Shown piece by piece: positions 1 through 64,000 of a stretch of DNA of 64,000 bases. The notes below the pieces were generated by a model. That model searched no databases and was not told where the DNA came from. It saw nothing but the letters and a program-made list of their open reading frames with translations. The position numbers and the translations under genes are program-made. Position 1 is the stretch's first letter; every line of letters starts with the position of its first letter. Source of the DNA: Fuscovulum ytuae (lineage in GTDB: Bacteria; Pseudomonadota; Alphaproteobacteria; Rhodobacterales; Rhodobacteraceae); contig NZ_CP124535.1 in the NCBI RefSeq assembly GCF_029953595.1, positions 992,001 to 1,056,000 on the forward strand, given 5' to 3'.

Positions 1-1
1 C

Positions 2-199
2 GCCGGTCGCACCCCCGGCCGCAGGGACCCGGCGCAGGTCACCCTCTTTGACAGCGTCGGCTTCGCGATCGAGGATTTCTCGGCCCTCACCTATATCCGG
101 TCGAAACTGGCCGAGACGGGCCTTTACGAAGACCTCGACATGATCGCCGACCCAGACGACCCGCGCGACCTCTTCGGGATGCTCCTGCGCGCAGCCTGA
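2..199 (+). CDS. ornithine cyclodeaminase/mu-crystallin family protein, C-terminal fragment
   Basis: Open frame that enters from outside the window and stops with TGA at 197-199, so only about the last 65 codons are present. The readable tail (VTLFDSVGFAIEDFSAL followed by an acidic C-terminus) matches the C-terminal part of ornithine cyclodeaminase/alanine dehydrogenase-like proteins, which bind NAD and deaminate ornithine or related amino acids. The catalytic and nucleotide-binding parts lie upstream of the window, so the exact substrate cannot be judged. A GC-rich hairpin at 250-270 follows and could end the transcript. Confidence 0.6.
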   Translation, partial: AGRTPGRRDPAQVTLFDSVGFAIEDFSALTYIRSKLAETGLYEDLDMIADPDDPRDLFGMLLRAA

Positions 200-249
200 C
201 GTCTATGAACGCCCTGCCCCCGGGGTCCGCCCCCCACAACTTACCGGAG

Positions 250-270
250 GGTGGGGTTAAACCCCACCTT
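250..270. terminator. hairpin between convergent genes
   Basis: GGTGGGG (250-256) and CCCCACC (262-268) form a perfect 7-bp stem around TTAAA; the whole is a 19-bp near-perfect palindrome. It sits between the converging cyclodeaminase fragment (+) and usg (-) and could serve both. There is no good T-run, so this is a tentative terminator. Confidence 0.4.
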
Positions 271-302
271 ACCAAAACCCTGACAAGGCGCGCGCTACGT
301 GC

Positions 303-332
303 CCACAGTTTGCTGCACAAAACAGGGCACAG
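303..332 (-). repeat. intergenic repeat, copy 1 (inverted relative to copy 2 near 15.9 kb)
   Basis: Read on the minus strand this segment is CTGTGCCCTGTTTTGTG then CAGCAAACTGTGGG. The same two blocks occur on the plus strand at 15857-15898 after eno, separated there by an extra 12 nt. Both copies lie in non-coding DNA next to gene ends. Confidence 0.7.
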
Positions 333-347
333 CCGTTGCAGCCCTTT

Positions 348-629
348 TCAGTGCAGCCGGAACTCCCCCACCACGTTCCGCCATTCGCCCGGGCTGATCA
401 TTTTCCGATGCGTAAACCGCACCGAATGCAGCGGTCCCTCGATCTTTTCCTGCCAGAACTCGATGAACCGGAACAGTTCCGGGTAATCCGGTGCCAGATC
501 ATAGTGCTGCCACACGAAGGTATTGAGAACATTACGATAATCTGGCATCCGGTAGAAAAACTCCGCCGTCGTCAGACCATATCCCCGCAGCATCAACTCC
601 GTCTCGCTGCGCCCGTCCAATGTTGCCAT
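348..629 (-). CDS. usg: Usg-like family protein
   Basis: A 93-residue protein with the aromatic-rich core of the alphaproteobacterial Usg family (GYGLTTAEFFYRMPDYRNVL, later LAPDYPELFRFIEFW and a terminal GEWRNVVGEFRLH). The biochemical role of this family is not known; it should not be confused with the unrelated E. coli gene also once called usg. An upstream in-frame ATG at 668 exists, but the ATG at 629 is preferred because AGGAGG lies 7 nt before it and the conserved family sequence begins just after. It is transcribed away from gyrA, with a roughly 190-bp shared upstream region. Confidence 0.8.
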   Translation of the reverse strand: MATLDGRSETELMLRGYGLTTAEFFYRMPDYRNVLNTFVWQHYDLAPDYPELFRFIEFWQEKIEGPLHSVRFTHRKMISPGEWRNVVGEFRLH

Positions 630-699
630 GCGCGCCTCCTTGCTTGCCCCCCTGCGGAAAGGCTGCATTGATTCGCACTTTCTTGCAATGATTTCAATA

Positions 700-718
700 T
701 GTTGTCACTCACACAACA
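700..718. promoter_or_regulatory. inverted repeat in the usg/gyrA divergent upstream region
   Basis: TGTTGT (700-705) and ACAACA (713-718) form an inverted repeat with a 7-nt spacer, inside an unusually AT-rich patch between the divergent usg and gyrA starts. It has the size of an operator half-site pair, but I do not recognise the regulator. Function is inferred only from symmetry and place. Confidence 0.3.
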
Positions 719-823
719 ATGCTGCCAATTGCCCAGCCCTTCGCGCATTGCACCCCATATGCAGGATGGTGTAAGGTCGCCGACAACAAGATATAGGCCG
801 CGCGCCGGAAGTCAGAGGCTCAC

Positions 824-3547
824 GTGAACGATACCCCGGAAACCCCTGAAAACGCAGACGATTCCGCACCGAAATCCGCGTGGCACGGCCCCCAGGTCTC
901 CATCGCGGATGAGATGAAGACTGCCTATCTCGACTACGCCATGAGCGTGATCGTCAGCCGCGCCATCCCCGATTTGCGCGACGGGCTGAAACCCGTCCAC
1001 CGCCGCATTCTTTTTGCCATGCAGGAATCCGGCAACACGCATGATAAGCCCTATCGCAAATCGGCCCGCCCGGTGGGCGACACGATGGGGAAATACCACC
1101 CCCATGGCGACAGCGCGATCTACGATGCCCTCGTCCGCATGGCGCAGCCCTTCAGCATGTCCCTCAAACTCCTTGATGGACAAGGGAATTTTGGCTCCAT
1201 GGACGGCGACGCCGCCGCTGCCATGCGCTACACCGAAGTGCGCATGGACAAGCCAGCCGCCTTCCTTCTGGCCGATATCGACAAGGAAACGGTCGAATTT
1301 CAGGACAATTATGATGGCAAGGACCGTGAACCCACGGTCCTCCCCGCCCGTTTTCCCAACATGCTCGTCAACGGCGCAGGCGGCATCGCGGTCGGCATGG
1401 CCACCAACATCCCGCCCCATAACTTGGGCGAAGTCATTGACGGCACCCTTGCGCTTATCGAAAACCCCGACCTCTCGACCGAGGCGCTGATGGACATCAT
1501 CCCCGCCCCGGATTTTCCCACGGGCGGCGTGATCCTTGGCCGCTCCGGCGCGCGCAAGGCCTATTTGGAAGGGCGCGGCAGCGTCATCATCCGTGCCAAA
1601 ACGCGGGTGGAAGAAATTCGTAAGGATCGCTTCGCTATCATCCTCGACGAGATTCCCTATCAGGTGAACAAGGCGTCGATGATCGAGAAAATCGCCGAAA
1701 TGGTGCGCGAGAAAAGGATCGAAGGCATCTCGGGCGTTGCCGACGAATCCGATCGCATCGGCGTACGCGTGGTGATCGAACTGAAACGCGACGCCACCCC
1801 TGATGTCGTCTTGAACCAGCTCTACCGTTTCACGCCGATGCAAACCTCCTTCGGCTGTAACATGCTGGCGCTGAATGGCGGCCGCCCGGAACAACTCGGT
1901 TTGCGCGATTTCCTCACGCATTTCATCACCTTCCGCGAAGAAGTTGTCGCCCGCCGTACGGCCTTTGAACTGCGCAAAGCGCGCGAACGCAGCCACATCC
2001 TCTGCGGCCTCGCCGTCGCCGTTTCCAATGTGGATGAGGTGGTCCGCACCATCCGCGCCTCTGCCGATGCCGCCGAGGCGCGCGAAAAGCTGATGACCCG
2101 CCGCTGGCCCGCCGCCGACATCGCCGCCTATATCCGCCTGATCGACGACCCATCGCACACCATGAATGAGGACGGCACCTATAACCTGTCCGAAGCACAG
2201 GCCCGCGCCATCCTCGACCTGCGCCTGCAACGCCTGACCGCGCTCGGCGTGAAAGAGGTGACCGACGAACTCGAAGAACTCGCCGCCAAGATCAAGGATT
2301 ACCTCGACATCCTGTCGTCGCGCGACCGCATAATGACCATCATCTCGGACGAGCTGCGCGAGGTGAAAGCCCTCTTCGCCGTCCCCCGCCGGACCGAAAT
2401 TCAGGATTGGTCCGGGGATATGGAGGATGAAGACCTCATCGAACGCGAAGATATGGTCGTCACCATCACCTCGGGCGGCTATATCAAGCGCACGCCGCTG
2501 GCCGAATTTCGGTCCCAGAACCGGGGCGGCAAGGGTCTCGCCTCTATGCAGACGAAAGAGGATGACGTCGTCACCACGCTCTTCGTCGCCAATACCCACA
2601 CCCATCTGCTTTTCTTCACGACCGACGGCATGGTCTACAAGATGAAGACATGGCGCCTGCCGCTGGCAGGCCGCACCGCTAAGGGCAAGGCCATCGTCAA
2701 CATCCTGCCCATCCAGAACGGCGTCTCCATCGCGGCCCTGATGCCCGTCGATGTGCCGGAAGAAGAATGGGAAAAGCTTCAGATCGTCTTCGCCACCTCC
2801 GATGGCGACGTGCGCCAGAACGATCTGTCCGATTTCACCAATGTCAAACGCAACGGCAAGATCGCGATGAACCTGCCCGAAGGCGTCAGCTTGGTGAATG
2901 CCGCCATTGCTGATGAAAACGATGACGTAATGCTCGTCACCGCAGGCGGCCGCGCCATCCGCTTCCCCACCACCGATATCCGCGTCTTCAAATCCCGTGG
3001 TTCCACCGGTGTCCGCGGCATCCGTCTGGCGGAGGGCGACAAGGTCGTGTCCATGGCCATCATCCGCCATTTCGAGGCCACACCAGAAGAACGCGAGGCC
3101 TATCTGAAACAGCGCCGCCTGATGGCCGGTGCCGTGGAAGACGATGCCGAGGCCGATGATGATGAAGAAAGCGTAACCACATCGGTCGGCCAGCTTTCCA
3201 CCGAACGCTACGCCGAAATGTCCGCCGCCGAAGACCTGATCCTCACGATCACCGCAGGCGGTTCGGGCAAGCTTTCCTCCTCACACGGCTACCCGGTCCG
3301 GGGCCGGGGCGGCATGGGCGTCAAGGCAATGGATGGCGCAATGCGCGGCGGCAAACTCGTCGCCTCCTTCCCCGTCGAGATGTCGGATCAGATCATGCTC
3401 GCCACCTCCACCGGCCAATCGATCCGGGTGCCGGTGGAACAGATCAGCTTCCGCTCCCGCTCGGCCGGGGGGGTGAAGGTGTTCAATGTCGGCGCTGATG
3501 AAGAAGTCGTTTCCGTCGCCCGCGTGGCCGAACAGGGCGATGAATGA
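824..3547 (+). CDS. gyrA: DNA gyrase subunit A
   Basis: Breakage-reunion subunit of the A2B2 gyrase that introduces negative supercoils. The 907 residues begin with a GTG start preceded by AGAGG. The catalytic tyrosine is Tyr136 in AMRYTEVRM. The quinolone-resistance region reads [10 protein letters not shown] with Ser97 and Asp101, equivalent to E. coli Ser83 and Asp87, so the usual resistance changes are absent. The GyrA box QNRGGKG (residues 565-571) in the C-terminal beta-pinwheel domain separates it from ParC. It is slightly longer than E. coli GyrA (875), with a short N-terminal extension and an acidic insertion rich in Asp/Glu around residues 770-783 between blades. A small gene overlaps its 3' end by 8 bp. 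Confidence 0.97.
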
Positions 3548-3842
3548 CCTTGCAGCGCGGCTGGCCACGCTGGCCGCGCAAGGGAAAACAATAACTTACG
3601 GCGCGTTGGCCCGTGATATGGGTCTTCGCGTCGCCGATCTGACAGATGCTCTTGAACGGCTGATGGAAGAGGATGCCGCCCAAGGCGCCCCCCAACGCGC
3701 CGCCCTGATGGAGGGCCGCCTGTCAGGCGGCCTCCCCGCCCCCGGCTTTTTCCTGAAACTCGCCGAACTCGGCCTCACCCCCGCCGACCAGGCGGCCTAT
3801 ATTGCCGAAACGCGCGCCGCTCTCCGCGCCATCTCTGCATAG
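3540..3842 (+). CDS. conserved hypothetical protein overlapping gyrA
   Basis: A 100-residue acidic/alanine-rich protein whose ATG lies inside the last codons of gyrA, an 8-bp overlap that suggests translational coupling. The N-terminal half ([16 protein letters not shown] then two predicted helices) resembles the short winged-helix segment found in O6-alkylguanine transferase-like proteins (TYGxLA), but there is no active-site PCHR motif and the protein is too short, so it is not a methyltransferase. The C-terminal half ([15 protein letters not shown]) is predicted helical. I do not recognise a characterised family. Confidence 0.65.
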
Positions 3843-3959
3843 TTGCACATCACCCTTGCGCCCTTGCCCATTTGGTGCGCGAAAGACTCATGTTAGCCCT
3901 TTCCCATCCCGGCAGTTCTGTGTCGGGGCAGCACACACAGGGACAGGACCCTTCTGATC

Positions 3960-4337
3960 ATGCAAGCACTCAACACCTATGGCCCTCTCGCGGGTCGCGT
4001 CCTCATTGGCCTGCTTTTCCTGCTTGCCGGCTTGGGCAAACTGGGCGACGTGGCGGGCTTTTCCGGCTATCTCGCCTCAGGCGGCCTTCCCGCCTTCCTC
4101 GCTTGGCCTGCGGTGATCTTCGAACTTGCCGTCGGCATCCTTTTGATCATCGGCTACCAGACCCGGATCGTGGCCCTCGCCACCGCCGCCTTCTGCGTGG
4201 TGGCGGCGCTCCTCTACCACTTCAATTTCGCCGATCAGATGCAGGCGGCCATGTTCCTGAAGAACCTCGCCATCGCGGGCGGCCTTCTGATGTTCGCCAT
4301 TCACGGCCCAGGCAAGCTGGCCCTCGACAAGGCCTGA
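3960..4337 (+). CDS. DoxX family membrane protein
   Basis: A 125-residue inner-membrane protein with four hydrophobic segments (about residues 9-26, 45-64, 70-90 and 97-115). The pattern GRVLIGLLFLLAGLGKL followed by a glycine-rich loop and FELAVGILLIIGYQTR is typical of the DoxX/YphA family. Members have been linked to quinone or thiol redox processes, but the function here cannot be told from sequence. It is followed by a strong terminator, so it is probably transcribed alone. Confidence 0.85.
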   Translation: MQALNTYGPLAGRVLIGLLFLLAGLGKLGDVAGFSGYLASGGLPAFLAWPAVIFELAVGILLIIGYQTRIVALATAAFCVVAALLYHFNFADQMQAAMFLKNLAIAGGLLMFAIHGPGKLALDKA

Positions 4338-4353
4338 TAGATATCCCGCACAC

Positions 4354-4385
4354 AAAGGGCCGGGGCGTCCGCCTCGGCCCTTTTC
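4354..4385 (+). terminator. Rho-independent terminator after the DoxX gene
   Basis: AAAGGGCCG (4354-4362) pairs perfectly with CGGCCCTTT (4375-4383) across a 12-nt loop and runs into TTTTC. It separates the DoxX gene from trmFO. Confidence 0.85.
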
Positions 4386-4415
4386 TATTTCCATCAAACC
4401 CCCTAAATCCGCCCT

Positions 4416-5753
4416 ATGACCGAGACACTCCACATCATCGGCGGCGGCATGGCCGGGGCCGAGGCCGCATGGCAGGCCGCCCGCATGGGCGTGCCCGTCA
4501 CCATCCACGAAATGCGCCCCAAGGTCGGCACTTTTGCCCACCGAACCGGCCATCTTGCGGAAATGGTTTGCTCCAATTCCTTCCGATCTGATGATGACGA
4601 ACGCAACGCCGTGGGCCTTCTCCATTGGGAAATGGGCGCCGCCGACGGGATCATCATGCAAACCGCCCGCGCCCATCGTCTGCCCGCAGGCGGAGCGCTG
4701 GCTGTGGACCGCGACCCCTTTGCCGAAGCGGTGACCCGCGCCTTGCGCGACCACCCCCTGATCACCATTCAGGAAGGCGAAATCCGCGACCTTCCCACGA
4801 CCGGCCACTGGATCATCGCCACAGGCCCCCTCACATCCGGCGCCTTGGCACAAAGCATCCGCGCCGCGACAGGTGCCGAACACCTTGCCTTCTTCGACGC
4901 CATCGCCCCCATCGTCTATGCCGAAAGCGTGGATATGTCGGTCGCATGGATGCAGTCGCGCTATGACAAGGGCGAGACAGAGGAAGAACAAACCGCCTAT
5001 ATGAACTGCCCGATGGACAAGGCCCAATATGAGGCCTTCATCGACGCCCTGCTGGCCGCCGAAAAGACCGAGTTCCACGAAGGCGAAACAGCCGGCTATT
5101 TCGATGGCTGCCTCCCGATTGAGGTGATGGCCGAACGCGGTCGCGAAACCCTGCGCTTCGGCCCGATGAAGCCCGTTGGTCTGACCAATCCACATCGCCC
5201 GGATGTAAAGCCCTATGCCGTGGTCCAATTGCGGCGCGACAACAAGCTTGGCACGCTCTACAATATCGTGGGCTTTCAAACCAAGATGAAATACGGCGCG
5301 CAAACCTCTGTCTTTAAAATGATTCCGGGGCTTCAGAATGCCTCTTTCGCGCGCCTTGGCGGCATCCACCGCAACACCTTCATCAACTCGCCCACGCTTC
5401 TGGATGATAGGATGCGGCTGAAATCCCGCCCGTCCTTGCGCTTTGCCGGGCAGGTCACCGGGGTCGAAGGCTATGTCGAATCCGCCGCCATGGGCCTGCT
5501 TGCGGGCCGCATGGCCGCAGCCGAAATCCTTGGCCGCGACCTTGCGCCCCCGCCCCCTGATACCGCCATGGGGGCCCTCATCACCCACATCACGGGCGGG
5601 GCGGATGCCAAGACCTTCCAGCCGATGAACGTCAACTTCGGCCTCTTCCCCCCGATCGATGCAAAGGGCGGGCGCAAGGGCCGCAAGGACCGCTACAAGG
5701 CCTATACCGACCGCGCGAAGGATAGCTTCCGCAACTGGCTTGCCACACAATGA
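4416..5753 (+). CDS. trmFO: methylenetetrahydrofolate-tRNA-(uracil-5-)-methyltransferase TrmFO
   Basis: A 445-residue FAD enzyme that makes 5-methyluridine at position 54 of the tRNA T-loop, using methylene-tetrahydrofolate as carbon donor and FADH2 as reductant. The dinucleotide-binding loop is [11 protein letters not shown] (residues 9-19); the family signature [24 protein letters not shown] follows, and the C-terminal third carries [11 protein letters not shown] and FGLFPPID. Length matches the family. The start is the first ATG after the upstream terminator. It overlaps gluQRS by 4 bp (ATGA), forming a two-gene tRNA-modification unit. Confidence 0.96.
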
Positions 5754-6586
5754 CCTTCCGCACCCGGTTTGCCCCGTCGCCAACCGGCCCCCTGCATCTC
5801 GGCCACGCCTATTCTGCGATCCTCGCCCATGACATGGCGCGCGCATCCGGGGGGGAGTTCCTGCTTCGGATGGAAGACACCGACCTCGACCGCTGCCGCC
5901 CGGAATGGGAGGCGCAGATCGTCGAAGACCTCACATGGCTTGGCCTCACATGGGATGGCCCGATCTTCCGCCAATCCGATAAGATCGCCGCCTATAACGC
6001 CCGCCTTGAACCGCTGGCCGACCGGGGCCTCCTCTACCCCTGCTCCTGCACCCGCGCCGATATCCGCGCGGCTCTTTCCGCCCCGCAGGAAGGCGTGGCC
6101 TTCGCCGTCTATCCCGGCACCTGCCGCCATCGGCCCATGGCCGACCGCCGCCCCGGCGATGCGCTGCGCCTGAACCTTGCCGCCGCACTCGACGCCCTGC
6201 CAGAAAACCCTTCTTTCGTGGAAACCGGCCCCCGCCACGCGGGCACCCACCTGATCGACCGTGCCACCGCCCTGGCCCAGATCGGCGATGTCGTCCTATC
6301 GCGCAAGGGCGAGGATATCGTGGCCTATTTCCTCGCCTCTGCCTTTGACGACGCCGATCAAGGCATCAGCCATGTCATCCGGGGCAAAGACCTGTTCGAC
6401 TTCACGCCTGTGCAAGTCATCCTCCAACGCCTCTTCGGCCTACCCACCCCGACTTACCACCACCACCGCCTGATCCGCGACGATCAGGGCAAGCGGCTGG
6501 CAAAACGCGACGACGCCCGTGCCATCGTCAAATACCGCGCCGACGGGGCCACCCCGCAGGACATCCGCCGCATGGTCGGCCTCTGA
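5750..6586 (+). CDS. gluQRS: glutamyl-queuosine tRNA(Asp) synthetase
   Basis: A 278-residue paralogue of glutamyl-tRNA synthetase lacking the anticodon-binding domain. It attaches glutamate to the queuosine base at the wobble position of tRNA-Asp. The class I HIGH motif is HLGH (residues 16-19) and the KMSKS equivalent is KRLAK (248-252). Cys98, Cys100, Tyr121 and Cys125 have the spacing of the zinc site of E. coli GluQRS. The truncated C-terminus (ending soon after KRLAK) excludes GltX. Its start overlaps the trmFO stop. Confidence 0.95.
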
Positions 6587-6727
6587 CGCAGCTTCATTAA
6601 TACCCTCAAGGTGTGAATTGGCACGCTGCAGGCGGGACAAGAGGTGGCCGAACGCCCCTTCACGCGGAGCCGAAGCGCAACTGCGCGTAGGCGACAGGAA
6701 AGGCTTGCGCGTCAGCGCGCCGCAAGA

Positions 6728-8029
6728 TCACCGCTCATCATGTGGCACCTCGTCCTGCTCCCGTTCCAACCCATAGGGCGCGACCAGTCGCCAGACATGA
6801 TCCGGCACCATGGACTTGACCCGCGCCGGAAAGCTGCGGCGTAGGTGCAGCACCGTCTCGATTGCCTTCATCTCCACCCGCGCCCGCGCGAACTCCAATC
6901 CGCGCGGCCCGATCCTTGGCTGCAAGAAGGCCGCGATGGGCCGCGCCCAATCGGGCATGGCGCGCAGCGGCAGACCACCCGCCGCCCGCGCCACATTGCC
7001 CAGAAACCCCTTCACCGCCGCCTGCCGCTTGCCCTTATCCGTCAAAGGCCGCAGGGTCAGCAGATCGGCCAGCAGCGACAGCATCTCCTCGCCCCGCGCA
7101 TTCCGCGCGATCACCCATTGATCGCCATCCCCGCCCATATAGCCCACGGTGATATCGGCCAGACGGTTGGTGTAATCGACACAGGTCTTGCACGTCATTG
7201 GAAAGAAATCGGCGGGCAGCTTGGACAGTGGCAGTTTCAGGAAGGGCACCGTCCGCGTCGCACGGCCATCGTCATAGCGCAATTCCACCCGATAATCCGC
7301 GCGAAACTCTAGATAGCTGATCCTGTCCGGGCGCGGATCGATCTGCGCCAAAAAATGATGGAAATTCTCGGTCGTCGTGTTGTCCGAACAGGGCGTGCCG
7401 ATGACATAAAGCCGCTCCAACCCCAATTCCGCCTCCAACACCCGCAGGGCATGGATCTGGCAAGGAATGCCCACAACTGCAATCCGCCGATGCCCCGCCG
7501 CCATCGCAGGTTCCAGAAGCGCAAGCGTCGGCGCAAAGCCCATCCGCATCCCCCGCACCCCGACAAGGGCCGCCGGATCAGTCACAATCACAGGCATCGG
7601 CTTCCAGCGATCGTCGGGATCCGGCGCCGTCGCCAGCACCGCCGTTACCGCCCCCGATTCCAAAAGCCGCGCCGCAATAGCCGTGGTGATGCCCGTCCAC
7701 TGCGCCCCCGGCAAAGGTTCGGTCATCCGCGCCCGCAGCATCCGCCGCGTCACGCCGAAGAACCCCTCCTCACCCTGCCCCGGATCAGCCACACGGCCAT
7801 GCACAGCAATTTCCCGTGCCGGATAGTCCGGCGCGATGAATTGGCAGGCCTTTCCGCAGGCCTTGCCATCCCCCATCCGCGACACGCCACAATCGGTGCA
7901 AAGCCCCGGTCGCGCCGCACCGTGCAAAGGCGGGGCCTCAAGGCCGGGAAGACTGGGAAATGGGCCGTCAGGCATCTGCGCCTCGCTTGCGGGCCGGGCT
8001 GGCCCCTCGCCAAAGCTAGTGCGTGACAA
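6728..8029 (-). CDS. BciB-type FrhB/FdhB family Fe-S flavoprotein (divinyl chlorophyllide reductase-like)
   Basis: A 433-residue member of the coenzyme F420 hydrogenase/dehydrogenase beta-subunit family. An N-terminal cysteine cluster (Cys44, Cys47, Cys58, Cys62) and later VGIPCQIHALRVLE, YVIGTPCSDN and TCKTCVDYTNRLADITVG provide Fe-S ligands. PGAQWTGI, GTPCSDN and RIGPRGLEFAR closely follow the ferredoxin-dependent BciB reductase that converts 3,8-divinyl to monovinyl (bacterio)chlorophyll precursors. No photosynthesis gene is seen in the window, and non-phototrophic Rhodobacterales may carry relatives, so the substrate is uncertain. A small unknown gene lies just upstream on the same strand (21-bp gap). 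Confidence 0.7.
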   Translation of the reverse strand: MSRTSFGEGPARPASEAQMPDGPFPSLPGLEAPPLHGAARPGLCTDCGVSRMGDGKACGKACQFIAPDYPAREIAVHGRVADPGQGEEGFFGVTRRMLRARMTEPLPGAQWTGITTAIAARLLESGAVTAVLATAPDPDDRWKPMPVIVTDPAALVGVRGMRMGFAPTLALLEPAMAAGHRRIAVVGIPCQIHALRVLEAELGLERLYVIGTPCSDNTTTENFHHFLAQIDPRPDRISYLEFRADYRVELRYDDGRATRTVPFLKLPLSKLPADFFPMTCKTCVDYTNRLADITVGYMGGDGDQWVIARNARGEEMLSLLADLLTLRPLTDKGKRQAAVKGFLGNVARAAGGLPLRAMPDWARPIAAFLQPRIGPRGLEFARARVEMKAIETVLHLRRSFPARVKSMVPDHVWRLVAPYGLEREQDEVPHDER

Positions 8030-8050
8030 GCAATCCGTCCAGATAAACTG

Positions 8051-8572
8051 TCAACTTTGCCTTACAGTTCGATCTAGGCCGGTTGCTGGCGGGCGATGCA
8101 GATCGGCAATCAACCCGGCCAAATCCCCCGCTACGCTGTCCCGCCCGGTCAAAAGTGACACCGAATGGCGCGCGCTGTCGCTATCTGTCAACCGAAGACC
8201 CGACATCACCTCGTCCAAGGGCCTGCGCGACAGAAGGACATGCGCCTGCGCCAGCACAAGGAGACGGTGATGGACGGCCTGCCGCAACCCGGCCCAAGCC
8301 TGCGCATCGGTCAGGCGCGTATAGGCCCAGAAGCGGATGGGAACGGGATCGAAATCGCCGGTCTGCACACGGCTCCAGGCCGACAGGCCACCACAGGGAT
8401 CGCCAGCATCCTCAAGCGGATCAACACTCTGGATCACCACATCCGACACTGCGCCAATCCGGGCCGTCGAAATCATGGTCGCCCCACGCCGACGCGGCCT
8501 TGTCCAATCCAGCGCCACATGCGGCGCAAGAAGCGAAGCAGCGAGGGTTACCCGGTCAAAGATGCGCGACAT
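8051..8572 (-). CDS. hypothetical protein
   Basis: A 173-residue protein with a clear ribosome-binding site (GGAGG about 10 nt before the ATG). It has no signal peptide or membrane segment and is rich in Arg, Ala and Leu; I recognise no domain. Its stop lies only 21 bp before the BciB-like gene on the same strand, so the two are probably co-transcribed. Codon use looks like that of the neighbours, which supports a real gene rather than a chance frame. Confidence 0.6.
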   Translation of the reverse strand: MSRIFDRVTLAASLLAPHVALDWTRPRRRGATMISTARIGAVSDVVIQSVDPLEDAGDPCGGLSAWSRVQTGDFDPVPIRFWAYTRLTDAQAWAGLRQAVHHRLLVLAQAHVLLSRRPLDEVMSGLRLTDSDSARHSVSLLTGRDSVAGDLAGLIADLHRPPATGLDRTVRQS

Positions 8573-8675
8573 CTGTTCCGCCCTCCGGTTGCGGATGGCA
8601 AAGGGTATAACCGATCCAGCAAGGATGGGCAGGCTGGCAAGGCGGATTGGTGGCAGACCAAGGGATGCCCCAAAG

Positions 8676-8710
8676 GAAAGGGCGGCACCGTCGCCGATGC
8701 CGCCCCTTTC
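8676..8710 (-). terminator. terminator of nrdJ
   Basis: GAAAGGGCGGCA (8676-8687) pairs with TGCCGCCCCTTTC (8698-8710) with one bulged base, immediately beyond the nrdJ stop. On the minus strand the hairpin leads into CCCTTTCCTTT. Confidence 0.7.
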
Positions 8711-8735
8711 AAACCCTAAGCTCCTAGAACCCGCC

Positions 8736-11700
8736 TCAGCTACACCCGCTTGTCCCGCCGCAGGTGTTGCACTTCATGCAGGTCCCGTTGCGCACCAGCG
8801 TGTAGTTGCCGCATTCGCCGCAAGGATCGCCTTCATAGCCCTGCATCTTGGCCTTGGTGCGGGCATCCATGCTGACCGTCCCGGTTCCCAACGCGGTTGA
8901 GGTGCCCACTTCGGGCATCATCGCGCTGATCGCGGCAAGGCCATCGGTCCCGGTCGAAAGGGCCGTTGCCCCCATCCCGCCTTGGAACACCACAAGCTCC
9001 TGTGGCAGGCGCTTGCGCAGATAGCCGGTCGACGAAATCGACTTCAGCAGTTCCACCGATTTCGACGCTGCCGTATCGCTCACCTCACCGAAGTTGCGCT
9101 TACCCTCGTCATCGCCACGGCCAAGGTCGTCAAAGGCCGCGCCCTGCGGTTTCACATGGGCAAGGTCGGTGCGGTCCAGATAACTGATCGCCAGTTCGCG
9201 GAAGATATAGTCAAGGATCGAGGTCGCGTTCTTGATCGAATCGTTCCCCTGCACCATCCCCGCCGGTTCGAACCGCGTGAAGGTGAAGGCTTCCACAAAC
9301 TCTTCCAGCGGCACGCCATATTGCAGGCCCACCGACACCGCGATGGCGAAGTTGTTCATCATCGCCCGGAAGCCCGCACCTTCCTTGTGCATGTCGATGA
9401 AAATCTCGCCCAGACGGCCATCGCCATATTCCCCGGTGCGCAGATAGACCTTGTGGCCCCCCACGATCGCCTTCTGGGTATAGCCCTTCCGGCGTTCCGG
9501 CAGCTTTTCGCGATGCGTGCGGATGATCTCCTTCACCACGATCTTCTCGACGATCTTCTCGGCCAGAACGGCGGCCTTTTCCTGTGCCGACCCGGTGGCG
9601 AGAATTTCTTCGGCCTCTTCGTCATCCTCGACCAGCGCCGCAGCCAGCGGCTGGCTCAGCTTGGACCCGTCACGATAAAGGGCATTTGCCTTGATCCCCA
9701 GCGACCATGACAGTTCATAAGCCGCCAGCGTTTCCGCGATCGTGGCCGAGTTGGGCATGTTGATCGTCTTGGAAATCGCACCCGAGATGAAGGACTGCGC
9801 CGCAGCCATCATGTGGATATGGCTTTCCACCGACAAGAAGCGCTTACCCTTTTTGCCGCAGGGATTGGCGCAATCGAAGACCGGGTAATGCTCCGTCTTC
9901 AGGAAAGGCGCGCCTTCCAGCGTCATCGTCCCGCAGACATGGTCATTCGCCGCTTCGATCTGTGCCTTGGTGAACCCAAGATGGCGCAGCAGATCAAAGG
10001 TCGGATCGGCCAGCTTTTCGGCCGGGATACCCAGCGTGCCCTTGCAGAACTCTTCCCCCAGCGTCCACTGGTTAAAGACAAAGCGGATGTCAAAAGCCGA
10101 AGGCAGAGCGCTTTCGATCTTTTCCAACTCGCGCGGGCCAAAGCCGTGGCCGATCAGCGCTGTGTGGTTGATGCCCGGGCAGTTGCCCAAGGACCCATGG
10201 CCAACGGCATAGGCCACGATTTCGGCGATCTGGGACGAGGAATAGCCCAGCATTTCCAGCGCTGCAGGGACAGACTGGTTGATGATCTTGAAATAACCCC
10301 CCCCTGCCAGCTTCTTGAACTTCACCAGCGCGAAGTCCGGCTCGATCCCCGTCGTGTCGCAATCCATGACAAGGCCGATGGTCCCCGTGGGCGCGATCAC
10401 CGTCGTCTGGGCGTTGCGATAGCCGTGCTTTTCGCCCAGGGCCAGCGCTTCGTCCCAAGCCGATTTCGCAAGGGAAACAAGCGCTTGATCCGGGCAATTC
10501 GCGTGGTCCAGCGCCACCGGGTTGACGTTGACGGCCTCATAACCCGACATCTCGCCATAGGCTGCGCGGCGGTGATTGCGGATCACGCGCAGCATGTGCT
10601 TGGCGTTCCGCTGATAGCCCGGGAAAGCCCCCAGTTCCGCAGCCATTTCGGCCGAGGTGGCATAGGTGATCCCCGTCATCAGCGCGGTCAACGCGCCGCA
10701 CAGTGCGCGGCCCTCGACCGAGTCATAGCCAAGACCCATATTCATCAAAAGGCCGCCGATATTGGCATAGCCAAGGCCCAGCGTGCGGAAGTCATAGGAC
10801 AGTTGGGCAATCTCCTTGGACGGGAACTGCGCCATCATCACCGAAACTTCCAGCGTGACCGTCCAAAGCCGCGTTGCATGCACATAGGCATCCGCGTCAA
10901 ACCGGCCATCCTTGAAGAAAGTCAGCAGGTTCATCGAGGCAAGGTTGCAGGCCGTGTCGTCAAGGAACATGTATTCCGAACAGGGGTTCGACCCCCGGAT
11001 CGGCCCATCCTCCGGGCAGGTGTGCCACGCGTTCACCGTGTCATGGAACTGGATGCCAGGGTCGGCGCAGGCCCATGCGGCATGGCCCACCTGATCCCAA
11101 AGGTCGCGCGCCTTGATGGTCTTCGATACCTTGCCGTCGGTGCGACGGATCAAGGCCCAATCCTCATCATTCTGCACGGCCTTGAGGAAGGCATCCGTCA
11201 CGCGGACCGAGTTGTTCGAATTCTGCCCCGAAACGGTGATGTAAGCCTCGCTATCCCAATCCGTGTCATAGGTCGGGAATTCGATCGAGGTGAAGCCCTG
11301 CCGCGCATATTGCAGAACGCGGTTGGTATAAGTGTCGGGGATCATCGCCTTCTTGGCCGACCGAATCGCCGCCTTCAGCGCGGCGTTCTTTGCCGGATCG
11401 ACTGCATCTTCGGACGACCCGTCCCATTGCCGGATGGCGGCGAAAATTTCGTTCAGCTTCTGCTCATGCGCTTTCGAGCCCGCGACAAGAGAGGCGACCT
11501 TCTGCTCTTCAATCACCTTCCAGTTGATGAACTGCTCGATATCCGGGTGATCCATGTCGCAGATCACCATCTTCGCCGCGCGGCGCGTCGTGCCGCCCGA
11601 TTTGATCGCCCCCGCCGCGCGGTCACCGATCTTCAGGAAGCCCATCAGGCCAGACGACTTGCCGCCGCCCGACAGTTTCTCCCCCTCGCCCCGCAGGGAT

Positions 11701-12407
11701 GAAAAGTTGGTGCCGGTGCCAGAGCCATATTTGAACAGACGCGCCTCACGCACCCACAGGTCCATGATCCCGCCTTCGTTCACCAGATCATCGCTGACCG
11801 ACTGGATGAAACAGGCGTGCGGTTGCGGATGTTCATAGGCCGAATCCGACTTCGTCAGTTTGCCGGTTTGATAATCCACATAGAAATGCCCTTGCGACGG
11901 GCCGTCGATACCATAGGCCCAGTGCAGGCCCGTATTGAACCATTGCGGGCTGTTCGGCGCAGCCATCTGGCGGGCCAGCATGAAGCGCATCTCGTCATAA
12001 TAGGCGCGGGCGTCGGCTTCGGTCGTGAAATAGCCGCCCTTCCAGCCCCAATAGGCCCACGCGCCAGCCAGACGGTCAAAGACCTGCTTTGCCGAGGTTT
12101 CGCCTACGAAACGATCGCCCTCTGGCAGATCCGCCAGCGCGGCCTCATCGGGCACCGACCGCCACAGAAACTCCGGCACGCCCTTTTCCTTCACGCGCTT
12201 CAGCCGTGCCGGAACGCCCGCCTTGCGGAAATACTTCTGGGCCAGAACGTCCGAGGCAACCTGGCTCCAGCCCTCCGGAACCTCAACCGCCTCGTTGCGG
12301 AAAACGACCTTGCCGTCGGGATTGCGGATTTCCGACGTTGTCGTGCTGAACGACATTGCACCATAGGCACCGGTCGCTTCGGACGTGAATTTGCGTTCGA
12401 TTTTCAT
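8736..12407 (-). CDS. nrdJ: vitamin B12-dependent (class II) ribonucleoside-diphosphate reductase
   Basis: A 1223-residue adenosylcobalamin-dependent reductase that makes deoxyribonucleotides independently of oxygen. Visible landmarks: [10 protein letters not shown] (substrate site), [16 protein letters not shown] (binding loop), [21 protein letters not shown] with the active cysteine region, [22 protein letters not shown], and a C-terminal zinc-ribbon-like tail with CGECGNY, CMKC and the redox CGGTSGC. The roughly 1200-residue size with the Cys-rich tail is typical of alphaproteobacterial NrdJ. The ATG at 12407 begins MKIERKFT, as in relatives. The upstream region holds a candidate NrdR box at 12567-12582. 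Confidence 0.97.
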
Positions 12408-12834
12408 TGCTGCCCCGTCTCCAATTCTGGCGGGGCCTGCGCCCCATCCGTGTTAAATCTCGTGCGGTTGGCAAGGCTGCGCCGTCCCACTGCCCAAGGG
12501 CAGAAGAATATGGCACCAGCGTTGATGCCCTTTTTCCGTGGTGGTCAGATCCTGCCTGTCGATACGCCACTATATCTTGTGGCCTCACCGCTTACTTCGT
12601 CAAACTGTCGTAAAGCTGCGTCAGGATCAATTACATTTTTAACCTTTGACAGGCGATTTTTTGCTTGACGATTTTCCTGCAACAGGGCGGCGGGACGCCG
12701 CCGATCCTAGGCAGATTCCGGGGAAAACTCTGGGGAAAACCTGCCGAAAAATCTTGGACAAGCCCGGATTTCCGCGCCTTGGCTTAGGGTTGCGGCGGGG
12801 CTTTCATGGCATGCGTGAAAAGCGGGCGACGCCG
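12408..12834. other. nrdJ upstream region, no gene
   Basis: This 427-bp stretch separates nrdJ from the upstream permease gene (both minus strand). It holds a candidate NrdR box (12567-12582), about 160 bp of leader before nrdJ, a small CTGCCC/GGGCAG hairpin near 12490-12502, a GGCGGCG/CGCCGCC hairpin at 12686-12702 that could end the permease transcript, and a near-direct repeat (GGGGAAAAC twice, near 12718-12740). I looked for a cobalamin riboswitch because the enzyme uses B12 and did not find the conserved B12 box on the nrdJ sense strand. Confidence 0.6.
12567..12582. promoter_or_regulatory. candidate NrdR box upstream of nrdJ
   Basis: CCACTATATCTTGTGG, extended to an 18-bp imperfect palindrome with matching GCCAC/GTGGC ends at 12566-12583. 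It closely fits the known NrdR consensus (acaCwATATaTwGtgt). NrdR represses ribonucleotide reductase genes when dATP/ATP is high. It lies 160 bp upstream of the nrdJ start. A second box at the usual three-helical-turn spacing was not found, which lowers certainty. Confidence 0.65.
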
Positions 12835-13758
12835 TTATCGGCCTGCCCCACCCGCAGCTGCCGATTCTTTCACGGCTTTCTGCCGCCGGTTGATCAGCAC
12901 GATCCCCATCCCAACCAGCGCGGCGGAACCGACCACCTGTAGGGTCAGCGACTCATCATAGACCACCACACCGAGTAGGATGGCAAGGATCGGGGTCAGG
13001 AAGGAAAAGCTCGCCACCGTCGCCGCTGGATAGACAGACAGGAGCCACAACCACCCGATAAAGCCCCCAGCCACCACGAGGGACGATTGAAAGATCAGCC
13101 CACCGATATGCGCAGGCTCCAACTCGCGGATCAGCGGCCCGAAGAAGGGCGCGGCCAGCAGCAGAATCGGCCCCGAAACCAGGACCATCCAAAAAAGCTG
13201 CATCTCTGCCCCAGCCTCTCGCAGCCGCGACGCCCGCGCCACAAGCGCCGTCGCCGCCCAACCAAAGGCCCCTCCCAAGGCCAAAAGATCGCCCGCAAGA
13301 CTGCCCTGCGCCGCGTCCGGGGCCCGCGACAGGATCGCCCAAGCCGTGCCCGCGAAGGCCAGCCCCAGACCCGCCGCTCGGATCGGCGTGATCTTCTCCC
13401 CCGGCAGCACGAAATGCGCCATGATCGCGAACCAGACCGGCATGGAATAAAAGATGACGGACGCGCGACTGACCGCCGTCAGATCAAGCGCAAGGAACAA
13501 GCACAGGAATTCCAGCGCAAACACCGTCCCGATCAGAAGCCCCGCCCCAAGATCGCCGCGCCGCAATTGCGGTGGCCTCCCCCGCCAATAAAGCCATGCG
13601 CCGACGAACAGCACGGCCAGAACTGACCGCAGCCCGGCAAAGAAGACAGGCTGCAACCCGTCATTCACCCATTTCACGATGATCTGGTTAAAGGCCAGAA
13701 GAAGCGTGATCCCCAAAAGCGCCGCCCCACCGAAGGCATCTAGCCTCTCCTTGCGCAT
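12835..13758 (-). CDS. EamA/DMT family permease
   Basis: About 307 residues with ten predicted membrane helices in two EamA repeats (GITLLLAFNQIIVKWVNDGL in the first half, LLALGGAFGWAATALVARAS at the start of the second). These drug/metabolite transporters usually export amino acids or other small metabolites; the substrate is not predictable. The ATG at 13758 is preferred over a GTG at 13767 because a GGAGGGG lies at proper distance upstream. It faces away from fur. Confidence 0.88.
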   Translation of the reverse strand: MRKERLDAFGGAALLGITLLLAFNQIIVKWVNDGLQPVFFAGLRSVLAVLFVGAWLYWRGRPPQLRRGDLGAGLLIGTVFALEFLCLFLALDLTAVSRASVIFYSMPVWFAIMAHFVLPGEKITPIRAAGLGLAFAGTAWAILSRAPDAAQGSLAGDLLALGGAFGWAATALVARASRLREAGAEMQLFWMVLVSGPILLLAAPFFGPLIRELEPAHIGGLIFQSSLVVAGGFIGWLWLLSVYPAATVASFSFLTPILAILLGVVVYDESLTLQVVGSAALVGMGIVLINRRQKAVKESAAAGGAGR

Positions 13759-13942
13759 GCAGCCCACCCCTCCCCGACCAATGCGCCACAGTTCCGTTGG
13801 CCGTCAGGCGAAGTCAACTGCCCCGCCACTCGTCGCTAGGGCAACACGCTGAAAAGACAAGCAGCTTGCGAATCGTTAGCACTGGATGCGGGCATGGAAA
13901 TTCACGTAAACGGCATGAAAGGGAACAGGAACGAGGCAGGAG

Positions 13943-14353
13943 ATGGCCGATATCATCGCCCGCTGTGAGGCCAAAGGCCTCCGCATGACAGATCAACGCC
14001 GGGTGGTCGCCCGCGTCATCGACGAATCCGACGATCACCCGGATGTCGAAGAGCTTTATGCCCGCTCGGCAAAGATTGATCCGCGTATCTCTATTGCGAC
14101 GGTCTATCGCACGGTGAAGCTTTTCGAAGAGGCGGGCATCCTCGAAAAGCTGGAATTCGGCGATGGGCGCGCGCGGTACGAAGATGCCGAACGCGATCAC
14201 CACGACCATCTGATCGATGTGAATTCCGGCGATGTAATCGAATTTGTAGACCCCGAAATCGAAGCCTTGCAGGAAAAGATTGCGGCGCGTCTGGGCTATA
14301 AGCTGATCGGCCATCGGTTGGAACTTCTGGGCATTCCGCTAAAAAAGAACTGA
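13943..14353 (+). CDS. fur: Fur family transcriptional regulator (Fur/Mur type)
   Basis: A 136-residue metal-responsive repressor. The winged helix covers residues 5-75 (AKGLRMTDQRRVVARVI, ISIATVYRTVKLFEEAGI), followed by the metal/dimer domain with RDHHDHL (residues 85-90), His124 and acidic ligands. It lacks the paired CxxC zinc motifs of E. coli Fur, as do the alphaproteobacterial Fur/Mur proteins, which respond mainly to manganese. It also lacks the LRPTRQR-type N-terminus and haem motif of Irr. The ribosome site GAGGCAGGAG directly precedes the ATG. Followed by eno after 221 bp. Confidence 0.92.
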   Translation: MADIIARCEAKGLRMTDQRRVVARVIDESDDHPDVEELYARSAKIDPRISIATVYRTVKLFEEAGILEKLEFGDGRARYEDAERDHHDHLIDVNSGDVIEFVDPEIEALQEKIAARLGYKLIGHRLELLGIPLKKN

Positions 14354-14526
14354 CTTCTGCCCATCTGGCCCCTGCATCCAATGCTGCGACGGGGAACACC
14401 ATTTACGCGGGTGGCCATCGCTAGGGTCCTTGGACGTAACAGCTTGCCGATACCGGCGCTTGCCTGCCGCCACTTTAAGCATCCCCCTGCAAGCGCGCCC
14501 TTTCCATGAAGGGCGGCACGGGGTAA

Positions 14527-15852
<1,326 letters not shown>

Positions 15853-15856
15853 TCGA

Positions 15857-15898
15857 CTGTGCCCTGTTTTGTGCCGGGTTTTGTGCAGCAAACTGTGG
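15857..15898 (+). repeat. intergenic repeat, copy 2, with added tandem units
   Basis: CTGTGCCCTGTTTTGTG and CAGCAAACTGTGG are shared with the inverted copy at 303-332. Here a 12-nt insert (CCGGGTTTTGTG) duplicates the TTTTGTG core, and just downstream GTGGCCAC occurs twice (15895-15902 and 15907-15914) 4 nt apart. It lies between the eno stop and its terminator. Confidence 0.7.
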
Positions 15899-15928
15899 CC
15901 ACAACTGTGGCCACGGCCACCTGATGAG

Positions 15929-15959
15929 AAGGCCCCCGTCGCATGGCGGGGGCCTTTCC
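15929..15959. terminator. bidirectional terminator between eno and the FAD oxidoreductase gene
   Basis: AAGGCCCCCG (15929-15938) pairs perfectly with CGGGGGCCTT (15947-15956) over an 8-nt loop and is followed by TCC. It is shared by the convergent genes, directly touching the end of the minus-strand gene at 15960. Confidence 0.85.
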
Positions 15960-17045
15960 TTATGTCTCCACTGTTGCCCCAAAGAACCGCGCCGGACGGA
16001 AGGGCGCCAGCAGCGGCTGCTCCCCCTGCCCGCCCAGTTCCAGCGTCATGAGCTCGGCAACGAGCGGCGCCAGCGTCGCCCCGGAATGCATCACCGCCAT
16101 CGACAAGCCCGGCAGCACCGCGCCGATCACTGGCAGCCCATCGCCCGGCACGGGGCGTTCGGAGATCAGCAGGCGGTCGGGCCGGATGAAGGCATTGGGA
16201 AAGAGGTGACGCAACCGCATCAGCGTGGCCTGTTCCATTTCAGGCGGGGAAGGCAGAGTCTCGGCCGTGTCGCCCTGATGATGGGCCGAAGCTGGGGCGA
16301 CCAGCCGCCCTTCGTGATCCTGCCGCACCTCCTGATCCGGGGTGGCGAGGATATGATGCAAAAGGGGCGGCAGCGGCCGCGTGACCAAAAGCGCGCCGGG
16401 GCGATGCAGCATCGGCAGGTGCAAGCCCAATGGGGCCAGAAGCGCGGGCGTCCCCGTTCCGGCGCAAAGCACCACATGATCCGCCGCAATATCCCCTGCC
16501 GAAGTGCGGATGCCGGTCACCCTTCCGTCATCGGTCAAAAGCCTCGACACGGTCAGGCCGCAGATCAGATGGGCGCCATGGGATGACGCCGCCTCGAAAG
16601 CGGCGCGCGTCAGCAAGGCAAGGTCGACAGCCGATTCGAGAGGAAAGAACAGCGCACGGGCCGGAGGGTGGGCCAGCCGTGGCTCAAGCGCCGAGATGGC
16701 GGCGCGATCCAACAGTCGTAATGGATAATCCAGCGCGACAAGCGCGTCATGCTGGCGGTCAAAGGCCTCACCCTCTTCTTCGAACCACAAGCACCCTTCG
16801 GGTTGGTAGGATCGCGACAGATCTTCAGCGAGGCGCCGATGTGATTCCATCGCGGCGCGGCGCAGGTGGAAATGTGCCTCTGACAGATGGAAGCTGGCAT
16901 TCACCCAGCCGAAACTTCGGCCAGAGGCTGCACTGGCCGGGGCCTGCTGATCGATCACCGTGACCGATGCCCCGTCGCACGCAAGTCGATGGGCAAGGAC
17001 AGCACCGGTGATGCCGGCACCGATGATAAGGAAACGGGGTTGCAT
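15960..17045 (-). CDS. FAD-dependent oxidoreductase (DAO family)
   Basis: A 361-residue amine/amino-acid oxidase-like flavoprotein. The FAD Rossmann motif is IIGAGITGAVLA near residue 6, followed by SAASGRSFGWVNASFHL as in glycine/D-amino-acid oxidases, and a C-terminal PVIGAVLPGLSMAVMHSGATLAP that closes the FAD site. The substrate (glycine, sarcosine or a D-amino acid) cannot be told. The start at 17045 is chosen because AAGGAG lies 6 nt upstream and the FAD motif follows at once; longer frames extend upstream without support. Divergent from a cupin gene with 48 bp between them. Confidence 0.85.
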   Translation of the reverse strand: MQPRFLIIGAGITGAVLAHRLACDGASVTVIDQQAPASAASGRSFGWVNASFHLSEAHFHLRRAAMESHRRLAEDLSRSYQPEGCLWFEEEGEAFDRQHDALVALDYPLRLLDRAAISALEPRLAHPPARALFFPLESAVDLALLTRAAFEAASSHGAHLICGLTVSRLLTDDGRVTGIRTSAGDIAADHVVLCAGTGTPALLAPLGLHLPMLHRPGALLVTRPLPPLLHHILATPDQEVRQDHEGRLVAPASAHHQGDTAETLPSPPEMEQATLMRLRHLFPNAFIRPDRLLISERPVPGDGLPVIGAVLPGLSMAVMHSGATLAPLVAELMTLELGGQGEQPLLAPFRPARFFGATVET

Positions 17046-17093
17046 GGCGGCTCCTTTGGCCCATGGTGGCAGGGTCTGCCGCCGGAGGGAAGC

Positions 17094-17522
17094 ATGGATG
17101 ATGCAGAAAGGATTATTGCCGCGCTGAACCTGACGCCCCATCCCGAAGGCGGCTGGTATCGCGAGACCTGGGCCGGGCCGAAAGTTGCGGGGCGCGCGGT
17201 GGGCACGGCGATCTATTTCCTGCTGAAGGCGGGGGAGCGGTCGCATTGGCACCGAGTCGATGCGGGTGAGGTCTGGCTTTGGCATGCGGGCGCGTCGCTT
17301 GATCTGCTTATGGCCGAAACGGTGGCGGGCCCGGTGAAGGTGCAGGCGCTTGGCGGCGATGTGCTGGCAGGGGAACGCCCGCAGGCGGTTGTGCCTGCCG
17401 GATGGTGGCAGGCGGCCGAGGCAAGGTCAGGATGGGCGCTGGTCAGTTGCTGCGTCGCGCCGGGGTTCCGGTTTGAGGGGTTCGAACTGGCGGAGCCGGG
17501 AGTCATGATCGACGGGCGGTAG
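17094..17522 (+). CDS. DUF985 family cupin protein
   Basis: A 142-residue single-domain beta-barrel protein of the DUF985 cupin type: LNLTPHPEGGWYRETW at the N-terminus, TAIYFLLKAGERSHWHRVDAGEVWLWHAG in the centre with possible metal ligands, and WWQAAEARSGWALVSCCVAPGF near the end. The family is related to RmlC-like cupins, with no settled reaction. GGAGGG lies just before the ATG. It shares a short divergent upstream region with the FAD oxidoreductase. Confidence 0.85.
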   Translation: MDDAERIIAALNLTPHPEGGWYRETWAGPKVAGRAVGTAIYFLLKAGERSHWHRVDAGEVWLWHAGASLDLLMAETVAGPVKVQALGGDVLAGERPQAVVPAGWWQAAEARSGWALVSCCVAPGFRFEGFELAEPGVMIDGR

Positions 17523-17621
17523 GGCGAAATCTGGCGCGAGAGATCGCATTGCGCGCCTTTTGCGCAGGTGACGGGCGGCGGAATTTGCGTCAACTTCCCT
17601 GTCGGCTTCCGGGGGAAGGGT

Positions 17622-18506
17622 ATGGATCACAAGGCATGGCTGGCAAGGTTGCCCTCCGAGGTGAAGGCCGACCTGACAACCCGTTCCGATGCGGCGGGGC
17701 TGCGCCATCTGGCGCTGCATCTGGGGCTGATCATCGCCGGCGGCACGCTGATTGCGACGGGCGTGCCGGGATGGTGGCTGCTGTTGCCCGTGCAGGGTGT
17801 GCTGATCATCTTTCTGTTCACGCTGGAACATGAGGCGACGCATCAGACGCCCTTTGCGCGGGTCTGGCTGAACGAGGCGGCGGGGTATCTGTCGGGGTTC
17901 CTTCTTTTCCTCCCTTTCCTGTGGTTTCGCTATTTTCATCTGGCTCATCACCGCTGGACGAATATTGAAGGCAAGGACCCCGAACTTGAGGGGGCCAAGC
18001 CCGAGTCATGGGCGGGTTGGGTCTGGCATGTGTCAGGCATACCCTATTGGCGATCCGAAGCGCGGTTGATTGCGGGCCTTGCCCTTGGCCGGGTGCGTGC
18101 GCCCTATCTGCCAGAGGGCGCCCTGCCCCGGATGCGGCGCGAGGCGTGGGGGATGCTGGCGCTCTATGGTCTGGGGGCGCTGTCGTTTCTGTGGACGGAT
18201 GCTCTGCTTTGGGTCTGGCTGGTGCCTGTCTTGCTAGGCCAGCCTTTCCTTCGGCTGTATCTGCTGGCGGAACATGGCGATTGCCCAAGGGTGGCGGATA
18301 TGTTCCTGAACACCCGGACGACATTCACCAACCGGATCGTGCGGTTTCTGGCCTGGAACATGCCCTATCACGTGGAACATCACGTGGCTCCAACGGTGCC
18401 TTTCCACCGCTTGCCCGATCTGCACGCGCGGATGCGCGCGCATCTTGCCGTGACGGCGGACGGATATGCCGCCTTCACGCGGGACTATCTGGCGCGGCGA
18501 ATGTGA
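17622..18506 (+). CDS. fatty acid desaturase family membrane protein
   Basis: A 294-residue membrane di-iron enzyme. Its histidine boxes are HEATH (residues 70-74), HLAHH (106-110) and HVEHH (about 250-254), with hydrophobic segments between about 30 and 70 and between 170 and 210. The boxes match acyl-lipid desaturases and the related carotenoid ketolases/hydroxylases; the extra AEHGDCP segment is seen in several Rhodobacterales members. The substrate is therefore a lipid or carotenoid but not assignable. The ATG at 17622 is preferred over an upstream ATG at 17568, with GGGAAGGG close before it. Confidence 0.82.
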   Translation: MDHKAWLARLPSEVKADLTTRSDAAGLRHLALHLGLIIAGGTLIATGVPGWWLLLPVQGVLIIFLFTLEHEATHQTPFARVWLNEAAGYLSGFLLFLPFLWFRYFHLAHHRWTNIEGKDPELEGAKPESWAGWVWHVSGIPYWRSEARLIAGLALGRVRAPYLPEGALPRMRREAWGMLALYGLGALSFLWTDALLWVWLVPVLLGQPFLRLYLLAEHGDCPRVADMFLNTRTTFTNRIVRFLAWNMPYHVEHHVAPTVPFHRLPDLHARMRAHLAVTADGYAAFTRDYLARRM

Positions 18507-18596
18507 TGGGTTAATCTCAGGTCATAGTCCAGCATTATTGCTACCGTCACAATTCGGCATTGGCGCATTTGACTGCGACGGGCTAGCAGAGGCGGC

Positions 18597-19490
18597 ATGA
18601 GCGATCCTGTCCCCGCGCCCCCGAAGAATGAAGACAGCCCCAAGGGCCTTGCCCTTGCCATTGCGGCCTATCTGATGTGGGGCTTCCTGCCCCTTTACAT
18701 GAAGGCCCTTTCGGCGGTGCCGGTGCTCGAGGTGCTGGCGCATCGGGTGGTCTGGTCGGTGCCTGTGGCGGGGGCGATCCTGATTTGGCTGGGGCGGACG
18801 GCGGATTTGCGGGCGGCGTTGCGGTCAGCCCGGATGATCGGGATGGCGGCACTGACGGCGGGGCTGATCTCGGTCAACTGGGCGATATATGTCTGGTCGA
18901 TCCAGTCGGGGCAGGCGTTGGAGGCCGCCTTGGGCTATTATATCAACCCGCTCTTCTCCATCTTCCTTGGCGCGGTGCTGCTGGGCGAGCGGATGAACCG
19001 GGCACAAGTCGCAGCCATCGCGCTGGCCGCTGCTGCCGTCGCCGTGCTGACATGGGAGGCGGGGCGCGTGCCGCTGGTGGCGCTGGGTCTGACGGTCAGC
19101 TGGGGGTTCTATGCCTATCTGAAAAAGCGCCTGCCGCTTGGCCCCAATCAGGGCTTTATGCTGGAGGTGCTGATCCTGACGCCGCTTGCGCTGGGGTTTC
19201 TGATCTGGACAGGGGCGCAGGGGGCGCTGGTCTTTGGCGCCGATACGGGGCTGACGGGGCTGTTGCTGTTGGCGGGCGTGGTGACGGCGGTGCCTCTGAT
19301 GGTCTATGCCAATGGGGCAAAACTGCTGCGCCTGTCGACCATCGGCATCCTGCAATATATCGCGCCCACGATGATCTTCCTGACCGCCGTCTTCGTCTTT
19401 GGCGAGGAATTCGGTTCGGCCCGCGCGGTGGCCTTCCCGATGATCTGGGCGGCGCTGGTGATCTATACCGGGTCGATGTTGAAGCGCTGA
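18597..19490 (+). CDS. rarD: RarD-type EamA permease
   Basis: About 297 residues, ten membrane helices. AIAAYLMWGFLPLYMKAL and HRVVWSVPVAGAILI near the N-terminus, SVNWAIYVWSIQSGQALEAALGYYINPLF in the middle and LQYIAPTMIFLTAVFVFGE near the C-terminus are characteristic of RarD. The transported compound is unknown (the E. coli name comes from chloramphenicol sensitivity). GAGG precedes the ATG. It converges with anmK. Confidence 0.92.
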   Translation: MSDPVPAPPKNEDSPKGLALAIAAYLMWGFLPLYMKALSAVPVLEVLAHRVVWSVPVAGAILIWLGRTADLRAALRSARMIGMAALTAGLISVNWAIYVWSIQSGQALEAALGYYINPLFSIFLGAVLLGERMNRAQVAAIALAAAAVAVLTWEAGRVPLVALGLTVSWGFYAYLKKRLPLGPNQGFMLEVLILTPLALGFLIWTGAQGALVFGADTGLTGLLLLAGVVTAVPLMVYANGAKLLRLSTIGILQYIAPTMIFLTAVFVFGEEFGSARAVAFPMIWAALVIYTGSMLKR

Positions 19491-19521
19491 GCCCCGCCGA
19501 ACTGCGGGAACGGGGGCCAGA

Positions 19522-20616
19522 TCAGTCTGGCCTGCTGACCTTGCCACCGCCGACCATCGCGGCGACGCCGGTTGTTGCGGGGCCGGAGGTGGGCAGGCCG
19601 CGCGCGACGCGGACGGCGAGATAGGCGAAGGCCTGCGCTTCCAGCATATCGCCATCAAGGCCTGCCGCCTCGATCGGTTCCGCCTCAACCCGCAGGCGGG
19701 CGGTGAGTTCGGCCATGATGCGCGCGTTCCGCCGTCCGCCCCCAGTGACGAGAAGGCGGGTGACGGGCACGGGGAAATGTTCCGCCCCCCGCGCCACGGC
19801 GGCGGCGACGGCGGCGGCAAGGGTGGCGGCGGCGTCTTCGGTCGAAAGGTTGCCCATGTCCAAACTGCTGTGGAAATCGTTGCGATCCAGCGATTTGGGC
19901 GGCATCCGGTGGAAAAAGGGATGGGACAGAAAGGCCGCGATGCGCCCCTCGTCCACCGCGCCCCGCAGTCCCGTTGCGCCGTCGGGATCAAGCGGTTGGC
20001 CCGTGCGCGCCAGCATCAGGTCATTCAGCGGCGCATTGGCAGGCCCGGTGTCAAAGGCCAGAAGCGCGCCATAGCTTTCCGGGGCGGGCTGGCGCGGGTC
20101 GATCCAAGTGACATTGCCCACGCCACCAAGGTTCAGCATCGCCAAGGGCTGTGCCGCCGCCATCCAGCGCGCGCAGGCAAAGTGGAAAAACGGCGCAAGC
20201 GGCGCGCCCTGCCCGCCCATGGCCACATCCGCCGTGCGGAAATCCCAAACCACCGGCAGACCCAGCGCATGGGCCAGAAGGGACCCATCCCCCGCCTGAT
20301 GCGTGCCGCGCCCTTTTGGATCATGCGCAAGGGTCTGGCCGTGAAAGCCCACCACCTCGGCCCCGGAGAAGCGCGACAGAAGATCGGCATGGGCGGTTTC
20401 CACCACTTCGGCGGCCTCGGCCACCCCATCTTCGCCCGGCCATCTGCCAAGGCCTGCGCGCAAGACCGCCTGTTCCGCCGCGCTATAGGGGCGGAAGGCA
20501 GAGGGGCCGAATTCAAGGATGCGTTCGCCATCGGTCATGACCATGGCCGCATCCACCCCGTCAAGCGAGGTGCCCGACATGGCCCCCAGCGCCCAAACCG
20601 CCCCGCCGGATCGCAT
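19522..20616 (-). CDS. anmK: anhydro-N-acetylmuramic acid kinase
   Basis: A 364-residue kinase that opens and phosphorylates 1,6-anhydro-MurNAc released during peptidoglycan turnover, yielding MurNAc-6-phosphate. [16 protein letters not shown] (residues 11-26) is the ATP phosphate loop; [34 protein letters not shown] and [14 protein letters not shown] follow in the canonical order. The ATG at 20616 follows a GGAAG site; an upstream ATG at 20658 would add 14 unsupported residues. It is divergent from tyrS, 62 bp apart. Confidence 0.95.
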
Positions 20617-20678
20617 CTTCCTTTCACCCCCCGCCGCCGCTATACCGCGCCCTGCCACTGTTAAAGCACGGGTGTCCC

Positions 20679-21929
20679 ATGACCTACCATCCGAAATCCG
20701 AATTTCTGCGCGTGATGATGGAGCGCGGCTATCTGGCCGATTGCACCGATTATCAGGCGCTGGACGAGGCGTTTCTCAAGGGCGTGGTGCCGGGCTATAT
20801 CGGGTTTGACGCGACGGCAAAGTCGCTGCATGTCGGATCGTTGATCCAGATCATGATGCTGCGCTGGTTGCAGAAATGCGGCGGCAAGCCCATCGTCTTG
20901 ATGGGGGGCGGCACGACGAAGATCGGGGATCCGTCCTTCCGCGCCGACGAACGCCCCTTGCTGACGGATGCGCAGATCGAAGACAACATCGCCGGGATCA
21001 AGCGGGCCTTTTCGCCCTATGTCACCTTTGGCGATGGCAGCCATGATGCAATCATGGTGAACAATGCCGAATGGTTGGACAAGCTGAACTATATCGGCTT
21101 TCTGCGCGATATCGGGCGGCATTTTTCCGTCAATCGGATGCTGTCTTTCGAAAGCGTCAAGTCGCGGCTGGACCGGGAACAATCGCTGTCCTTCCTTGAA
21201 TTCAACTACATGATCTTGCAGGCCTATGACTTTCTGGAACTGCATCGCCGCTATGGGTGTTTGTTGCAGATGGGCGGCAGCGATCAATGGGGCAATATCG
21301 TCAACGGTGTGGACCTCACGCGCCGCATCGTGAATGGCGAGGTGTTCGGCCTGACCTCTCCGCTTTTGACCACCAGCGATGGCAAGAAGATGGGCAAGTC
21401 GGCCTCGGGCGCGGTCTGGCTGAATGGCGATTTGCTGAGCGCTTATGAATTCTGGCAGTTCTGGCGGAATACGACCGATGCCGATGTGGGGCGGTTCCTG
21501 AAGCTTTATTCCGAATTGCCGGTGGAGGAATGTGATCGGCTTGGCGCGCTGGCGGGGTCCGAGATCAATGCCGCCAAGATCATCCTTGCCAATGAGGTGA
21601 CGACCCTTCTGCACGGGGCCGAGGCTGCGGCGGCGGCCGAGGCCACGGCGCGCGAGGTGTTTGAAAAGGGCGGGATCGGCGACGACCTGCCCACCGTCGC
21701 GCTGTCCCCTGCGGAGGTGGCCGAGGGCGTGGGGATCGTGCAGCTCTTCGTGCGTGCGGGGCTGGCGGCATCGGGCAAGGATGCCAAACGGCTGATTTCC
21801 GAAGGCGGCGCAAAGCTGAATGACGAGATCGTCACCGATGCGGCCTTGCGCCTTGGGGCGGGGGATCTGGCAGAGCCGGTGAAACTGACCGCCGGGAAAA
21901 AGCGGCATGCCTTGGTGACGCTGGGCTGA
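20679..21929 (+). CDS. tyrS: tyrosyl-tRNA synthetase
   Basis: A 416-residue class I synthetase. The HIGH equivalent is HVGSL (about residues 47-51), the ATP loop [13 protein letters not shown] follows, the tyrosine/tRNA site contains [15 protein letters not shown] and the KMSKS equivalent is KKMGKS. A C-terminal S4 RNA-binding domain starts near residue 350 ([23 protein letters not shown]). Full length for the TyrS1 type. Followed by a perfect-stem terminator. Confidence 0.97.
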
Positions 21930-21968
21930 TCCAGCCACCGCTTTTTGCGGGCCTTGTCATCCTTTTGT

Positions 21969-21999
21969 GGCCGCCCCTTGCCAAGATGGGGCGGCCTTT
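21969..21999 (+). terminator. Rho-independent terminator after tyrS
   Basis: GGCCGCCCC (21969-21977) pairs perfectly with GGGGCGGCC (21988-21996) over a 10-nt loop, followed by TTTGCTTTG. Confidence 0.85.
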
Positions 22000-22034
22000 G
22001 CTTTGCTGTGACCAACCGCGAAAGGACCCTTGCC

Positions 22035-23195
22035 ATGACAGCGCCTCTTGCCGGGATCACCATCCTTGATCTGACCCATGTTCTGGCGGGCCCCTTCTGC
22101 GCGGGCATCCTTGGCGATCTGGGGGCGCAGGTGATCAAGGTGGAACGCCCCGGCATGGGCGATGACACACGGGAATTCCCGCCCTTTGTCGAAGGTCAGT
22201 CCGGCTATTTCGCGGCGCTGAATGCGGGCAAGCAATCCATCGCGCTGGACCTGAAGGCCGAGGGGGATCGGGCGATCTTTGACCGATTGCTGGCGCGGGC
22301 GGATGTGCTGTTGGAAAACTACCGCCCCGGTGTGATGGCGCGGCTGGGCTATGGCTGGGATGTGCTGCAGGCCCGCCACCCGCGCCTGATCTATGGCGCG
22401 GTGTCGGGCTTTGGCCAGACGGGGCCAGAGGCGGGCAAGCCCGCCTATGACATGGTGGTGCAGGCGCGCGGCGGCGTGATGTCGATCACGGGCGAGGAAG
22501 GCGGGCCGCCGGTGCGCGTGGGCGCTTCGATCGGCGATATCGTGGCGGGGATGTATCTGGCGCAGGGCGTGCTGGCGGCGCTTTACGACCGGGAACGCAC
22601 GGGCAAGGGGCGGATGGTCGATGTGGCGATGCTGGATGCCCAGATCGCGATACAGGAGCATAGCCTTGCCATCACGGCGGCGACCGGGGTGCCACCGGGG
22701 CCGACGGGGGCGCGGCATCCGACGATCACGCCGTTTTCCACCTATCGCGCGGCGGATGGGTTCTTTGTCATTGCGGCGGGAAATGACGCGATATTTGCGC
22801 GGCTGTGCGAGGCCCTTGCGCTGCCGCTTAGCGGTGACCCGCGCTTTGTGACCAATGCCGCGCGATGCGAGAATGTGCATCTTCTGAAACGGCTGATCGA
22901 GGCGGTGACGCTGGGCGAAACTGTGGCGCATTGGATCGGTGTGCTGGAGGCGGCAGGGGTGCCGACGGGGCGCGTACAGGACATGGCGGCCGCCATGCGC
23001 GACCCGCAGGTCTTGGCGCGGAACATGGTGCTGCCCGTGGCGGCGCAGGGCAAAGGGCCTGTTTTCACGTCGGCAGGAAACCCGATCAAGATGACGGGTT
23101 TGCCGGAAAAGGCCGCCCGCGCGCCTGCGCCTGCACTGGATGGCGACCGTGCGGCGATCCTTGCTTGGCTGGCGGATGACGCGGGCAAACCCTGA
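22035..23195 (+). CDS. CaiB/BaiF family CoA-transferase
   Basis: A 386-residue class III CoA-transferase that moves CoA between carboxylic acids through an aspartyl anhydride. ILDLTHVLAGPFCAGILGDLGAQVIKVE opens the protein, NAGKQSIALDLK and LLENYRPGVMARLG follow, and the catalytic aspartate is in GASIGDIVAGMYLAQG (about residues 161-176). The acid used is unknown. The start at 22035 has AAAGGA upstream and gives the normal family N-terminus; the longer frame from 21945 runs through the tyrS terminator. Confidence 0.9.
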   Translation: MTAPLAGITILDLTHVLAGPFCAGILGDLGAQVIKVERPGMGDDTREFPPFVEGQSGYFAALNAGKQSIALDLKAEGDRAIFDRLLARADVLLENYRPGVMARLGYGWDVLQARHPRLIYGAVSGFGQTGPEAGKPAYDMVVQARGGVMSITGEEGGPPVRVGASIGDIVAGMYLAQGVLAALYDRERTGKGRMVDVAMLDAQIAIQEHSLAITAATGVPPGPTGARHPTITPFSTYRAADGFFVIAAGNDAIFARLCEALALPLSGDPRFVTNAARCENVHLLKRLIEAVTLGETVAHWIGVLEAAGVPTGRVQDMAAAMRDPQVLARNMVLPVAAQGKGPVFTSAGNPIKMTGLPEKAARAPAPALDGDRAAILAWLADDAGKP

Positions 23196-23265
23196 TCTGA
23201 CGCTATCCGACATGGACCCCGCGTGCCCACGCCCTAGAACAGGGGGCGCGTAGAGGAGACAGCCC

Positions 23266-23664
23266 TTGCCAACCGCCCTTGCCGTGGACGAATCCACCCT
23301 GCCCGTGGAACGCTGGGATGACCCGGCGCGCGGAACCATCCGTTTTCGCACCCTGTTTTCCGCACCGGATACGGACAGCGATGAAATCACCTGCGGCGTG
23401 GCGATGATGGCTGCGGGCGAAACCTTCGCCCTGCATTCCCACCCACAGGCCGAGGTCTATTTCGGGCTAGAGGGTGAGGGAGAGGTGATGATTGATGGGA
23501 CGCCCCATCGCCTTGCCCCCGGCATTGCGCTTTACATCCCCGGCGGGGCTGTGCATGGCGTACCGGTGGCCCAAGCGCCCTTGCGCTGGTTCTATTGCTT
23601 TGGCACCGACAGCTTTGCCGATGTTCGCTATAGTTTTCTTCACGAAACGGACCCTGTGACATGA
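23266..23664 (+). CDS. cupin domain protein
   Basis: A 132-residue one-domain cupin with the motif-1 signature FALHSHPQAEVYFGLEGEG (His, His, Glu ligands) and motif 2 IPGGAVHGVPV (His). The start is TTG, preceded by GAGGAG with a 5-nt gap; no ATG fits. Its stop overlaps the start of the RamA-like gene by 4 bp, so the two are translationally coupled. The ligand is unknown; the coupling suggests a role in the same methyl-group pathway, but this is inference. Confidence 0.8.
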   Translation: MPTALAVDESTLPVERWDDPARGTIRFRTLFSAPDTDSDEITCGVAMMAAGETFALHSHPQAEVYFGLEGEGEVMIDGTPHRLAPGIALYIPGGAVHGVPVAQAPLRWFYCFGTDSFADVRYSFLHETDPVT

Positions 23665-25697
23665 CCGAAGACGCGCTCGTCATTTTCACCCCTTCCGGCA
23701 AGCGGGGGCGGTTCCCCTTGGGCACGCCCGTCCTGACGGCGGCGCGGCAATTGGGGGTGGACCTCGATTCCGTCTGCGGCGGGCGTGGTATCTGTTCGAA
23801 ATGCCAGATCACGCCCAGCTATGGCGATTTCCCCAAGCATGGGGTGACGGTGGCCGATGGCGCGCTGACCGAATGGAACGCGGTCGAGGAACGGTATAAG
23901 TCCAAGCGCGGGATGATCGACGGGCGTCGTCTTGGTTGTCAGGCCAAGGTGATGGGCGATGTGGTCATCGACGTGCCGCCCGAATCCCAAGTCCACAAGC
24001 AGGTCATCCGCAAGTCGGCCACCCAGCGCGACATCGTAATGGACCCGGCCACCCGCCTTTTGTACGTCGAGGTGGCCGAGCCCGACATGCACGAACCCAC
24101 GGGTGATTTCGAACGCCTTGCCATCGCGCTGCGCGACCAGTGGCAGGTAGAGGATGTGGTGGCCGACCTGTCCCTGATGCGCCGCCTGCAACCGGTACTG
24201 CGCAAGGGGGAATGGAAGGTCACGGTCGCGCTGCACAAGGGCAACCATGACGCCACGCCCCGCATTCTTGACCTGTGGCCGGGCTTCCATGAGGGCGGGC
24301 TTTACGGACTGGCCATCGACCTTGGGTCCACCACCATCGCGGCGCATATCTGCGATCTGAAGGATGGGGCGGTTCTTGCCTCCTCTGGCCTCATGAACCC
24401 GCAGATCCGCTTTGGCGAAGATCTGATGAGCCGCGTCTCCTATGCCATGATGAATCCCGGCGGGGATGTGGAAATGACGCGGGCGGTGCGCGAGGCGATC
24501 AATGCCCTTGCCGCCTCTATCGCCGCCGAGGCGGGGGTCGAGGCGACGGCCATCTATGAGGTGGTCTTTGTCTGCAACCCGGTGATGCACCATCTGCTTT
24601 TGGGCATCGATCCTGTGGAACTGGGTCAGGCGCCCTTCGCGCTGGCGACCTCGGGCTCCCTGAGCCTTGATGCCCGCGATCTGGATCTGACGAACCTGAA
24701 CCGTGCCGCGCGGGTCTATGTGCTGCCTTGCATCGCGGGCCATGTGGGGGCCGATGCCGCCGCCGTGGCGCTTTCGGAAGAACCGAACAAATCGAAGGAC
24801 ATGGTCCTGATCGTGGATGTCGGCACCAATGCCGAAATCCTGTTGGGCAACGAAACCCGCGTTCTGGCCTGTTCTTCGCCCACCGGGCCTGCCTTTGAAG
24901 GCGCACAGATTTCGAGCGGCCAGCGCGCCGCCCCCGGCGCGATTGAGCGGGTGGAGATTGACCCGGCAACAAAGGAACCCCGTTTCCGCGTGATCGGCTC
25001 GGACATCTGGTCCGACGACCCCGGCTTTGCCGAGGCGACGAAACAGACGGGGATCACGGGCATCTGTGGATCGGGGATCATCGAGGCGGTGGCCGAATTG
25101 CGCATGGCGGGCCTTCTGGACCCCGGCGGGTTGATCGGCGGGCCGGATCAGACCGGCACCCCCCGCTGCGTGCCCGAAGGACGCACCCATAGCTATCTCC
25201 TGCATGATGGCAGCGCCGAGGGCGGGCCGCGCATCATGGTGACACAAGGCGATATCCGGGCGATCCAGCTTGCGAAATCCGCGCTCTATGCGGGCGCGCG
25301 GCTTCTGATGGATGAGATGGGCGTCGACAAGGTCGACCGCGTCACACTGGCCGGGGCCTTTGGCGCGCATATCAGCGCCAAGCACGCGATGGTGCTGGGT
25401 ATGATCCCCGATGTGCCGCTGGACAGGGTGACGAGCGCGGGCAATGCCGCCGGAACGGGCGCTCGCATCGCGCTGTGCAATGTGGCGGCGCGCGATCAGA
25501 TCGAGGCGACGGTGCATCAAATCCACAAGGTGGAAACCGCCATCGAGCCGAAATTCCAAGAGCATTTCGTCAATGCGAATGCCATCCCACATGCGACCGA
25601 CCCCTTCCCCGAACTGAACGCCGTGGTCACCCTGCCCGATGTCAGCTTCAACGCAGGCGGGGCCGGATCCGAAGGGCGCAGGCGGCGGCGCGGCTGA
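23661..25697 (+). CDS. RamA-like ASKHA/DUF4445 corrinoid-activation protein
   Basis: A 678-residue protein with an N-terminal plant-type [2Fe-2S] ferredoxin domain (Cys39, Cys45, Cys48, Cys93) and a C-terminal actin-like ATPase fold (AIDLGSTTIAAHICDL, IVDVGTNAEILLGN, TGICGSGIIEAVAEL, VTLAGAFGAHISAKHA). Such proteins re-reduce oxidised Co(II) corrinoid proteins with ATP so that MttB/MtgB-family methyltransferases keep working. The ATG overlaps the cupin stop. No corrinoid protein or methyltransferase is adjacent; a non-pyrrolysine MttB homologue lies at 45.4-46.9 kb. A basic GRRRRRG tail ends the protein. Confidence 0.88.
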   Translation: MTEDALVIFTPSGKRGRFPLGTPVLTAARQLGVDLDSVCGGRGICSKCQITPSYGDFPKHGVTVADGALTEWNAVEERYKSKRGMIDGRRLGCQAKVMGDVVIDVPPESQVHKQVIRKSATQRDIVMDPATRLLYVEVAEPDMHEPTGDFERLAIALRDQWQVEDVVADLSLMRRLQPVLRKGEWKVTVALHKGNHDATPRILDLWPGFHEGGLYGLAIDLGSTTIAAHICDLKDGAVLASSGLMNPQIRFGEDLMSRVSYAMMNPGGDVEMTRAVREAINALAASIAAEAGVEATAIYEVVFVCNPVMHHLLLGIDPVELGQAPFALATSGSLSLDARDLDLTNLNRAARVYVLPCIAGHVGADAAAVALSEEPNKSKDMVLIVDVGTNAEILLGNETRVLACSSPTGPAFEGAQISSGQRAAPGAIERVEIDPATKEPRFRVIGSDIWSDDPGFAEATKQTGITGICGSGIIEAVAELRMAGLLDPGGLIGGPDQTGTPRCVPEGRTHSYLLHDGSAEGGPRIMVTQGDIRAIQLAKSALYAGARLLMDEMGVDKVDRVTLAGAFGAHISAKHAMVLGMIPDVPLDRVTSAGNAAGTGARIALCNVAARDQIEATVHQIHKVETAIEPKFQEHFVNANAIPHATDPFPELNAVVTLPDVSFNAGGAGSEGRRRRRG

Positions 25698-25699
25698 TC

Positions 25700-25718
25700 G
25701 GGGGGTTTTCTTCCCCCC
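25700..25718 (+). terminator. hairpin after the RamA-like gene
   Basis: GGGGGG (25700-25705) pairs with CCCCCC (25713-25718) around TTTTCTT, directly beyond the stop codon. There is no T-tail, so termination is only possible. Confidence 0.4.
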
Positions 25719-25751
25719 CATCCGGGCTATGATCGCGTCAGGCGCGACAGG

Positions 25752-26306
25752 ATGACGATGACCGAAGACCCGGTAGCCGATCTTATTTCCCGGGTGGCCG
25801 CGCAGGACCGCGCGGCCTTCCGCCTGCTTTATTCGCAATGCGCGGCGAAACTCATGGGCGTTCTTTTGCGTATCCTCGGCAATCGGGCCGAAGCGGAAGA
25901 GGCGCTTCAAGAGGTTTTCACCCGCGTCTGGCTGCGTGCCGGGCGCTTTGACGCGACGAAGGGGCGCGGCATGACCTGGCTTATCGCCATCGCGCGCAAT
26001 CACGCCATCGATCGTCTGCGGGCGCGGCCCACCGCGCTTTTGCGCGACGAGGCCGAAGATGCGGTGGACCGCCTCCGCGACAGCGCCCCAACGGCCGAAA
26101 CGCGAATGATCGCGCAAGGCGAGGCGGGGCGCATCGCCGATTGCTTTGCCACGCTTGAGGCGGATCGCGCGGCGGCGGTGCGTGGCGCCTATCTGGAGGG
26201 CCTATCCTATCAGGATCTGGCCGATCGCTATGCGGTGCCTTTGAATACGATGCGCACATGGCTGCGCCGCAGCCTTTTGAAACTGAGGGAGTGTCTGGAC
26301 GCATGA
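25752..26306 (+). CDS. ECF-family RNA polymerase sigma factor
   Basis: A 184-residue extracytoplasmic-function sigma factor. Region 2 includes YSQCAAKLMGVLLRILGNRAEAEEALQEVFTRVW and the -10 recognising MTWLIAIARNHAIDRLRAR (about residues 75-95); region 4 ends with GLSYQDLADRYAVPLNTMRTWLRRSLLKLRECL. It overlaps the membrane anti-sigma gene by 4 bp. A start two codons later (25758) has slightly better ribosome-site spacing. The pairing with an RskA-like anti-sigma factor and a fasciclin protein resembles the SigK-type groups. The inducing signal is unknown. Confidence 0.92.
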   Translation: MTMTEDPVADLISRVAAQDRAAFRLLYSQCAAKLMGVLLRILGNRAEAEEALQEVFTRVWLRAGRFDATKGRGMTWLIAIARNHAIDRLRARPTALLRDEAEDAVDRLRDSAPTAETRMIAQGEAGRIADCFATLEADRAAAVRGAYLEGLSYQDLADRYAVPLNTMRTWLRRSLLKLRECLDA

Positions 26307-26977
26307 CGACCGACGACCTGCCCCAGACGCCCGAAGACCGCGCCGACCTGCTGGCCGCTGAATATGTGCTGGGCGTGCTGCCCCTGTCCGAACGCCTGGC
26401 GGTCGAGGCACAGATGAAGACGGATTCTGTCTTTGCTCTGCGCGTGGCAGCGTGGGAGGCGCGGCTTGCCCCCTTGAACGACGACTTTGCCGAGGTGCCT
26501 GCCCCCGACCTGATGCCCAAGATCGAGGCGCGGCTCTTCCCCACGCCTGCGCGACCCGCGCGGCGGTCGCTGTTTGGCTGGCTTGTCAGCGGCGTTTTGG
26601 GCGCGACAACGGCGGTGGCGCTGATTCTGGTGGGGATGGCGCTGCTGGTGCCGCCTTCGGCGGGAACGCTGGTCGCCGTTCTGGGCGAGGCGGAGGCCAG
26701 TCTGCGCTTTGAAGCGCGTTTTGACGGCGCTGCGTTGACCGTGATCCGCGTTGCGGGCGTCGCGGCCCCCGAAGGGCAGGTGCAAGAGGTCTGGCTGATC
26801 GCGCCGGATGCCGCACCTGTGTCCTTGGGCCTCTTGCCGGGGGATCGGCTGGCGGTTCCCTATCCTGCGGCCCCTGTCGGTTGGACGCTGGCCGTTTCGC
26901 TGGAACCGGCGGGCGGATCACCCACTGGCGCGCCCACGGGGCCGGTTCTGGCAGCGGGTATCATCACGGACCTGTGA
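26303..26977 (+). CDS. membrane anti-sigma factor, RskA type
   Basis: A 224-residue protein with a cytoplasmic N-terminal helical domain (LLAAEYVLGVLPLSERLAVE, residues 16-35, the family signature), a single membrane segment at about residues 91-117 and a periplasmic RskA-like C-terminal domain (EVWLIAPDAAPVSLGLL; GWTLAVSLEPAGGSPTGAPTG). It would hold the upstream sigma factor at the membrane until a signal triggers its release. There is no HxxxCxxC zinc motif, so it is not a ZAS-type redox switch. ATG overlaps the sigma stop. Confidence 0.9.
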   Translation: MTTDDLPQTPEDRADLLAAEYVLGVLPLSERLAVEAQMKTDSVFALRVAAWEARLAPLNDDFAEVPAPDLMPKIEARLFPTPARPARRSLFGWLVSGVLGATTAVALILVGMALLVPPSAGTLVAVLGEAEASLRFEARFDGAALTVIRVAGVAAPEGQVQEVWLIAPDAAPVSLGLLPGDRLAVPYPAAPVGWTLAVSLEPAGGSPTGAPTGPVLAAGIITDL

Positions 26978-26997
26978 TAAGGCTTTTCTTCGCGGCC

Positions 26998-27025
26998 TGA
27001 AACTCTGCCCTGCTTCCCGCGTAAC
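26998..27025 (+). promoter_or_regulatory. candidate ECF-type promoter of the fasciclin gene
   Basis: TGAAAC (26998-27003) and CGTAAC (27020-27025) with a 16-bp spacer have the look of an ECF promoter. A perfect AAAGGCG/CGCCTTT hairpin (27036-27054) follows in the short leader just before the ribosome site. This would let the upstream sigma factor drive the fasciclin gene; inferred from pattern only. Confidence 0.4.
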
Positions 27026-27071
27026 TCCCGGCATGAAAGGCGATGGACGCCTTTGAAACGGGAGAGACAGC

Positions 27072-27629
27072 ATGAAGCTCGGTTACGCCTTTTCGGCCCT
27101 GATCCTTGCGTCGGGCATGGCCTTCGCGGCCAGCGATGGCAGCGAAAACCCGATGGTGGGGGGTGCCCCAATGTTTGCGGATAAGAACATCGTCGAGAAT
27201 GCGGTGAATTCGGCCGATCACACGACGCTGGTCGCCGCTGTGCAGGCGGCGGGGTTGGTGGATACGTTGCAAGGCGCAGGCCCCTTTACCGTATTCGCGC
27301 CGACCAATGCCGCCTTCGCCAAGCTGCCCGCGGGCACGGTGGAAACGCTTTTGAAGCCAGAGAATAAGGATCAACTGGTAAAGATCCTGACCTGCCATGT
27401 GGTCGCGGCCAATGCGATGGCGGCCGATATCGGCAAGATGATCGCCGATGATGGCGGTATGCATACGGTTTCCACCGTGGGCGGTTGCGATTTCACCGTG
27501 ATGGCCGAAGGCGACGCGATCAAGATCAAGGATGGCATGGGCAATATCGCCACCGTCACCATCGCGGATGTGAAACAGTCGAACGGCGTGATCCACGTCA
27601 TCGACACCGTGCTGCTGCCCGCCATGTAA
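27072..27629 (+). CDS. secreted fasciclin (FAS1) domain protein
   Basis: A 185-residue exported protein: signal peptide with likely cleavage after AFA (residue 19-20), then one FAS1 domain ([48 protein letters not shown], and [13 protein letters not shown] at the end). FAS1 domains act in adhesion or surface interactions. Two cysteines (CHV and GCDF) may form a disulfide. Gene order sigma, anti-sigma, fasciclin suggests it belongs to the regulon of that sigma factor. GGGAGAG precedes the ATG. Confidence 0.92.
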
Positions 27630-27741
27630 GGCGCGGGTGGCGGGGCGCGGGCGGGGGCCGTCACTCCCCTATGCCCGCGCCATCCCTTCGTCCCGGCGCG
27701 CCCTGATATCCTGTCCCCAAGACCGGCCGCATGGACGGGCG

Positions 27742-27785
27742 AGAGGGTTCCGCAGGTGTCCCCCCGCGGAACCCTCTTGTCTTTT
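27742..27785 (+). terminator. Rho-independent terminator downstream of the fasciclin gene
   Basis: AGAGGGTTCCGC (27742-27753) pairs perfectly with GCGGAACCCTCT (27766-27777), a 12-bp stem, followed by TGTCTTTT. Confidence 0.85.
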
Positions 27786-27812
27786 GCGCCCCTGCCCCGC
27801 TTTCATTGCGGC

Positions 27813-28358
27813 ATGGAACGGCGGTTTCTCTTTCTCCTCTCCTCGGCCCGCAAGGGCGGCAATGCGCAGATTCTGGCGCAAGCGGCGGCCCAGCCGATCC
27901 CGGCGGATCGGCAGGTCTGGATCGACCTCTGCGACCCGCCCCTGCCCCCCTTTGCCGACCTCCGCCCCGGCTTTGCCTTCCCCGACGGCCCGGTGGCCCA
28001 GGTGATGCAGGCGATGCGTGCTGCGACCGATATCGTGATGGTTGCCCCGGTCTATTGGTACGCGCTGCCCGCCCCCGCCAAGCTGCTGCTCGACCATTGG
28101 TCGGGCTGGATCGACGCGCCCGAGACGGGCTTCACCGATTGGGCCCGTAGCAAGCGGGTCTGGCTGATCACCGCGCGCGGCGATCCCGACCCGACCGTCG
28201 CCGATCTGCCCGAGGCGATGCTGCGCCGCTCGGCCGAGTGGCTGGGCATGGTCTGGGGCGGCGCACTGCACGGCATCGGCGACGCGCCCGGCGACGTGCG
28301 GCAGGACACGGCTGCGATGGCGGCGGCAGATCGTTTCCTGATCGGCAACAATATCTGA
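27813..28358 (+). CDS. NAD(P)H-dependent FMN reductase-like flavodoxin-fold protein
   Basis: A 181-residue flavodoxin-like protein: first strand and phosphate loop FLFLLSSARKGGNAQIL, then TDIVMVAPVYWYALPAPAKLLLDHWSGWID, the pattern of NADPH-dependent FMN reductases and NAD(P)H:quinone oxidoreductases. The ATG at 27813 is chosen because the fold begins right there; an ATG at 27756 lies in the terminator region. The electron acceptor is unknown. Confidence 0.8.
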   Translation: MERRFLFLLSSARKGGNAQILAQAAAQPIPADRQVWIDLCDPPLPPFADLRPGFAFPDGPVAQVMQAMRAATDIVMVAPVYWYALPAPAKLLLDHWSGWIDAPETGFTDWARSKRVWLITARGDPDPTVADLPEAMLRRSAEWLGMVWGGALHGIGDAPGDVRQDTAAMAAADRFLIGNNI

Positions 28359-28435
28359 CAGCCGCAGGTTTCGCTTGCCAGCCAAGCCCGCAAGGACCTA
28401 CGCTTTCGTATATCCGCACATCTGCGAGGGTTGCC

Positions 28436-30070
28436 ATGCGCCTTGCCCCTGCCCTGTTCGCCGCTGCCGCGCTTGGTCTTGCCAGCCCGGCCTGCGCGGA
28501 AAAGACCATCATCGTTCTGGACGGGTCCGGTTCCATGTGGGGCCAGATCGACGGGCGCGCGAAACTTGAAATCGCGCGCGAGGCGCTGGGAGAGGTGCTG
28601 GCCGGTGTCGATCCGGCCACCGAACTGGGCTTCATGGCCTATGGGCATCGGGAAAAAGGGGCCTGTTCTGATATCGAACTGATCGTGCCGCCCGCCCCCG
28701 GCACCGCCGCACAGATCACCGAGGCCGCCTCTGGGATGAAGTTTCTGGGCAAGACCCCGCTTTCCGAAGCGGTGCGTCAGGCGGCCCAGGCGCTGCGCTC
28801 CACCGAAGAGGCGGCAACTGTCATCCTGATCACCGACGGAATCGAAACCTGCGACGCCGATCCCTGCGCGCTGGGAACGGAACTGGAAACGTCGGGCATC
28901 GATTTCACCGCCCATGTCGTGGGCTTCGGTCTGACCGAGGAAGAGGGCAAGACGGTGGCCTGTCTCGCGGAAAACACCGGCGGTCGCTACATCGAGGCGA
29001 AGGATGCCGCCAGCCTGTCCGAAGCGATCAAGACCACCGTCGCGGTGGCGGAACCGGAACCCGCGCCCGAACCCGCACCTGAACCGGCGGTTGAAAAGAA
29101 CTTCGACCCGATCCTGCTGCTCGCCGAAGGGCAGGACGAAATCGAACAGGTGAAGGACGCCTATTTCGACCTGCGCCCCCTCGCGGCGGATGGCAGCACC
29201 GGAGAGGTTGCAGGCACCACCTATGGCACCTCGACCGATTTCTGGCCCCCCGGCCCCTATCGGGTCGAGGCGCGTCTGGGCAAAGCCACCGCCACGGCAG
29301 ATGTCACCCTGACGGCGGATGCTCTGGCGCAACCGGTTATGGTGCTGAATGCGGGGATCGTGCGCTTGCAGCTTTTCATCAAGGAAGGCGAGCCCACGTC
29401 GGACGCCTATTTCGAATTCAAGACAGCGGCAGGCGAGTCGGTGGACTACGGCTATGGCGGCGGCACCTTCATCCTGCCTGCCGGCGACTACACGATCGGC
29501 GCCAAACTGGGGGCTGCGGAATTTTCCGAACCCCTGACCCTTGCAGCCGGGGAACAGGTCGCGCGCGACATCATCCTCGGCACGGGTCTGGCCGTGGTCG
29601 AGGCCTTCTATGCCGAAGGGGTGCAGGTCGAAGGCGGCGATCACTTCGTGCAGATCTTCCCGGCCAAGACGAATATCGACGGCAGCCGCAACGACATCGC
29701 CTATACCTATGGCGCAGGCGCGGATTTCGATCTGCCCCCCGGCGATTACATCGCCCGCGCGACGCTGGGCGAGGCCAGGGCCGAAAGCCCCTTCACCATC
29801 ACTGCGGGCGAACGTAGCGACGTTGTGGTGATGCTGCAGGCCGGGGTGGCCGCAATCACCGCCCCCGGCGCGGATGGCATCACCTATGAAACGGCGAAAA
29901 CCGACATCAACGGCAAGCGCAAGGAAATGGGATACACCTTCGGCGAAACCTACCAGACCACGCTGCCCGCAGGCGATTACATCGCAGTGGTACGCCGGGG
30001 TGAAGCCCGCTCCGAAACCCCCTTCACCGTCCGCGCCGGAGAAAGGACCGAAGTCACCAACACGCCCTGA
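28436..30070 (+). CDS. secreted von Willebrand factor A domain protein with C-terminal beta repeats
   Basis: A 544-residue exported protein. Signal peptide to about residue 21 (ACA-EK), then a VWA domain with an intact metal site DGSGS (Asp29, Ser31, Ser33) and VILITDGIETCDADPCALG. A Pro/Glu linker (about residues 205-218) leads to about four imperfect repeats of roughly 80-90 residues with the core PxGxYxxxxxxGxAxxxxxxxxxAGE, for example LPPGDYIARATLGEARAESP and LPAGDYIAVVRRGEARSETP. The repeats look like small beta-sandwich modules. Likely periplasmic or surface; binding partner unknown. GAGG precedes the ATG at 28436. Confidence 0.85.
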   Translation: MRLAPALFAAAALGLASPACAEKTIIVLDGSGSMWGQIDGRAKLEIAREALGEVLAGVDPATELGFMAYGHREKGACSDIELIVPPAPGTAAQITEAASGMKFLGKTPLSEAVRQAAQALRSTEEAATVILITDGIETCDADPCALGTELETSGIDFTAHVVGFGLTEEEGKTVACLAENTGGRYIEAKDAASLSEAIKTTVAVAEPEPAPEPAPEPAVEKNFDPILLLAEGQDEIEQVKDAYFDLRPLAADGSTGEVAGTTYGTSTDFWPPGPYRVEARLGKATATADVTLTADALAQPVMVLNAGIVRLQLFIKEGEPTSDAYFEFKTAAGESVDYGYGGGTFILPAGDYTIGAKLGAAEFSEPLTLAAGEQVARDIILGTGLAVVEAFYAEGVQVEGGDHFVQIFPAKTNIDGSRNDIAYTYGAGADFDLPPGDYIARATLGEARAESPFTITAGERSDVVVMLQAGVAAITAPGADGITYETAKTDINGKRKEMGYTFGETYQTTLPAGDYIAVVRRGEARSETPFTVRAGERTEVTNTP

Positions 30071-30128
30071 GGCAGGCGCGGTTGCCGCTTGACGCGCTGC
30101 GGCGCATCGCTTACCTCAACGCGCAGAT

Positions 30129-30202
30129 GCGGGTGTAGCTCAATGGTAGAGCCGCAGCTTCCCAAGCTGAAGACGAGGGTTCGATTCCCTTCACCCGCTC
30201 CA
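30129..30202 (+). tRNA. tRNA-Gly (anticodon CCC)
   Basis: 74 nt including a genomically encoded CCA end. The acceptor stem GCGGGTG pairs with CACCCGC, the D arm is GCTCAATGGTAGAGC, the anticodon loop TTCCCAA gives anticodon CCC, and the T arm is AGGGTTCGATTCCCT. It reads GGG codons. The only tRNA in the window. Confidence 0.95.
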
Positions 30203-30215
30203 TCCCCCGACCAGA

Positions 30216-30770
30216 TCAGTTGTAGATGAAGCCCTTCACCGGGTTCACGCGGCCCAAAGTGCCGCCAGCATTCGCCACGCGCACCTGCGACCAGTCGCCC
30301 TTGGCGGAAACATCGATCACCAGCGTATCTTGCGTGATGCGGTTGCGCTCCCAATTCGCCTGATCGACCAGCACAGTGCGGTCGTCAATCACCTTAGAGA
30401 CAACGGCCACATGGCCCTTGGGCATGGCGCGGCTTGCGGCGAAGGCCATGACTGCGCCCACGCGCGGCTCGGCCCCGCGGGGATAGCGGCCCTTGGCCTG
30501 GTCCCACCATGTCTTGGCATTGCCGCGAATCTCCACCCCCGTGACGGCACGGGCGAAGGGCACGCACCAGATGCGCCCACGTGGCGGATTGGCCAGCGCC
30601 ACCTTTACCGCCGCCTTGAGCTCCGCCCGCGCGGCCCGGTCCGGCCCCGCCTTTTGCGCGGGTGCAAAAAGGGCAAGCAGCCCCTGCTGGGCGCGTTCGG
30701 CCTGTGCCGGGGCGGCAAGGGGCGCAAGAAGAGCAAGCGACAGAAGGATCGGGCGAAGAAAGGTCTGCAT
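30216..30770 (-). CDS. secreted CHAP domain protein
   Basis: A 184-residue exported protein with a signal peptide cut near residue 24 (APAQA-ER) and a CHAP-type cysteine peptidase/amidase fold: catalytic Cys69 in RIWCVPFAR, His120 in MPKGHVAVV and a following acidic/Asn site (VLVDQANWERN). Such enzymes cleave peptidoglycan cross-links or stems. The ATG at 30770 is chosen because the signal peptide starts there. It faces the tRNA-Gly gene tail to tail. Confidence 0.82.
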   Translation of the reverse strand: MQTFLRPILLSLALLAPLAAPAQAERAQQGLLALFAPAQKAGPDRAARAELKAAVKVALANPPRGRIWCVPFARAVTGVEIRGNAKTWWDQAKGRYPRGAEPRVGAVMAFAASRAMPKGHVAVVSKVIDDRTVLVDQANWERNRITQDTLVIDVSAKGDWSQVRVANAGGTLGRVNPVKGFIYN

Positions 30771-30956
30771 CGGGAACCGTGAGGTTGTTGAACTGTCGCG
30801 CCCCGTGCCATGCGCTTGCCCGGCTGCCAACCCATACGGGCGGTGCTGCGGCGGGTTTCCGCCGCAGTGCAGCATGATCTTGGGCAAGCCGCCGCCGCTT
30901 TTCTTTCCCGCAGGGCTGCGCTAACCAGCGGCGCAGATCAGGGAAAGGATTTCACC

Positions 30957-31307
30957 ATGTCGGATATCAAACGCATCGGCACCGGCCCCCGCATGTCGGA
31001 GGCGGTCTGCTACAATGGAATCGTCTGGCTGGCGGGTCAGGTCGGCAATCCCGGCGACAGCGTGGCGGATCAGACCCGCACCTGTCTGGCCGAGGTGGAC
31101 CGCATCCTCGCCGAGGCAGGCACCGACAAGACCCGCATCCTGTCGGCGCAGATCTGGCTGGCCGATATCGGCACCTTTGCCGAGATGAACGCCGTCTGGG
31201 ATGCCTGGGTCCCGCAGGGCCACACGCCCGCACGGGCGACGGGCGAGGCGAAACTCGCCGCGCCGGAATATAAGGTCGAGGTGATCGTCACCGCGGCGCT
31301 GAAGTAA
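30957..31307 (+). CDS. RidA family protein
   Basis: A 116-residue RidA/YjgF-type protein. Archetypal RidA hydrolyses reactive enamine/imine intermediates made by PLP enzymes. GPRMSEAVCYNGIVWLAGQVG, then a conserved Arg-free middle (QTRTCLAEVDRILAEAGTDKTRILSAQIWL) and PARATGEAKLAAPEYKVEVIVTA at the end fit a RidA subgroup (Rid4-7 like) with the arginine in PARAT. GGGAAAGGA precedes the ATG. Two hairpins follow. Confidence 0.88.
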   Translation: MSDIKRIGTGPRMSEAVCYNGIVWLAGQVGNPGDSVADQTRTCLAEVDRILAEAGTDKTRILSAQIWLADIGTFAEMNAVWDAWVPQGHTPARATGEAKLAAPEYKVEVIVTAALK

Positions 31308-31308
31308 C

Positions 31309-31330
31309 CAAAAATCTTCGAAGATTTTTG
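31309..31330. repeat. 22-bp perfect palindrome between ridA and pgi
   Basis: CAAAAATCTTCGAAGATTTTTG, starting 2 nt after the ridA stop. It is a complete palindrome and, with its T-run, could act as a terminator on either strand. Its A/T arms resemble the palindromes found at 59204-59321. Confidence 0.75.
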
Positions 31331-31332
31331 CA

Positions 31333-31360
31333 CCCCGGCGCGATGCGCCGGGGTTTTTTT
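31333..31360 (+). terminator. Rho-independent terminator between ridA and pgi
   Basis: CCCCGGCGC (31333-31341) pairs perfectly with GCGCCGGGG (31345-31353) around GAT, followed by seven T. It ends ridA and abuts the pgi stop on the other strand. Confidence 0.95.
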
Positions 31361-32960
31361 ATCCCCGGAACCACGCCGCCAAGGCCGCCGTCGATCCGTC
31401 CTTGCCCTCTGTTCCCTGCCGCCCCTCCAGCACGGGTTGCAGCGCCAGCGCCAGTTCCTTGCCCAGTTCCACGCCCCATTGATCGTAAGAGTTGATCCCA
31501 AGGATCACCCCTTCGACAAAGACCCGGTGTTCATAAAGCGCGATGATCTGGCCCAGCACGAACGGCGTCAGCTTGTCATAGGCCAGCGTTACCGACGGAC
31601 GGTTGCCGGGGAACACCCGGTGGCGGGCCTGACGGTCAAGCTCGGCCCCCGACAGGCCTTTCTTGGCCATGATGGCGCGGGCCTCGTCCAGGCTGCGGCC
31701 CCGCAGCAGCGCCTCGGATTGCGCCAGGCAGTTTGATACGAGAAGGACATGCTGATGCGCGAGATGCGCCTCATGCCCCTGCCGTGCGATCAGAAATTCG
31801 CAAGGGATCACCCGCGTGCCCTGATGGATCAGCTGATAAAAGGCGTGCTGGCCATTGGTCCCGGGTTCGCCCCAGACGACGGGGCCGGAATGGAAGGGCA
31901 GGTCTGACCCATCCATTGCGACGCGCTTGCCATTGCTCTCCATCTCCAATTGCTGAAGATAGGCAGGAAGGCGGCTAAGGCGCTGGTCATAGGGCAGCAC
32001 GGCGCGGGTGGCGTGTCCGCAGAACTGGTTGTGCCAGAGGCCCACGAGCGCCAGCAGCACGGGCAGATTGGCATCGAAGGGCGCGGTCTGGAAATGCGTA
32101 TCCATCGCATGGCCGCCCGCAAGGAACGCGCGGAAATCGTCGGGCCCGACGGCGATCATCAGGGCAAGGCCGATCGGCCCCCACATGGAATAGCGCCCGC
32201 CCACCCAATCTTCGAAACCAAAGACGCGGGACGGATCAATCCCAAAGGCCGCCGTCTTGTCGGCGGCGGTCGAGACGGCGGCGAATTGCGCGGCCGGGTT
32301 GGCAACCGCTGTCCCCATCCAGTCGCGCGCCGTCTGGGCGTTGGTCATCGTCTCAATCGTGGTGAAGGTCTTGGAGGCGACGATCACCAGCGTCGTTTCC
32401 GGGTTCAACCCTTTCAGCGTGTCGGCGATATGCGCGCCATCCACATTCGACACGTAATGGCAGCGCGGCCCGTCGTGATAAGGGGCAAGCGCAAGCGTGG
32501 CCATGGCAGGCCCAAGGTCCGACCCGCCGATCCCGATATTGACCACATCGGTGATGCGGCCCCCCTGCCCCGTGAACCGCCCTTCGCGCACGTCACGGGC
32601 AAAACCCTCCATCCGCTGCAGGGTTTCGACGATGGCGGGGATCACGTCCTTGCCATCCACCTTCACCGACCCGGCCAGATCGCGCAGCGCGGTGTGCAAG
32701 ACGGCCCGGCCTTCCGTTTCATTGATCTTTGCGCCCGAGAACATCGCCGCGCGCTTGTCGGCCACCCCCGCCCCTTCGGCCAGCGCCACCAGCAAGCGCC
32801 GCCCTTCGGCGTCGATATTGGTCTTGGACCAGTCAAGGCGCATTCCGTCGGCCTCGGCCGTGAAGGCATCGGCGCGGGAAGGATCGTCGAACAGATCAAG
32901 GATGCGACGGTCCTTGACCGCCTCATGATGCGCCGTCAGCGCGGCCCAAGCGTCACGCAT
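31359..32960 (-). CDS. pgi: glucose-6-phosphate isomerase
   Basis: A 533-residue enzyme interconverting glucose-6-phosphate and fructose-6-phosphate. Landmarks: [69 protein letters not shown] and the C-terminal [17 protein letters not shown]. It is the last gene of zwf-pgl-pgi, 3 bp after pgl. Together with the other two genes it feeds glucose-6-phosphate into the Entner-Doudoroff or pentose-phosphate route. Confidence 0.98.
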
Positions 32961-32963
32961 GTC

Positions 32964-33635
32964 TTACTCCGCCCAATGCACGGTTGCGTTGTCAAGGAGG
33001 GCGCGCACCGGCGCCTCTTCCGGGGGCAGGGTCAGCGCGCGTTCCAGCGCCGCACGCTTTTCCGCCCCGGTGATCAGGATATGGATGTTCATCGCGCCCT
33101 TCAGCACGGGCGCGGTCAAGGTGATGCGGGGCTCCCCCGCCGCCTCAGCCCGCATCGGCATCAGGAGGGGCGCATCGGGGGCCAGCGCCTCGGCCAGTTT
33201 ATCCGCACCGGGGAAGAGGCTGGCCGTATGCATATCCGCCCCCATCCCCAAGAGCAGGACCGAAATCGGCAAATGCGGGCGCAGGCATTCCTCCAACTCG
33301 GCCAGCCGCTCTTCGGGCGTCTCGGCGGGCGCATAAAGCGGCACGAGGGCCGCCCCCGCCGCCTTGCCGCGCAACAGCCTTTCGCGCAGAAGGCGCGTGT
33401 TCGACCGGGGGCTATCCTCGCCCACCCAGCGTTCGTCGTTCAAAAAGACCGCCACCCGCGACCAATCCAGATCGACGCCTGACAGCGTGTCAAAGATCGG
33501 CCCCGGCGTCGTGCCCCCCGGCACTGAGAGCGAGGCCCGCCCTTCCCGCCGCAGGAAATCCGCCAATTGGCCGGCAATCACATTCGCCAGCCCCAGCATC
33601 AGAAATTCCCGGTCGGGATAGGTTTCGAACTTCAT
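32964..33635 (-). CDS. pgl: 6-phosphogluconolactonase
   Basis: A 223-residue hydrolase of 6-phosphogluconolactone. LSVPGGTTPGPIFDTL and VAVFLNDERWVGEDSPRSNTRLLRERLL, then LLLGMGADMHTASLFPG, are the DevB-type signatures. The start overlaps the zwf stop by 4 bp and GGGAGAT precedes the ATG. Confidence 0.96.
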   Translation of the reverse strand: MKFETYPDREFLMLGLANVIAGQLADFLRREGRASLSVPGGTTPGPIFDTLSGVDLDWSRVAVFLNDERWVGEDSPRSNTRLLRERLLRGKAAGAALVPLYAPAETPEERLAELEECLRPHLPISVLLLGMGADMHTASLFPGADKLAEALAPDAPLLMPMRAEAAGEPRITLTAPVLKGAMNIHILITGAEKRAALERALTLPPEEAPVRALLDNATVHWAE

Positions 33636-35086
33636 CCCTTGATCTCCCGCCAGCGGCGACCATCACGATGCATCAGCATCAGCGCATCCTCCGGCCCGCT
33701 TGACCCCGGATCGTATCCTTGCGGGCGATCCCCCCGCGCCTCCCACCCCGCGATGATGGGGTCGGCCCAGGCCCAGGCGGCCTCGACCTCATCCCCGCGC
33801 ATGAAGAGTGTCTGGTTGCCCCGGATCACATCCATGATCAGCCGTTCATAAGCATCGGGGATATCCTCGGCATCCGCGCCAAGCGCATCGGCGAAAGACA
33901 TGTCCAGCGGCACCTGCATCAGGCGCATCCCCCCCGGACCGGGTTCCTTGATCATCATCATCAGGTTCATGCCTTCATTCGGCTGCAACCGGATCACAAG
34001 GACATTTTCGCGCCAGCCCTTTGCATCGTCAAAGATGGAATGCGGCGGTTCCTTGAAGGTGATCGCAATCTCAGAGGCCCGCGCGCGCAGCCGTTTGCCA
34101 GTGCGCAAATAGAAGGGGGTGCCCTTCCAGCGCCAGTTGGAGATATGGCATTTCAGCGCGATATAGCTTTCCGTCCGGCTTTGCGGATTTTCCGAATGTT
34201 CCACATAGCCGCCCTGCCCGCCCCCCGGCAGATACTGCCCGCGCACGATATCTTCGGGCAAAGGCGCGTCCAGCGCACGGATGACCTTAAGCTTTTCATC
34301 CCGCACGGCATCGGGGTCAAAGTGATAGGGCGGTTCCATCGCGATCAGGCAGAGAAGCTGCATCAGATGGTTCTGCACCATGTCCCGCATGGCACCCGAT
34401 TTATCGTAATAAGCCCCGCGCCCTTCGACCCCCACGGTTTCGGCCACCGTGATCTGGACATGGTCGATATATTCGGCCTTCCACAGCGGCTCGAACAGGA
34501 TATTGGCAAACCGCACCGCCATCAGGTTCTGGACGGTTTCCTTGCCCAGATAATGGTCGATCCGGTAAATCTGATGTTCGTCGAAATGCGCGGCCAGCAC
34601 GGCATTCAGCGCGCGCGCCGAAGCAAGGTCGCGCCCGAAGGGTTTTTCCACCACGATCCGGGCCTGCGCATCCGCGATGCCATGGGCGTGCAGCCGTTCG
34701 GCCAGATCACCAAAGAGCGCGGGCGCGACCGAGAAATAGAAGGCCCGCACCACGCCGGGCCGCATCCGGGCCGCCAACTGATCCCAGCCCCCCGTGCCCT
34801 TGGCATCGATCGAGACAAAGCCCACGCGTTCCAGAAAGGCCGCGATCATCTTGTCGTCGCGGCGATCGCCGGGCACGAATTCCGCAATCGCCTCGGCCAC
34901 CATCTGGCGGAAGGCCTCATCCGTCAGATCGCCGCGCGCCGCCCCGATGATGCGGCTTTCGACGGGCATCTGCCCGGCCAGGAAACGGCGGTAAAGCCCC
35001 GGCAGGATCTTGCGCCGGGCCAGATCGCCTGTGCCACCAAAGATCACAAGGTCGAACGGCTCGACCGGAATGACGCGCGAAACCAT
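33632..35086 (-). CDS. zwf: glucose-6-phosphate 1-dehydrogenase
   Basis: A 484-residue NAD(P)-dependent dehydrogenase producing 6-phosphogluconolactone. The coenzyme loop is FGGTGDLARRK near residue 16; the substrate/catalytic motif RIDHYLGKETVQN and the C-terminal GIEIMVDVIR-like segment (ERLIMDVIRGNQTLFMRGDEVEAAW) are present. GAGGGACA precedes the ATG. The upstream region contains a LacI-type palindrome at 35136-35149, suggesting sugar-responsive control of the operon. Confidence 0.97.
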   Translation of the reverse strand: MVSRVIPVEPFDLVIFGGTGDLARRKILPGLYRRFLAGQMPVESRIIGAARGDLTDEAFRQMVAEAIAEFVPGDRRDDKMIAAFLERVGFVSIDAKGTGGWDQLAARMRPGVVRAFYFSVAPALFGDLAERLHAHGIADAQARIVVEKPFGRDLASARALNAVLAAHFDEHQIYRIDHYLGKETVQNLMAVRFANILFEPLWKAEYIDHVQITVAETVGVEGRGAYYDKSGAMRDMVQNHLMQLLCLIAMEPPYHFDPDAVRDEKLKVIRALDAPLPEDIVRGQYLPGGGQGGYVEHSENPQSRTESYIALKCHISNWRWKGTPFYLRTGKRLRARASEIAITFKEPPHSIFDDAKGWRENVLVIRLQPNEGMNLMMMIKEPGPGGMRLMQVPLDMSFADALGADAEDIPDAYERLIMDVIRGNQTLFMRGDEVEAAWAWADPIIAGWEARGDRPQGYDPGSSGPEDALMLMHRDGRRWREIKG

Positions 35087-35135
35087 ATCTGTCCCTCGTT
35101 TACTGTCCCGGGTCGCGCTTTTTTCCAGCCACCGC

Positions 35136-35149
35136 TGTTAGCGCTAACG
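35136..35149. promoter_or_regulatory. LacI-type operator candidate upstream of zwf
   Basis: TGTTAGCGCTAACG, with the inner 12 bp (35137-35148) a perfect palindrome, 50 bp upstream of the zwf start. A central CG flanked by inverted arms is typical of LacI-family sites. A related 14-mer (TGTTACCGCAAACA) occurs upstream of glgP at 58491-58504. Confidence 0.6.
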
Positions 35150-35270
35150 CTGCCGCTTCTATCCCCAGAGACCGCGCGAGTCTAGCACCGAGGCGCGGTT
35201 GGGCAACCATCTGGCGTGGCAATGCCCGGAAAACGCGCAAAGGCCCGCGCGCGGCCGATGATGCGGTGCC

Positions 35271-35855
35271 TTAGTCTTCCAGTTCCGCATCCCAATACAG
35301 GAAATCCATCCAGCTTTCATGCAGATGGTTGGGCGGGAATTTGCGGCCATGCGTCTGCATCTCTTCCGCCGTGGGCTGGCGCGGCGGGCGCATCAGATGC
35401 ATCCCCACCTGTTTCAGGGTTTTCGACCCTTTGCGCAGGTTGCAGGGCGAACAGGCGGCGACCACATTTTCCCATGAGGTAATGCCGCCGCGCGACCGGG
35501 GCAGGACATGATCAAAGGTCAGATCGCCCTTCGCGCCGCAATATTGGCAGGAAAATTCGTCCCTTAGAAAAAGATTGAAGCGCGTGAATGCCACGCGCTT
35601 CTGGGGTTTGACATATTCTTTCAGGACCACGACCGAAGGTATGCGGAACTCTTGCCTCTGACTGCGGACGGTGTGGTCATATTCCGCCACGATCTGCACC
35701 CGGTCCAGCACGGCGGCCTTGATCGCCTCTTGCCACGGCCAAAGGCTGAGGGGGTAATAACTCAGCGGCCGATAATCGGCATTCAGCACCAAAGCAGGGT
35801 AATGCTTCAACGCTGCCGGATCGCGTACAAACTGTGTCCTGAAATCGCCGTCCAT
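35271..35855 (-). CDS. HNH endonuclease family protein
   Basis: A 194-residue protein with a complete HNH/His-Me finger: zinc cysteines in CQYC (103-106) and CSPC (135-138), the metal-binding DH (115-116), Asn130 and Asn139. The N-terminal half (YPALVLNADYRPLSYYPLSLWPWQEAIKAAVLDRV) is shared by a chromosomal HNH family widespread in alphaproteobacteria, whose substrate is not established. No restriction, phage or toxin genes accompany it. Confidence 0.88.
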   Translation of the reverse strand: MDGDFRTQFVRDPAALKHYPALVLNADYRPLSYYPLSLWPWQEAIKAAVLDRVQIVAEYDHTVRSQRQEFRIPSVVVLKEYVKPQKRVAFTRFNLFLRDEFSCQYCGAKGDLTFDHVLPRSRGGITSWENVVAACSPCNLRKGSKTLKQVGMHLMRPPRQPTAEEMQTHGRKFPPNHLHESWMDFLYWDAELED

Positions 35856-36195
35856 GCTTTCCGAGACTCCGCCTTCGTCCTGCGGCCCATCCGACCCAGG
35901 GCGGGGAGCCCCGCCCCGACAGGCCCACTATATCTGGCGTTTCCTGACTGGCAAGCCCAAGAGGCTGTGGTGTCCCGTCACATCCGCCTGAGGATCGGGA
36001 TACAGGCCTTAGGTGACGGGGAAGTGACGTTTCCGCCTGTTTTACGGGCAGAACCCGCGCCCCCCCGTCCCGGGCCCGACCCGGGACCTCCCCCAACGCC
36101 CGTCAAGGGCCCCGGATCACGCCCAAAGCGGGGTTGCGCAATGACAAAGGGGCGGCCCGTGGCAGGACCGCCCCCTTTTCTTCTTGCTCTGCCGC
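35856..36195. other. intergenic region between the HNH gene and the cox operon
   Basis: 340 bp without a supported gene. It holds a GTCCCGGG/CCCGGGAC hairpin (36067-36087, 5-nt loop) and the probable coxM terminator (36146-36179). Frames crossing it are low-complexity Pro/Arg translations of GC-rich DNA. Confidence 0.6.
36146..36179 (-). terminator. terminator of the cox operon
   Basis: AAAGGGGCGG (36146-36155) pairs with CCGCCCCCTTTT (36168-36179) with one bulge, 16 nt downstream of the coxM stop. The minus-strand side ends CCCCTTTG. Confidence 0.65.
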
Positions 36196-36984
36196 TTAAT
36201 GCGCGGCGGCGACCGCGCGCTTGGTCAGCACTTTCACAAGGTTCGCCCGATAGGCGGGCGTGCCGTGCAGGTCGCCGATCATGTCATCCGAGGACACGGT
36301 CAGCCCCTCCACTGCCGAAGCCGCGAAGTTGGCCGAAAGCGCCTTTTCGGCATCAGACCAACGGAAGACGCCGTTGTTTGACGCCCCCGTCACGGCCACG
36401 CGCACCCCATCCGCGAATTTCGCCACAAAGACCCCGGTCAGGGCAAAGCGGCTGGCAGGCTGGTTGAACTTCACATAGGCGGCTTTCTGCGGCACCGGGA
36501 AGGTGACACCGGTCACGATCTCGCCTTCCTCCAGCGCCGTGGTGAACATGCCTTGGAAGTAGTCATCAGCGGCGATCTTGCGGCGGTTCGTCACCACCGT
36601 TGCGCCCGATCCCAGCACTCCTGCCGGATAGCAGGCCGCCGGGTCGTTATTGGCGATGGACCCGCCGATGGTGCCACGATTGCGGACCGCCGGATCGCCA
36701 ATCCCCCCCGCCAGCGCGGCCAGCGCCGGATAATGGGCGGCGGCCTCCTTGGCGACGGTCGCATGGGTGGTGGCCGCCCCGATCGACAGGCCATCAGACC
36801 CCATGCAGACGCCCTGCATCTCGGCAATCCCGGTGAGGGACACGAGAACAGAGGGCGCTGCCAGCCGCTGCTTCAGCGTGGGGGTCAGGGTCTGCCCACC
36901 GGAAAGGGCCTGCGCCCCATCCGACGACAGCGCCTTGACCGCTTCGGCAATGCTGGAAGGTTTCACGAAATCAAAGTTATGCAT
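36196..36984 (-). CDS. coxM: aerobic CO dehydrogenase-type medium subunit (FAD-binding)
   Basis: A 262-residue FAD subunit of a molybdenum hydroxylase of the xanthine dehydrogenase family. LSGGQTLTPTLKQRL and the second FAD loop RNRGTIGGSIANNDPAACYPA are intact, followed by a CODH-type C-terminal domain. It passes electrons from the Fe-S subunit to the acceptor. Last gene of coxG-S-L-M, 13 bp after coxL. Confidence 0.92.
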   Translation of the reverse strand: MHNFDFVKPSSIAEAVKALSSDGAQALSGGQTLTPTLKQRLAAPSVLVSLTGIAEMQGVCMGSDGLSIGAATTHATVAKEAAAHYPALAALAGGIGDPAVRNRGTIGGSIANNDPAACYPAGVLGSGATVVTNRRKIAADDYFQGMFTTALEEGEIVTGVTFPVPQKAAYVKFNQPASRFALTGVFVAKFADGVRVAVTGASNNGVFRWSDAEKALSANFAASAVEGLTVSSDDMIGDLHGTPAYRANLVKVLTKRAVAAAH

Positions 36985-36997
36985 GGTCCAACCCCCC

Positions 36998-39376
36998 TCA
37001 GCCGTTGATCGCCGCCCAGACTCGCGACGGCGAGACGGGCATGTCGATATGTTTCACATGCGTATGGCCGCCGCGATGAAGCGCGTCGATCACCGCATTG
37101 ACCACCGCCGGGGGCGACCCGATGGCCCCGGCCTCGCCGCAGCCCTTCACCCCGAGGGGGTTATGGGTGCAGGGCGTGACGCAGGAATGGTCCACCGTAT
37201 AGAAGGGCACGTCATCGGCGCGCGGCATGGCGTAATCCATATAGGACGCCGTCAAGAGCTGGCCGTTTTCGTCATAGGACGTGTTTTCCAAGAGGGCCTG
37301 ACCGATCCCCTGCCCCACGCCGCCATGCACCTGCCCCTCGACGATCATCGGGTTCATCACATGGCCAAAGTCATCGGCGCAGGTGAAGGACGCGATATCA
37401 ACCTTGCCGGTTTCGGGGTCCACCTCCACCTCGCAAAGATAGGCACCTGCGGGATAGGTGAAGTTTGCCGGATCGTAGAAGGCCGTTTCTTCCAGCCCCG
37501 GTTCCAGCGTTTCCAGCGGGTAGTTGTGCGGGACGTAAGCCGAGAAGGCAATCTCGCCGAAGCTTTTCGCCTTGTCGGTGCCTGCGACACTGAACTTGCC
37601 ATCGGCAAAGACAATGTCGTTCTCGGACGCTTCCAGCATATGGGCCGCAATCTTCTTGCCCTTGGCGATGATCTTGTCCACCGCCTTGGTCATCGCCGCG
37701 CCGCAGACCGCCAGAGAGCGGGACCCGTATGACCCCATGCCGAAGGGAATCTTCGACGTGTCGCCATGCACGATCTCGATCGAGCTTTCCGGGATGCCCA
37801 GCTTTTCGGCCACGATCTGGGCAAAGACCGTCTCATGGCCCTGCCCGTGGCTATGCGCCCCGGTCATCACGCTGATATTGCCGGTGGCGTTCACCCGCAC
37901 GGTTGCGGCGTCATAAAGGCCGACGCGCGACCCAAGCACGCCCACAAGGTTCGACGGCGCGATGCCGCAAGCCTCGATCCAGGTCGAAAGGCCCATGCCG
38001 CGCAGCTTGCCCTTTGCCTTGGACGCCGCTGCCCGCTTGTCGAAGCCGGCTACGTCTGCCAGTTCGATCAGCTTGTCCAACGTCGCCTGATAGTTGCCCG
38101 TGTCATAGACCAGCCCGACCGGGGTGGTGTAGGGGAACTGATCCGGCTGGATCAGGTTCTTGCGGCGCACCTCGAACGGATCAAGGTTCAGCTCGCGGCA
38201 CATCTTATCGACGATACGTTCGATCGAGAACGTGGCCTCGGGCCGACCCGCGCCGCGATAGGCATCGACGGGGGCGGTATTGGTGAAGACCGTTTTCACG
38301 TTCACATAGACATGCGGCACCTTATAGGGGCCCGCCATCAGCGTGCCATGCAGGAAGGTCGGCGTCGCGGTGGAGAAGTTCGAAAGGTAAGCCCCCACAT
38401 TGGCCAGCGTTTCCGTGCGGATCGCAAGAATCTCACCATCCTTGGTCGATGCCATCTCGATCTTCGTCACATGGTCGCGGCCATGCGCATCGGTGAGGAA
38501 GCTTTCCGTCCGCTCTGCCGTCCAGCGCACCGGACGGCCCAGCTTGCGTGCCGCCGCCAGAACCAGCGCCTCTTCGCCATAGTGATAGATCTTCGACCCG
38601 AAGCCGCCGCCCACATCAGGGGCCACGACCGTCAGCTTGTTTTCCGGGATGCCCAGAACGAAGGCCGCCACCAGAAGCCGCGTCAGGTGCGGGTTCTGCG
38701 AGGTGGTGGTCAGCTTGTAGTCGCCCGTGCCGGGGAAATATTCCCCGATGCTGGCGCGCGGTTCCATCGCGTTCGGCACCAGACGGTTGTTCACCAGTTC
38801 CAGCGTGGTGATGTGGGGCGCGTTCTTGAACGCCTCATCCACCGCCGCGCGGTTATCCTCGATCCAGCCCCAGTCGAAGCAGAGGTTGTCGGGGATCTCG
38901 TCATGCACGCGGTTCGACGCATCGGCCACGGCCTTCTTCATGTCGACGATGGCGGGCAGTTCCTCGATCTCGCTATCATCGGCCAGTTGCTGGGCCGCGT
39001 CCTTGGCCTGATTGTAGGTTTCCGCGATCACGGCGGCATAGGCGTCGCCCACATGGCGGACTTTGCCATGGGCCAGCACCGGGCGCTTGGGTTCGCGCAT
39101 CGGCGTGCCATCGCGGCTGTTGATCAGCCAGCCCGCCGGGTTGCCGCCCACATCCTTGAAATCCTCGCCCGTGAAGATGGCCAGCACGCCGGGCATCGCG
39201 GCGGCATTGGCCGTGTTGATCGACTTGATCCGCCCATGCGCGACGTTCGACCGTACGAAGACCGCATAGGTCTGCGCGGCAATCGCCATGTCATCGGTAT
39301 AGACCCCGCGCCCCGACAGAAAGCGCACGTCCTCGCGCCGCTTGCTGCTGGCGCCGATCCCTGTGTCCTTCGGCAT
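36998..39376 (-). CDS. coxL: form II CO dehydrogenase-like molybdenum hydroxylase large subunit
   Basis: A 792-residue molybdopterin subunit. The active-site loop reads AYRGAGR (Ala372-Arg378), the form II signature, not the AYRCSFR of true (form I) Mo-Cu CO dehydrogenase, so the copper-binding cysteine is missing. Other cofactor regions (VVAPDVGGGFGSK, MTGAHSHGQGHETVFAQ, GMGSYGSRSL, GVKGCGEAGAIGSPPAVVNAV) are present. Form II enzymes may oxidise CO weakly or act on other substrates; the name only marks homology. GGGAGGA precedes the ATG, 24 bp after coxS. Confidence 0.93.
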   Translation of the reverse strand: MPKDTGIGASSKRREDVRFLSGRGVYTDDMAIAAQTYAVFVRSNVAHGRIKSINTANAAAMPGVLAIFTGEDFKDVGGNPAGWLINSRDGTPMREPKRPVLAHGKVRHVGDAYAAVIAETYNQAKDAAQQLADDSEIEELPAIVDMKKAVADASNRVHDEIPDNLCFDWGWIEDNRAAVDEAFKNAPHITTLELVNNRLVPNAMEPRASIGEYFPGTGDYKLTTTSQNPHLTRLLVAAFVLGIPENKLTVVAPDVGGGFGSKIYHYGEEALVLAAARKLGRPVRWTAERTESFLTDAHGRDHVTKIEMASTKDGEILAIRTETLANVGAYLSNFSTATPTFLHGTLMAGPYKVPHVYVNVKTVFTNTAPVDAYRGAGRPEATFSIERIVDKMCRELNLDPFEVRRKNLIQPDQFPYTTPVGLVYDTGNYQATLDKLIELADVAGFDKRAAASKAKGKLRGMGLSTWIEACGIAPSNLVGVLGSRVGLYDAATVRVNATGNISVMTGAHSHGQGHETVFAQIVAEKLGIPESSIEIVHGDTSKIPFGMGSYGSRSLAVCGAAMTKAVDKIIAKGKKIAAHMLEASENDIVFADGKFSVAGTDKAKSFGEIAFSAYVPHNYPLETLEPGLEETAFYDPANFTYPAGAYLCEVEVDPETGKVDIASFTCADDFGHVMNPMIVEGQVHGGVGQGIGQALLENTSYDENGQLLTASYMDYAMPRADDVPFYTVDHSCVTPCTHNPLGVKGCGEAGAIGSPPAVVNAVIDALHRGGHTHVKHIDMPVSPSRVWAAING

Positions 39377-39400
39377 CCCAATTCCTCCCTGAAATCGTGC

Positions 39401-39886
39401 TTATTCGGCGGCCTGCGCAGCTGCATCCTGCCCGGATGCGGCCAGCACCGCCTTGACGATGTTATGATAGCCCGTGCAGCGGCAGATATTCCCCTCAAGG
39501 TAATGCCGGATCTCGGCCTCGGACGGCTTGGGGTTGTCGGCCAGAAGCGCGGCGGAAGACATCACCATGCCGGGCGTGCAGAAGCCGCATTGCAGGCCGT
39601 GATGGTCTTGGAACGCCTGCTGGATCACCGATAGCGACCCATCGGGATTGTTCATCCCCTCGATCGTCTTGACGCTTGCGCCCGCCACATCGGCGGCAAA
39701 GGTGGTGCAGGATTTCACCGCCTTGCCATCCACATGCACCACGCAGGCGCCACATTGGCTGGTGTCGCAGCCGACATGCGTGCCGGTCAGCCCCAACCCC
39801 TCGCGCAGGAAGGTGGACAGAAGCGTGCGCCCCTCCACCTCGCCCGAGACGGTCTTGCCGTTCACCGTCATCGTGACTTTCGTCAT
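39401..39886 (-). CDS. coxS: CO dehydrogenase-type small subunit (2 x [2Fe-2S])
   Basis: A 161-residue iron-sulfur subunit. The plant-type cluster uses Cys40, Cys45, Cys48 and Cys60; the second cluster uses Cys100, Cys103, Cys135 and Cys137 ([17 protein letters not shown]). It links the molybdenum site on CoxL to FAD on CoxM. GGGAGGA lies before the ATG. A C-terminal Ala/Gln-rich tail is slightly longer than usual. Confidence 0.94.
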
Positions 39887-39929
39887 GGTCGTCCTCCCTT
39901 GGACTCTTCCTAGGTAATTGCTTTTCGGT

Positions 39930-40451
39930 TCAGCCCATCAGGCGCTTGAACCAACCCTTCTTCTTTTCGCCTTCGCCCGCTGTGGCCTCTTCGGCCATTT
40001 CTTCTTCAGCCGGACCTTCGACCGCAGCCTGGAATCGGGTGAAGAATTCATCCGCCATCTTCTTGGCGAAACCGTCGATGATCCGGCTGCCCAATTGAGC
40101 GATCTTGCCGCCCACCGCCGCCTCGACATCGTAGGAAAGGCGAGTGCCGCCCTCCATAGGTTCCAAGGTCACTGCCGCACCGCCTTTGGCGAAACCGGCA
40201 GGGCCACCCTTGCCTTCGCCCGATATCTTTAGGCTACGGCCTTCGACGATATCGGAAAAGGACACGGCCCCCTTGAAGGTGGCCTTCACCGGGCCGACCT
40301 TCTGGGTCACCACGGCCTCGAACCCATCGGCCACGCTGCCCGACATGCTTTCGCATCCCGGCACGCATTCCTTCAGGACATCGGGATTCAGGATCGCCGC
40401 CCAGACAGTGGCCGGGTCGGCCTTGATCTCGCGAAAATCGGTCAGCTTCAT
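39930..40451 (-). CDS. coxG: CoxG-like SRPBCC family protein
   Basis: A 173-residue protein with a START/SRPBCC fold ([52 protein letters not shown]) and a lysine-rich C-terminal tail ([11 protein letters not shown]) that may bind membrane. In known cox operons CoxG anchors the enzyme to the membrane and takes part in electron transfer to quinone. GAGGTG precedes the ATG at 40451. It is the first gene of the operon. Confidence 0.9.
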
Positions 40452-40534
40452 GTTGGTCACCTCACTTGTCCGGAAGATTAAGCGGCCCTTGCGCCGCCCG
40501 ATATGGAACATTGGTCGTAGGCGCAGGGTTCAGG

Positions 40535-42739
40535 CTATCCCGCCTGCGGCAATCCCGCGATGAAAGATTCGAGAGCGCGGGCATCCAGCGGCTTCATCAT
40601 CAAGCCCACCCCCGCCGCCGCGCAATGGGCGCGCAATTCGGGGCGGTGGTCGGCGGTGACGATCCGCGCAGGCACCGCGCCATGCCGCGCCTGAACCATG
40701 GACAGGAATTTCACCCCGTCCATCCCCGCCCCTAGATTGAAATCGACGATAAAGCAGTCGGGCAGGATGCCCAGTTCTTCGATCAATTCCAGCGCCTCTT
40801 CACCCGAGGCGGCATCAAGGACGCTGACACCCCATTTCTCAAGCAAAAGCGCCATCGCGCGGCGCAGATCGCCGTCGTTTTCCACCAAAAAGACGATGCG
40901 ATTCTGCATCGACGGGCGGGGGCTTGGCGCGGGGCGCGGTCCTTCGGGATGCGCCACCCCATCGGCCAAAGGCACCTGCACCATGAAACAGGTGCCCCGC
41001 CCGATCTCTGACGACAGGCCAAGGGGATGGCCCAAAAGGGCGCAGGCCCGCTCCACGATGGCAAGGCCAAGCCCCATCCCTTCGCTGGCCGAAGCGCGGG
41101 CATTCAGGCGGTGGAATTCCTTGAAGATGTTGTCCTGTTCGGTTTCGGGTATCCCCGGCCCCGTGTCGCGCACCTCGATCCGAACCATGCCACCACGGCG
41201 CCGCACGCCCACCAGAATGCGCCCCCGGTCGGTATAGCGGATGGCATTGCCGATCAGGTTTTGCAGGATGCGCCGCAGATAGGCCGCATCCGACGTGACT
41301 GTCACCCGCGACGGCACCACCGACAGCCGCAACCCCTTGGCCGCCGCAATGGCCCCGAATTCGTCGTGGAACTGTTCCAAAAGCCGTTCCAGCCGCACAG
41401 GCCCCACCGATACCGCCGCCCGCCCGCTTTCAAGTTTCGAGATATCCAGAAGCGCGCCCAAAATCCCTTCCACCGACAAAAGCGCGTTCTGCGCCTTGTC
41501 CAGCGCGGCCCGGGTCTCGGCCCCCAGCCCCTCTTCAGGAACGGATGAGATGAAAAGTTTCGCCGCGCTCAGCGGCTGCAACAGGTCATGGCTGGCCGCC
41601 GCCACGAAACGTGACCTGCTGGCATTGGCGCGTTCGGCATGCGCCAGCGCATCCTCCAGTTCCAGCGTGCGTTCCATCACCCGCGCCTCAAGCGTTTCAT
41701 TGGCGCGGCTCAGCGCCTCGATTGCCGCGCGCTCGGCGGTGACATCGGTGAAAGACATCACGAAACCGCCATTGGGCATGCCTTGGGCAAAGACATCCAT
41801 GATCATGTCCGGCCCGCGCCGCAACTCAAAGCGGATCGCCCCCCGCCCCTCGCGCCCCGCGACCCAATCGCCCAGCCGCGCCTCGGTGATGCCTTCGCCA
41901 AAGGTCAGGTCGGTGCGGAAACGGTCAAGGATGGCGTCGAAACTCACACCCATGCGGAACCGCGCCATGGGGACGGTCAAAAGCTGGCCCAGACGCTGAT
42001 TCCACCCCACCAGCCGCGCCTCGGCATCAAAGATGCAGACACCTTGGCTGATATGGTCCAGCGTGGCGCGGATCACGCGGGCCTGATCGTCCAGCATCTT
42101 GCCGCGTTCCGACCGTTCCAGACGGATGATCTCGGTCACATCGGTTTGCAGGATCACCGTCCCGCCATCTGCGGTGCGGTGTTCGCTGACCTGAACCCAA
42201 CGGTCCCAGACCATGCGGACGTTAAAGATCACATGCCGGTCCTGGTGGCGACGACGGCGCGCGACGGCCCAATCCTCGGCGCTTTCCCCCGGCGGCAGTT
42301 CCAAAAAGCGCGACTGGCTGACCCGTTCGATATAATCGCCAAAGCGCAGCCCTGGCTTCAGATGTTCCCGCAGGTCAAGCATGTGCATCCCGAACCGGGA
42401 ATTGCACATCACCAGCACATCCTGCGCATCGAAAAGGGCGAATCCCTCCTGAATCGTCTCGATCGCATTTGCAAGGTTCTGCCGCGCGGCTTCGGTGGCG
42501 CGGTTCGCCTCGGCCAGCCTTGCATTGCTGTCATTCAAAAGGTCCAGCGCGCGTTCCAGATCGCGGGTGCGTTCGCGCACCTGATCCTCCAGCATCGCCG
42601 CGCGCTGGAATTGCGCATAGGCCGCGCCGCTGTCATCGGTGATCTGTTCCACCCGGCGCATCAAGACCTGCGCGATGGCCAGCAGCTTTTCGGTTTGCCG
42701 TTCAGGCGGATCGGCGGGGTTGATCAGCGTCTCGATCAT
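40535..42739 (-). CDS. PAS-domain hybrid sensor histidine kinase/response regulator (NahK/ErcS'-like)
   Basis: A 734-residue soluble kinase without membrane segments. In order: a helical coiled coil (about 40-95), PAS domain with NAIETIQEGFALFD (91-210), second PAS with ATLDHISQGVCIFD (225-335), HisKA with phospho-acceptor His384 in AASHDLLQPL, HATPase_c (NLIGNAIRY, DTGPGIPE, GMGLGLAIV), then a C-terminal receiver (from about 610, Asp in CFIVDFNL). The HDLLQPL type, double PAS and FIST partner match NahK/ErcS' kinases. Overlaps the FIST gene by 4 bp. Confidence 0.92.
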   Translation of the reverse strand: MIETLINPADPPERQTEKLLAIAQVLMRRVEQITDDSGAAYAQFQRAAMLEDQVRERTRDLERALDLLNDSNARLAEANRATEAARQNLANAIETIQEGFALFDAQDVLVMCNSRFGMHMLDLREHLKPGLRFGDYIERVSQSRFLELPPGESAEDWAVARRRRHQDRHVIFNVRMVWDRWVQVSEHRTADGGTVILQTDVTEIIRLERSERGKMLDDQARVIRATLDHISQGVCIFDAEARLVGWNQRLGQLLTVPMARFRMGVSFDAILDRFRTDLTFGEGITEARLGDWVAGREGRGAIRFELRRGPDMIMDVFAQGMPNGGFVMSFTDVTAERAAIEALSRANETLEARVMERTLELEDALAHAERANASRSRFVAAASHDLLQPLSAAKLFISSVPEEGLGAETRAALDKAQNALLSVEGILGALLDISKLESGRAAVSVGPVRLERLLEQFHDEFGAIAAAKGLRLSVVPSRVTVTSDAAYLRRILQNLIGNAIRYTDRGRILVGVRRRGGMVRIEVRDTGPGIPETEQDNIFKEFHRLNARASASEGMGLGLAIVERACALLGHPLGLSSEIGRGTCFMVQVPLADGVAHPEGPRPAPSPRPSMQNRIVFLVENDGDLRRAMALLLEKWGVSVLDAASGEEALELIEELGILPDCFIVDFNLGAGMDGVKFLSMVQARHGAVPARIVTADHRPELRAHCAAAGVGLMMKPLDARALESFIAGLPQAG

Positions 42740-43926
42740 TCCGCCGCCTCGGCGGCCCTATCGTCAGGCGGATAGATGGCCACCCCTGTCATCGTCTGGT
42801 TCACATGCAGCGCATTGAACTGTTCACCATAGGTGGAAAAACCCACCACCCGGTTTTCACGCAGGATGGCCGACACGGCCCCCGACTTCTGTTTCTCCTG
42901 CGCCTCCATCCGGCGCAGGATGCAATCGCAGGCAAGGATGGCCACAGGCGCGCCCTCGGCGGCCAGTTCGGCCATGCGGCCCGCCAGATGGGTCACCATG
43001 TCCTGCGGATCGGCCAGCGTCAGCACAACGCCTTCGTCGATGGCGGAAAAGAAGATCAGATCGCCGCCCTCTGCCACCTCGCGGATCGCGCGCACATGGT
43101 GCTTGCCCCCGACACGCACGACCACGGGATGGGCTGCAAAGGTAAAGGTGGTCAGCTGCGCGGGGTCTTTGCCCAGAAGCCGCGCATATTCCTGTGCAGC
43201 AGGTTCGGCATTGATCTTATGGACGATGCGTCGCGCCGGATCGGCCCCGGTCACCACCATGCGCGCTTCGGTTGGCGTCAGATGGTCAAGGCTGAAGACC
43301 TTCACCCGGCAATCGGTCCGCACCAAGGCCAAGACGGCGGCATTTTGCAAGGCATGGCCTTCGTGCAGAACGAAGGTCGCGCGAAACCGCGTCCCATCCC
43401 CCGCCGATCCCCCGAAAAGGGGCACCGGCCCCAGCCCCGATGCCAGCGCCCCGGCAAGCTCGTCCTCGCGCACCGACAGGCCATCGACAAGAAGGAAGGC
43501 GAACTCCCCCTCCCAATCGGGATGCGCACGGGACAGCGATTGCCGCGACCGGATCAATTGCCCGATCAGCCCCTCCCGCTCCATCGCCGAAAGGTCGGGA
43601 ATCAACAGCAGGTCCGCCGCGAAATGCGATGCAGGCAGGCCCACGGCGACGATCTCGCCCTCGGTATAGCCCGCCCCGGAAATCTCGCCCGCCGTGGAAC
43701 AGCCGACGACACGCGCCCCCCCGAACCGCCCCGGCAGGCGCAGCGCCAGCGCATCCAGATCGGCATCCGGCGACACGAACAGAATGACAAGGGCGAAAGG
43801 CCCCGGCCCCAGCGCCTCTTCCAATTGACGCAGCGGATGCGGCACGTCCACCGGCACAGACGCCCGCGCGACCAGTGCCAGCCCCGCGTCCTGCGACGCA
43901 GAAAATGCCTCCCTCCGCTGGTTCAT
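42736..43926 (-). CDS. FIST domain sensor protein (NosP-like)
   Basis: A 396-residue cytoplasmic protein with FIST_N (ALVILFVSPDADLDAL, VVGCSTAGEISGAGYTEGEIVAVGL, LFGGSAGDGTRF) and FIST_C (HPVVVRVGGKHHVRAIREV, AILACDCILRRM, VVGFSTYGEQF). FIST proteins bind small ligands; the NosP branch binds haem and nitric oxide and inhibits a co-encoded NahK-type kinase. The overlap with such a kinase makes this role likely. The ATG at 43926 has GGGAGGA upstream and replaces a longer frame from 43971. Confidence 0.88.
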   Translation of the reverse strand: MNQRREAFSASQDAGLALVARASVPVDVPHPLRQLEEALGPGPFALVILFVSPDADLDALALRLPGRFGGARVVGCSTAGEISGAGYTEGEIVAVGLPASHFAADLLLIPDLSAMEREGLIGQLIRSRQSLSRAHPDWEGEFAFLLVDGLSVREDELAGALASGLGPVPLFGGSAGDGTRFRATFVLHEGHALQNAAVLALVRTDCRVKVFSLDHLTPTEARMVVTGADPARRIVHKINAEPAAQEYARLLGKDPAQLTTFTFAAHPVVVRVGGKHHVRAIREVAEGGDLIFFSAIDEGVVLTLADPQDMVTHLAGRMAELAAEGAPVAILACDCILRRMEAQEKQKSGAVSAILRENRVVGFSTYGEQFNALHVNQTMTGVAIYPPDDRAAEAAE

Positions 43927-44078
43927 CGCGTCCTCCCAAACGCGCCGTCCTGCGGAAAGGCTACAATTCACCCCCCCGCCCCCGCAAGCCCCGGATTGTC
44001 AGGACATCACCAAGCATGGCACCCAGCCCAGAACGCCGCCCCTTACAGAACAGCGGGCCTTTTGCGGAACGGACCGCC

Positions 44079-44762
44079 CTACCCGTTTTCGGGCATCAAA
44101 CGATCGAAACTCGCCTCTTGCGCAATCAACACGGCCTGCGTCCGGCTTTGCACGCCCAGCTTGCGCATGATCGCCGTCACATGCGCCTTCACCGTGGTCT
44201 CGGCGATGGTCAACTCATAGGCGATCTGCTTGTTCAGCATCCCCTCGCAGATCAGTTGCAAGATCTTCGCCTGCTGCCGCGTCAAAAGGGAAAGCCGCGA
44301 AATGGCCTCCTCACGCTGGCTTGCAGGTGCATTGGGATCGGCCTGCGGCACAAACCCTTCGGGCACAAACCCCTCACCCGCGCGAATGGCATCGAAGGCC
44401 GCCTTGAACACCTCGCGCCGCGAATGTTTGGGAACAAAGCCCACGGCACCGGCCCGCAGCGCCGCGCCGATCACTCGATTGTCGGCCAAGGAGGACACCA
44501 CCACCACCGGCACATCCCCCGCCGTGGCGCGCAGCCGGATCAACCCATCCAGCCCGTTCACATCCGGCAGGTTCAGATCCAGCACCACCACATCCGGCAA
44601 AGGCGAAATCTCCAGCCGCGCCAGCGCCGTTTCCAGCCTGTCCGCCGTCTCGATCCCCTCGATCCCTGCCACTGCGCGCAATGTCATCGACAGGGCGTCG
44701 CAGAACAGCGGATGGTCATCCACGATCAAGGCCGTGGCAAGCCTGCGCTGCGATCCGTCCAT
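44079..44762 (-). CDS. NarL/LuxR family response regulator
   Basis: A 227-residue two-component regulator: receiver with acidic pair DD (15-16), phospho-acceptor Asp62 (VVVLDLNLPD) and conserved Lys (FVPKH), then a LuxR-type HTH (LTRQQAKILQLICEGMLNKQIAYELTIAETTVKAHVTAIMRKLGV). It is upstream of the FIST and kinase genes on the same strand, 152 bp away, and is the natural output partner of the hybrid kinase. AGGAGG precedes the ATG at 44762. Targets unknown. Confidence 0.92.
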   Translation of the reverse strand: MDGSQRRLATALIVDDHPLFCDALSMTLRAVAGIEGIETADRLETALARLEISPLPDVVVLDLNLPDVNGLDGLIRLRATAGDVPVVVVSSLADNRVIGAALRAGAVGFVPKHSRREVFKAAFDAIRAGEGFVPEGFVPQADPNAPASQREEAISRLSLLTRQQAKILQLICEGMLNKQIAYELTIAETTVKAHVTAIMRKLGVQSRTQAVLIAQEASFDRLMPENG

Positions 44763-44943
44763 CGGAACCTCCTGTCCCACATGATGCAGGCTAACAGCGC
44801 ATGCGCCCCGCGCCAACTGCGCCAAAGGTCTTAGCCGCCACGCAAAGTTCCGCCCGCGCCCGGCCCCGTCCTGATCCCACCCTTTCCCCCTGCGCCCCCG
44901 CCCGCTATCACCGTGCCAAACCGTGCATTCAGGGGTTGCCACC

Positions 44944-45402
44944 ATGCCCATCCAGCGCCGCGATGTCCTTTTCCTCGCCCTGCCCCTCGCCCTCGCCGCC
45001 TGTGGCGGTGGCCGCCGCGACACCCCGCCCAGCCGCAGCGCACAGGGCCCGGAAGAGATCAACCGACTGATCCGCAAATATGCCCGCGTCTATGACATCC
45101 CCGAAAGCCTGATCCACGAAACCGTCCGCCGCGAAAGCGGCTATAACCCCGCTGCCCGCAACGGACCCTATTACGGGCTGATGCAGATCCACCCCCAGAC
45201 CGCGCAGACCATGGGGTTCAGGGGCGACCCGTCCCAGCTTCTGGATGCCGAAACCAACATGATCTACGCCGGAAAATACCTGCGCGGCGCATGGCTCGTG
45301 GCGCGCGGCAACCATGACCGCGCCCATATGTGGTATCGCCGCGGCTATTATTACGAAGCCAAACGCATGGGCCTTCTGGAGGAAACGGGCCTCAGATCCT
45401 AA
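44944..45402 (+). CDS. lytic transglycosylase lipoprotein (SLT domain)
   Basis: A 152-residue lipoprotein. The signal peptide ends in the lipobox LAAC with Cys20. The SLT fold has catalytic Glu64 in RRESGYNPAA, then GPYYGLMQIHPQTAQTMGF and METNMIYAGKYL-like ETNMIYAGKYLRGAW, and a YRRGYYYEAKRMGLL end. It would cleave peptidoglycan glycan strands. Unusually small for the family. It is divergent from the regulator gene and its stop overlaps the end of the MttB-like gene by 4 bp. Confidence 0.88.
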   Translation: MPIQRRDVLFLALPLALAACGGGRRDTPPSRSAQGPEEINRLIRKYARVYDIPESLIHETVRRESGYNPAARNGPYYGLMQIHPQTAQTMGFRGDPSQLLDAETNMIYAGKYLRGAWLVARGNHDRAHMWYRRGYYYEAKRMGLLEETGLRS

Positions 45403-46934
45403 TACCACATATCGGCCATCTCGGCCTTCTTCCGCGCCACGAAATCCTCCAGCGCCGCGCGTGTCCCTGCCTCCATCGGCGGGGCCTCATACTCCGCCAG
45501 CCGCTGCTTCCAGGCCCGATTGGCGCGCGTGGCGGCATCTACAGACCCCGCCGCCTCCCATTTTTCAAAGGGCTCATTGTCGGACAATTCGCTGTCCCAG
45601 AAGGCGGTTTCGTAATGCGCCATGGTGTGCGAGCAGCCAAAGAAATGGTTGCCCGGTCCCACTTCGGCAAAGGCCTCCACCGCCAATTGGTCGTCGTCGA
45701 TCTTCACCCCGTCCAGATAGGAATGCAGGCTACCGCACAGGTCGGCATCCAGCATGAACTTCTCATAGGACATCGACAAAAGCCCATCGAGGAAACCCGC
45801 CGAATGCAGGATGAAATTCGCCCCGCATTGCACGGCGGCCAGCATGGACATCGTCCCTTCCATCATCGCCTGCGCATCGGGCAGCTTTGACGTGGTGAAG
45901 TTCCCCGAACAGCGCAAAGGCAAGTTCAGACGGCGGCACAGCTGCCCGATCACCATGGACCCGATGGCCGGTTCCGGCGTGCCGAAGGTCGGGCTGCCAG
46001 ACCGCAAGGACATCGACGACAAGAAGTTGCCAAAGATGACCGGCGCGCCCTTCCGCTCCAACTGCGTCAGCGCACAGCCCGCCATCGTTTCGGCCAAGGA
46101 TTGCGCGATGGCCCCGGCATTGGTCACTGGCCCCATCGCGCCGCCAAGGATGAAGGGCACCACCACAGCCGCCTGATTTGCCCGCGCATAGGCCCGCAGG
46201 GACCGGGTCATCGTGCCGTCCCAGACCAGCGGCGAATTGACGTTCACATTGCCAAGGATCACGCAATTGGCATCCACAAAATCGCGGCCAAAGACGATCC
46301 GCGCCATGTCGATACTGTCTTCCGCCCGCTCCTCGGCCGTGACCGACCCCATGAAGGGCCGATCCGACAGCGTCAGATGCGCCATCACCATATCAAGATG
46401 CCGCTTGTTCACCGCAATATCGGTGGGCTCGCAGATCGTGCCGCCCGAATGATGGAAATTGGGGGATGCCTGGGCCAGCTTGATGAAATTCTGGAAATCC
46501 TCCAGCGTCCCGAAGCGTCGCCCCTTATCAAGGTCCATCACGAAAGGGCTGCCATAGGCAGGTGCAAAGACGACCGATTTCCCCCCGATCACCACCGATT
46601 TTGCGGGGTTCCGCGCATGCTGCACGAACTCCGCCGGGGCCGATTGCAACACCTCGCGCAGCATACCCGGCGGGAACTTCACCAAAAGCCCCTCCACCTC
46701 CGCCCCCGCGCGCCGCCAATGCTCCAAGGCCACGGGGTCATCGCGAAACTCGATCCCCGTCTCGGCAAGGATGCGGTCCGCCGCCCGCTCGATGCGGATC
46801 AGGCTCTCTTCCGAGAGAACGTCATAAGTGGGGATGTTGCGCAGAATATAGGGCCGCCCGACCCGCGCGCCCTTGCGCGACCGTTCCGCCGCCCGCGCCG
46901 CCCGCCCCGCCCTTTGATGCCGCACCTCATCCAT
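45399..46934 (-). CDS. non-pyrrolysine trimethylamine methyltransferase (MttB) family protein
   Basis: A 511-residue MttB-superfamily protein: an N-terminal helical part (ILAETGIEFRDDPVALEHWRRAGAEVEG) and a TIM barrel (FHHSGGTICEPTDIAVNKRHLDM, GNVNVNSPLVWDGTMTRSLRAYA, FILGGAMGPVTNAGAIAQSLAET, GSPTFGTPEPAIG, ALNFILHSAGFLDGLL-like). The frame has no internal UAG, so it lacks pyrrolysine like MtgB glycine betaine:corrinoid methyltransferase. Its methyl donor is unknown. No corrinoid-binding protein is adjacent; a RamA-like activator lies at 23.7 kb. GAGGAGG precedes the ATG. Confidence 0.88.
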   Translation of the reverse strand: MDEVRHQRAGRAARAAERSRKGARVGRPYILRNIPTYDVLSEESLIRIERAADRILAETGIEFRDDPVALEHWRRAGAEVEGLLVKFPPGMLREVLQSAPAEFVQHARNPAKSVVIGGKSVVFAPAYGSPFVMDLDKGRRFGTLEDFQNFIKLAQASPNFHHSGGTICEPTDIAVNKRHLDMVMAHLTLSDRPFMGSVTAEERAEDSIDMARIVFGRDFVDANCVILGNVNVNSPLVWDGTMTRSLRAYARANQAAVVVPFILGGAMGPVTNAGAIAQSLAETMAGCALTQLERKGAPVIFGNFLSSMSLRSGSPTFGTPEPAIGSMVIGQLCRRLNLPLRCSGNFTTSKLPDAQAMMEGTMSMLAAVQCGANFILHSAGFLDGLLSMSYEKFMLDADLCGSLHSYLDGVKIDDDQLAVEAFAEVGPGNHFFGCSHTMAHYETAFWDSELSDNEPFEKWEAAGSVDAATRANRAWKQRLAEYEAPPMEAGTRAALEDFVARKKAEMADMWY

Positions 46935-47040
46935 CGACCCGCCTCCTCTGCCCCGTCTCCACAGCAGACGCCCCGATGCCGCGCTTTGCATCGCGAAAGG
47001 CGACCGGAAAAGGACGGATTCCGCCCCTTCATCTTGGGAA

Positions 47041-47078
47041 AAATACTCCACGGGGGTCCGGGGGTGTGAAACCCCCGG
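47041..47078. repeat. REP-like GC hairpin element, copy 1
   Basis: AAATACTCC, a short gap, then GGGGGTCCGGGGGT and the return arm ACCCCCGG (stem 47058-47065 with 47071-47078). The core GGGGGTCCGGGGG and the AAATAyyCC-type prefix recur at 52383-52428. It lies upstream of the MttB-like gene and downstream of pgm. Confidence 0.6.
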
Positions 47079-47165
47079 CCCTGCTCGCGCGGCGCAGGCC
47101 GCGCGGGCAATACAAAAGGCGCGCGCCGCGCCCTGCGCGCGGCGCTCCGCATGAAAACCGATGCC

Positions 47166-50925
<3,760 letters not shown>

Positions 50926-50929
<4 letters not shown>

Positions 50930-52359
50930 TTGGCCAGACCCGCATAAAGCGCGGCATAGGCCGCCGCGCTCGTTTCCCAGCCGACGGGATGGGCCATCGC
51001 ATTCTTCTGGACCCGCGCCCAAAGCTTTGCATCCGCATGCAACGCCACCAACTGCCGCAGCGCCTGCCCAAAGGCCACCGCATCTGTCGGGTGGAACTGC
51101 ACCCCCGTCGCCACCCCGGTCGCCAGCGCGGCAGGCGACGCATGGATCACCGTATCGGCCAACCCGCCCACCGCCGCCACGACCGGGATCGTGCCATAGC
51201 GCAGCCCATACATCTGCGTCAGCCCGCAAGGTTCGAACCGCGACGGCACCAGCACGGCATCCGCGCCCGCAAACAGCCGATGCGACAGCGCCTCGTCATA
51301 ACCGATCCGGACCGCCACCTTGCCGGGGAAGCGTTGCTCCAGCCCCCGCATCGCGGCTTCCAGCGCGGGATCCCCCGATCCCAGCACGATCAGCGCGCCC
51401 CCTGCCGCCACGAAATCGGGGATGACGGCAGGCAACAGGTCGATCCCCTTCTGATCGGTCAGGCGGCTGACGACGATGGCCAACGGCCCCGCAGGTTCCG
51501 CCAGACCGAATTCCGCGCAAAGGGCGGCGCGGTTCGCGGCCTTGCCCTTCATCGCCTTCGCCGTATAGGGCACGGGCTCTGCCTCCGGTGACCAGACCGC
51601 GGTATCCACCCCGTTCAGGATGCCCGACACCACCGCCCCCCGCGCCGTGATCACCCCTTGCAGCCCCATCCCGAATTCGGGCCGCATCAATTCGGCGGCA
51701 TAGGACGGCGACACCGTCGTGATCCGATCCGCCGTCACCAGCCCCGCCTTCAGGCTGCTCAGGCCCCCGTAATATTCCAACTGCCCCGGATGGAACGCCT
51801 CCCGCGGCAGGCGCAGCGTGTCGATCATCCCGGCATCGGCCCAGCCCTGAAAGGCGATGTTATGGACGGTGATCACCGACCCCACGCCCCCTGTCCCGCC
51901 ATAGGCCAGATAGGCAGGCGCCAGCCCGGCCTGCCAGTCATGCGCATGCAGCACATCCGCTTTCCAGCCATCCACCCCTTCACGCGCCATCCGCGCCGCG
52001 ACCCATGACAGCGCGGCAAAGCGCTGCGGATTGTCCGGCCAATCGCCTGCGGCAGAATTGTAGGGTCCCCCCTCGCGGTCATACAAATGCGGCGCGTCGA
52101 GAAGGAGGACATCCACCCCCTCCACCTCGCCCGCGAAGACCACGCCCTCGCCCCCCCAGAGCCCCGGCTCGCGCCAGACCTCGCGCATTCCGCCCAGATG
52201 GCCGCGCAGCCGACGATAGGCAGGCAGCAGGACCCGCATCTCCCAACCCATCGGGCGCAGCGCGGCGGGCAGCGCGCCCACCACATCGGCCAGCCCCCCG
52301 GTCTTGATCAGAGGCACGCATTCCGAGGCCACCGACAGAACCCGCCCCTTGATCTGCAT
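50926..52359 (-). CDS. glgA: glycogen synthase
   Basis: A GT5 enzyme of about 477 residues that extends alpha-1,4-glucan from ADP-glucose. KTGGLADVVGALP near the N-terminus binds ADP-glucose; HAHDWQAGLAPAYL, TVHNIAFQG, ILNGVDTAVW, VSRLTDQKGIDLL and PSRFEPCGLTQMYGLRYGTIPVV follow. ATG at 52359 is preferred because GGGGG lies 6 nt upstream; an ATG four codons earlier (52371) is possible. 90 bp separate it from glgC, containing a hairpin element. Confidence 0.96.
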
Positions 52360-52382
52360 GACAGCCCCCATTTTCTGTCGTC

Positions 52383-52428
52383 AAATATCCGGGCAAGGGG
52401 GGTCCGGGGGGACGCAAAGTCCCTCCGG
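52383..52428. repeat. REP-like GC hairpin element, copy 2
   Basis: AAATATCC, then GGGGGGTCCGGGGGGAC (hairpin arm 52404-52413) with return arm GTCCCTCCGG (52419-52428), one G-T pair. It shares the GGGGGTCCGGGGG core and layout with 47041-47078 and sits between glgC and glgA, where it could lower downstream expression or protect the upstream mRNA end. Confidence 0.6.
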
Positions 52429-52449
52429 GGCCTGCCAGCCCGCGCCCCC

Positions 52450-53724
52450 TCAGGACAACTTCCGCGCCCGCGCGTCAAGCATGTCCTGCGTGATCAAGAC
52501 AATGCCCCCCTCGCTCCTGCGGAACCATTTCGCATCCTCTTCCGGGTCTTGCCCCACGACAAGACCTTCGGGGATCACCACGCCACTGTCGATCACGCAA
52601 TTCGTCAGTTCCGCCTTGCGGTTCACCACCACGCGCGGCAGGGCCACCACATATTCAAGGGATGAATAGGAATGCGTTCTGACCCCGGTGAACAGCAGCG
52701 AATTCCGCACCTCGGACCCTGATACGATGCAATCCCCCGACACCAGCGAGGAAATAGCCATCCCCCGCCGCCCATCCTCGTCATGGATGAACTTCGCGGG
52801 TGGCACGATCTCGGAATAGGTCCAGATCGGCCAGCTGTTGTCATAGATATCCAGCTTCGGCACGAAATCCGTCAGGTCGATATTGGCCTGCCAAAAGGCG
52901 TCGATCGTCCCCACATCGCGCCAATAGGGTTCATCCTCCAACCCTGATTTCACGCAAGAATCCGCAAATTTATGCGCCATCGCCTTGCCACCCTTCACAA
53001 TGGCCGGGATCAGGTCATTGCCGAAATCGTGGGAGGAATTGGCATCCGCCATATCCCGCAGCAAGAGGTCGCGCAGGAAGGCCCAGTCAAAGACATAGAT
53101 ACCCATCGAGGCCAGCGCATGGTCCGGGTCGCCCGGAATCCCCGGCGGATCGGCGGGCTTTTCAAGGAAGGAGGAAATGCGCATCCCCGCATCCACCGCC
53201 ATCACGCCAAAGGCCGTCGCCTCCATCCGCGGGACGGTCAGGCAGCCGATGGTCACATCGGCCCCCGTTTCGACATGCTGGCGCAGCATGATCTCGTAAT
53301 CCATCTTGTAGATGTGATCGCCCGCAAGGATGATGACATATTTGATGCCATAGCTGTCGACGATGTCGATATTCTGCGCCACGGCATCCGCCGTCCCCAG
53401 ATACCACTTCGTCTCGTCCACGCGCTGCGAGGCGGGCAGGATGTCCAGATATTCGTTCCGTTCGGCGCGGAAGAAGTTCCATCCCCGCTGGCAATGCCGG
53501 ATCAGGCTATGCGCCTTGTATTGCGTGGCAATCGCCATCTTGCGGATGCCGGAATTCAACGCGTTCGACAGCGCAAAGTCGATGATCCGCGTCTTGCCGC
53601 CGAAATAGACGGCGGGTTTGGCGCGGCGGTCGGTCAATTCCTTCAATCGGCTGCCCCGCCCCCCGGCAAGGACGAAAGCCATCGCCTGTGATGACAGGCG
53701 CGCATTCGGTCTTGGCTGCAACAT
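52450..53724 (-). CDS. glgC: glucose-1-phosphate adenylyltransferase
   Basis: A 424-residue ADP-glucose pyrophosphorylase, the committed step of glycogen synthesis. The nucleotide loop [27 protein letters not shown] starts near residue 17; the catalytic region [13 protein letters not shown] and the sugar site SFLEKP follow, with a C-terminal left-handed beta-helix. ATG at 53724 follows GGAGGGGAAGG; the frame upstream from 53817 lacks support and would overlap glgB. Alphaproteobacterial enzymes of this type are usually activated by fructose-6-phosphate and pyruvate. Confidence 0.97.
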
Positions 53725-53764
53725 CGTCCTTCCCCTCCCTATCGCGGCTTTGCCGCTTATGTCG

Positions 53765-55948
53765 TCATCCCTTGGCCTGACGGAACCAGACTGCCGACAA
53801 GGGCGGCAGGGTGACAAGCGCCGATTGCGCCTGCCCGTGCCATGCCACCGCTTCCGCCGTCACCCCGCCAAGGTTTCCCCGGTTTCCCCCGCCATAAAGC
53901 GCGGCATCCGTATTCAGGATCTCGTCCCAATGGCCGCCCGCAGGCAGGCCCAGCCGATAGGACCGTTCGACCGGCGTCATGTTCACCGCACAAACGACCA
54001 TCGGATCGCCCGCCCGCCCCTTGCGGACCCAGGCATAGACCGACGCACCTGCATCATTGGACTCGATCCACTGAAACCCTTCGGGCCGCGTGTCGTTCAC
54101 ATGCAGCGCGGGATTGTCGCGATAGGCGCGGTTCAGGTCGCGCACCAAGGCCTGCACGCCGCGATGTTCGGGAATGTCCAACTGGTGCCAGTCAAGGCTC
54201 TGGTTGTGGTTCCATTCCCGCCCTTGGGCAAATTCGCAGCCCATGAACAGCAGTTTCTTGCCCGGATGCGCCCACATGAACCCGTAATAGGCGCGAAGAT
54301 TGGCGAATTTCTCCGGCCCATCCCCCGGCATCTTTTCCAGCATCGACCCTTTGCCATGCACCACCTCATCATGGCTGATCGGCAGGATGTAATTCTCCGA
54401 CCACGCATAATGCAGGCCAAAGGTCATCTGGTGGTGGTGATATTGCCGATAGATCGGGTCCTTCTGCATGTAGGACAGGGTGTCGTTCATCCACCCCATG
54501 TTCCACTTGAACCCGAAGCCAAGGCCCCCGTGATCAACAGGCCGCGACACGCCGGGGAAGGCCGTGCTTTCCTCGGCCACCGTCATCACCCCCGGCACCT
54601 CGCCATAGACGGTGACATTCATCCGCCGCAGCAGTGCCGCCGCCTCGTAATTCTCACGCCCCCCATCCTTGTTGGGAATCCACTCGCCGTCCTTGCGCGA
54701 GTAATCGCGATAAAGCATCGACGCCACCGCATCCACCCGCAGCCCGTCGACATGGTATTCCTCCAGCCAATAAAGCGCGTTGGACACAAGGTAATTCGCC
54801 ACCTCCACCCGACCGTAATTATAGATGAGCGTGTTCCAATCCTGATGGAACCCCTCGCGCGGATCGGCATGTTCATAAAGCGCCGTGCCGTCGAACCGGC
54901 CAAGCCCGTGCGGATCGGTCGGGAAATGCCCCGGCACCCAGTCCAAGAGAACGCCCAGTCCCTTCCTATGCGCCGCATCGACCAGCGCCCGAAACTCCCC
55001 CGGCGTGCCATGGCGGATGGTGGGGGCAAACATCCCCACCGGCTGATAGCCCCAGCTTCCGTCAAAGGGATATTCGCTGATCGGCATCAGCTCGATATGG
55101 GTGAACCCCATATCCGCCACGTAATCGACCAGTTGCTCGGCCAGTTCCAGATAGGACAGCATCCTATCTCCCGGCGCGCGCCGCCACGATCCCAGATGCA
55201 CCTCATAGACGGAAATGGGCGCGTCGATGGAATGCCGCGCCGCGCGGCTCTCCATCCAATCGCCATCCTGAAAGGCCCCGTCGATCCGCCGCACGACGGA
55301 CGCATTGGCGGGCGGATGTTCCGACCCGAACCCCACCGGATCGGCCTTCAGCGGACCCAACGCCCCATGCTGACCCCGGATTTCGTATTTATAGGTCGCG
55401 CCCTCGCCCAGACCGGGGATGAAGGTCTCCCACACCCCCGTCGCCCCACGCCGCCGCATCGGATGGCGCCGCCCGTCCCATATGTTGAAATCCCCCACGA
55501 CCGAGACGCGCTCGGCATTCGGGGCCCAGACGGCGAAATGCGTGCCTTCCACCCCTTCATGCGCAATCACATGCGCGCCCAGCACCTGCCACAGCCGCTT
55601 ATGCGTGCCCTCGCCCAGAAGATATTCGTCCATCTCGCCCAGCACGGGGCCAAAGCGGAAGGGATCATCAAACTCCCACCTTGCCCCATGCCCTTCGGCG
55701 CGCAGCCGATAGGCCGCCTTCCGCGCCAGTCGGACACAGAACAGCCCCTCGCAGCCGGGGATGGCCTCGGCCTCCGCCGCCTTGCCTGCCTTGCCCGTCA
55801 GAACCCAAAGCCGTTCCGCGCCCGGAACAAAGGCCGTGACGATCCAAGCACCCTCCCGCTGATGCAGTCCCAGCACGGAAAAGGGATCGCCATTCCGCCC
55901 TTCGACGATGGCCTTTGCGGCCCCGTGATCGATCAGGTTTCCGCCCAT
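53765..55948 (-). CDS. glgB: 1,4-alpha-glucan branching enzyme
   Basis: A 727-residue GH13 enzyme that adds alpha-1,6 branches. Two N-terminal beta domains ([43 protein letters not shown]) precede the barrel with [13 protein letters not shown], the nucleophile in [19 protein letters not shown], acid/base in [14 protein letters not shown] and [15 protein letters not shown]. The ATG at 55948 has GGAGAGGGG upstream. It lies 40 bp before glgC in the operon. Confidence 0.97.
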
Positions 55949-55984
55949 GGCCGCCCCTCTCCCAAAAGGCGTCACCCCGGCCCG

Positions 55985-58405
55985 TTACAGGGCCGAAGTG
56001 ACCCCCCAAATCTGGTCCATATAGCTGCGGATCGTGCGATCCGATGAAAAGAACCCGCTCCGCGCCGTGTTCATCGCCGCCATGGAAATCCAGCGATCCC
56101 GGTCCTTATAGGCCCGGTCCACCTCGGCCTGCGCCGCATGATAGGCGTCGAAATCAGAAGCGACGAGGAAATAGTCATGATGCCAGACCCGATGCACCAG
56201 CCCGTGATAGCGGTCGGTGTGATCCGGGCTGAACCGGCCTTCCGCGATCATCTGAAGCACGTCCTGCAAGGGCTGGCTCGCCTCGATGGCCTTCTTGGCA
56301 TGGTCCGGGTCTTCGCGGCGGCGCATCACCTCTTCCGCCGTCAGACCAAAGAGGAAGAAGTTCTCTGCCCCCACCTCTTCCAAAATCTCCACATTCGCCC
56401 CGTCCAGCGTGCCGATGGTCGGCGCACCGTTCATCATGAACTTCATGTTGCCGGTGCCGCTGGCCTCCTTGCCGGCGGTGGAAATCTGTTCCGACAGATC
56501 GGCGGCAGGGATCAGCCGTTCCGCCATGCTGACATTGTAATTGGCCGGATAGACGATCTTCAAAAGGTCGCCCGTGACGGGGTCATTGTTCACAACCTGC
56601 GCCACGTCATTGATCAGATGGATGATCTCTTTCGCCACCGCATAGCCAGGGGCGGATTTGCCGCCGAAGATCTTCACCCTGGGCACCCAGTCGCCCTTCG
56701 GGTTCGACCGGATTTTGTGCCAATGCGCGATGGTTTCCAGAATGTTCAAAAGCTGGCGCTTATATTCATGGATGCGCTTGATCTGCACATCGAACAGCGC
56801 GTCGGGATTGACCTTCACCCCGCATTCGGCGGCGATCCAATCCGACAGCGCCGCCTTGTTGGCCCGCTTGGCCGCGCCAAAGGCCTCGCGGAAGACCTTG
56901 CCCTTCACATGCGGCTCCAGCCCCCGCAGACGATCCAGATCGTCCTCCCAGCCATCCCCGATCGTGTCGGTGATCAACTTGGCCAGCGGACGGTTCGCCA
57001 TCTTCAACCAGCGGCGCGGCGTCACGCCATTGGTCTGGTTGATGATCCGCCCCGGATGCAGACGGTCCAACTCAGGAAACAGGTTCTTCTTCACCAGATC
57101 GGAATGCAGCGCCGACACCCCGTTCACCTTATGCGCCATGATGAAGGCCAATTCCCCCATCCGCACCTCGTGATGCTTCACGACGCCGACGTAATGCGGG
57201 CGGCTTGGATAGGTGCGGCGGTGCCAACTGTCGATCCGTTCGACGATTTGCATATGGCGCGGCAGGACATTGCCGAAGGTGAAGGTCGCCCAACGTTCCA
57301 ACGCCTCGGGCAGCAAGGTGTGGTTGGTGTAACCCAGACAGCCCCGCGCCGTTTCCAGCGCATCGTCGAATGCCATCCCGTGATCGTCCATCAAAAGGCG
57401 GATCAGTTCCGGCCCCGCGATGGCAGGGTGGGTGTCATTCATCTGAATCGCCACATGTTTCGGCAGCGCCTTCAGATCCTGATGCCGCGCCAGATAGCGG
57501 CGCAAAATATCCTGCAAGGCGGCCGAGGTCAGGAAAAACTCCTGCTTCAGCCGCAATTCCTTGCCCTGATAGGTCGTGTCATCGGGGTAAAGCACCCGGC
57601 TCAGCGTGCGCGCCAGCGCCTCTGGCTCTGCCGCCGCCGCGTAATCCCCCCGGTTGAAGCGATCCAGATCAAACAGCGTCGTGGGCTTTGCCGCCCAAAG
57701 CCGCAGCGTATTGGCCCATTTCCCCTGCCAACCGATCACCGGCGTGTCATGCGCCTCGGCCAGCACGGTTTCCCCCGGCACCCAGACATCACGGCCGCCC
57801 TGCGTTTCCACATGGCCCTTAAAGGGGATCGTATAGGCGCTTTCGGGCCGCGCGAATTCCCAAGGATGGGCCTGCGTCAGCCAATCCTCCGGTGTTTCCA
57901 CCTGCTGGCCACCTTCGAACCGCTGACGGAACAGCCCATGTTCATACCGGATACCATAGCCATAGGCAGGGCAGCCCAGCGTCGCCATGCTTTCCATGAA
58001 ACAGGCGGCAAGACGGCCAAGCCCACCATTGCCCAGCGCGGCATCGGGTTCATTCTCGACAATCGCACGGAAATCCTGCCCAAAGCCCGCCATCGCCTCT
58101 TCCGCGATGTCCCGCAAGCCAAGGTTAATGGTGGCATCTTCCAAAAGCCGCCCGATCAAGAACTCCATCGACAGGTAATAGACGCGCTTGCGATCCTCGG
58201 CCCAAGTGCGGCGGGTCGAGGCGAACCACGGCTCCACGATCCGGTCACGGATGGCAAAGGACAGCGCCATCCGCCAGTCATAGACGCTGGCATTGGGCGC
58301 ATCCTTGCCCAGCGTAAAGGTCAGATGCCGCGCGATATCGGCTTGCAATAGATTGGGGGTCAGGCTCAGATCGTTCACGTCGACGCATCCACTTCTTGGC
58401 ACCAT
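55985..58405 (-). CDS. glgP: glycogen/starch/alpha-glucan phosphorylase
   Basis: An 806-residue GT35 phosphorylase that releases glucose-1-phosphate from glycogen. YYLSMEFLIGRLLEDA, ALGNGGLGRLAACFMESMATL, NQTNGVTPRRWL and the PLP-lysine region EASGTGNMKFMMNGAP are intact. First gene of glgP-glgB-glgC-glgA-glgX-pgm, so breakdown and synthesis are co-transcribed. The ATG at 58405 follows AGGG; an internal GTG a few codons in is possible. The promoter region holds a LacI-type motif at 58491-58504. Confidence 0.96.
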   Translation of the reverse strand: MVPRSGCVDVNDLSLTPNLLQADIARHLTFTLGKDAPNASVYDWRMALSFAIRDRIVEPWFASTRRTWAEDRKRVYYLSMEFLIGRLLEDATINLGLRDIAEEAMAGFGQDFRAIVENEPDAALGNGGLGRLAACFMESMATLGCPAYGYGIRYEHGLFRQRFEGGQQVETPEDWLTQAHPWEFARPESAYTIPFKGHVETQGGRDVWVPGETVLAEAHDTPVIGWQGKWANTLRLWAAKPTTLFDLDRFNRGDYAAAAEPEALARTLSRVLYPDDTTYQGKELRLKQEFFLTSAALQDILRRYLARHQDLKALPKHVAIQMNDTHPAIAGPELIRLLMDDHGMAFDDALETARGCLGYTNHTLLPEALERWATFTFGNVLPRHMQIVERIDSWHRRTYPSRPHYVGVVKHHEVRMGELAFIMAHKVNGVSALHSDLVKKNLFPELDRLHPGRIINQTNGVTPRRWLKMANRPLAKLITDTIGDGWEDDLDRLRGLEPHVKGKVFREAFGAAKRANKAALSDWIAAECGVKVNPDALFDVQIKRIHEYKRQLLNILETIAHWHKIRSNPKGDWVPRVKIFGGKSAPGYAVAKEIIHLINDVAQVVNNDPVTGDLLKIVYPANYNVSMAERLIPAADLSEQISTAGKEASGTGNMKFMMNGAPTIGTLDGANVEILEEVGAENFFLFGLTAEEVMRRREDPDHAKKAIEASQPLQDVLQMIAEGRFSPDHTDRYHGLVHRVWHHDYFLVASDFDAYHAAQAEVDRAYKDRDRWISMAAMNTARSGFFSSDRTIRSYMDQIWGVTSAL

Positions 58406-58740
58406 GCCGCAACCCTATGCCCCTCGCGCGGCGGGTCAAGGCCATCCACCGGGAAACTCCCGACGAAAGCCCCTTTCAAACCGCTTTAAATGTTACCGCA
58501 AACATTCGCAAGTTTCTTATGCCCATGCAGAATATTTTACCTTTTCCAAACAGTCAAAACGCTTTGAATATAGTATGTACCAACCTAAGCCCCGACCCGA
58601 AATCGAGACAGGGCCAATCCCGCACTTCCCCGCCGGTTCTTTCGCAATCTGATCTGGATCATGTCGCAGAACCTCTGCCCTGCATAAATCTTTGGCGAGA
58701 GAAACCCGCCGCAGCCCGTCGGGAAACCGGAGATCGCCCC
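58406..58740. other. divergent upstream region of glgP and the NsrR-like gene
   Basis: 335 bp, with an AT-rich core at about 58485-58590 that stands out from the GC-rich surroundings and probably contains promoters for both genes. It carries the 14-bp motif at 58491-58504. Some frames run through it into the regulator gene, but the conserved protein starts only at 58741. Confidence 0.6.
58491..58504. promoter_or_regulatory. LacI-type operator-like motif upstream of glgP
   Basis: TGTTACCGCAAACA, 86 bp upstream of the glgP start. It matches the zwf palindrome TGTTAGCGCTAACG at 11 of 14 positions and keeps the TGTT...AACA arms and central CG. The same regulator could bind both; inferred from similarity. 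Confidence 0.45.
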
Positions 58741-59175
58741 ATGAGACTCACCACCCGCACCAACCTCGCCATGCGCACCCTGATGTTCTGTGCCGTCAAC
58801 CCGGAGCGGATCGTCCGCAAGCACGAAGTGGCCGAAGCCTGCGCCGCATCCGAAAACCACCTCGCGCAGGTGATCCATCTCTTGGCGCAGAAAGGTTTCC
58901 TGCGCACGATCCGTGGCAGATCGGGCGGCCTGATGCTGGGCCGCGCCGCCGACAAGATCACCGTGGGCGAGGTTTTTCGCGATTTCGAGGCCGTTCTGCC
59001 CTTCACCGAATGTTTCGCAGGCCATGAAAACAACTGCCCCCTCGCCGGGGCTTGCCGCTTGAAATGTGTGCTGGCCGACGCGCTCAAGGCCTTCTACGCC
59101 GAACTCGACCGCGTCACCGTGGCCGATCTCGTGGCAGGCAATGACGACCTGCAAGCCCTGCTTCACGTCGCCTAA
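58741..59175 (+). CDS. nsrR: Rrf2 family transcriptional regulator (NsrR-like)
   Basis: A 144-residue Rrf2 repressor: winged helix (MRLTTRTNLAMRTLMFCAVN, HEVAEACAASENHLAQVIHLLAQKGFLRTIRGRSGGLMLGR) then a cysteine-rich loop Cys91, Cys99, Cys105 with Cys109 nearby, placed like the [Fe-S] ligands of NsrR. The TECFAG...CPLAGACRLK pattern favours nitric-oxide-sensing NsrR over IscR or RirA. The start at 58741 follows a GGAG site; longer frames extend into the glgP promoter. No denitrification or NO-detoxification gene is adjacent. Followed by a cluster of A/T palindromes. Confidence 0.85.
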   Translation: MRLTTRTNLAMRTLMFCAVNPERIVRKHEVAEACAASENHLAQVIHLLAQKGFLRTIRGRSGGLMLGRAADKITVGEVFRDFEAVLPFTECFAGHENNCPLAGACRLKCVLADALKAFYAELDRVTVADLVAGNDDLQALLHVA

Positions 59176-59203
59176 CCTGACCGAGGGTCGAAAAGCGGGG
59201 GCC

Positions 59204-59321
59204 GAAAAATTTTCCCGAAAATTTTTCCCCCCCGGCGCCTTCCAGGCGCCGCGAAAATTTTTCGTACGAAAAATTTTCCGCCCTTTGCCAGCCGAAAATT
59301 TTTCGCGGAAAAATTTTCGGC
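59204..59321. repeat. six-unit GAAAAATTTTC palindrome cluster
   Basis: Six 11-nt units alternate orientation (GAAAAATTTTC / GAAAATTTTTC) at 59204-59214, 59217-59227, 59253-59263, 59268-59278, 59294-59304 and 59308-59318. Each neighbouring pair is a hairpin: 11-bp stem with CC loop, a 26-bp perfect palindrome with GTAC centre, and a 14-bp stem (GCC/GGC-extended, 59291-59321) with GCG loop. A GC hairpin CGGCGCC/GGCGCCG (59233-59251) lies between the first two. It fills the gap between the converging nsrR and dipeptidase genes and may terminate both. Confidence 0.85.
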
Positions 59322-59326
59322 TTCGC

Positions 59327-60394
59327 TCACGCTCCCCAGGTCCGGCGCAGCACCGAAAGCCAGTTGCCCCAAGCAAGCTTGCCGATCAGCGCCTCGTCAT
59401 AGCCATGCGCCCGCAGCGCCGCGATCAGGCGCGGCAGGCCCGCCGCGTCGGTGATCCCATCGGGCACGGTCGCCCCGTCGAAATCCGACCCGAAGCCCAC
59501 ATGATCCTCGCCCAGCCGCGCGATCAGATGGTCCAGATGGCGCAGCACTGCTTCCCATCCCATCGCCGGGTCACGCCGCCCATCGGGCCGCAGAAAGACA
59601 GTGGCAAAGTTCAGCCCCACCATCCCCCCGCTGTCGCGGATCATGTCCAACTGCCGATCCGTCAGATTGCGCGACGAGGGCGTGATGGCATGGGCATTGG
59701 AATGGGTGGCGACCAGCGGCGCATCCGACAGCCGCGCCACATCGTCAAAACCCTTTTCGTTCAGATGGCTCAGATCGATCAGGATGCCCAAACCGTTGCA
59801 TTCCTTCACCAGCCGCTTGCCCGCATCGGTCAAGCCCGGCCCAGTATCGGGCGAAGAGGGAAAGGCGAAGGGGACGCCATGGCCAAAGGCGGTTGGCCTG
59901 CTCCATACCGGGCCAAGCGACCGCAGCCCCATCGCATGAAAGGCATAGAGCGCGTCGCAGCCCGGATCGATGGCCTCGGCCCCTTCCATATGCATCACGC
60001 CCGCGATCGCGCCCGCCGCCCGCGCCGCCTCGATCTCTGCTGCTGTGCGACACAGCCGGAACGCCCCCTCCGACGCCCGCTCCATCCACATCAGCTGCGC
60101 CGCAAGATCCAAAGCCACCGCCTGACTGTCGCGCAGGGGAAGCGCCGCAGGCAAAGGCAGCGCATAGGGCGGACGGTCCATCAAGGCCTCCACCCCCAGA
60201 TCGTCCTCCTCCATGGGCGACGGGATATAAATCGCGAACATCCCCCCCGCAAAACCACCCGCCTTCATACGCGGCAGATCAAGATGCCCCTTCCCCTCGC
60301 CCAATAGCCAGATCGCCTCGCGCGCTTCGGGTTGCATCAGGATGCGGTAAAGGATGTCGTTATGGCCGTCGAAAACGGCAATCGGGTCGGTCAT
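59327..60394 (-). CDS. membrane dipeptidase family (peptidase M19) protein
   Basis: A 355-residue dinuclear zinc dipeptidase. The first metal pair is FDGHNDILYR (His11, Asp13); GVMHMEGAEAID supplies the bridging glutamate, then LIDLSHLNEKG, LVATHSNAHAITPSSRNLTDRQLD and HVGFGSDFDGATVPDGI. Despite the family name it has no signal peptide or membrane anchor and is probably cytoplasmic. GGGAG precedes the ATG. It lies 81 bp after cueR on the same strand. Confidence 0.93.
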   Translation of the reverse strand: MTDPIAVFDGHNDILYRILMQPEAREAIWLLGEGKGHLDLPRMKAGGFAGGMFAIYIPSPMEEDDLGVEALMDRPPYALPLPAALPLRDSQAVALDLAAQLMWMERASEGAFRLCRTAAEIEAARAAGAIAGVMHMEGAEAIDPGCDALYAFHAMGLRSLGPVWSRPTAFGHGVPFAFPSSPDTGPGLTDAGKRLVKECNGLGILIDLSHLNEKGFDDVARLSDAPLVATHSNAHAITPSSRNLTDRQLDMIRDSGGMVGLNFATVFLRPDGRRDPAMGWEAVLRHLDHLIARLGEDHVGFGSDFDGATVPDGITDAAGLPRLIAALRAHGYDEALIGKLAWGNWLSVLRRTWGA

Positions 60395-60475
60395 GGCGGG
60401 CTCCCTTCAACGCGGCCAGATTGGCACGCCGCGCAGACGGCTTGAAGCCCCCGCAAGGTCGGCCTCACACCCCGC

Positions 60476-60886
60476 TTAATCGCAACAGCCGCCCTCGCTG
60501 CGCCCTTCTGCCAGCCCCGTCAAAATCGGGCAATCCGGCCTGTGGTCGCCTGCACAACTGTCCACCAGATCGCGCAAGGTGGCCTGCATTGCGCGCAATT
60601 CGGCGATCTTGCCCTCCATGTCGCGCAGATGCGCCTCGGCCAAGGCTTTGACATCCGCACTGGCCCTTTCGCGATCCTCATACAGCGCCAAGAGCTTGCG
60701 GCACTCTTCGATGGTGAACCCCAACCCCCGCGCCCGCCCCAGGAAGGACAACTTGTGCAGGTCGCTTTCGCGGAAGGCACGATAGCCATTCGCGCCCCGC
60801 AAGGGCCGGATCAGCCCGATCTCTTCGTAATAGCGGATGGTCTTGGCCGGAAGGCCCGCGCGCTCGGCCACCTGACTGATATTCAT
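60476..60886 (-). CDS. cueR: Cu(I)-responsive MerR family regulator CueR
   Basis: A 136-residue MerR-type activator: HTH ([30 protein letters not shown]), wing ([28 protein letters not shown]), long dimer helix and the metal loop with Cys111 and Cys119, spaced as Cys112/Cys120 of E. coli CueR. A C-terminal GGCCD adds two more cysteines. The ATG overlaps the copA stop by 4 bp. It should act at the two CueR-type promoters at 63346-63376 and 63435-63465. Confidence 0.94.
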
Positions 60887-63324
60887 CCCCGTACCCCCCG
60901 CACAGAACGCAAGCGCAAGGCATTGCCCAAAACAAAGACCGAAGACAGCGCCATCGCCCCCGCTGCCAGCATCGGCGAAAGCTGTGGCCCGCCGAAGGGC
61001 ACCAGAAGCCCTGCCGCCACCGGGATCAACGCCGCATTATAGCCAAAGGCCCAAGTCAGGTTCTGCCGGATGTTGCGCATCGTGGCGCGGCTTATGCGGA
61101 TCGCATCCACCACCGCCAGCGGATCGCCCGCCATCAGCACCACATCCCCCGCCTCGATCGCCACATCCGTGCCGGTTCCCATCGCGAGCCCTACCTCAGC
61201 CGCCGCCAGCGCGGGCGCGTCATTGATCCCGTCGCCCACAAAGGCCACGCCGTCGCCCATGGCGCGCACGGCATCGCCCTTGCCTGCAGGCAGGATGCCG
61301 GCCTGCACATCATCCACCCCAAGCGCCGCCGCGATGGCCCCCGCCGTCACCGTATTGTCGCCCGTCACCATGGCAACGCGCAGGCCCATCTCGCGCAAGG
61401 CCCGCAGGGCCGCCACCGATCCGGGCTTCACCGGATCGGCCACCGCGATCAGACTGCGCGCCGCCTGCCCCTCGCCCACGAAGAGGATACCCTTCCCCTC
61501 AGCCGCCAGCCGCGCCGCATCCACCGCAAGATCGCCCGGCACATCGGCAAACATCCGCTGCGACCCGACCGCCACCATGCGCCCGCCGACCTGCGCCCTT
61601 GCGCCATAGCCCGGCACCGCCTCAAACCCCTCGGCCACCGGAACCGCCAGCCCTCGCGCCGCTGCCTCGGCCAGCACGGCCCCCGCCAAGGGATGCTCCG
61701 ACCCCGCCTCCACCGCCGCCGCCTCGGCCAATAGGTCCGCGCCGAGGATATCGCTGACCACAGGCCGCCCGGCGGTCAAGGTCCCCGTCTTGTCGAAGGC
61801 CACCACGCGCACCGATGCCAGACGTTGCAGCGCCTCGCCCCGACGAAACAGCACGCCCAGTTCCGCACCGCGCCCGGTGCCCACAAGAATAGAGACCGGC
61901 GTCGCCAACCCCATCGCGCAGGGGCAGGCGATGATCAGGACCGACACCCCCGCCACCAGCGCCGCTGCCACCCCCTGCCCCGCGATCATCCAGCCTGCAA
62001 AGGCCAGAACCGCAATCCCCATCACCACCGGCACGAACCACAGCGTCACCCGGTCCACCACCGCCTGCACCGGCAGCTTGGTGCCCTGCGCCTCTTCCAC
62101 CATGGCGACGATCCGCGACAGCACGGTCGCCGCCCCCACGGCCCGCACCTCCACGACCAAGGCCCCGGTCCCGTTCACTGTGCCCCCGGTCACCGCATCG
62201 CCCGTCCCTTTGGCCACCGGCACCGGCTCTCCGGTCAACATTGCCTCATCCACCGCCGAAGCGCCTGAAACCACCACGCCATCCACCGCCACCCGCTCGC
62301 CGGGTCGCACCAGAACCCGCATCCCCGGCACAAGGGCGGCGACCGGAACCTCGGTCCCGTCCTCCAGCCGCGCCTGACGCGGCTGCATCCCCACCAACCG
62401 CGCGATGGCCGCCCCCGCCCGCCCACGCGCCCGCGCCTCAAGGAACCGGCCCAGCAGGATCAACACCACGATCACCGCCGCCGCCTCGAAATAGACCGCG
62501 CGCGACGCCTCTGGCACCAAAGCAGGCGCAAAGGTCACGACCGTCGAATAGGCAAAGGCCGCGCCGGTCCCCACCGCCACCAGCGCGTTCATGTCGGGGC
62601 TGCCCCGCAAAAGCGCGGGAATGCCCTTTGCAAAGAACCGCCGCCCCGGCCCGATCAGAACCGCCGCCACCAACAGGAACTGCGCCCCCCACAGCGCCTG
62701 CATGGGGATCAGGCCCATCACCCAATGATGGAAGGCAGGCACCAGATGCCCCCCCATTTCCACCACAAAGACCGGGGCCGTCAGCACTGCCGCGATCAGC
62801 GTGTCCCGCGCCAAACGCTGCTGTTCGGCCACCGGATCATGTGGCGCGGCCTGTTCGATGGGCGATGCCGCATAGCCAGCCTTGGTCACAGCCGCGGCCA
62901 GCGCTTCGGCATCCGCGCCGCCTTCGAACAGCGTCACCGTCGCGCGGCGCAGCGCCAGATTGGCCACCGCCTCTTTCACACCGGGTTGCGCGCGCAATAC
63001 CCGCTCCACCCGGCCCGTGCAGGCGGCGCAGGTCATCCCCTCCACCCCCAGAACCACCGTGACTTCACGCGCCGGATAGCCCGCCTTGGCCAAGGCCGCC
63101 GCCAGATCGGCCGGTTTCGCCGGGGCCGCATAGGCGATATCCGCCGTCTCGGTCGAAAGGTTCACCGTGGCCCGCGCCACCCCCGGCTGCGCCATCAGCA
63201 CCCGCTCGGCGCGCAAAACGCATGAGGCGCAGGTCATCCCCTCCAGCCGCAGGCGCAGGCTGCGATCCGCAACGGGGGCGGCAGGGTTCGGGGCAGCGGA
63301 AAGGGAAAGCGCGGCATCGGTCAT
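60883..63324 (-). CDS. copA: copper-exporting P1B-type ATPase
   Basis: An 813-residue inner-membrane pump for Cu(I). Two N-terminal HMA domains (GMTCASC, Cys32/Cys35; GMTCAAC, Cys99/Cys102), eight membrane helices, the transport motif CPC in [13 protein letters not shown] (about residue 466), phosphorylation site DKTGTLT (about 512), SEHPLAGAV and [14 protein letters not shown] plus the MFGG-free C-terminus and linkage to CueR fix the substrate as copper/silver rather than zinc. AAGGAGATAT precedes the ATG. Co-transcribed with cueR. Confidence 0.96.
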
Positions 63325-63345
63325 GGATATCTCCTTGCCTCAGCC

Positions 63346-63376
63346 AAGGTAATCCTTCCCGTCACGGGAAGGTCAA
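63346..63376 (-). promoter_or_regulatory. CueR-type promoter/operator of copA-cueR
   Basis: On the minus strand -35 TTGACC (63371-63376) and -10 TACCTT (63346-63351) are 19 bp apart, the long spacer used by MerR activators. A 19-bp palindrome, CCTTCCCGT-C-ACGGGAAGG (63354-63372), fills the spacer. Confidence 0.88.
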
Positions 63377-63434
63377 GGCCCTCTCAAAACGAAAACTGCG
63401 ACAGGAAGACCCGCCCCCGCGGCCCAGCCTCCTC

Positions 63435-63465
63435 TTGACCTTCCCGCAACTGGAAGCCTCATATC
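63435..63465 (+). promoter_or_regulatory. CueR-type promoter/operator of copZ
   Basis: -35 TTGACC (63435-63440) and -10-like CATATC (63460-63465) with a 19-bp spacer. The spacer holds CTTCC...GGAAG (63440-63444 and 63452-63456), a weaker copy of the copA operator. Confidence 0.8.
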
Positions 63466-63503
63466 CCCTGCATCATCTTTGGCCGCATATAGGAACCCGC
63501 ATC

Positions 63504-63704
63504 ATGACCACGCTTTCGATCCCCGACATGACCTGCGGCCATTGCAAGGCCTCGGTCGAATCGGCCCTTGCCGCCTTGGGCGATGCAGGCACGGTCAGCG
63601 TGGACCTTGCCGCCAAGACAGCCACCGCCACCGGCCCCGCCACGTCCGCGCGCCTGCTAAAGGCGCTGGATGAGGTGGGATTTCCCGCAACCGTGATCGG
63701 TTAG
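63504..63704 (+). CDS. copZ: copper chaperone (HMA domain)
   Basis: A 66-residue single HMA domain: IPDMTCGHCKASVESAL with metal-binding Cys11 and Cys14, then VSVDLAAKTATATG and LLKALDEVGFPATVI, the beta-alpha-beta-beta-alpha-beta pattern. It would carry Cu(I) to CopA. Longer frames exist upstream, but the ATG at 63504 gives the complete domain and follows the CueR-type promoter directly. Confidence 0.93.
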   Translation: MTTLSIPDMTCGHCKASVESALAALGDAGTVSVDLAAKTATATGPATSARLLKALDEVGFPATVIG

Positions 63705-63746
63705 GCCCTTTTCCACCCCCCACCACCTGTTGCATCCGTCGCACAC

Positions 63747-63755
63747 TGTGGATAA
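63747..63755. other. isolated DnaA-box match
   Basis: TGTGGATAA, an exact complement of the consensus TTATCCACA, in the intergenic region after copZ. Only one exact copy was noticed here, which is not enough for an origin. Confidence 0.4.
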
Positions 63756-63856
63756 CTCGTCGTAAATTCGTCATATCCCAGACTTGCCGCAGCCGATTTC
63801 AGCGCTCAAGTAAAGGAAAGGGCGAAAACCGGGCATAACAGGACGCAAACAGGATC

Positions 63857-63988
63857 ATGGCCAAGAAACCCACCCCCACGCAGCAGCAAGGGGGCACCGC
63901 TGCCCCGCAGCAGCAACAGGACCAGACGCAGGGCACAACCCAGCAGCAAGGGTCCGCCCCGATCTTCAAAGACTGGGCCTCGATCTGA
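63857..63988 (+). CDS. small Gln-rich hypothetical protein
   Basis: A 43-codon frame starting MAKKPTPTQQQ, with about a third glutamine in three QQQ-type runs, and ending in a non-repetitive hydrophobic tail (APIFKDWASI). AGGAT is 4 nt before the ATG. No domain recognised. The ordered C-terminal motif and ribosome site suggest a real peptide, but the low complexity makes it uncertain. Confidence 0.45.
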   Translation: MAKKPTPTQQQGGTAAPQQQQDQTQGTTQQQGSAPIFKDWASI

Positions 63989-64000
63989 CCCAAGACGGAC

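Follow-up and report, generated by a model that had tools for sequence, protein, structure and literature searches.

A FIST-containing regulatory unit of Fuscovulum ytuae and its probable link to a form II molybdenum hydroxylase and to alcohol or aldehyde oxidation

Gene organisation of the locus

What does a regulatory unit sense and control when its hybrid kinase is encoded together with a FIST protein and directly beside a molybdenum hydroxylase? The question is raised by a locus in the window analysed here, a 64-kb stretch of the F. ytuae genome. The sequence-only reading of this DNA had proposed a LuxR-type regulator, a FIST protein and a soluble double-PAS kinase with its own receiver, and these domain assignments agree with Pfam. 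The three genes are real ORFs on the minus strand and encode a NarL/LuxR-family response regulator (GfdR/FlhR/ErdR-like, 44079-44762; Response_reg and GerE), a FIST protein (GfdT/NosP-like, 42736-43926; FIST_N and FIST_C) and a soluble hybrid histidine kinase (NahK/ErcS/FlhS-like, 40535-42739; two PAS_7, HisKA, HATPase_c and a C-terminal receiver), the latter two overlapping by 4 bp (42736-42739). The adjoining molybdenum hydroxylase operon lies directly downstream of the kinase gene on the same strand, and comprises coxG (39930-40451; CoxG/PF06240, with its start picked from an alignment), coxS for the 2Fe-2S subunit (39401-39886; Pfam), coxL for the large subunit (36998-39376) and coxM for the FAD subunit (36196-36984; Pfam). 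The 'NsrR-like' regulator placed ~14 kb away in the same reading also exists, as an Rrf2-family gene (58738-59175, plus strand).

The neighbouring enzyme is of the type called form II CO dehydrogenase, which is defined by the motif AYRGAGR in excerpts of PMC13240472. CoxL of the window carries AYRGAGR, accompanied by the CoxS and CoxM subunits, and does not carry the form I motif AYRCSFR. AYRGAGR was found in 45 of 47 CoxL-type ORFs, duplicates included, and the other two are partial ORFs. The nearest solved structures of CoxL by sequence are CoxL 8uem and CutL 1ffu. Excerpts of PMC13240472 and PMC6794299 describe the activity of form II enzymes as unresolved, CO being probably not the substrate.

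Conservation of the unit and its linkage to cox genes

We compared 110 close loci, picked by their likeness to the window (101 after removal of 9 duplicates). The kinase gene directly follows the FIST gene on the same strand in 109 of them, and in 104 of the 107 loci having both partners the regulator gene lies ahead of the FIST gene in the same orientation; chance is excluded as the source of this gene order and shared strand. CoxGSLM is linked to the unit in 44 of the 110 loci, codirectionally in 30 and divergently in 14 (27 and 14 of the 101 loci without duplicates), and a PQQ dehydrogenase is linked in 28 (27 of 101), while 30 of the 110 loci carry none of the neighbours sought, some of the contigs being short. 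When the presence of cox (48 rows, loci with CoxG only being counted) was mapped on a 125-row FIST tree, 15 changes were needed, compared with a mean of 38.6 for shuffled labels, and at least eight of the 15 are forced by starred branches. In Rhodobacterales, units of this kind are repeatedly joined to the CoxG-S-L-M form II enzyme, in two orientations. What is new is this coupling of the FIST unit to a form II molybdenum hydroxylase in Rhodobacterales, the unit being otherwise often coupled to PQQ alcohol dehydrogenases; no regulatory coupling of the CoxGSLM form II enzyme to a FIST unit was found in the papers searched. Locus L218, in which no FIST ORF was found, was left out of the counts. 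With the regular expression used for the N box of the kinase, 57 of 108 cases were missed, and no reading was drawn from that box.

A predicted operator before the regulator gene, coxG and PQQ dehydrogenase genes

A palindrome of the TACGACC-WW-GGTCGTA type, the predicted operator, occurs before the regulator gene, coxG and many PQQ dehydrogenase genes. The top site in the window (27.7 bits) is that of the regulator gene (TAAGACCTTTGGCGCAGTTGGCG, 44811-44833, minus strand), and a -10-like TTAGCC (44789-44794, minus strand) follows 16 nt past it. The predicted operator of coxG (TACGACCAATGTTCCATATCGGG, 40497-40519, minus strand) lies between the kinase stop codon and the coxG ATG, and is also followed, 16 nt past it, by a -10-like sequence (TTAATC, 40475-40480, minus strand). 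For the counts among relatives, loci were left out if they had no regulator or if their upstream stretch was too short, and 8 duplicates (in-sample matrix and upstream score counts) or 9 (FIST tree and clean-matrix coxG count) were removed. Of 90 loci, 74 have a site above 6 bits ahead of the regulator gene, as scored with a matrix that is in-sample for these promoters. With a clean matrix, trained only on regulator-gene sites from loci classed as lacking cox, 40 of 46 loci have their best match 42-50 nt ahead of coxG (random-sequence null: mean 2.4, maximum 7), and the placement holds in both orientations (25/27 and 12/14). By score alone, the upstream regions above the shuffled 99th percentile amount to 20 of 47 for coxG and 17 of 27 for the PQQ dehydrogenase, and to none for coxS (0/42), coxL (0/41) and coxM (0/40). 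In the F. ytuae genome itself, a xoxF-like PQQ dehydrogenase gene ~0.92 Mb from the unit is preceded by a predicted site at ~95 bp, and a cytochrome c gene by one at ~75 bp.

The clean matrix gives 25.1 bits to the regulator site and 10.1 bits to the coxG site, and both are among nine matches of at least 10 bits in the window. As 10.1 bits is unremarkable in this company, the coxG site rests on its conservation and position. In 40 of 102 loci the matrix also has a match in front of the kinase gene. All 40 of these matches sit within the FIST gene, 39 of them over the codons of its conserved TYGE stretch, and they were dismissed as a codon coincidence. A site near C1:617124 (L241), next to a gene that is TetR-like by eye, was judged to be a chance match.

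Proposed control of alcohol and aldehyde oxidation

The computation shows the order of the genes, their linkage, and the conservation and placement of the operator. On this basis we consider it likely that the locus is a GfdRTS unit (AfdRTS/RfdRTS/FlhRS-type) that governs alcohol and/or aldehyde oxidation, and infer the binding of the regulator, the direction of control, the substrate and the ligand as follows. The FIST protein would bind a small ligand and thereby set how active the soluble hybrid kinase is; the kinase would pass phosphate to the NarL-type regulator, either directly or via an Hpt. The regulator would bind the 7-2-7 palindrome just upstream of the -35 element, and activate its own operon and the adjacent coxGSLM as well as the distant genes for the xoxF-like PQQ dehydrogenase and its cytochrome c. 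If coxGSLM and the xoxF-like PQQ dehydrogenase are indeed the targets, the unit would drive the oxidation of an alcohol, its aldehyde or both. The unit probably controls the neighbouring molybdenum enzyme by switching it on. An operator common to the form II enzyme and PQQ alcohol dehydrogenases predicts an aldehyde substrate, and the enzyme is most likely an aldehyde oxidase, CO dehydrogenase being disfavoured. What form II 'CO dehydrogenases' do becomes a testable question.

Candidate ligands of the FIST protein

Tentatively, the FIST family may comprise direct sensors of aldehydes (formaldehyde), the use of NO and haem in NosP being one specialised case. Cys326 of human FBXO22 reacts with aldehydes to form a reversible hemithioacetal, and a hemithioacetal at Cys335 of the FIST protein might switch the kinase in a similar manner, putting the molybdenum hydroxylase, as an aldehyde oxidase, under aldehyde control. 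Cys76, Cys335, Tyr366, Glu368 and His374 of the FIST protein are near-universal. The best solved fold match of its AlphaFold2 model (pLDDT 91.7) after re-alignment is FBXO22 (Z 19.7-21.2), and Cys335 corresponds to Cys326 in the structure alignment, as placed via the end pair 346-337 only. FBXO22 is, however, a ubiquitin ligase; it was absent among the 50 matches listed by Foldseek and was not matched in the sequence-level searches (P0002, A1 and A3). Pseudoazurin matches in the FIST sequence searches (E 0.4-1.2) were regarded as noise.

The sequence-only reading favoured a NosP/NahK-type circuit. Under such a view, NO (or haem) would be sensed by a haem-bound FIST protein that either inhibits or activates the kinase, and the output would run through the LuxR regulator. 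Part of this stands: the three genes form one unit of the same superfamily, the best NCBIfam hits being NosP (NF041558 equivalog, 380.1 bits), the NahK/ErcS C-terminal model (NF041832, 353.8 bits) and ErdR (NF041830, 159.7 bits), the FIST_N and FIST_C domains of NosP are both present, and His215 is kept. This histidine occurs in 100 of the 106 close proteins that are distinct, 23 of 23 NosP over the cut-off, 5 of 7 NosP-like proteins under it and 0 of 29 generic FIST proteins; the recount of conserved residues covered 148 distinct rows. Because it marks NosP/GfdT and not generic FIST, a haem ligand at His215 is possible, and NosP proteins bind haem and NO according to excerpts of PMC12570481 and PMC11237717. 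Nevertheless, we regard the circuit as a whole as unlikely here. The scores fall below the cut-offs of 450, 400 and, by far, 390, respectively, the output is other than a c-di-GMP enzyme, and the neighbours, which are alcohol/aldehyde enzymes, suggest alcohol/aldehyde oxidation, as does the operator. Cu-nitrite reductase was over its cut-off in 0 of 14 genomes of the genus (nirS and norB lay outside the search). Among 299 Pseudomonadota genomes, 109 match the NosP model at all and 23 exceed its cut-off; none of the 14 genus genomes exceeds that of the NahK/ErcS model, to which the kinase is clearly the best match in its own genome (356 bits; next 185).

Alternative views of the targets

The unit could be an AfdRS/RfdRS-like regulator that acts solely on glutathione-dependent formaldehyde dehydrogenase (GSH-FDH), with the molybdenum hydroxylase as a bystander. 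Of 14 genus genomes, 12 have a GSH-FDH match above the cut-off, with two genes in F. ytuae, and Cereibacter/Luteovulum genomes (3/3) carry two FIST genes, one close to that of the window, just as Rhodobacter sphaeroides carries both afd and rfd (excerpts of PMC4776306). Nevertheless, no predicted site was found near either F. ytuae gene, and the coxG operator is conserved whichever way cox is oriented, so this view appears improbable. No predicted site was found at the gfa/GSH-FDH loci L213 and L216 or, at 12 bits or above, at L234/L235, and among 24 distant (group B) loci few have any site of at least 13 bits and none has one at a GSH-FDH or gfa gene. GSH-FDH as a linked output was also rejected in L112-L125, which lack operators of at least 15.5 bits save one 17.1-bit match in L114 with no gene assigned.

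It is a good deal less probable than our favoured reading, and indeed rather improbable, that the common motif is bound by a different regulator or merely reflects promoter structure, leaving the targets of the unit undefined by it. The in-sample matrix is compatible with such a view, as are whole-genome pattern counts that do not exceed reversed-pattern controls (9 vs 16 and 13 vs 12); against it, a second pattern, composed post hoc, has three exact matches genome-wide, one being the coxG site and the other two lying at the xoxF locus, the motif is similar to that of CrbR, itself a LuxR-type regulator, and the closest paralogue of the regulator in the genome is only 40% identical. A dedicated PQQ-dehydrogenase regulator was rejected for the genus, because the unit is retained although only 1 of 14 genomes, that of the window, has a strong match to the enzyme (marginal matches in five further genomes, E 1e-4 to 9e-4).

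Comparison with known systems

CrbS/CrbR has a LuxR-family regulator, and CrbR is kin to ErdR. By eye, the operator predicted here fits its ACTU motif, a TAC(G/T)ACC-type inverted repeat just before the promoter, and the acs site shares 13 of 17 letters with the PQQ-dehydrogenase site of L077. A four-base mutation of ACTU abolished activation (excerpts of PMC5715377). CrbS differs in being an SLC5-containing hybrid kinase for acetate, and FIST is not named there. The Pseudomonas NosP-NahK(ErcS')-ErbR/AgmR cluster (PA1975-PA1976-PA1978; PP_2663-2665, ped cluster) likewise has FIST beside a soluble hybrid kinase, with a LuxR regulator and PQQ alcohol dehydrogenases encoded nearby, whereas the window unit scores under the family cut-offs, and has its regulator upstream on the same strand and a molybdenum hydroxylase as neighbour.

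AfdRTS/RfdRTS of R. sphaeroides and FlhR-Orf2-FlhS of Paracoccus denitrificans have, as here, a regulator, a T protein and a hybrid kinase in sequence (all on one strand in the window), and control formaldehyde and methanol oxidation (excerpts of PMC4776306 and PMC8879981). As the gene order matches these systems with known targets, the output genes cannot be called unknown for the family, as had been claimed. A close unit is present in Cereibacter relatives, the sequence relation being judged via Cereibacter, Luteovulum and Paracoccus relatives rather than the named Afd/Rfd/Flh proteins, and the identity of the T protein with FIST rests on a GfdT/NosP row in an excerpt of PMC12997753 and on the name GfdT in L017. 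According to excerpts of PMC4776306, adhI expression was unchanged in an rfdT mutant, which counts against the proposed unit, and AfdRS/RfdRS-type systems, whose mode of formaldehyde sensing is unknown, seem to lack conserved cysteines. The T protein, FIST by name and place, would bring two cysteines that hardly vary, one of them in a position like that of the aldehyde-reactive Cys in FBXO22, and makes the sensing question testable; if true, an aldehyde-sensing FIST would supply the missing sensor to AfdRS-type systems. The window unit differs from the Afd/Rfd/Flh systems in having no predicted site at GSH-FDH, and in being joined to a molybdenum hydroxylase that has its own predicted operator and the same subunits and AYRGAGR motif as form II CO dehydrogenase (CoxGSLM).

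The three-gene unit

The genes for the response regulator (44079-44762), the FIST protein (42736-43926) and the hybrid kinase (40535-42739) all lie on the minus strand, the latter two with 4 bp in common, so that coordinates, strands and domains agree with the three-gene arrangement and 4-bp overlap proposed in the sequence-only reading. Its assignment of the unit to a NosP/NahK type stands in part: the best NCBIfam names are NosP for the FIST protein (380 bits; cut-off, 450) and NahK/ErcS for the kinase (354 against 400 for the near-NosP kinase domain; 418 against 1500 for the full NahK model), but every score, including that of the regulator against its best name, ErdR (160 against 390), falls under the cut-off. 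The NsrR-like regulator of the same reading is present in the window as an Rrf2-family protein (58738-59175). The window's own genome carries a single copy of the FIST protein and, for the kinase family, one clear member (356 bits; runner-up, 185), and the regulator shares 40% identity with its nearest paralogue. By its named relatives among the matches listed, the organism is near Rhodobacter kunshanensis, R. amnigenus and R. ruber. The FIST protein was found in 11 of 12 same-genus genomes and in none of eight other genomes of the class in that search; one same-genus genome of 1.5 Mb (G003) has neither the FIST protein nor GSH-dependent formaldehyde dehydrogenase. Upstream of the unit, an uninterrupted ORF (45399-46937) encodes MttB (PF06253, trimethylamine-methyltransferase family), a possible source of C1 units that recurs in many loci of the genus.

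Neighbourhoods and the cox link

We examined 135 loci (the window, nine plasmid relatives, 80 named genome loci, being the best 80 of at least 590, and 45 genome stretches), 134 of which carry a FIST gene. As loci were chosen by likeness to the window, the following counts are not population frequencies: among the 110 close loci (FIST at least 330 bits against that of the window; 101 without nine duplicates), coxGSLM is downstream and codirectional in 30 (27 without duplicates), divergent in 14 (14) and visible as coxG alone, sometimes at contig ends, in 7 (5), while a PQQ dehydrogenase is the neighbour in 28 (27), gfa in 1 (1), and none of these in 30 (27). Nine of the 11 same-genus stretches contain coxL; one stops in coxG at a contig end, and L028 lacks cox though it has room.

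On a quick FIST tree of 125 rows, which gave long-branch warnings and counts coxG-only loci as cox, the cox label requires 15 changes, at least eight forced by starred branches, against 38.6 for shuffled labels (as low as 15 in 0 of 500), and orientation among cox loci requires two. The link has therefore been gained or lost several times and turned round, which we take to favour function over inheritance alone.

In L031 (G012:C23:1-20000), the FIST-kinase-coxGSLM block is inverted relative to the regulator gene and flanks, unmatched in the other genus stretches read; either the block inverted naturally or it was misassembled. CoxL/CoxM are also neighbours of distant FIST proteins outside the close clade, in other families of the Alphaproteobacteria (L219 and L222), where the link possibly arose separately.

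A predicted operator

A 23-bp motif upstream of the regulator gene exceeds 6 bits in 74 of 90 loci and the shuffled 99th percentile (10.2 bits) in 73 of 90, both in-sample; in the window, a -10-like hexamer follows it at a distance of 16 nt. The fullest sites, TACGACC-WW-GGTCGTA, form a 7-2-7 palindrome, as do NarL sites. A first matrix, trained on regulator-gene promoters only and run over whole loci, placed sites before PQQ dehydrogenase (L057, L069, L070, L077 and L079), pedF (L014), gfa (L020) and coxG (L031). With a clean-test matrix (38 training sites, from loci classed PQQ or none), the best match lay 42-50 nt from the aligned coxG ATG in 40/46 cases, against a mean of 2.4 and a maximum of 7 in 200 random-sequence trials; by orientation, this held for 25/27 codirectional and 12/14 divergent loci. 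Scores passed the shuffled 99th percentile upstream of coxG in 20/47 and of PQQ dehydrogenase in 17/27, and in none of the control regions (coxS, 0/42; coxL, 0/41; coxM, 0/40; FIST, 0/101). Matches upstream of the kinase gene (40/102) all fall within the FIST gene, 39 of them over TYGE codons. In L020 (Paroceanicella plasmid; 8020, 8836-10077), FIST is apart from kinase and regulator; its neighbour is gfa (S-hydroxymethylglutathione synthase), and an operator-like site precedes that gene by 95 bp.

The window's predicted coxG site (40497-40519) scores 10.1 bits, a value without significance by itself in a single genome; nine matches in the window reach at least 10 bits. The site follows the stop codon of the kinase gene and precedes the coxG ATG, so a separate promoter for coxGSLM is expected. 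Elsewhere in the genome, predicted sites lie about 95 bp upstream of the PQQ dehydrogenase gene (83% identical to the Ruegeria query protein) and about 75 bp upstream of the adjoining cytochrome c gene. A first pattern gave nine genome-wide matches versus 16 for its reversed control; the PQQ dehydrogenase locus holds two of the nine, including the sole exact match, and the regulator promoter another. A second pattern, composed after these sites had been seen, is matched exactly at three places in 4.19 Mb, namely the coxG site and twice at the xoxF locus; when one mismatch is allowed, its 13 matches are on a par with the reversed control (12). Neither GSH-dependent formaldehyde dehydrogenase gene of this genome (G000:C2:76465-77583 and G000:C1:2222005-2223129, one on a 120-kb contig) has a predicted operator. 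In the xoxF region (L233:1832-4811; G000:C1 near 106832), the beginning of a 701-aa Fer4_5 protein coincides in part with a 16.3-bit site, and ApbE comes next; an ApbE-type gene also adjoins the Leisingera PQQ cluster (L012).

The molybdenum hydroxylase and the proposed FIST sensor

The form II motif AYRGAGR occurs in 45 of 47 CoxL-type ORFs, duplicates included, the other two being partial. By sequence, CO dehydrogenase large subunits are the closest solved structures, followed by quinoline oxidoreductase; according to passages of PMC13240472 and PMC6794299, what form II enzymes do is not settled and CO is unlikely to be their substrate. Putative control in common with alcohol dehydrogenases suggests that the substrate may be an aldehyde.

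Every one of 148 distinct FIST proteins retains Cys76, and 147 retain Cys335, the remaining one having a gap there; the set comprises 106 close and 12 distant sequences plus NosP on either side of the cut-off (23 over, 7 under). His215 is kept in 100/106, 9/12, 23/23 and 5/7, respectively, and in 0/29 generic FIST proteins, which keep Cys335, Arg338 and His374 (29/29 each) and Cys76 (27/29); His215 is therefore a mark of NosP and GfdT. The haem histidine sought in the sequence-only reading thus has a conserved candidate in His215, which could be the ligand; the literature passages searched name no NosP haem ligand.

The AlphaFold2 model of the window's FIST protein (pLDDT 91.7), re-aligned to Foldseek candidates, best fits FBXO22 (Z 19.7-21.2, rmsd 3.2 A); chorismatase (Z up to 12.3) and, after it, cyanuric acid hydrolases (Z about 9-10) come next. 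Foldseek's own ranking puts chorismatase on top, with FBXO22 absent among the 50 matches listed. When the model is cut at 346, its C-terminal residue aligns with FBXO22 residue 337 in 4/4 entries (Z 11.9-13.4), though this cut model loses the strand ending at Cys335 and has pLDDT 64-76 over the final residues. If the last 11 residues align gap-free, Cys335 would equal FBXO22 Cys326, which forms hemithioacetals with aldehydes according to passages of PMC13316043 and PMC11208438. Cys335 is thus a possible aldehyde-sensing cysteine. Against this count the normal adhI expression of an rfdT mutant, in a passage of PMC4776306, and the binding of haem and NO by NosP proteins in the published passages.

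Comparison with known systems

The unit is ordinary in its parts. The open-licence literature searched described neither such a unit linked to a form II molybdenum hydroxylase through a common operator nor a possible aldehyde-sensing cysteine of a FIST unit. Passages of PMC12997753 table PP_2663, in the Pseudomonas ped alcohol cluster, as 'GfdT, nitric oxide-sensing protein', a nosP homologue, and among plasmid relatives of the window's FIST one bears the annotation GfdT. From these names and annotations, we read the window's FIST as a putative T protein, and GfdT and NosP as alternative names within one family. G266 and G292, genomes from the same family as the window, have two FIST units each, one beside CoxGSLM and the other beside gfa and GSH-dependent formaldehyde dehydrogenase, and 3/3 Cereibacter/Luteovulum genomes have two FIST genes.

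The order of regulator, T protein and hybrid kinase matches that of R. sphaeroides afdR-afdT-afdS and rfdR-rfdT-rfdS and P. denitrificans flhR-orf2-flhS, as described in passages of PMC4776306, where the role of the T protein is called unclear, and AfdRS is an activator and RfdRS a presumed repressor of adhI, which encodes GSH-dependent formaldehyde dehydrogenase. Passages of PMC8879981 name flhA and fghA as genes activated by FlhRS and describe FlhR binding at the mxa and mau promoters as well. The fullest predicted sites are similar to CrbR's ACTU motif (e.g., TACTACCATCGTCGAAT), which, in passages of PMC5715377, lies at -52 to -36 before the promoter; mutation of four bases in it abolished activation.
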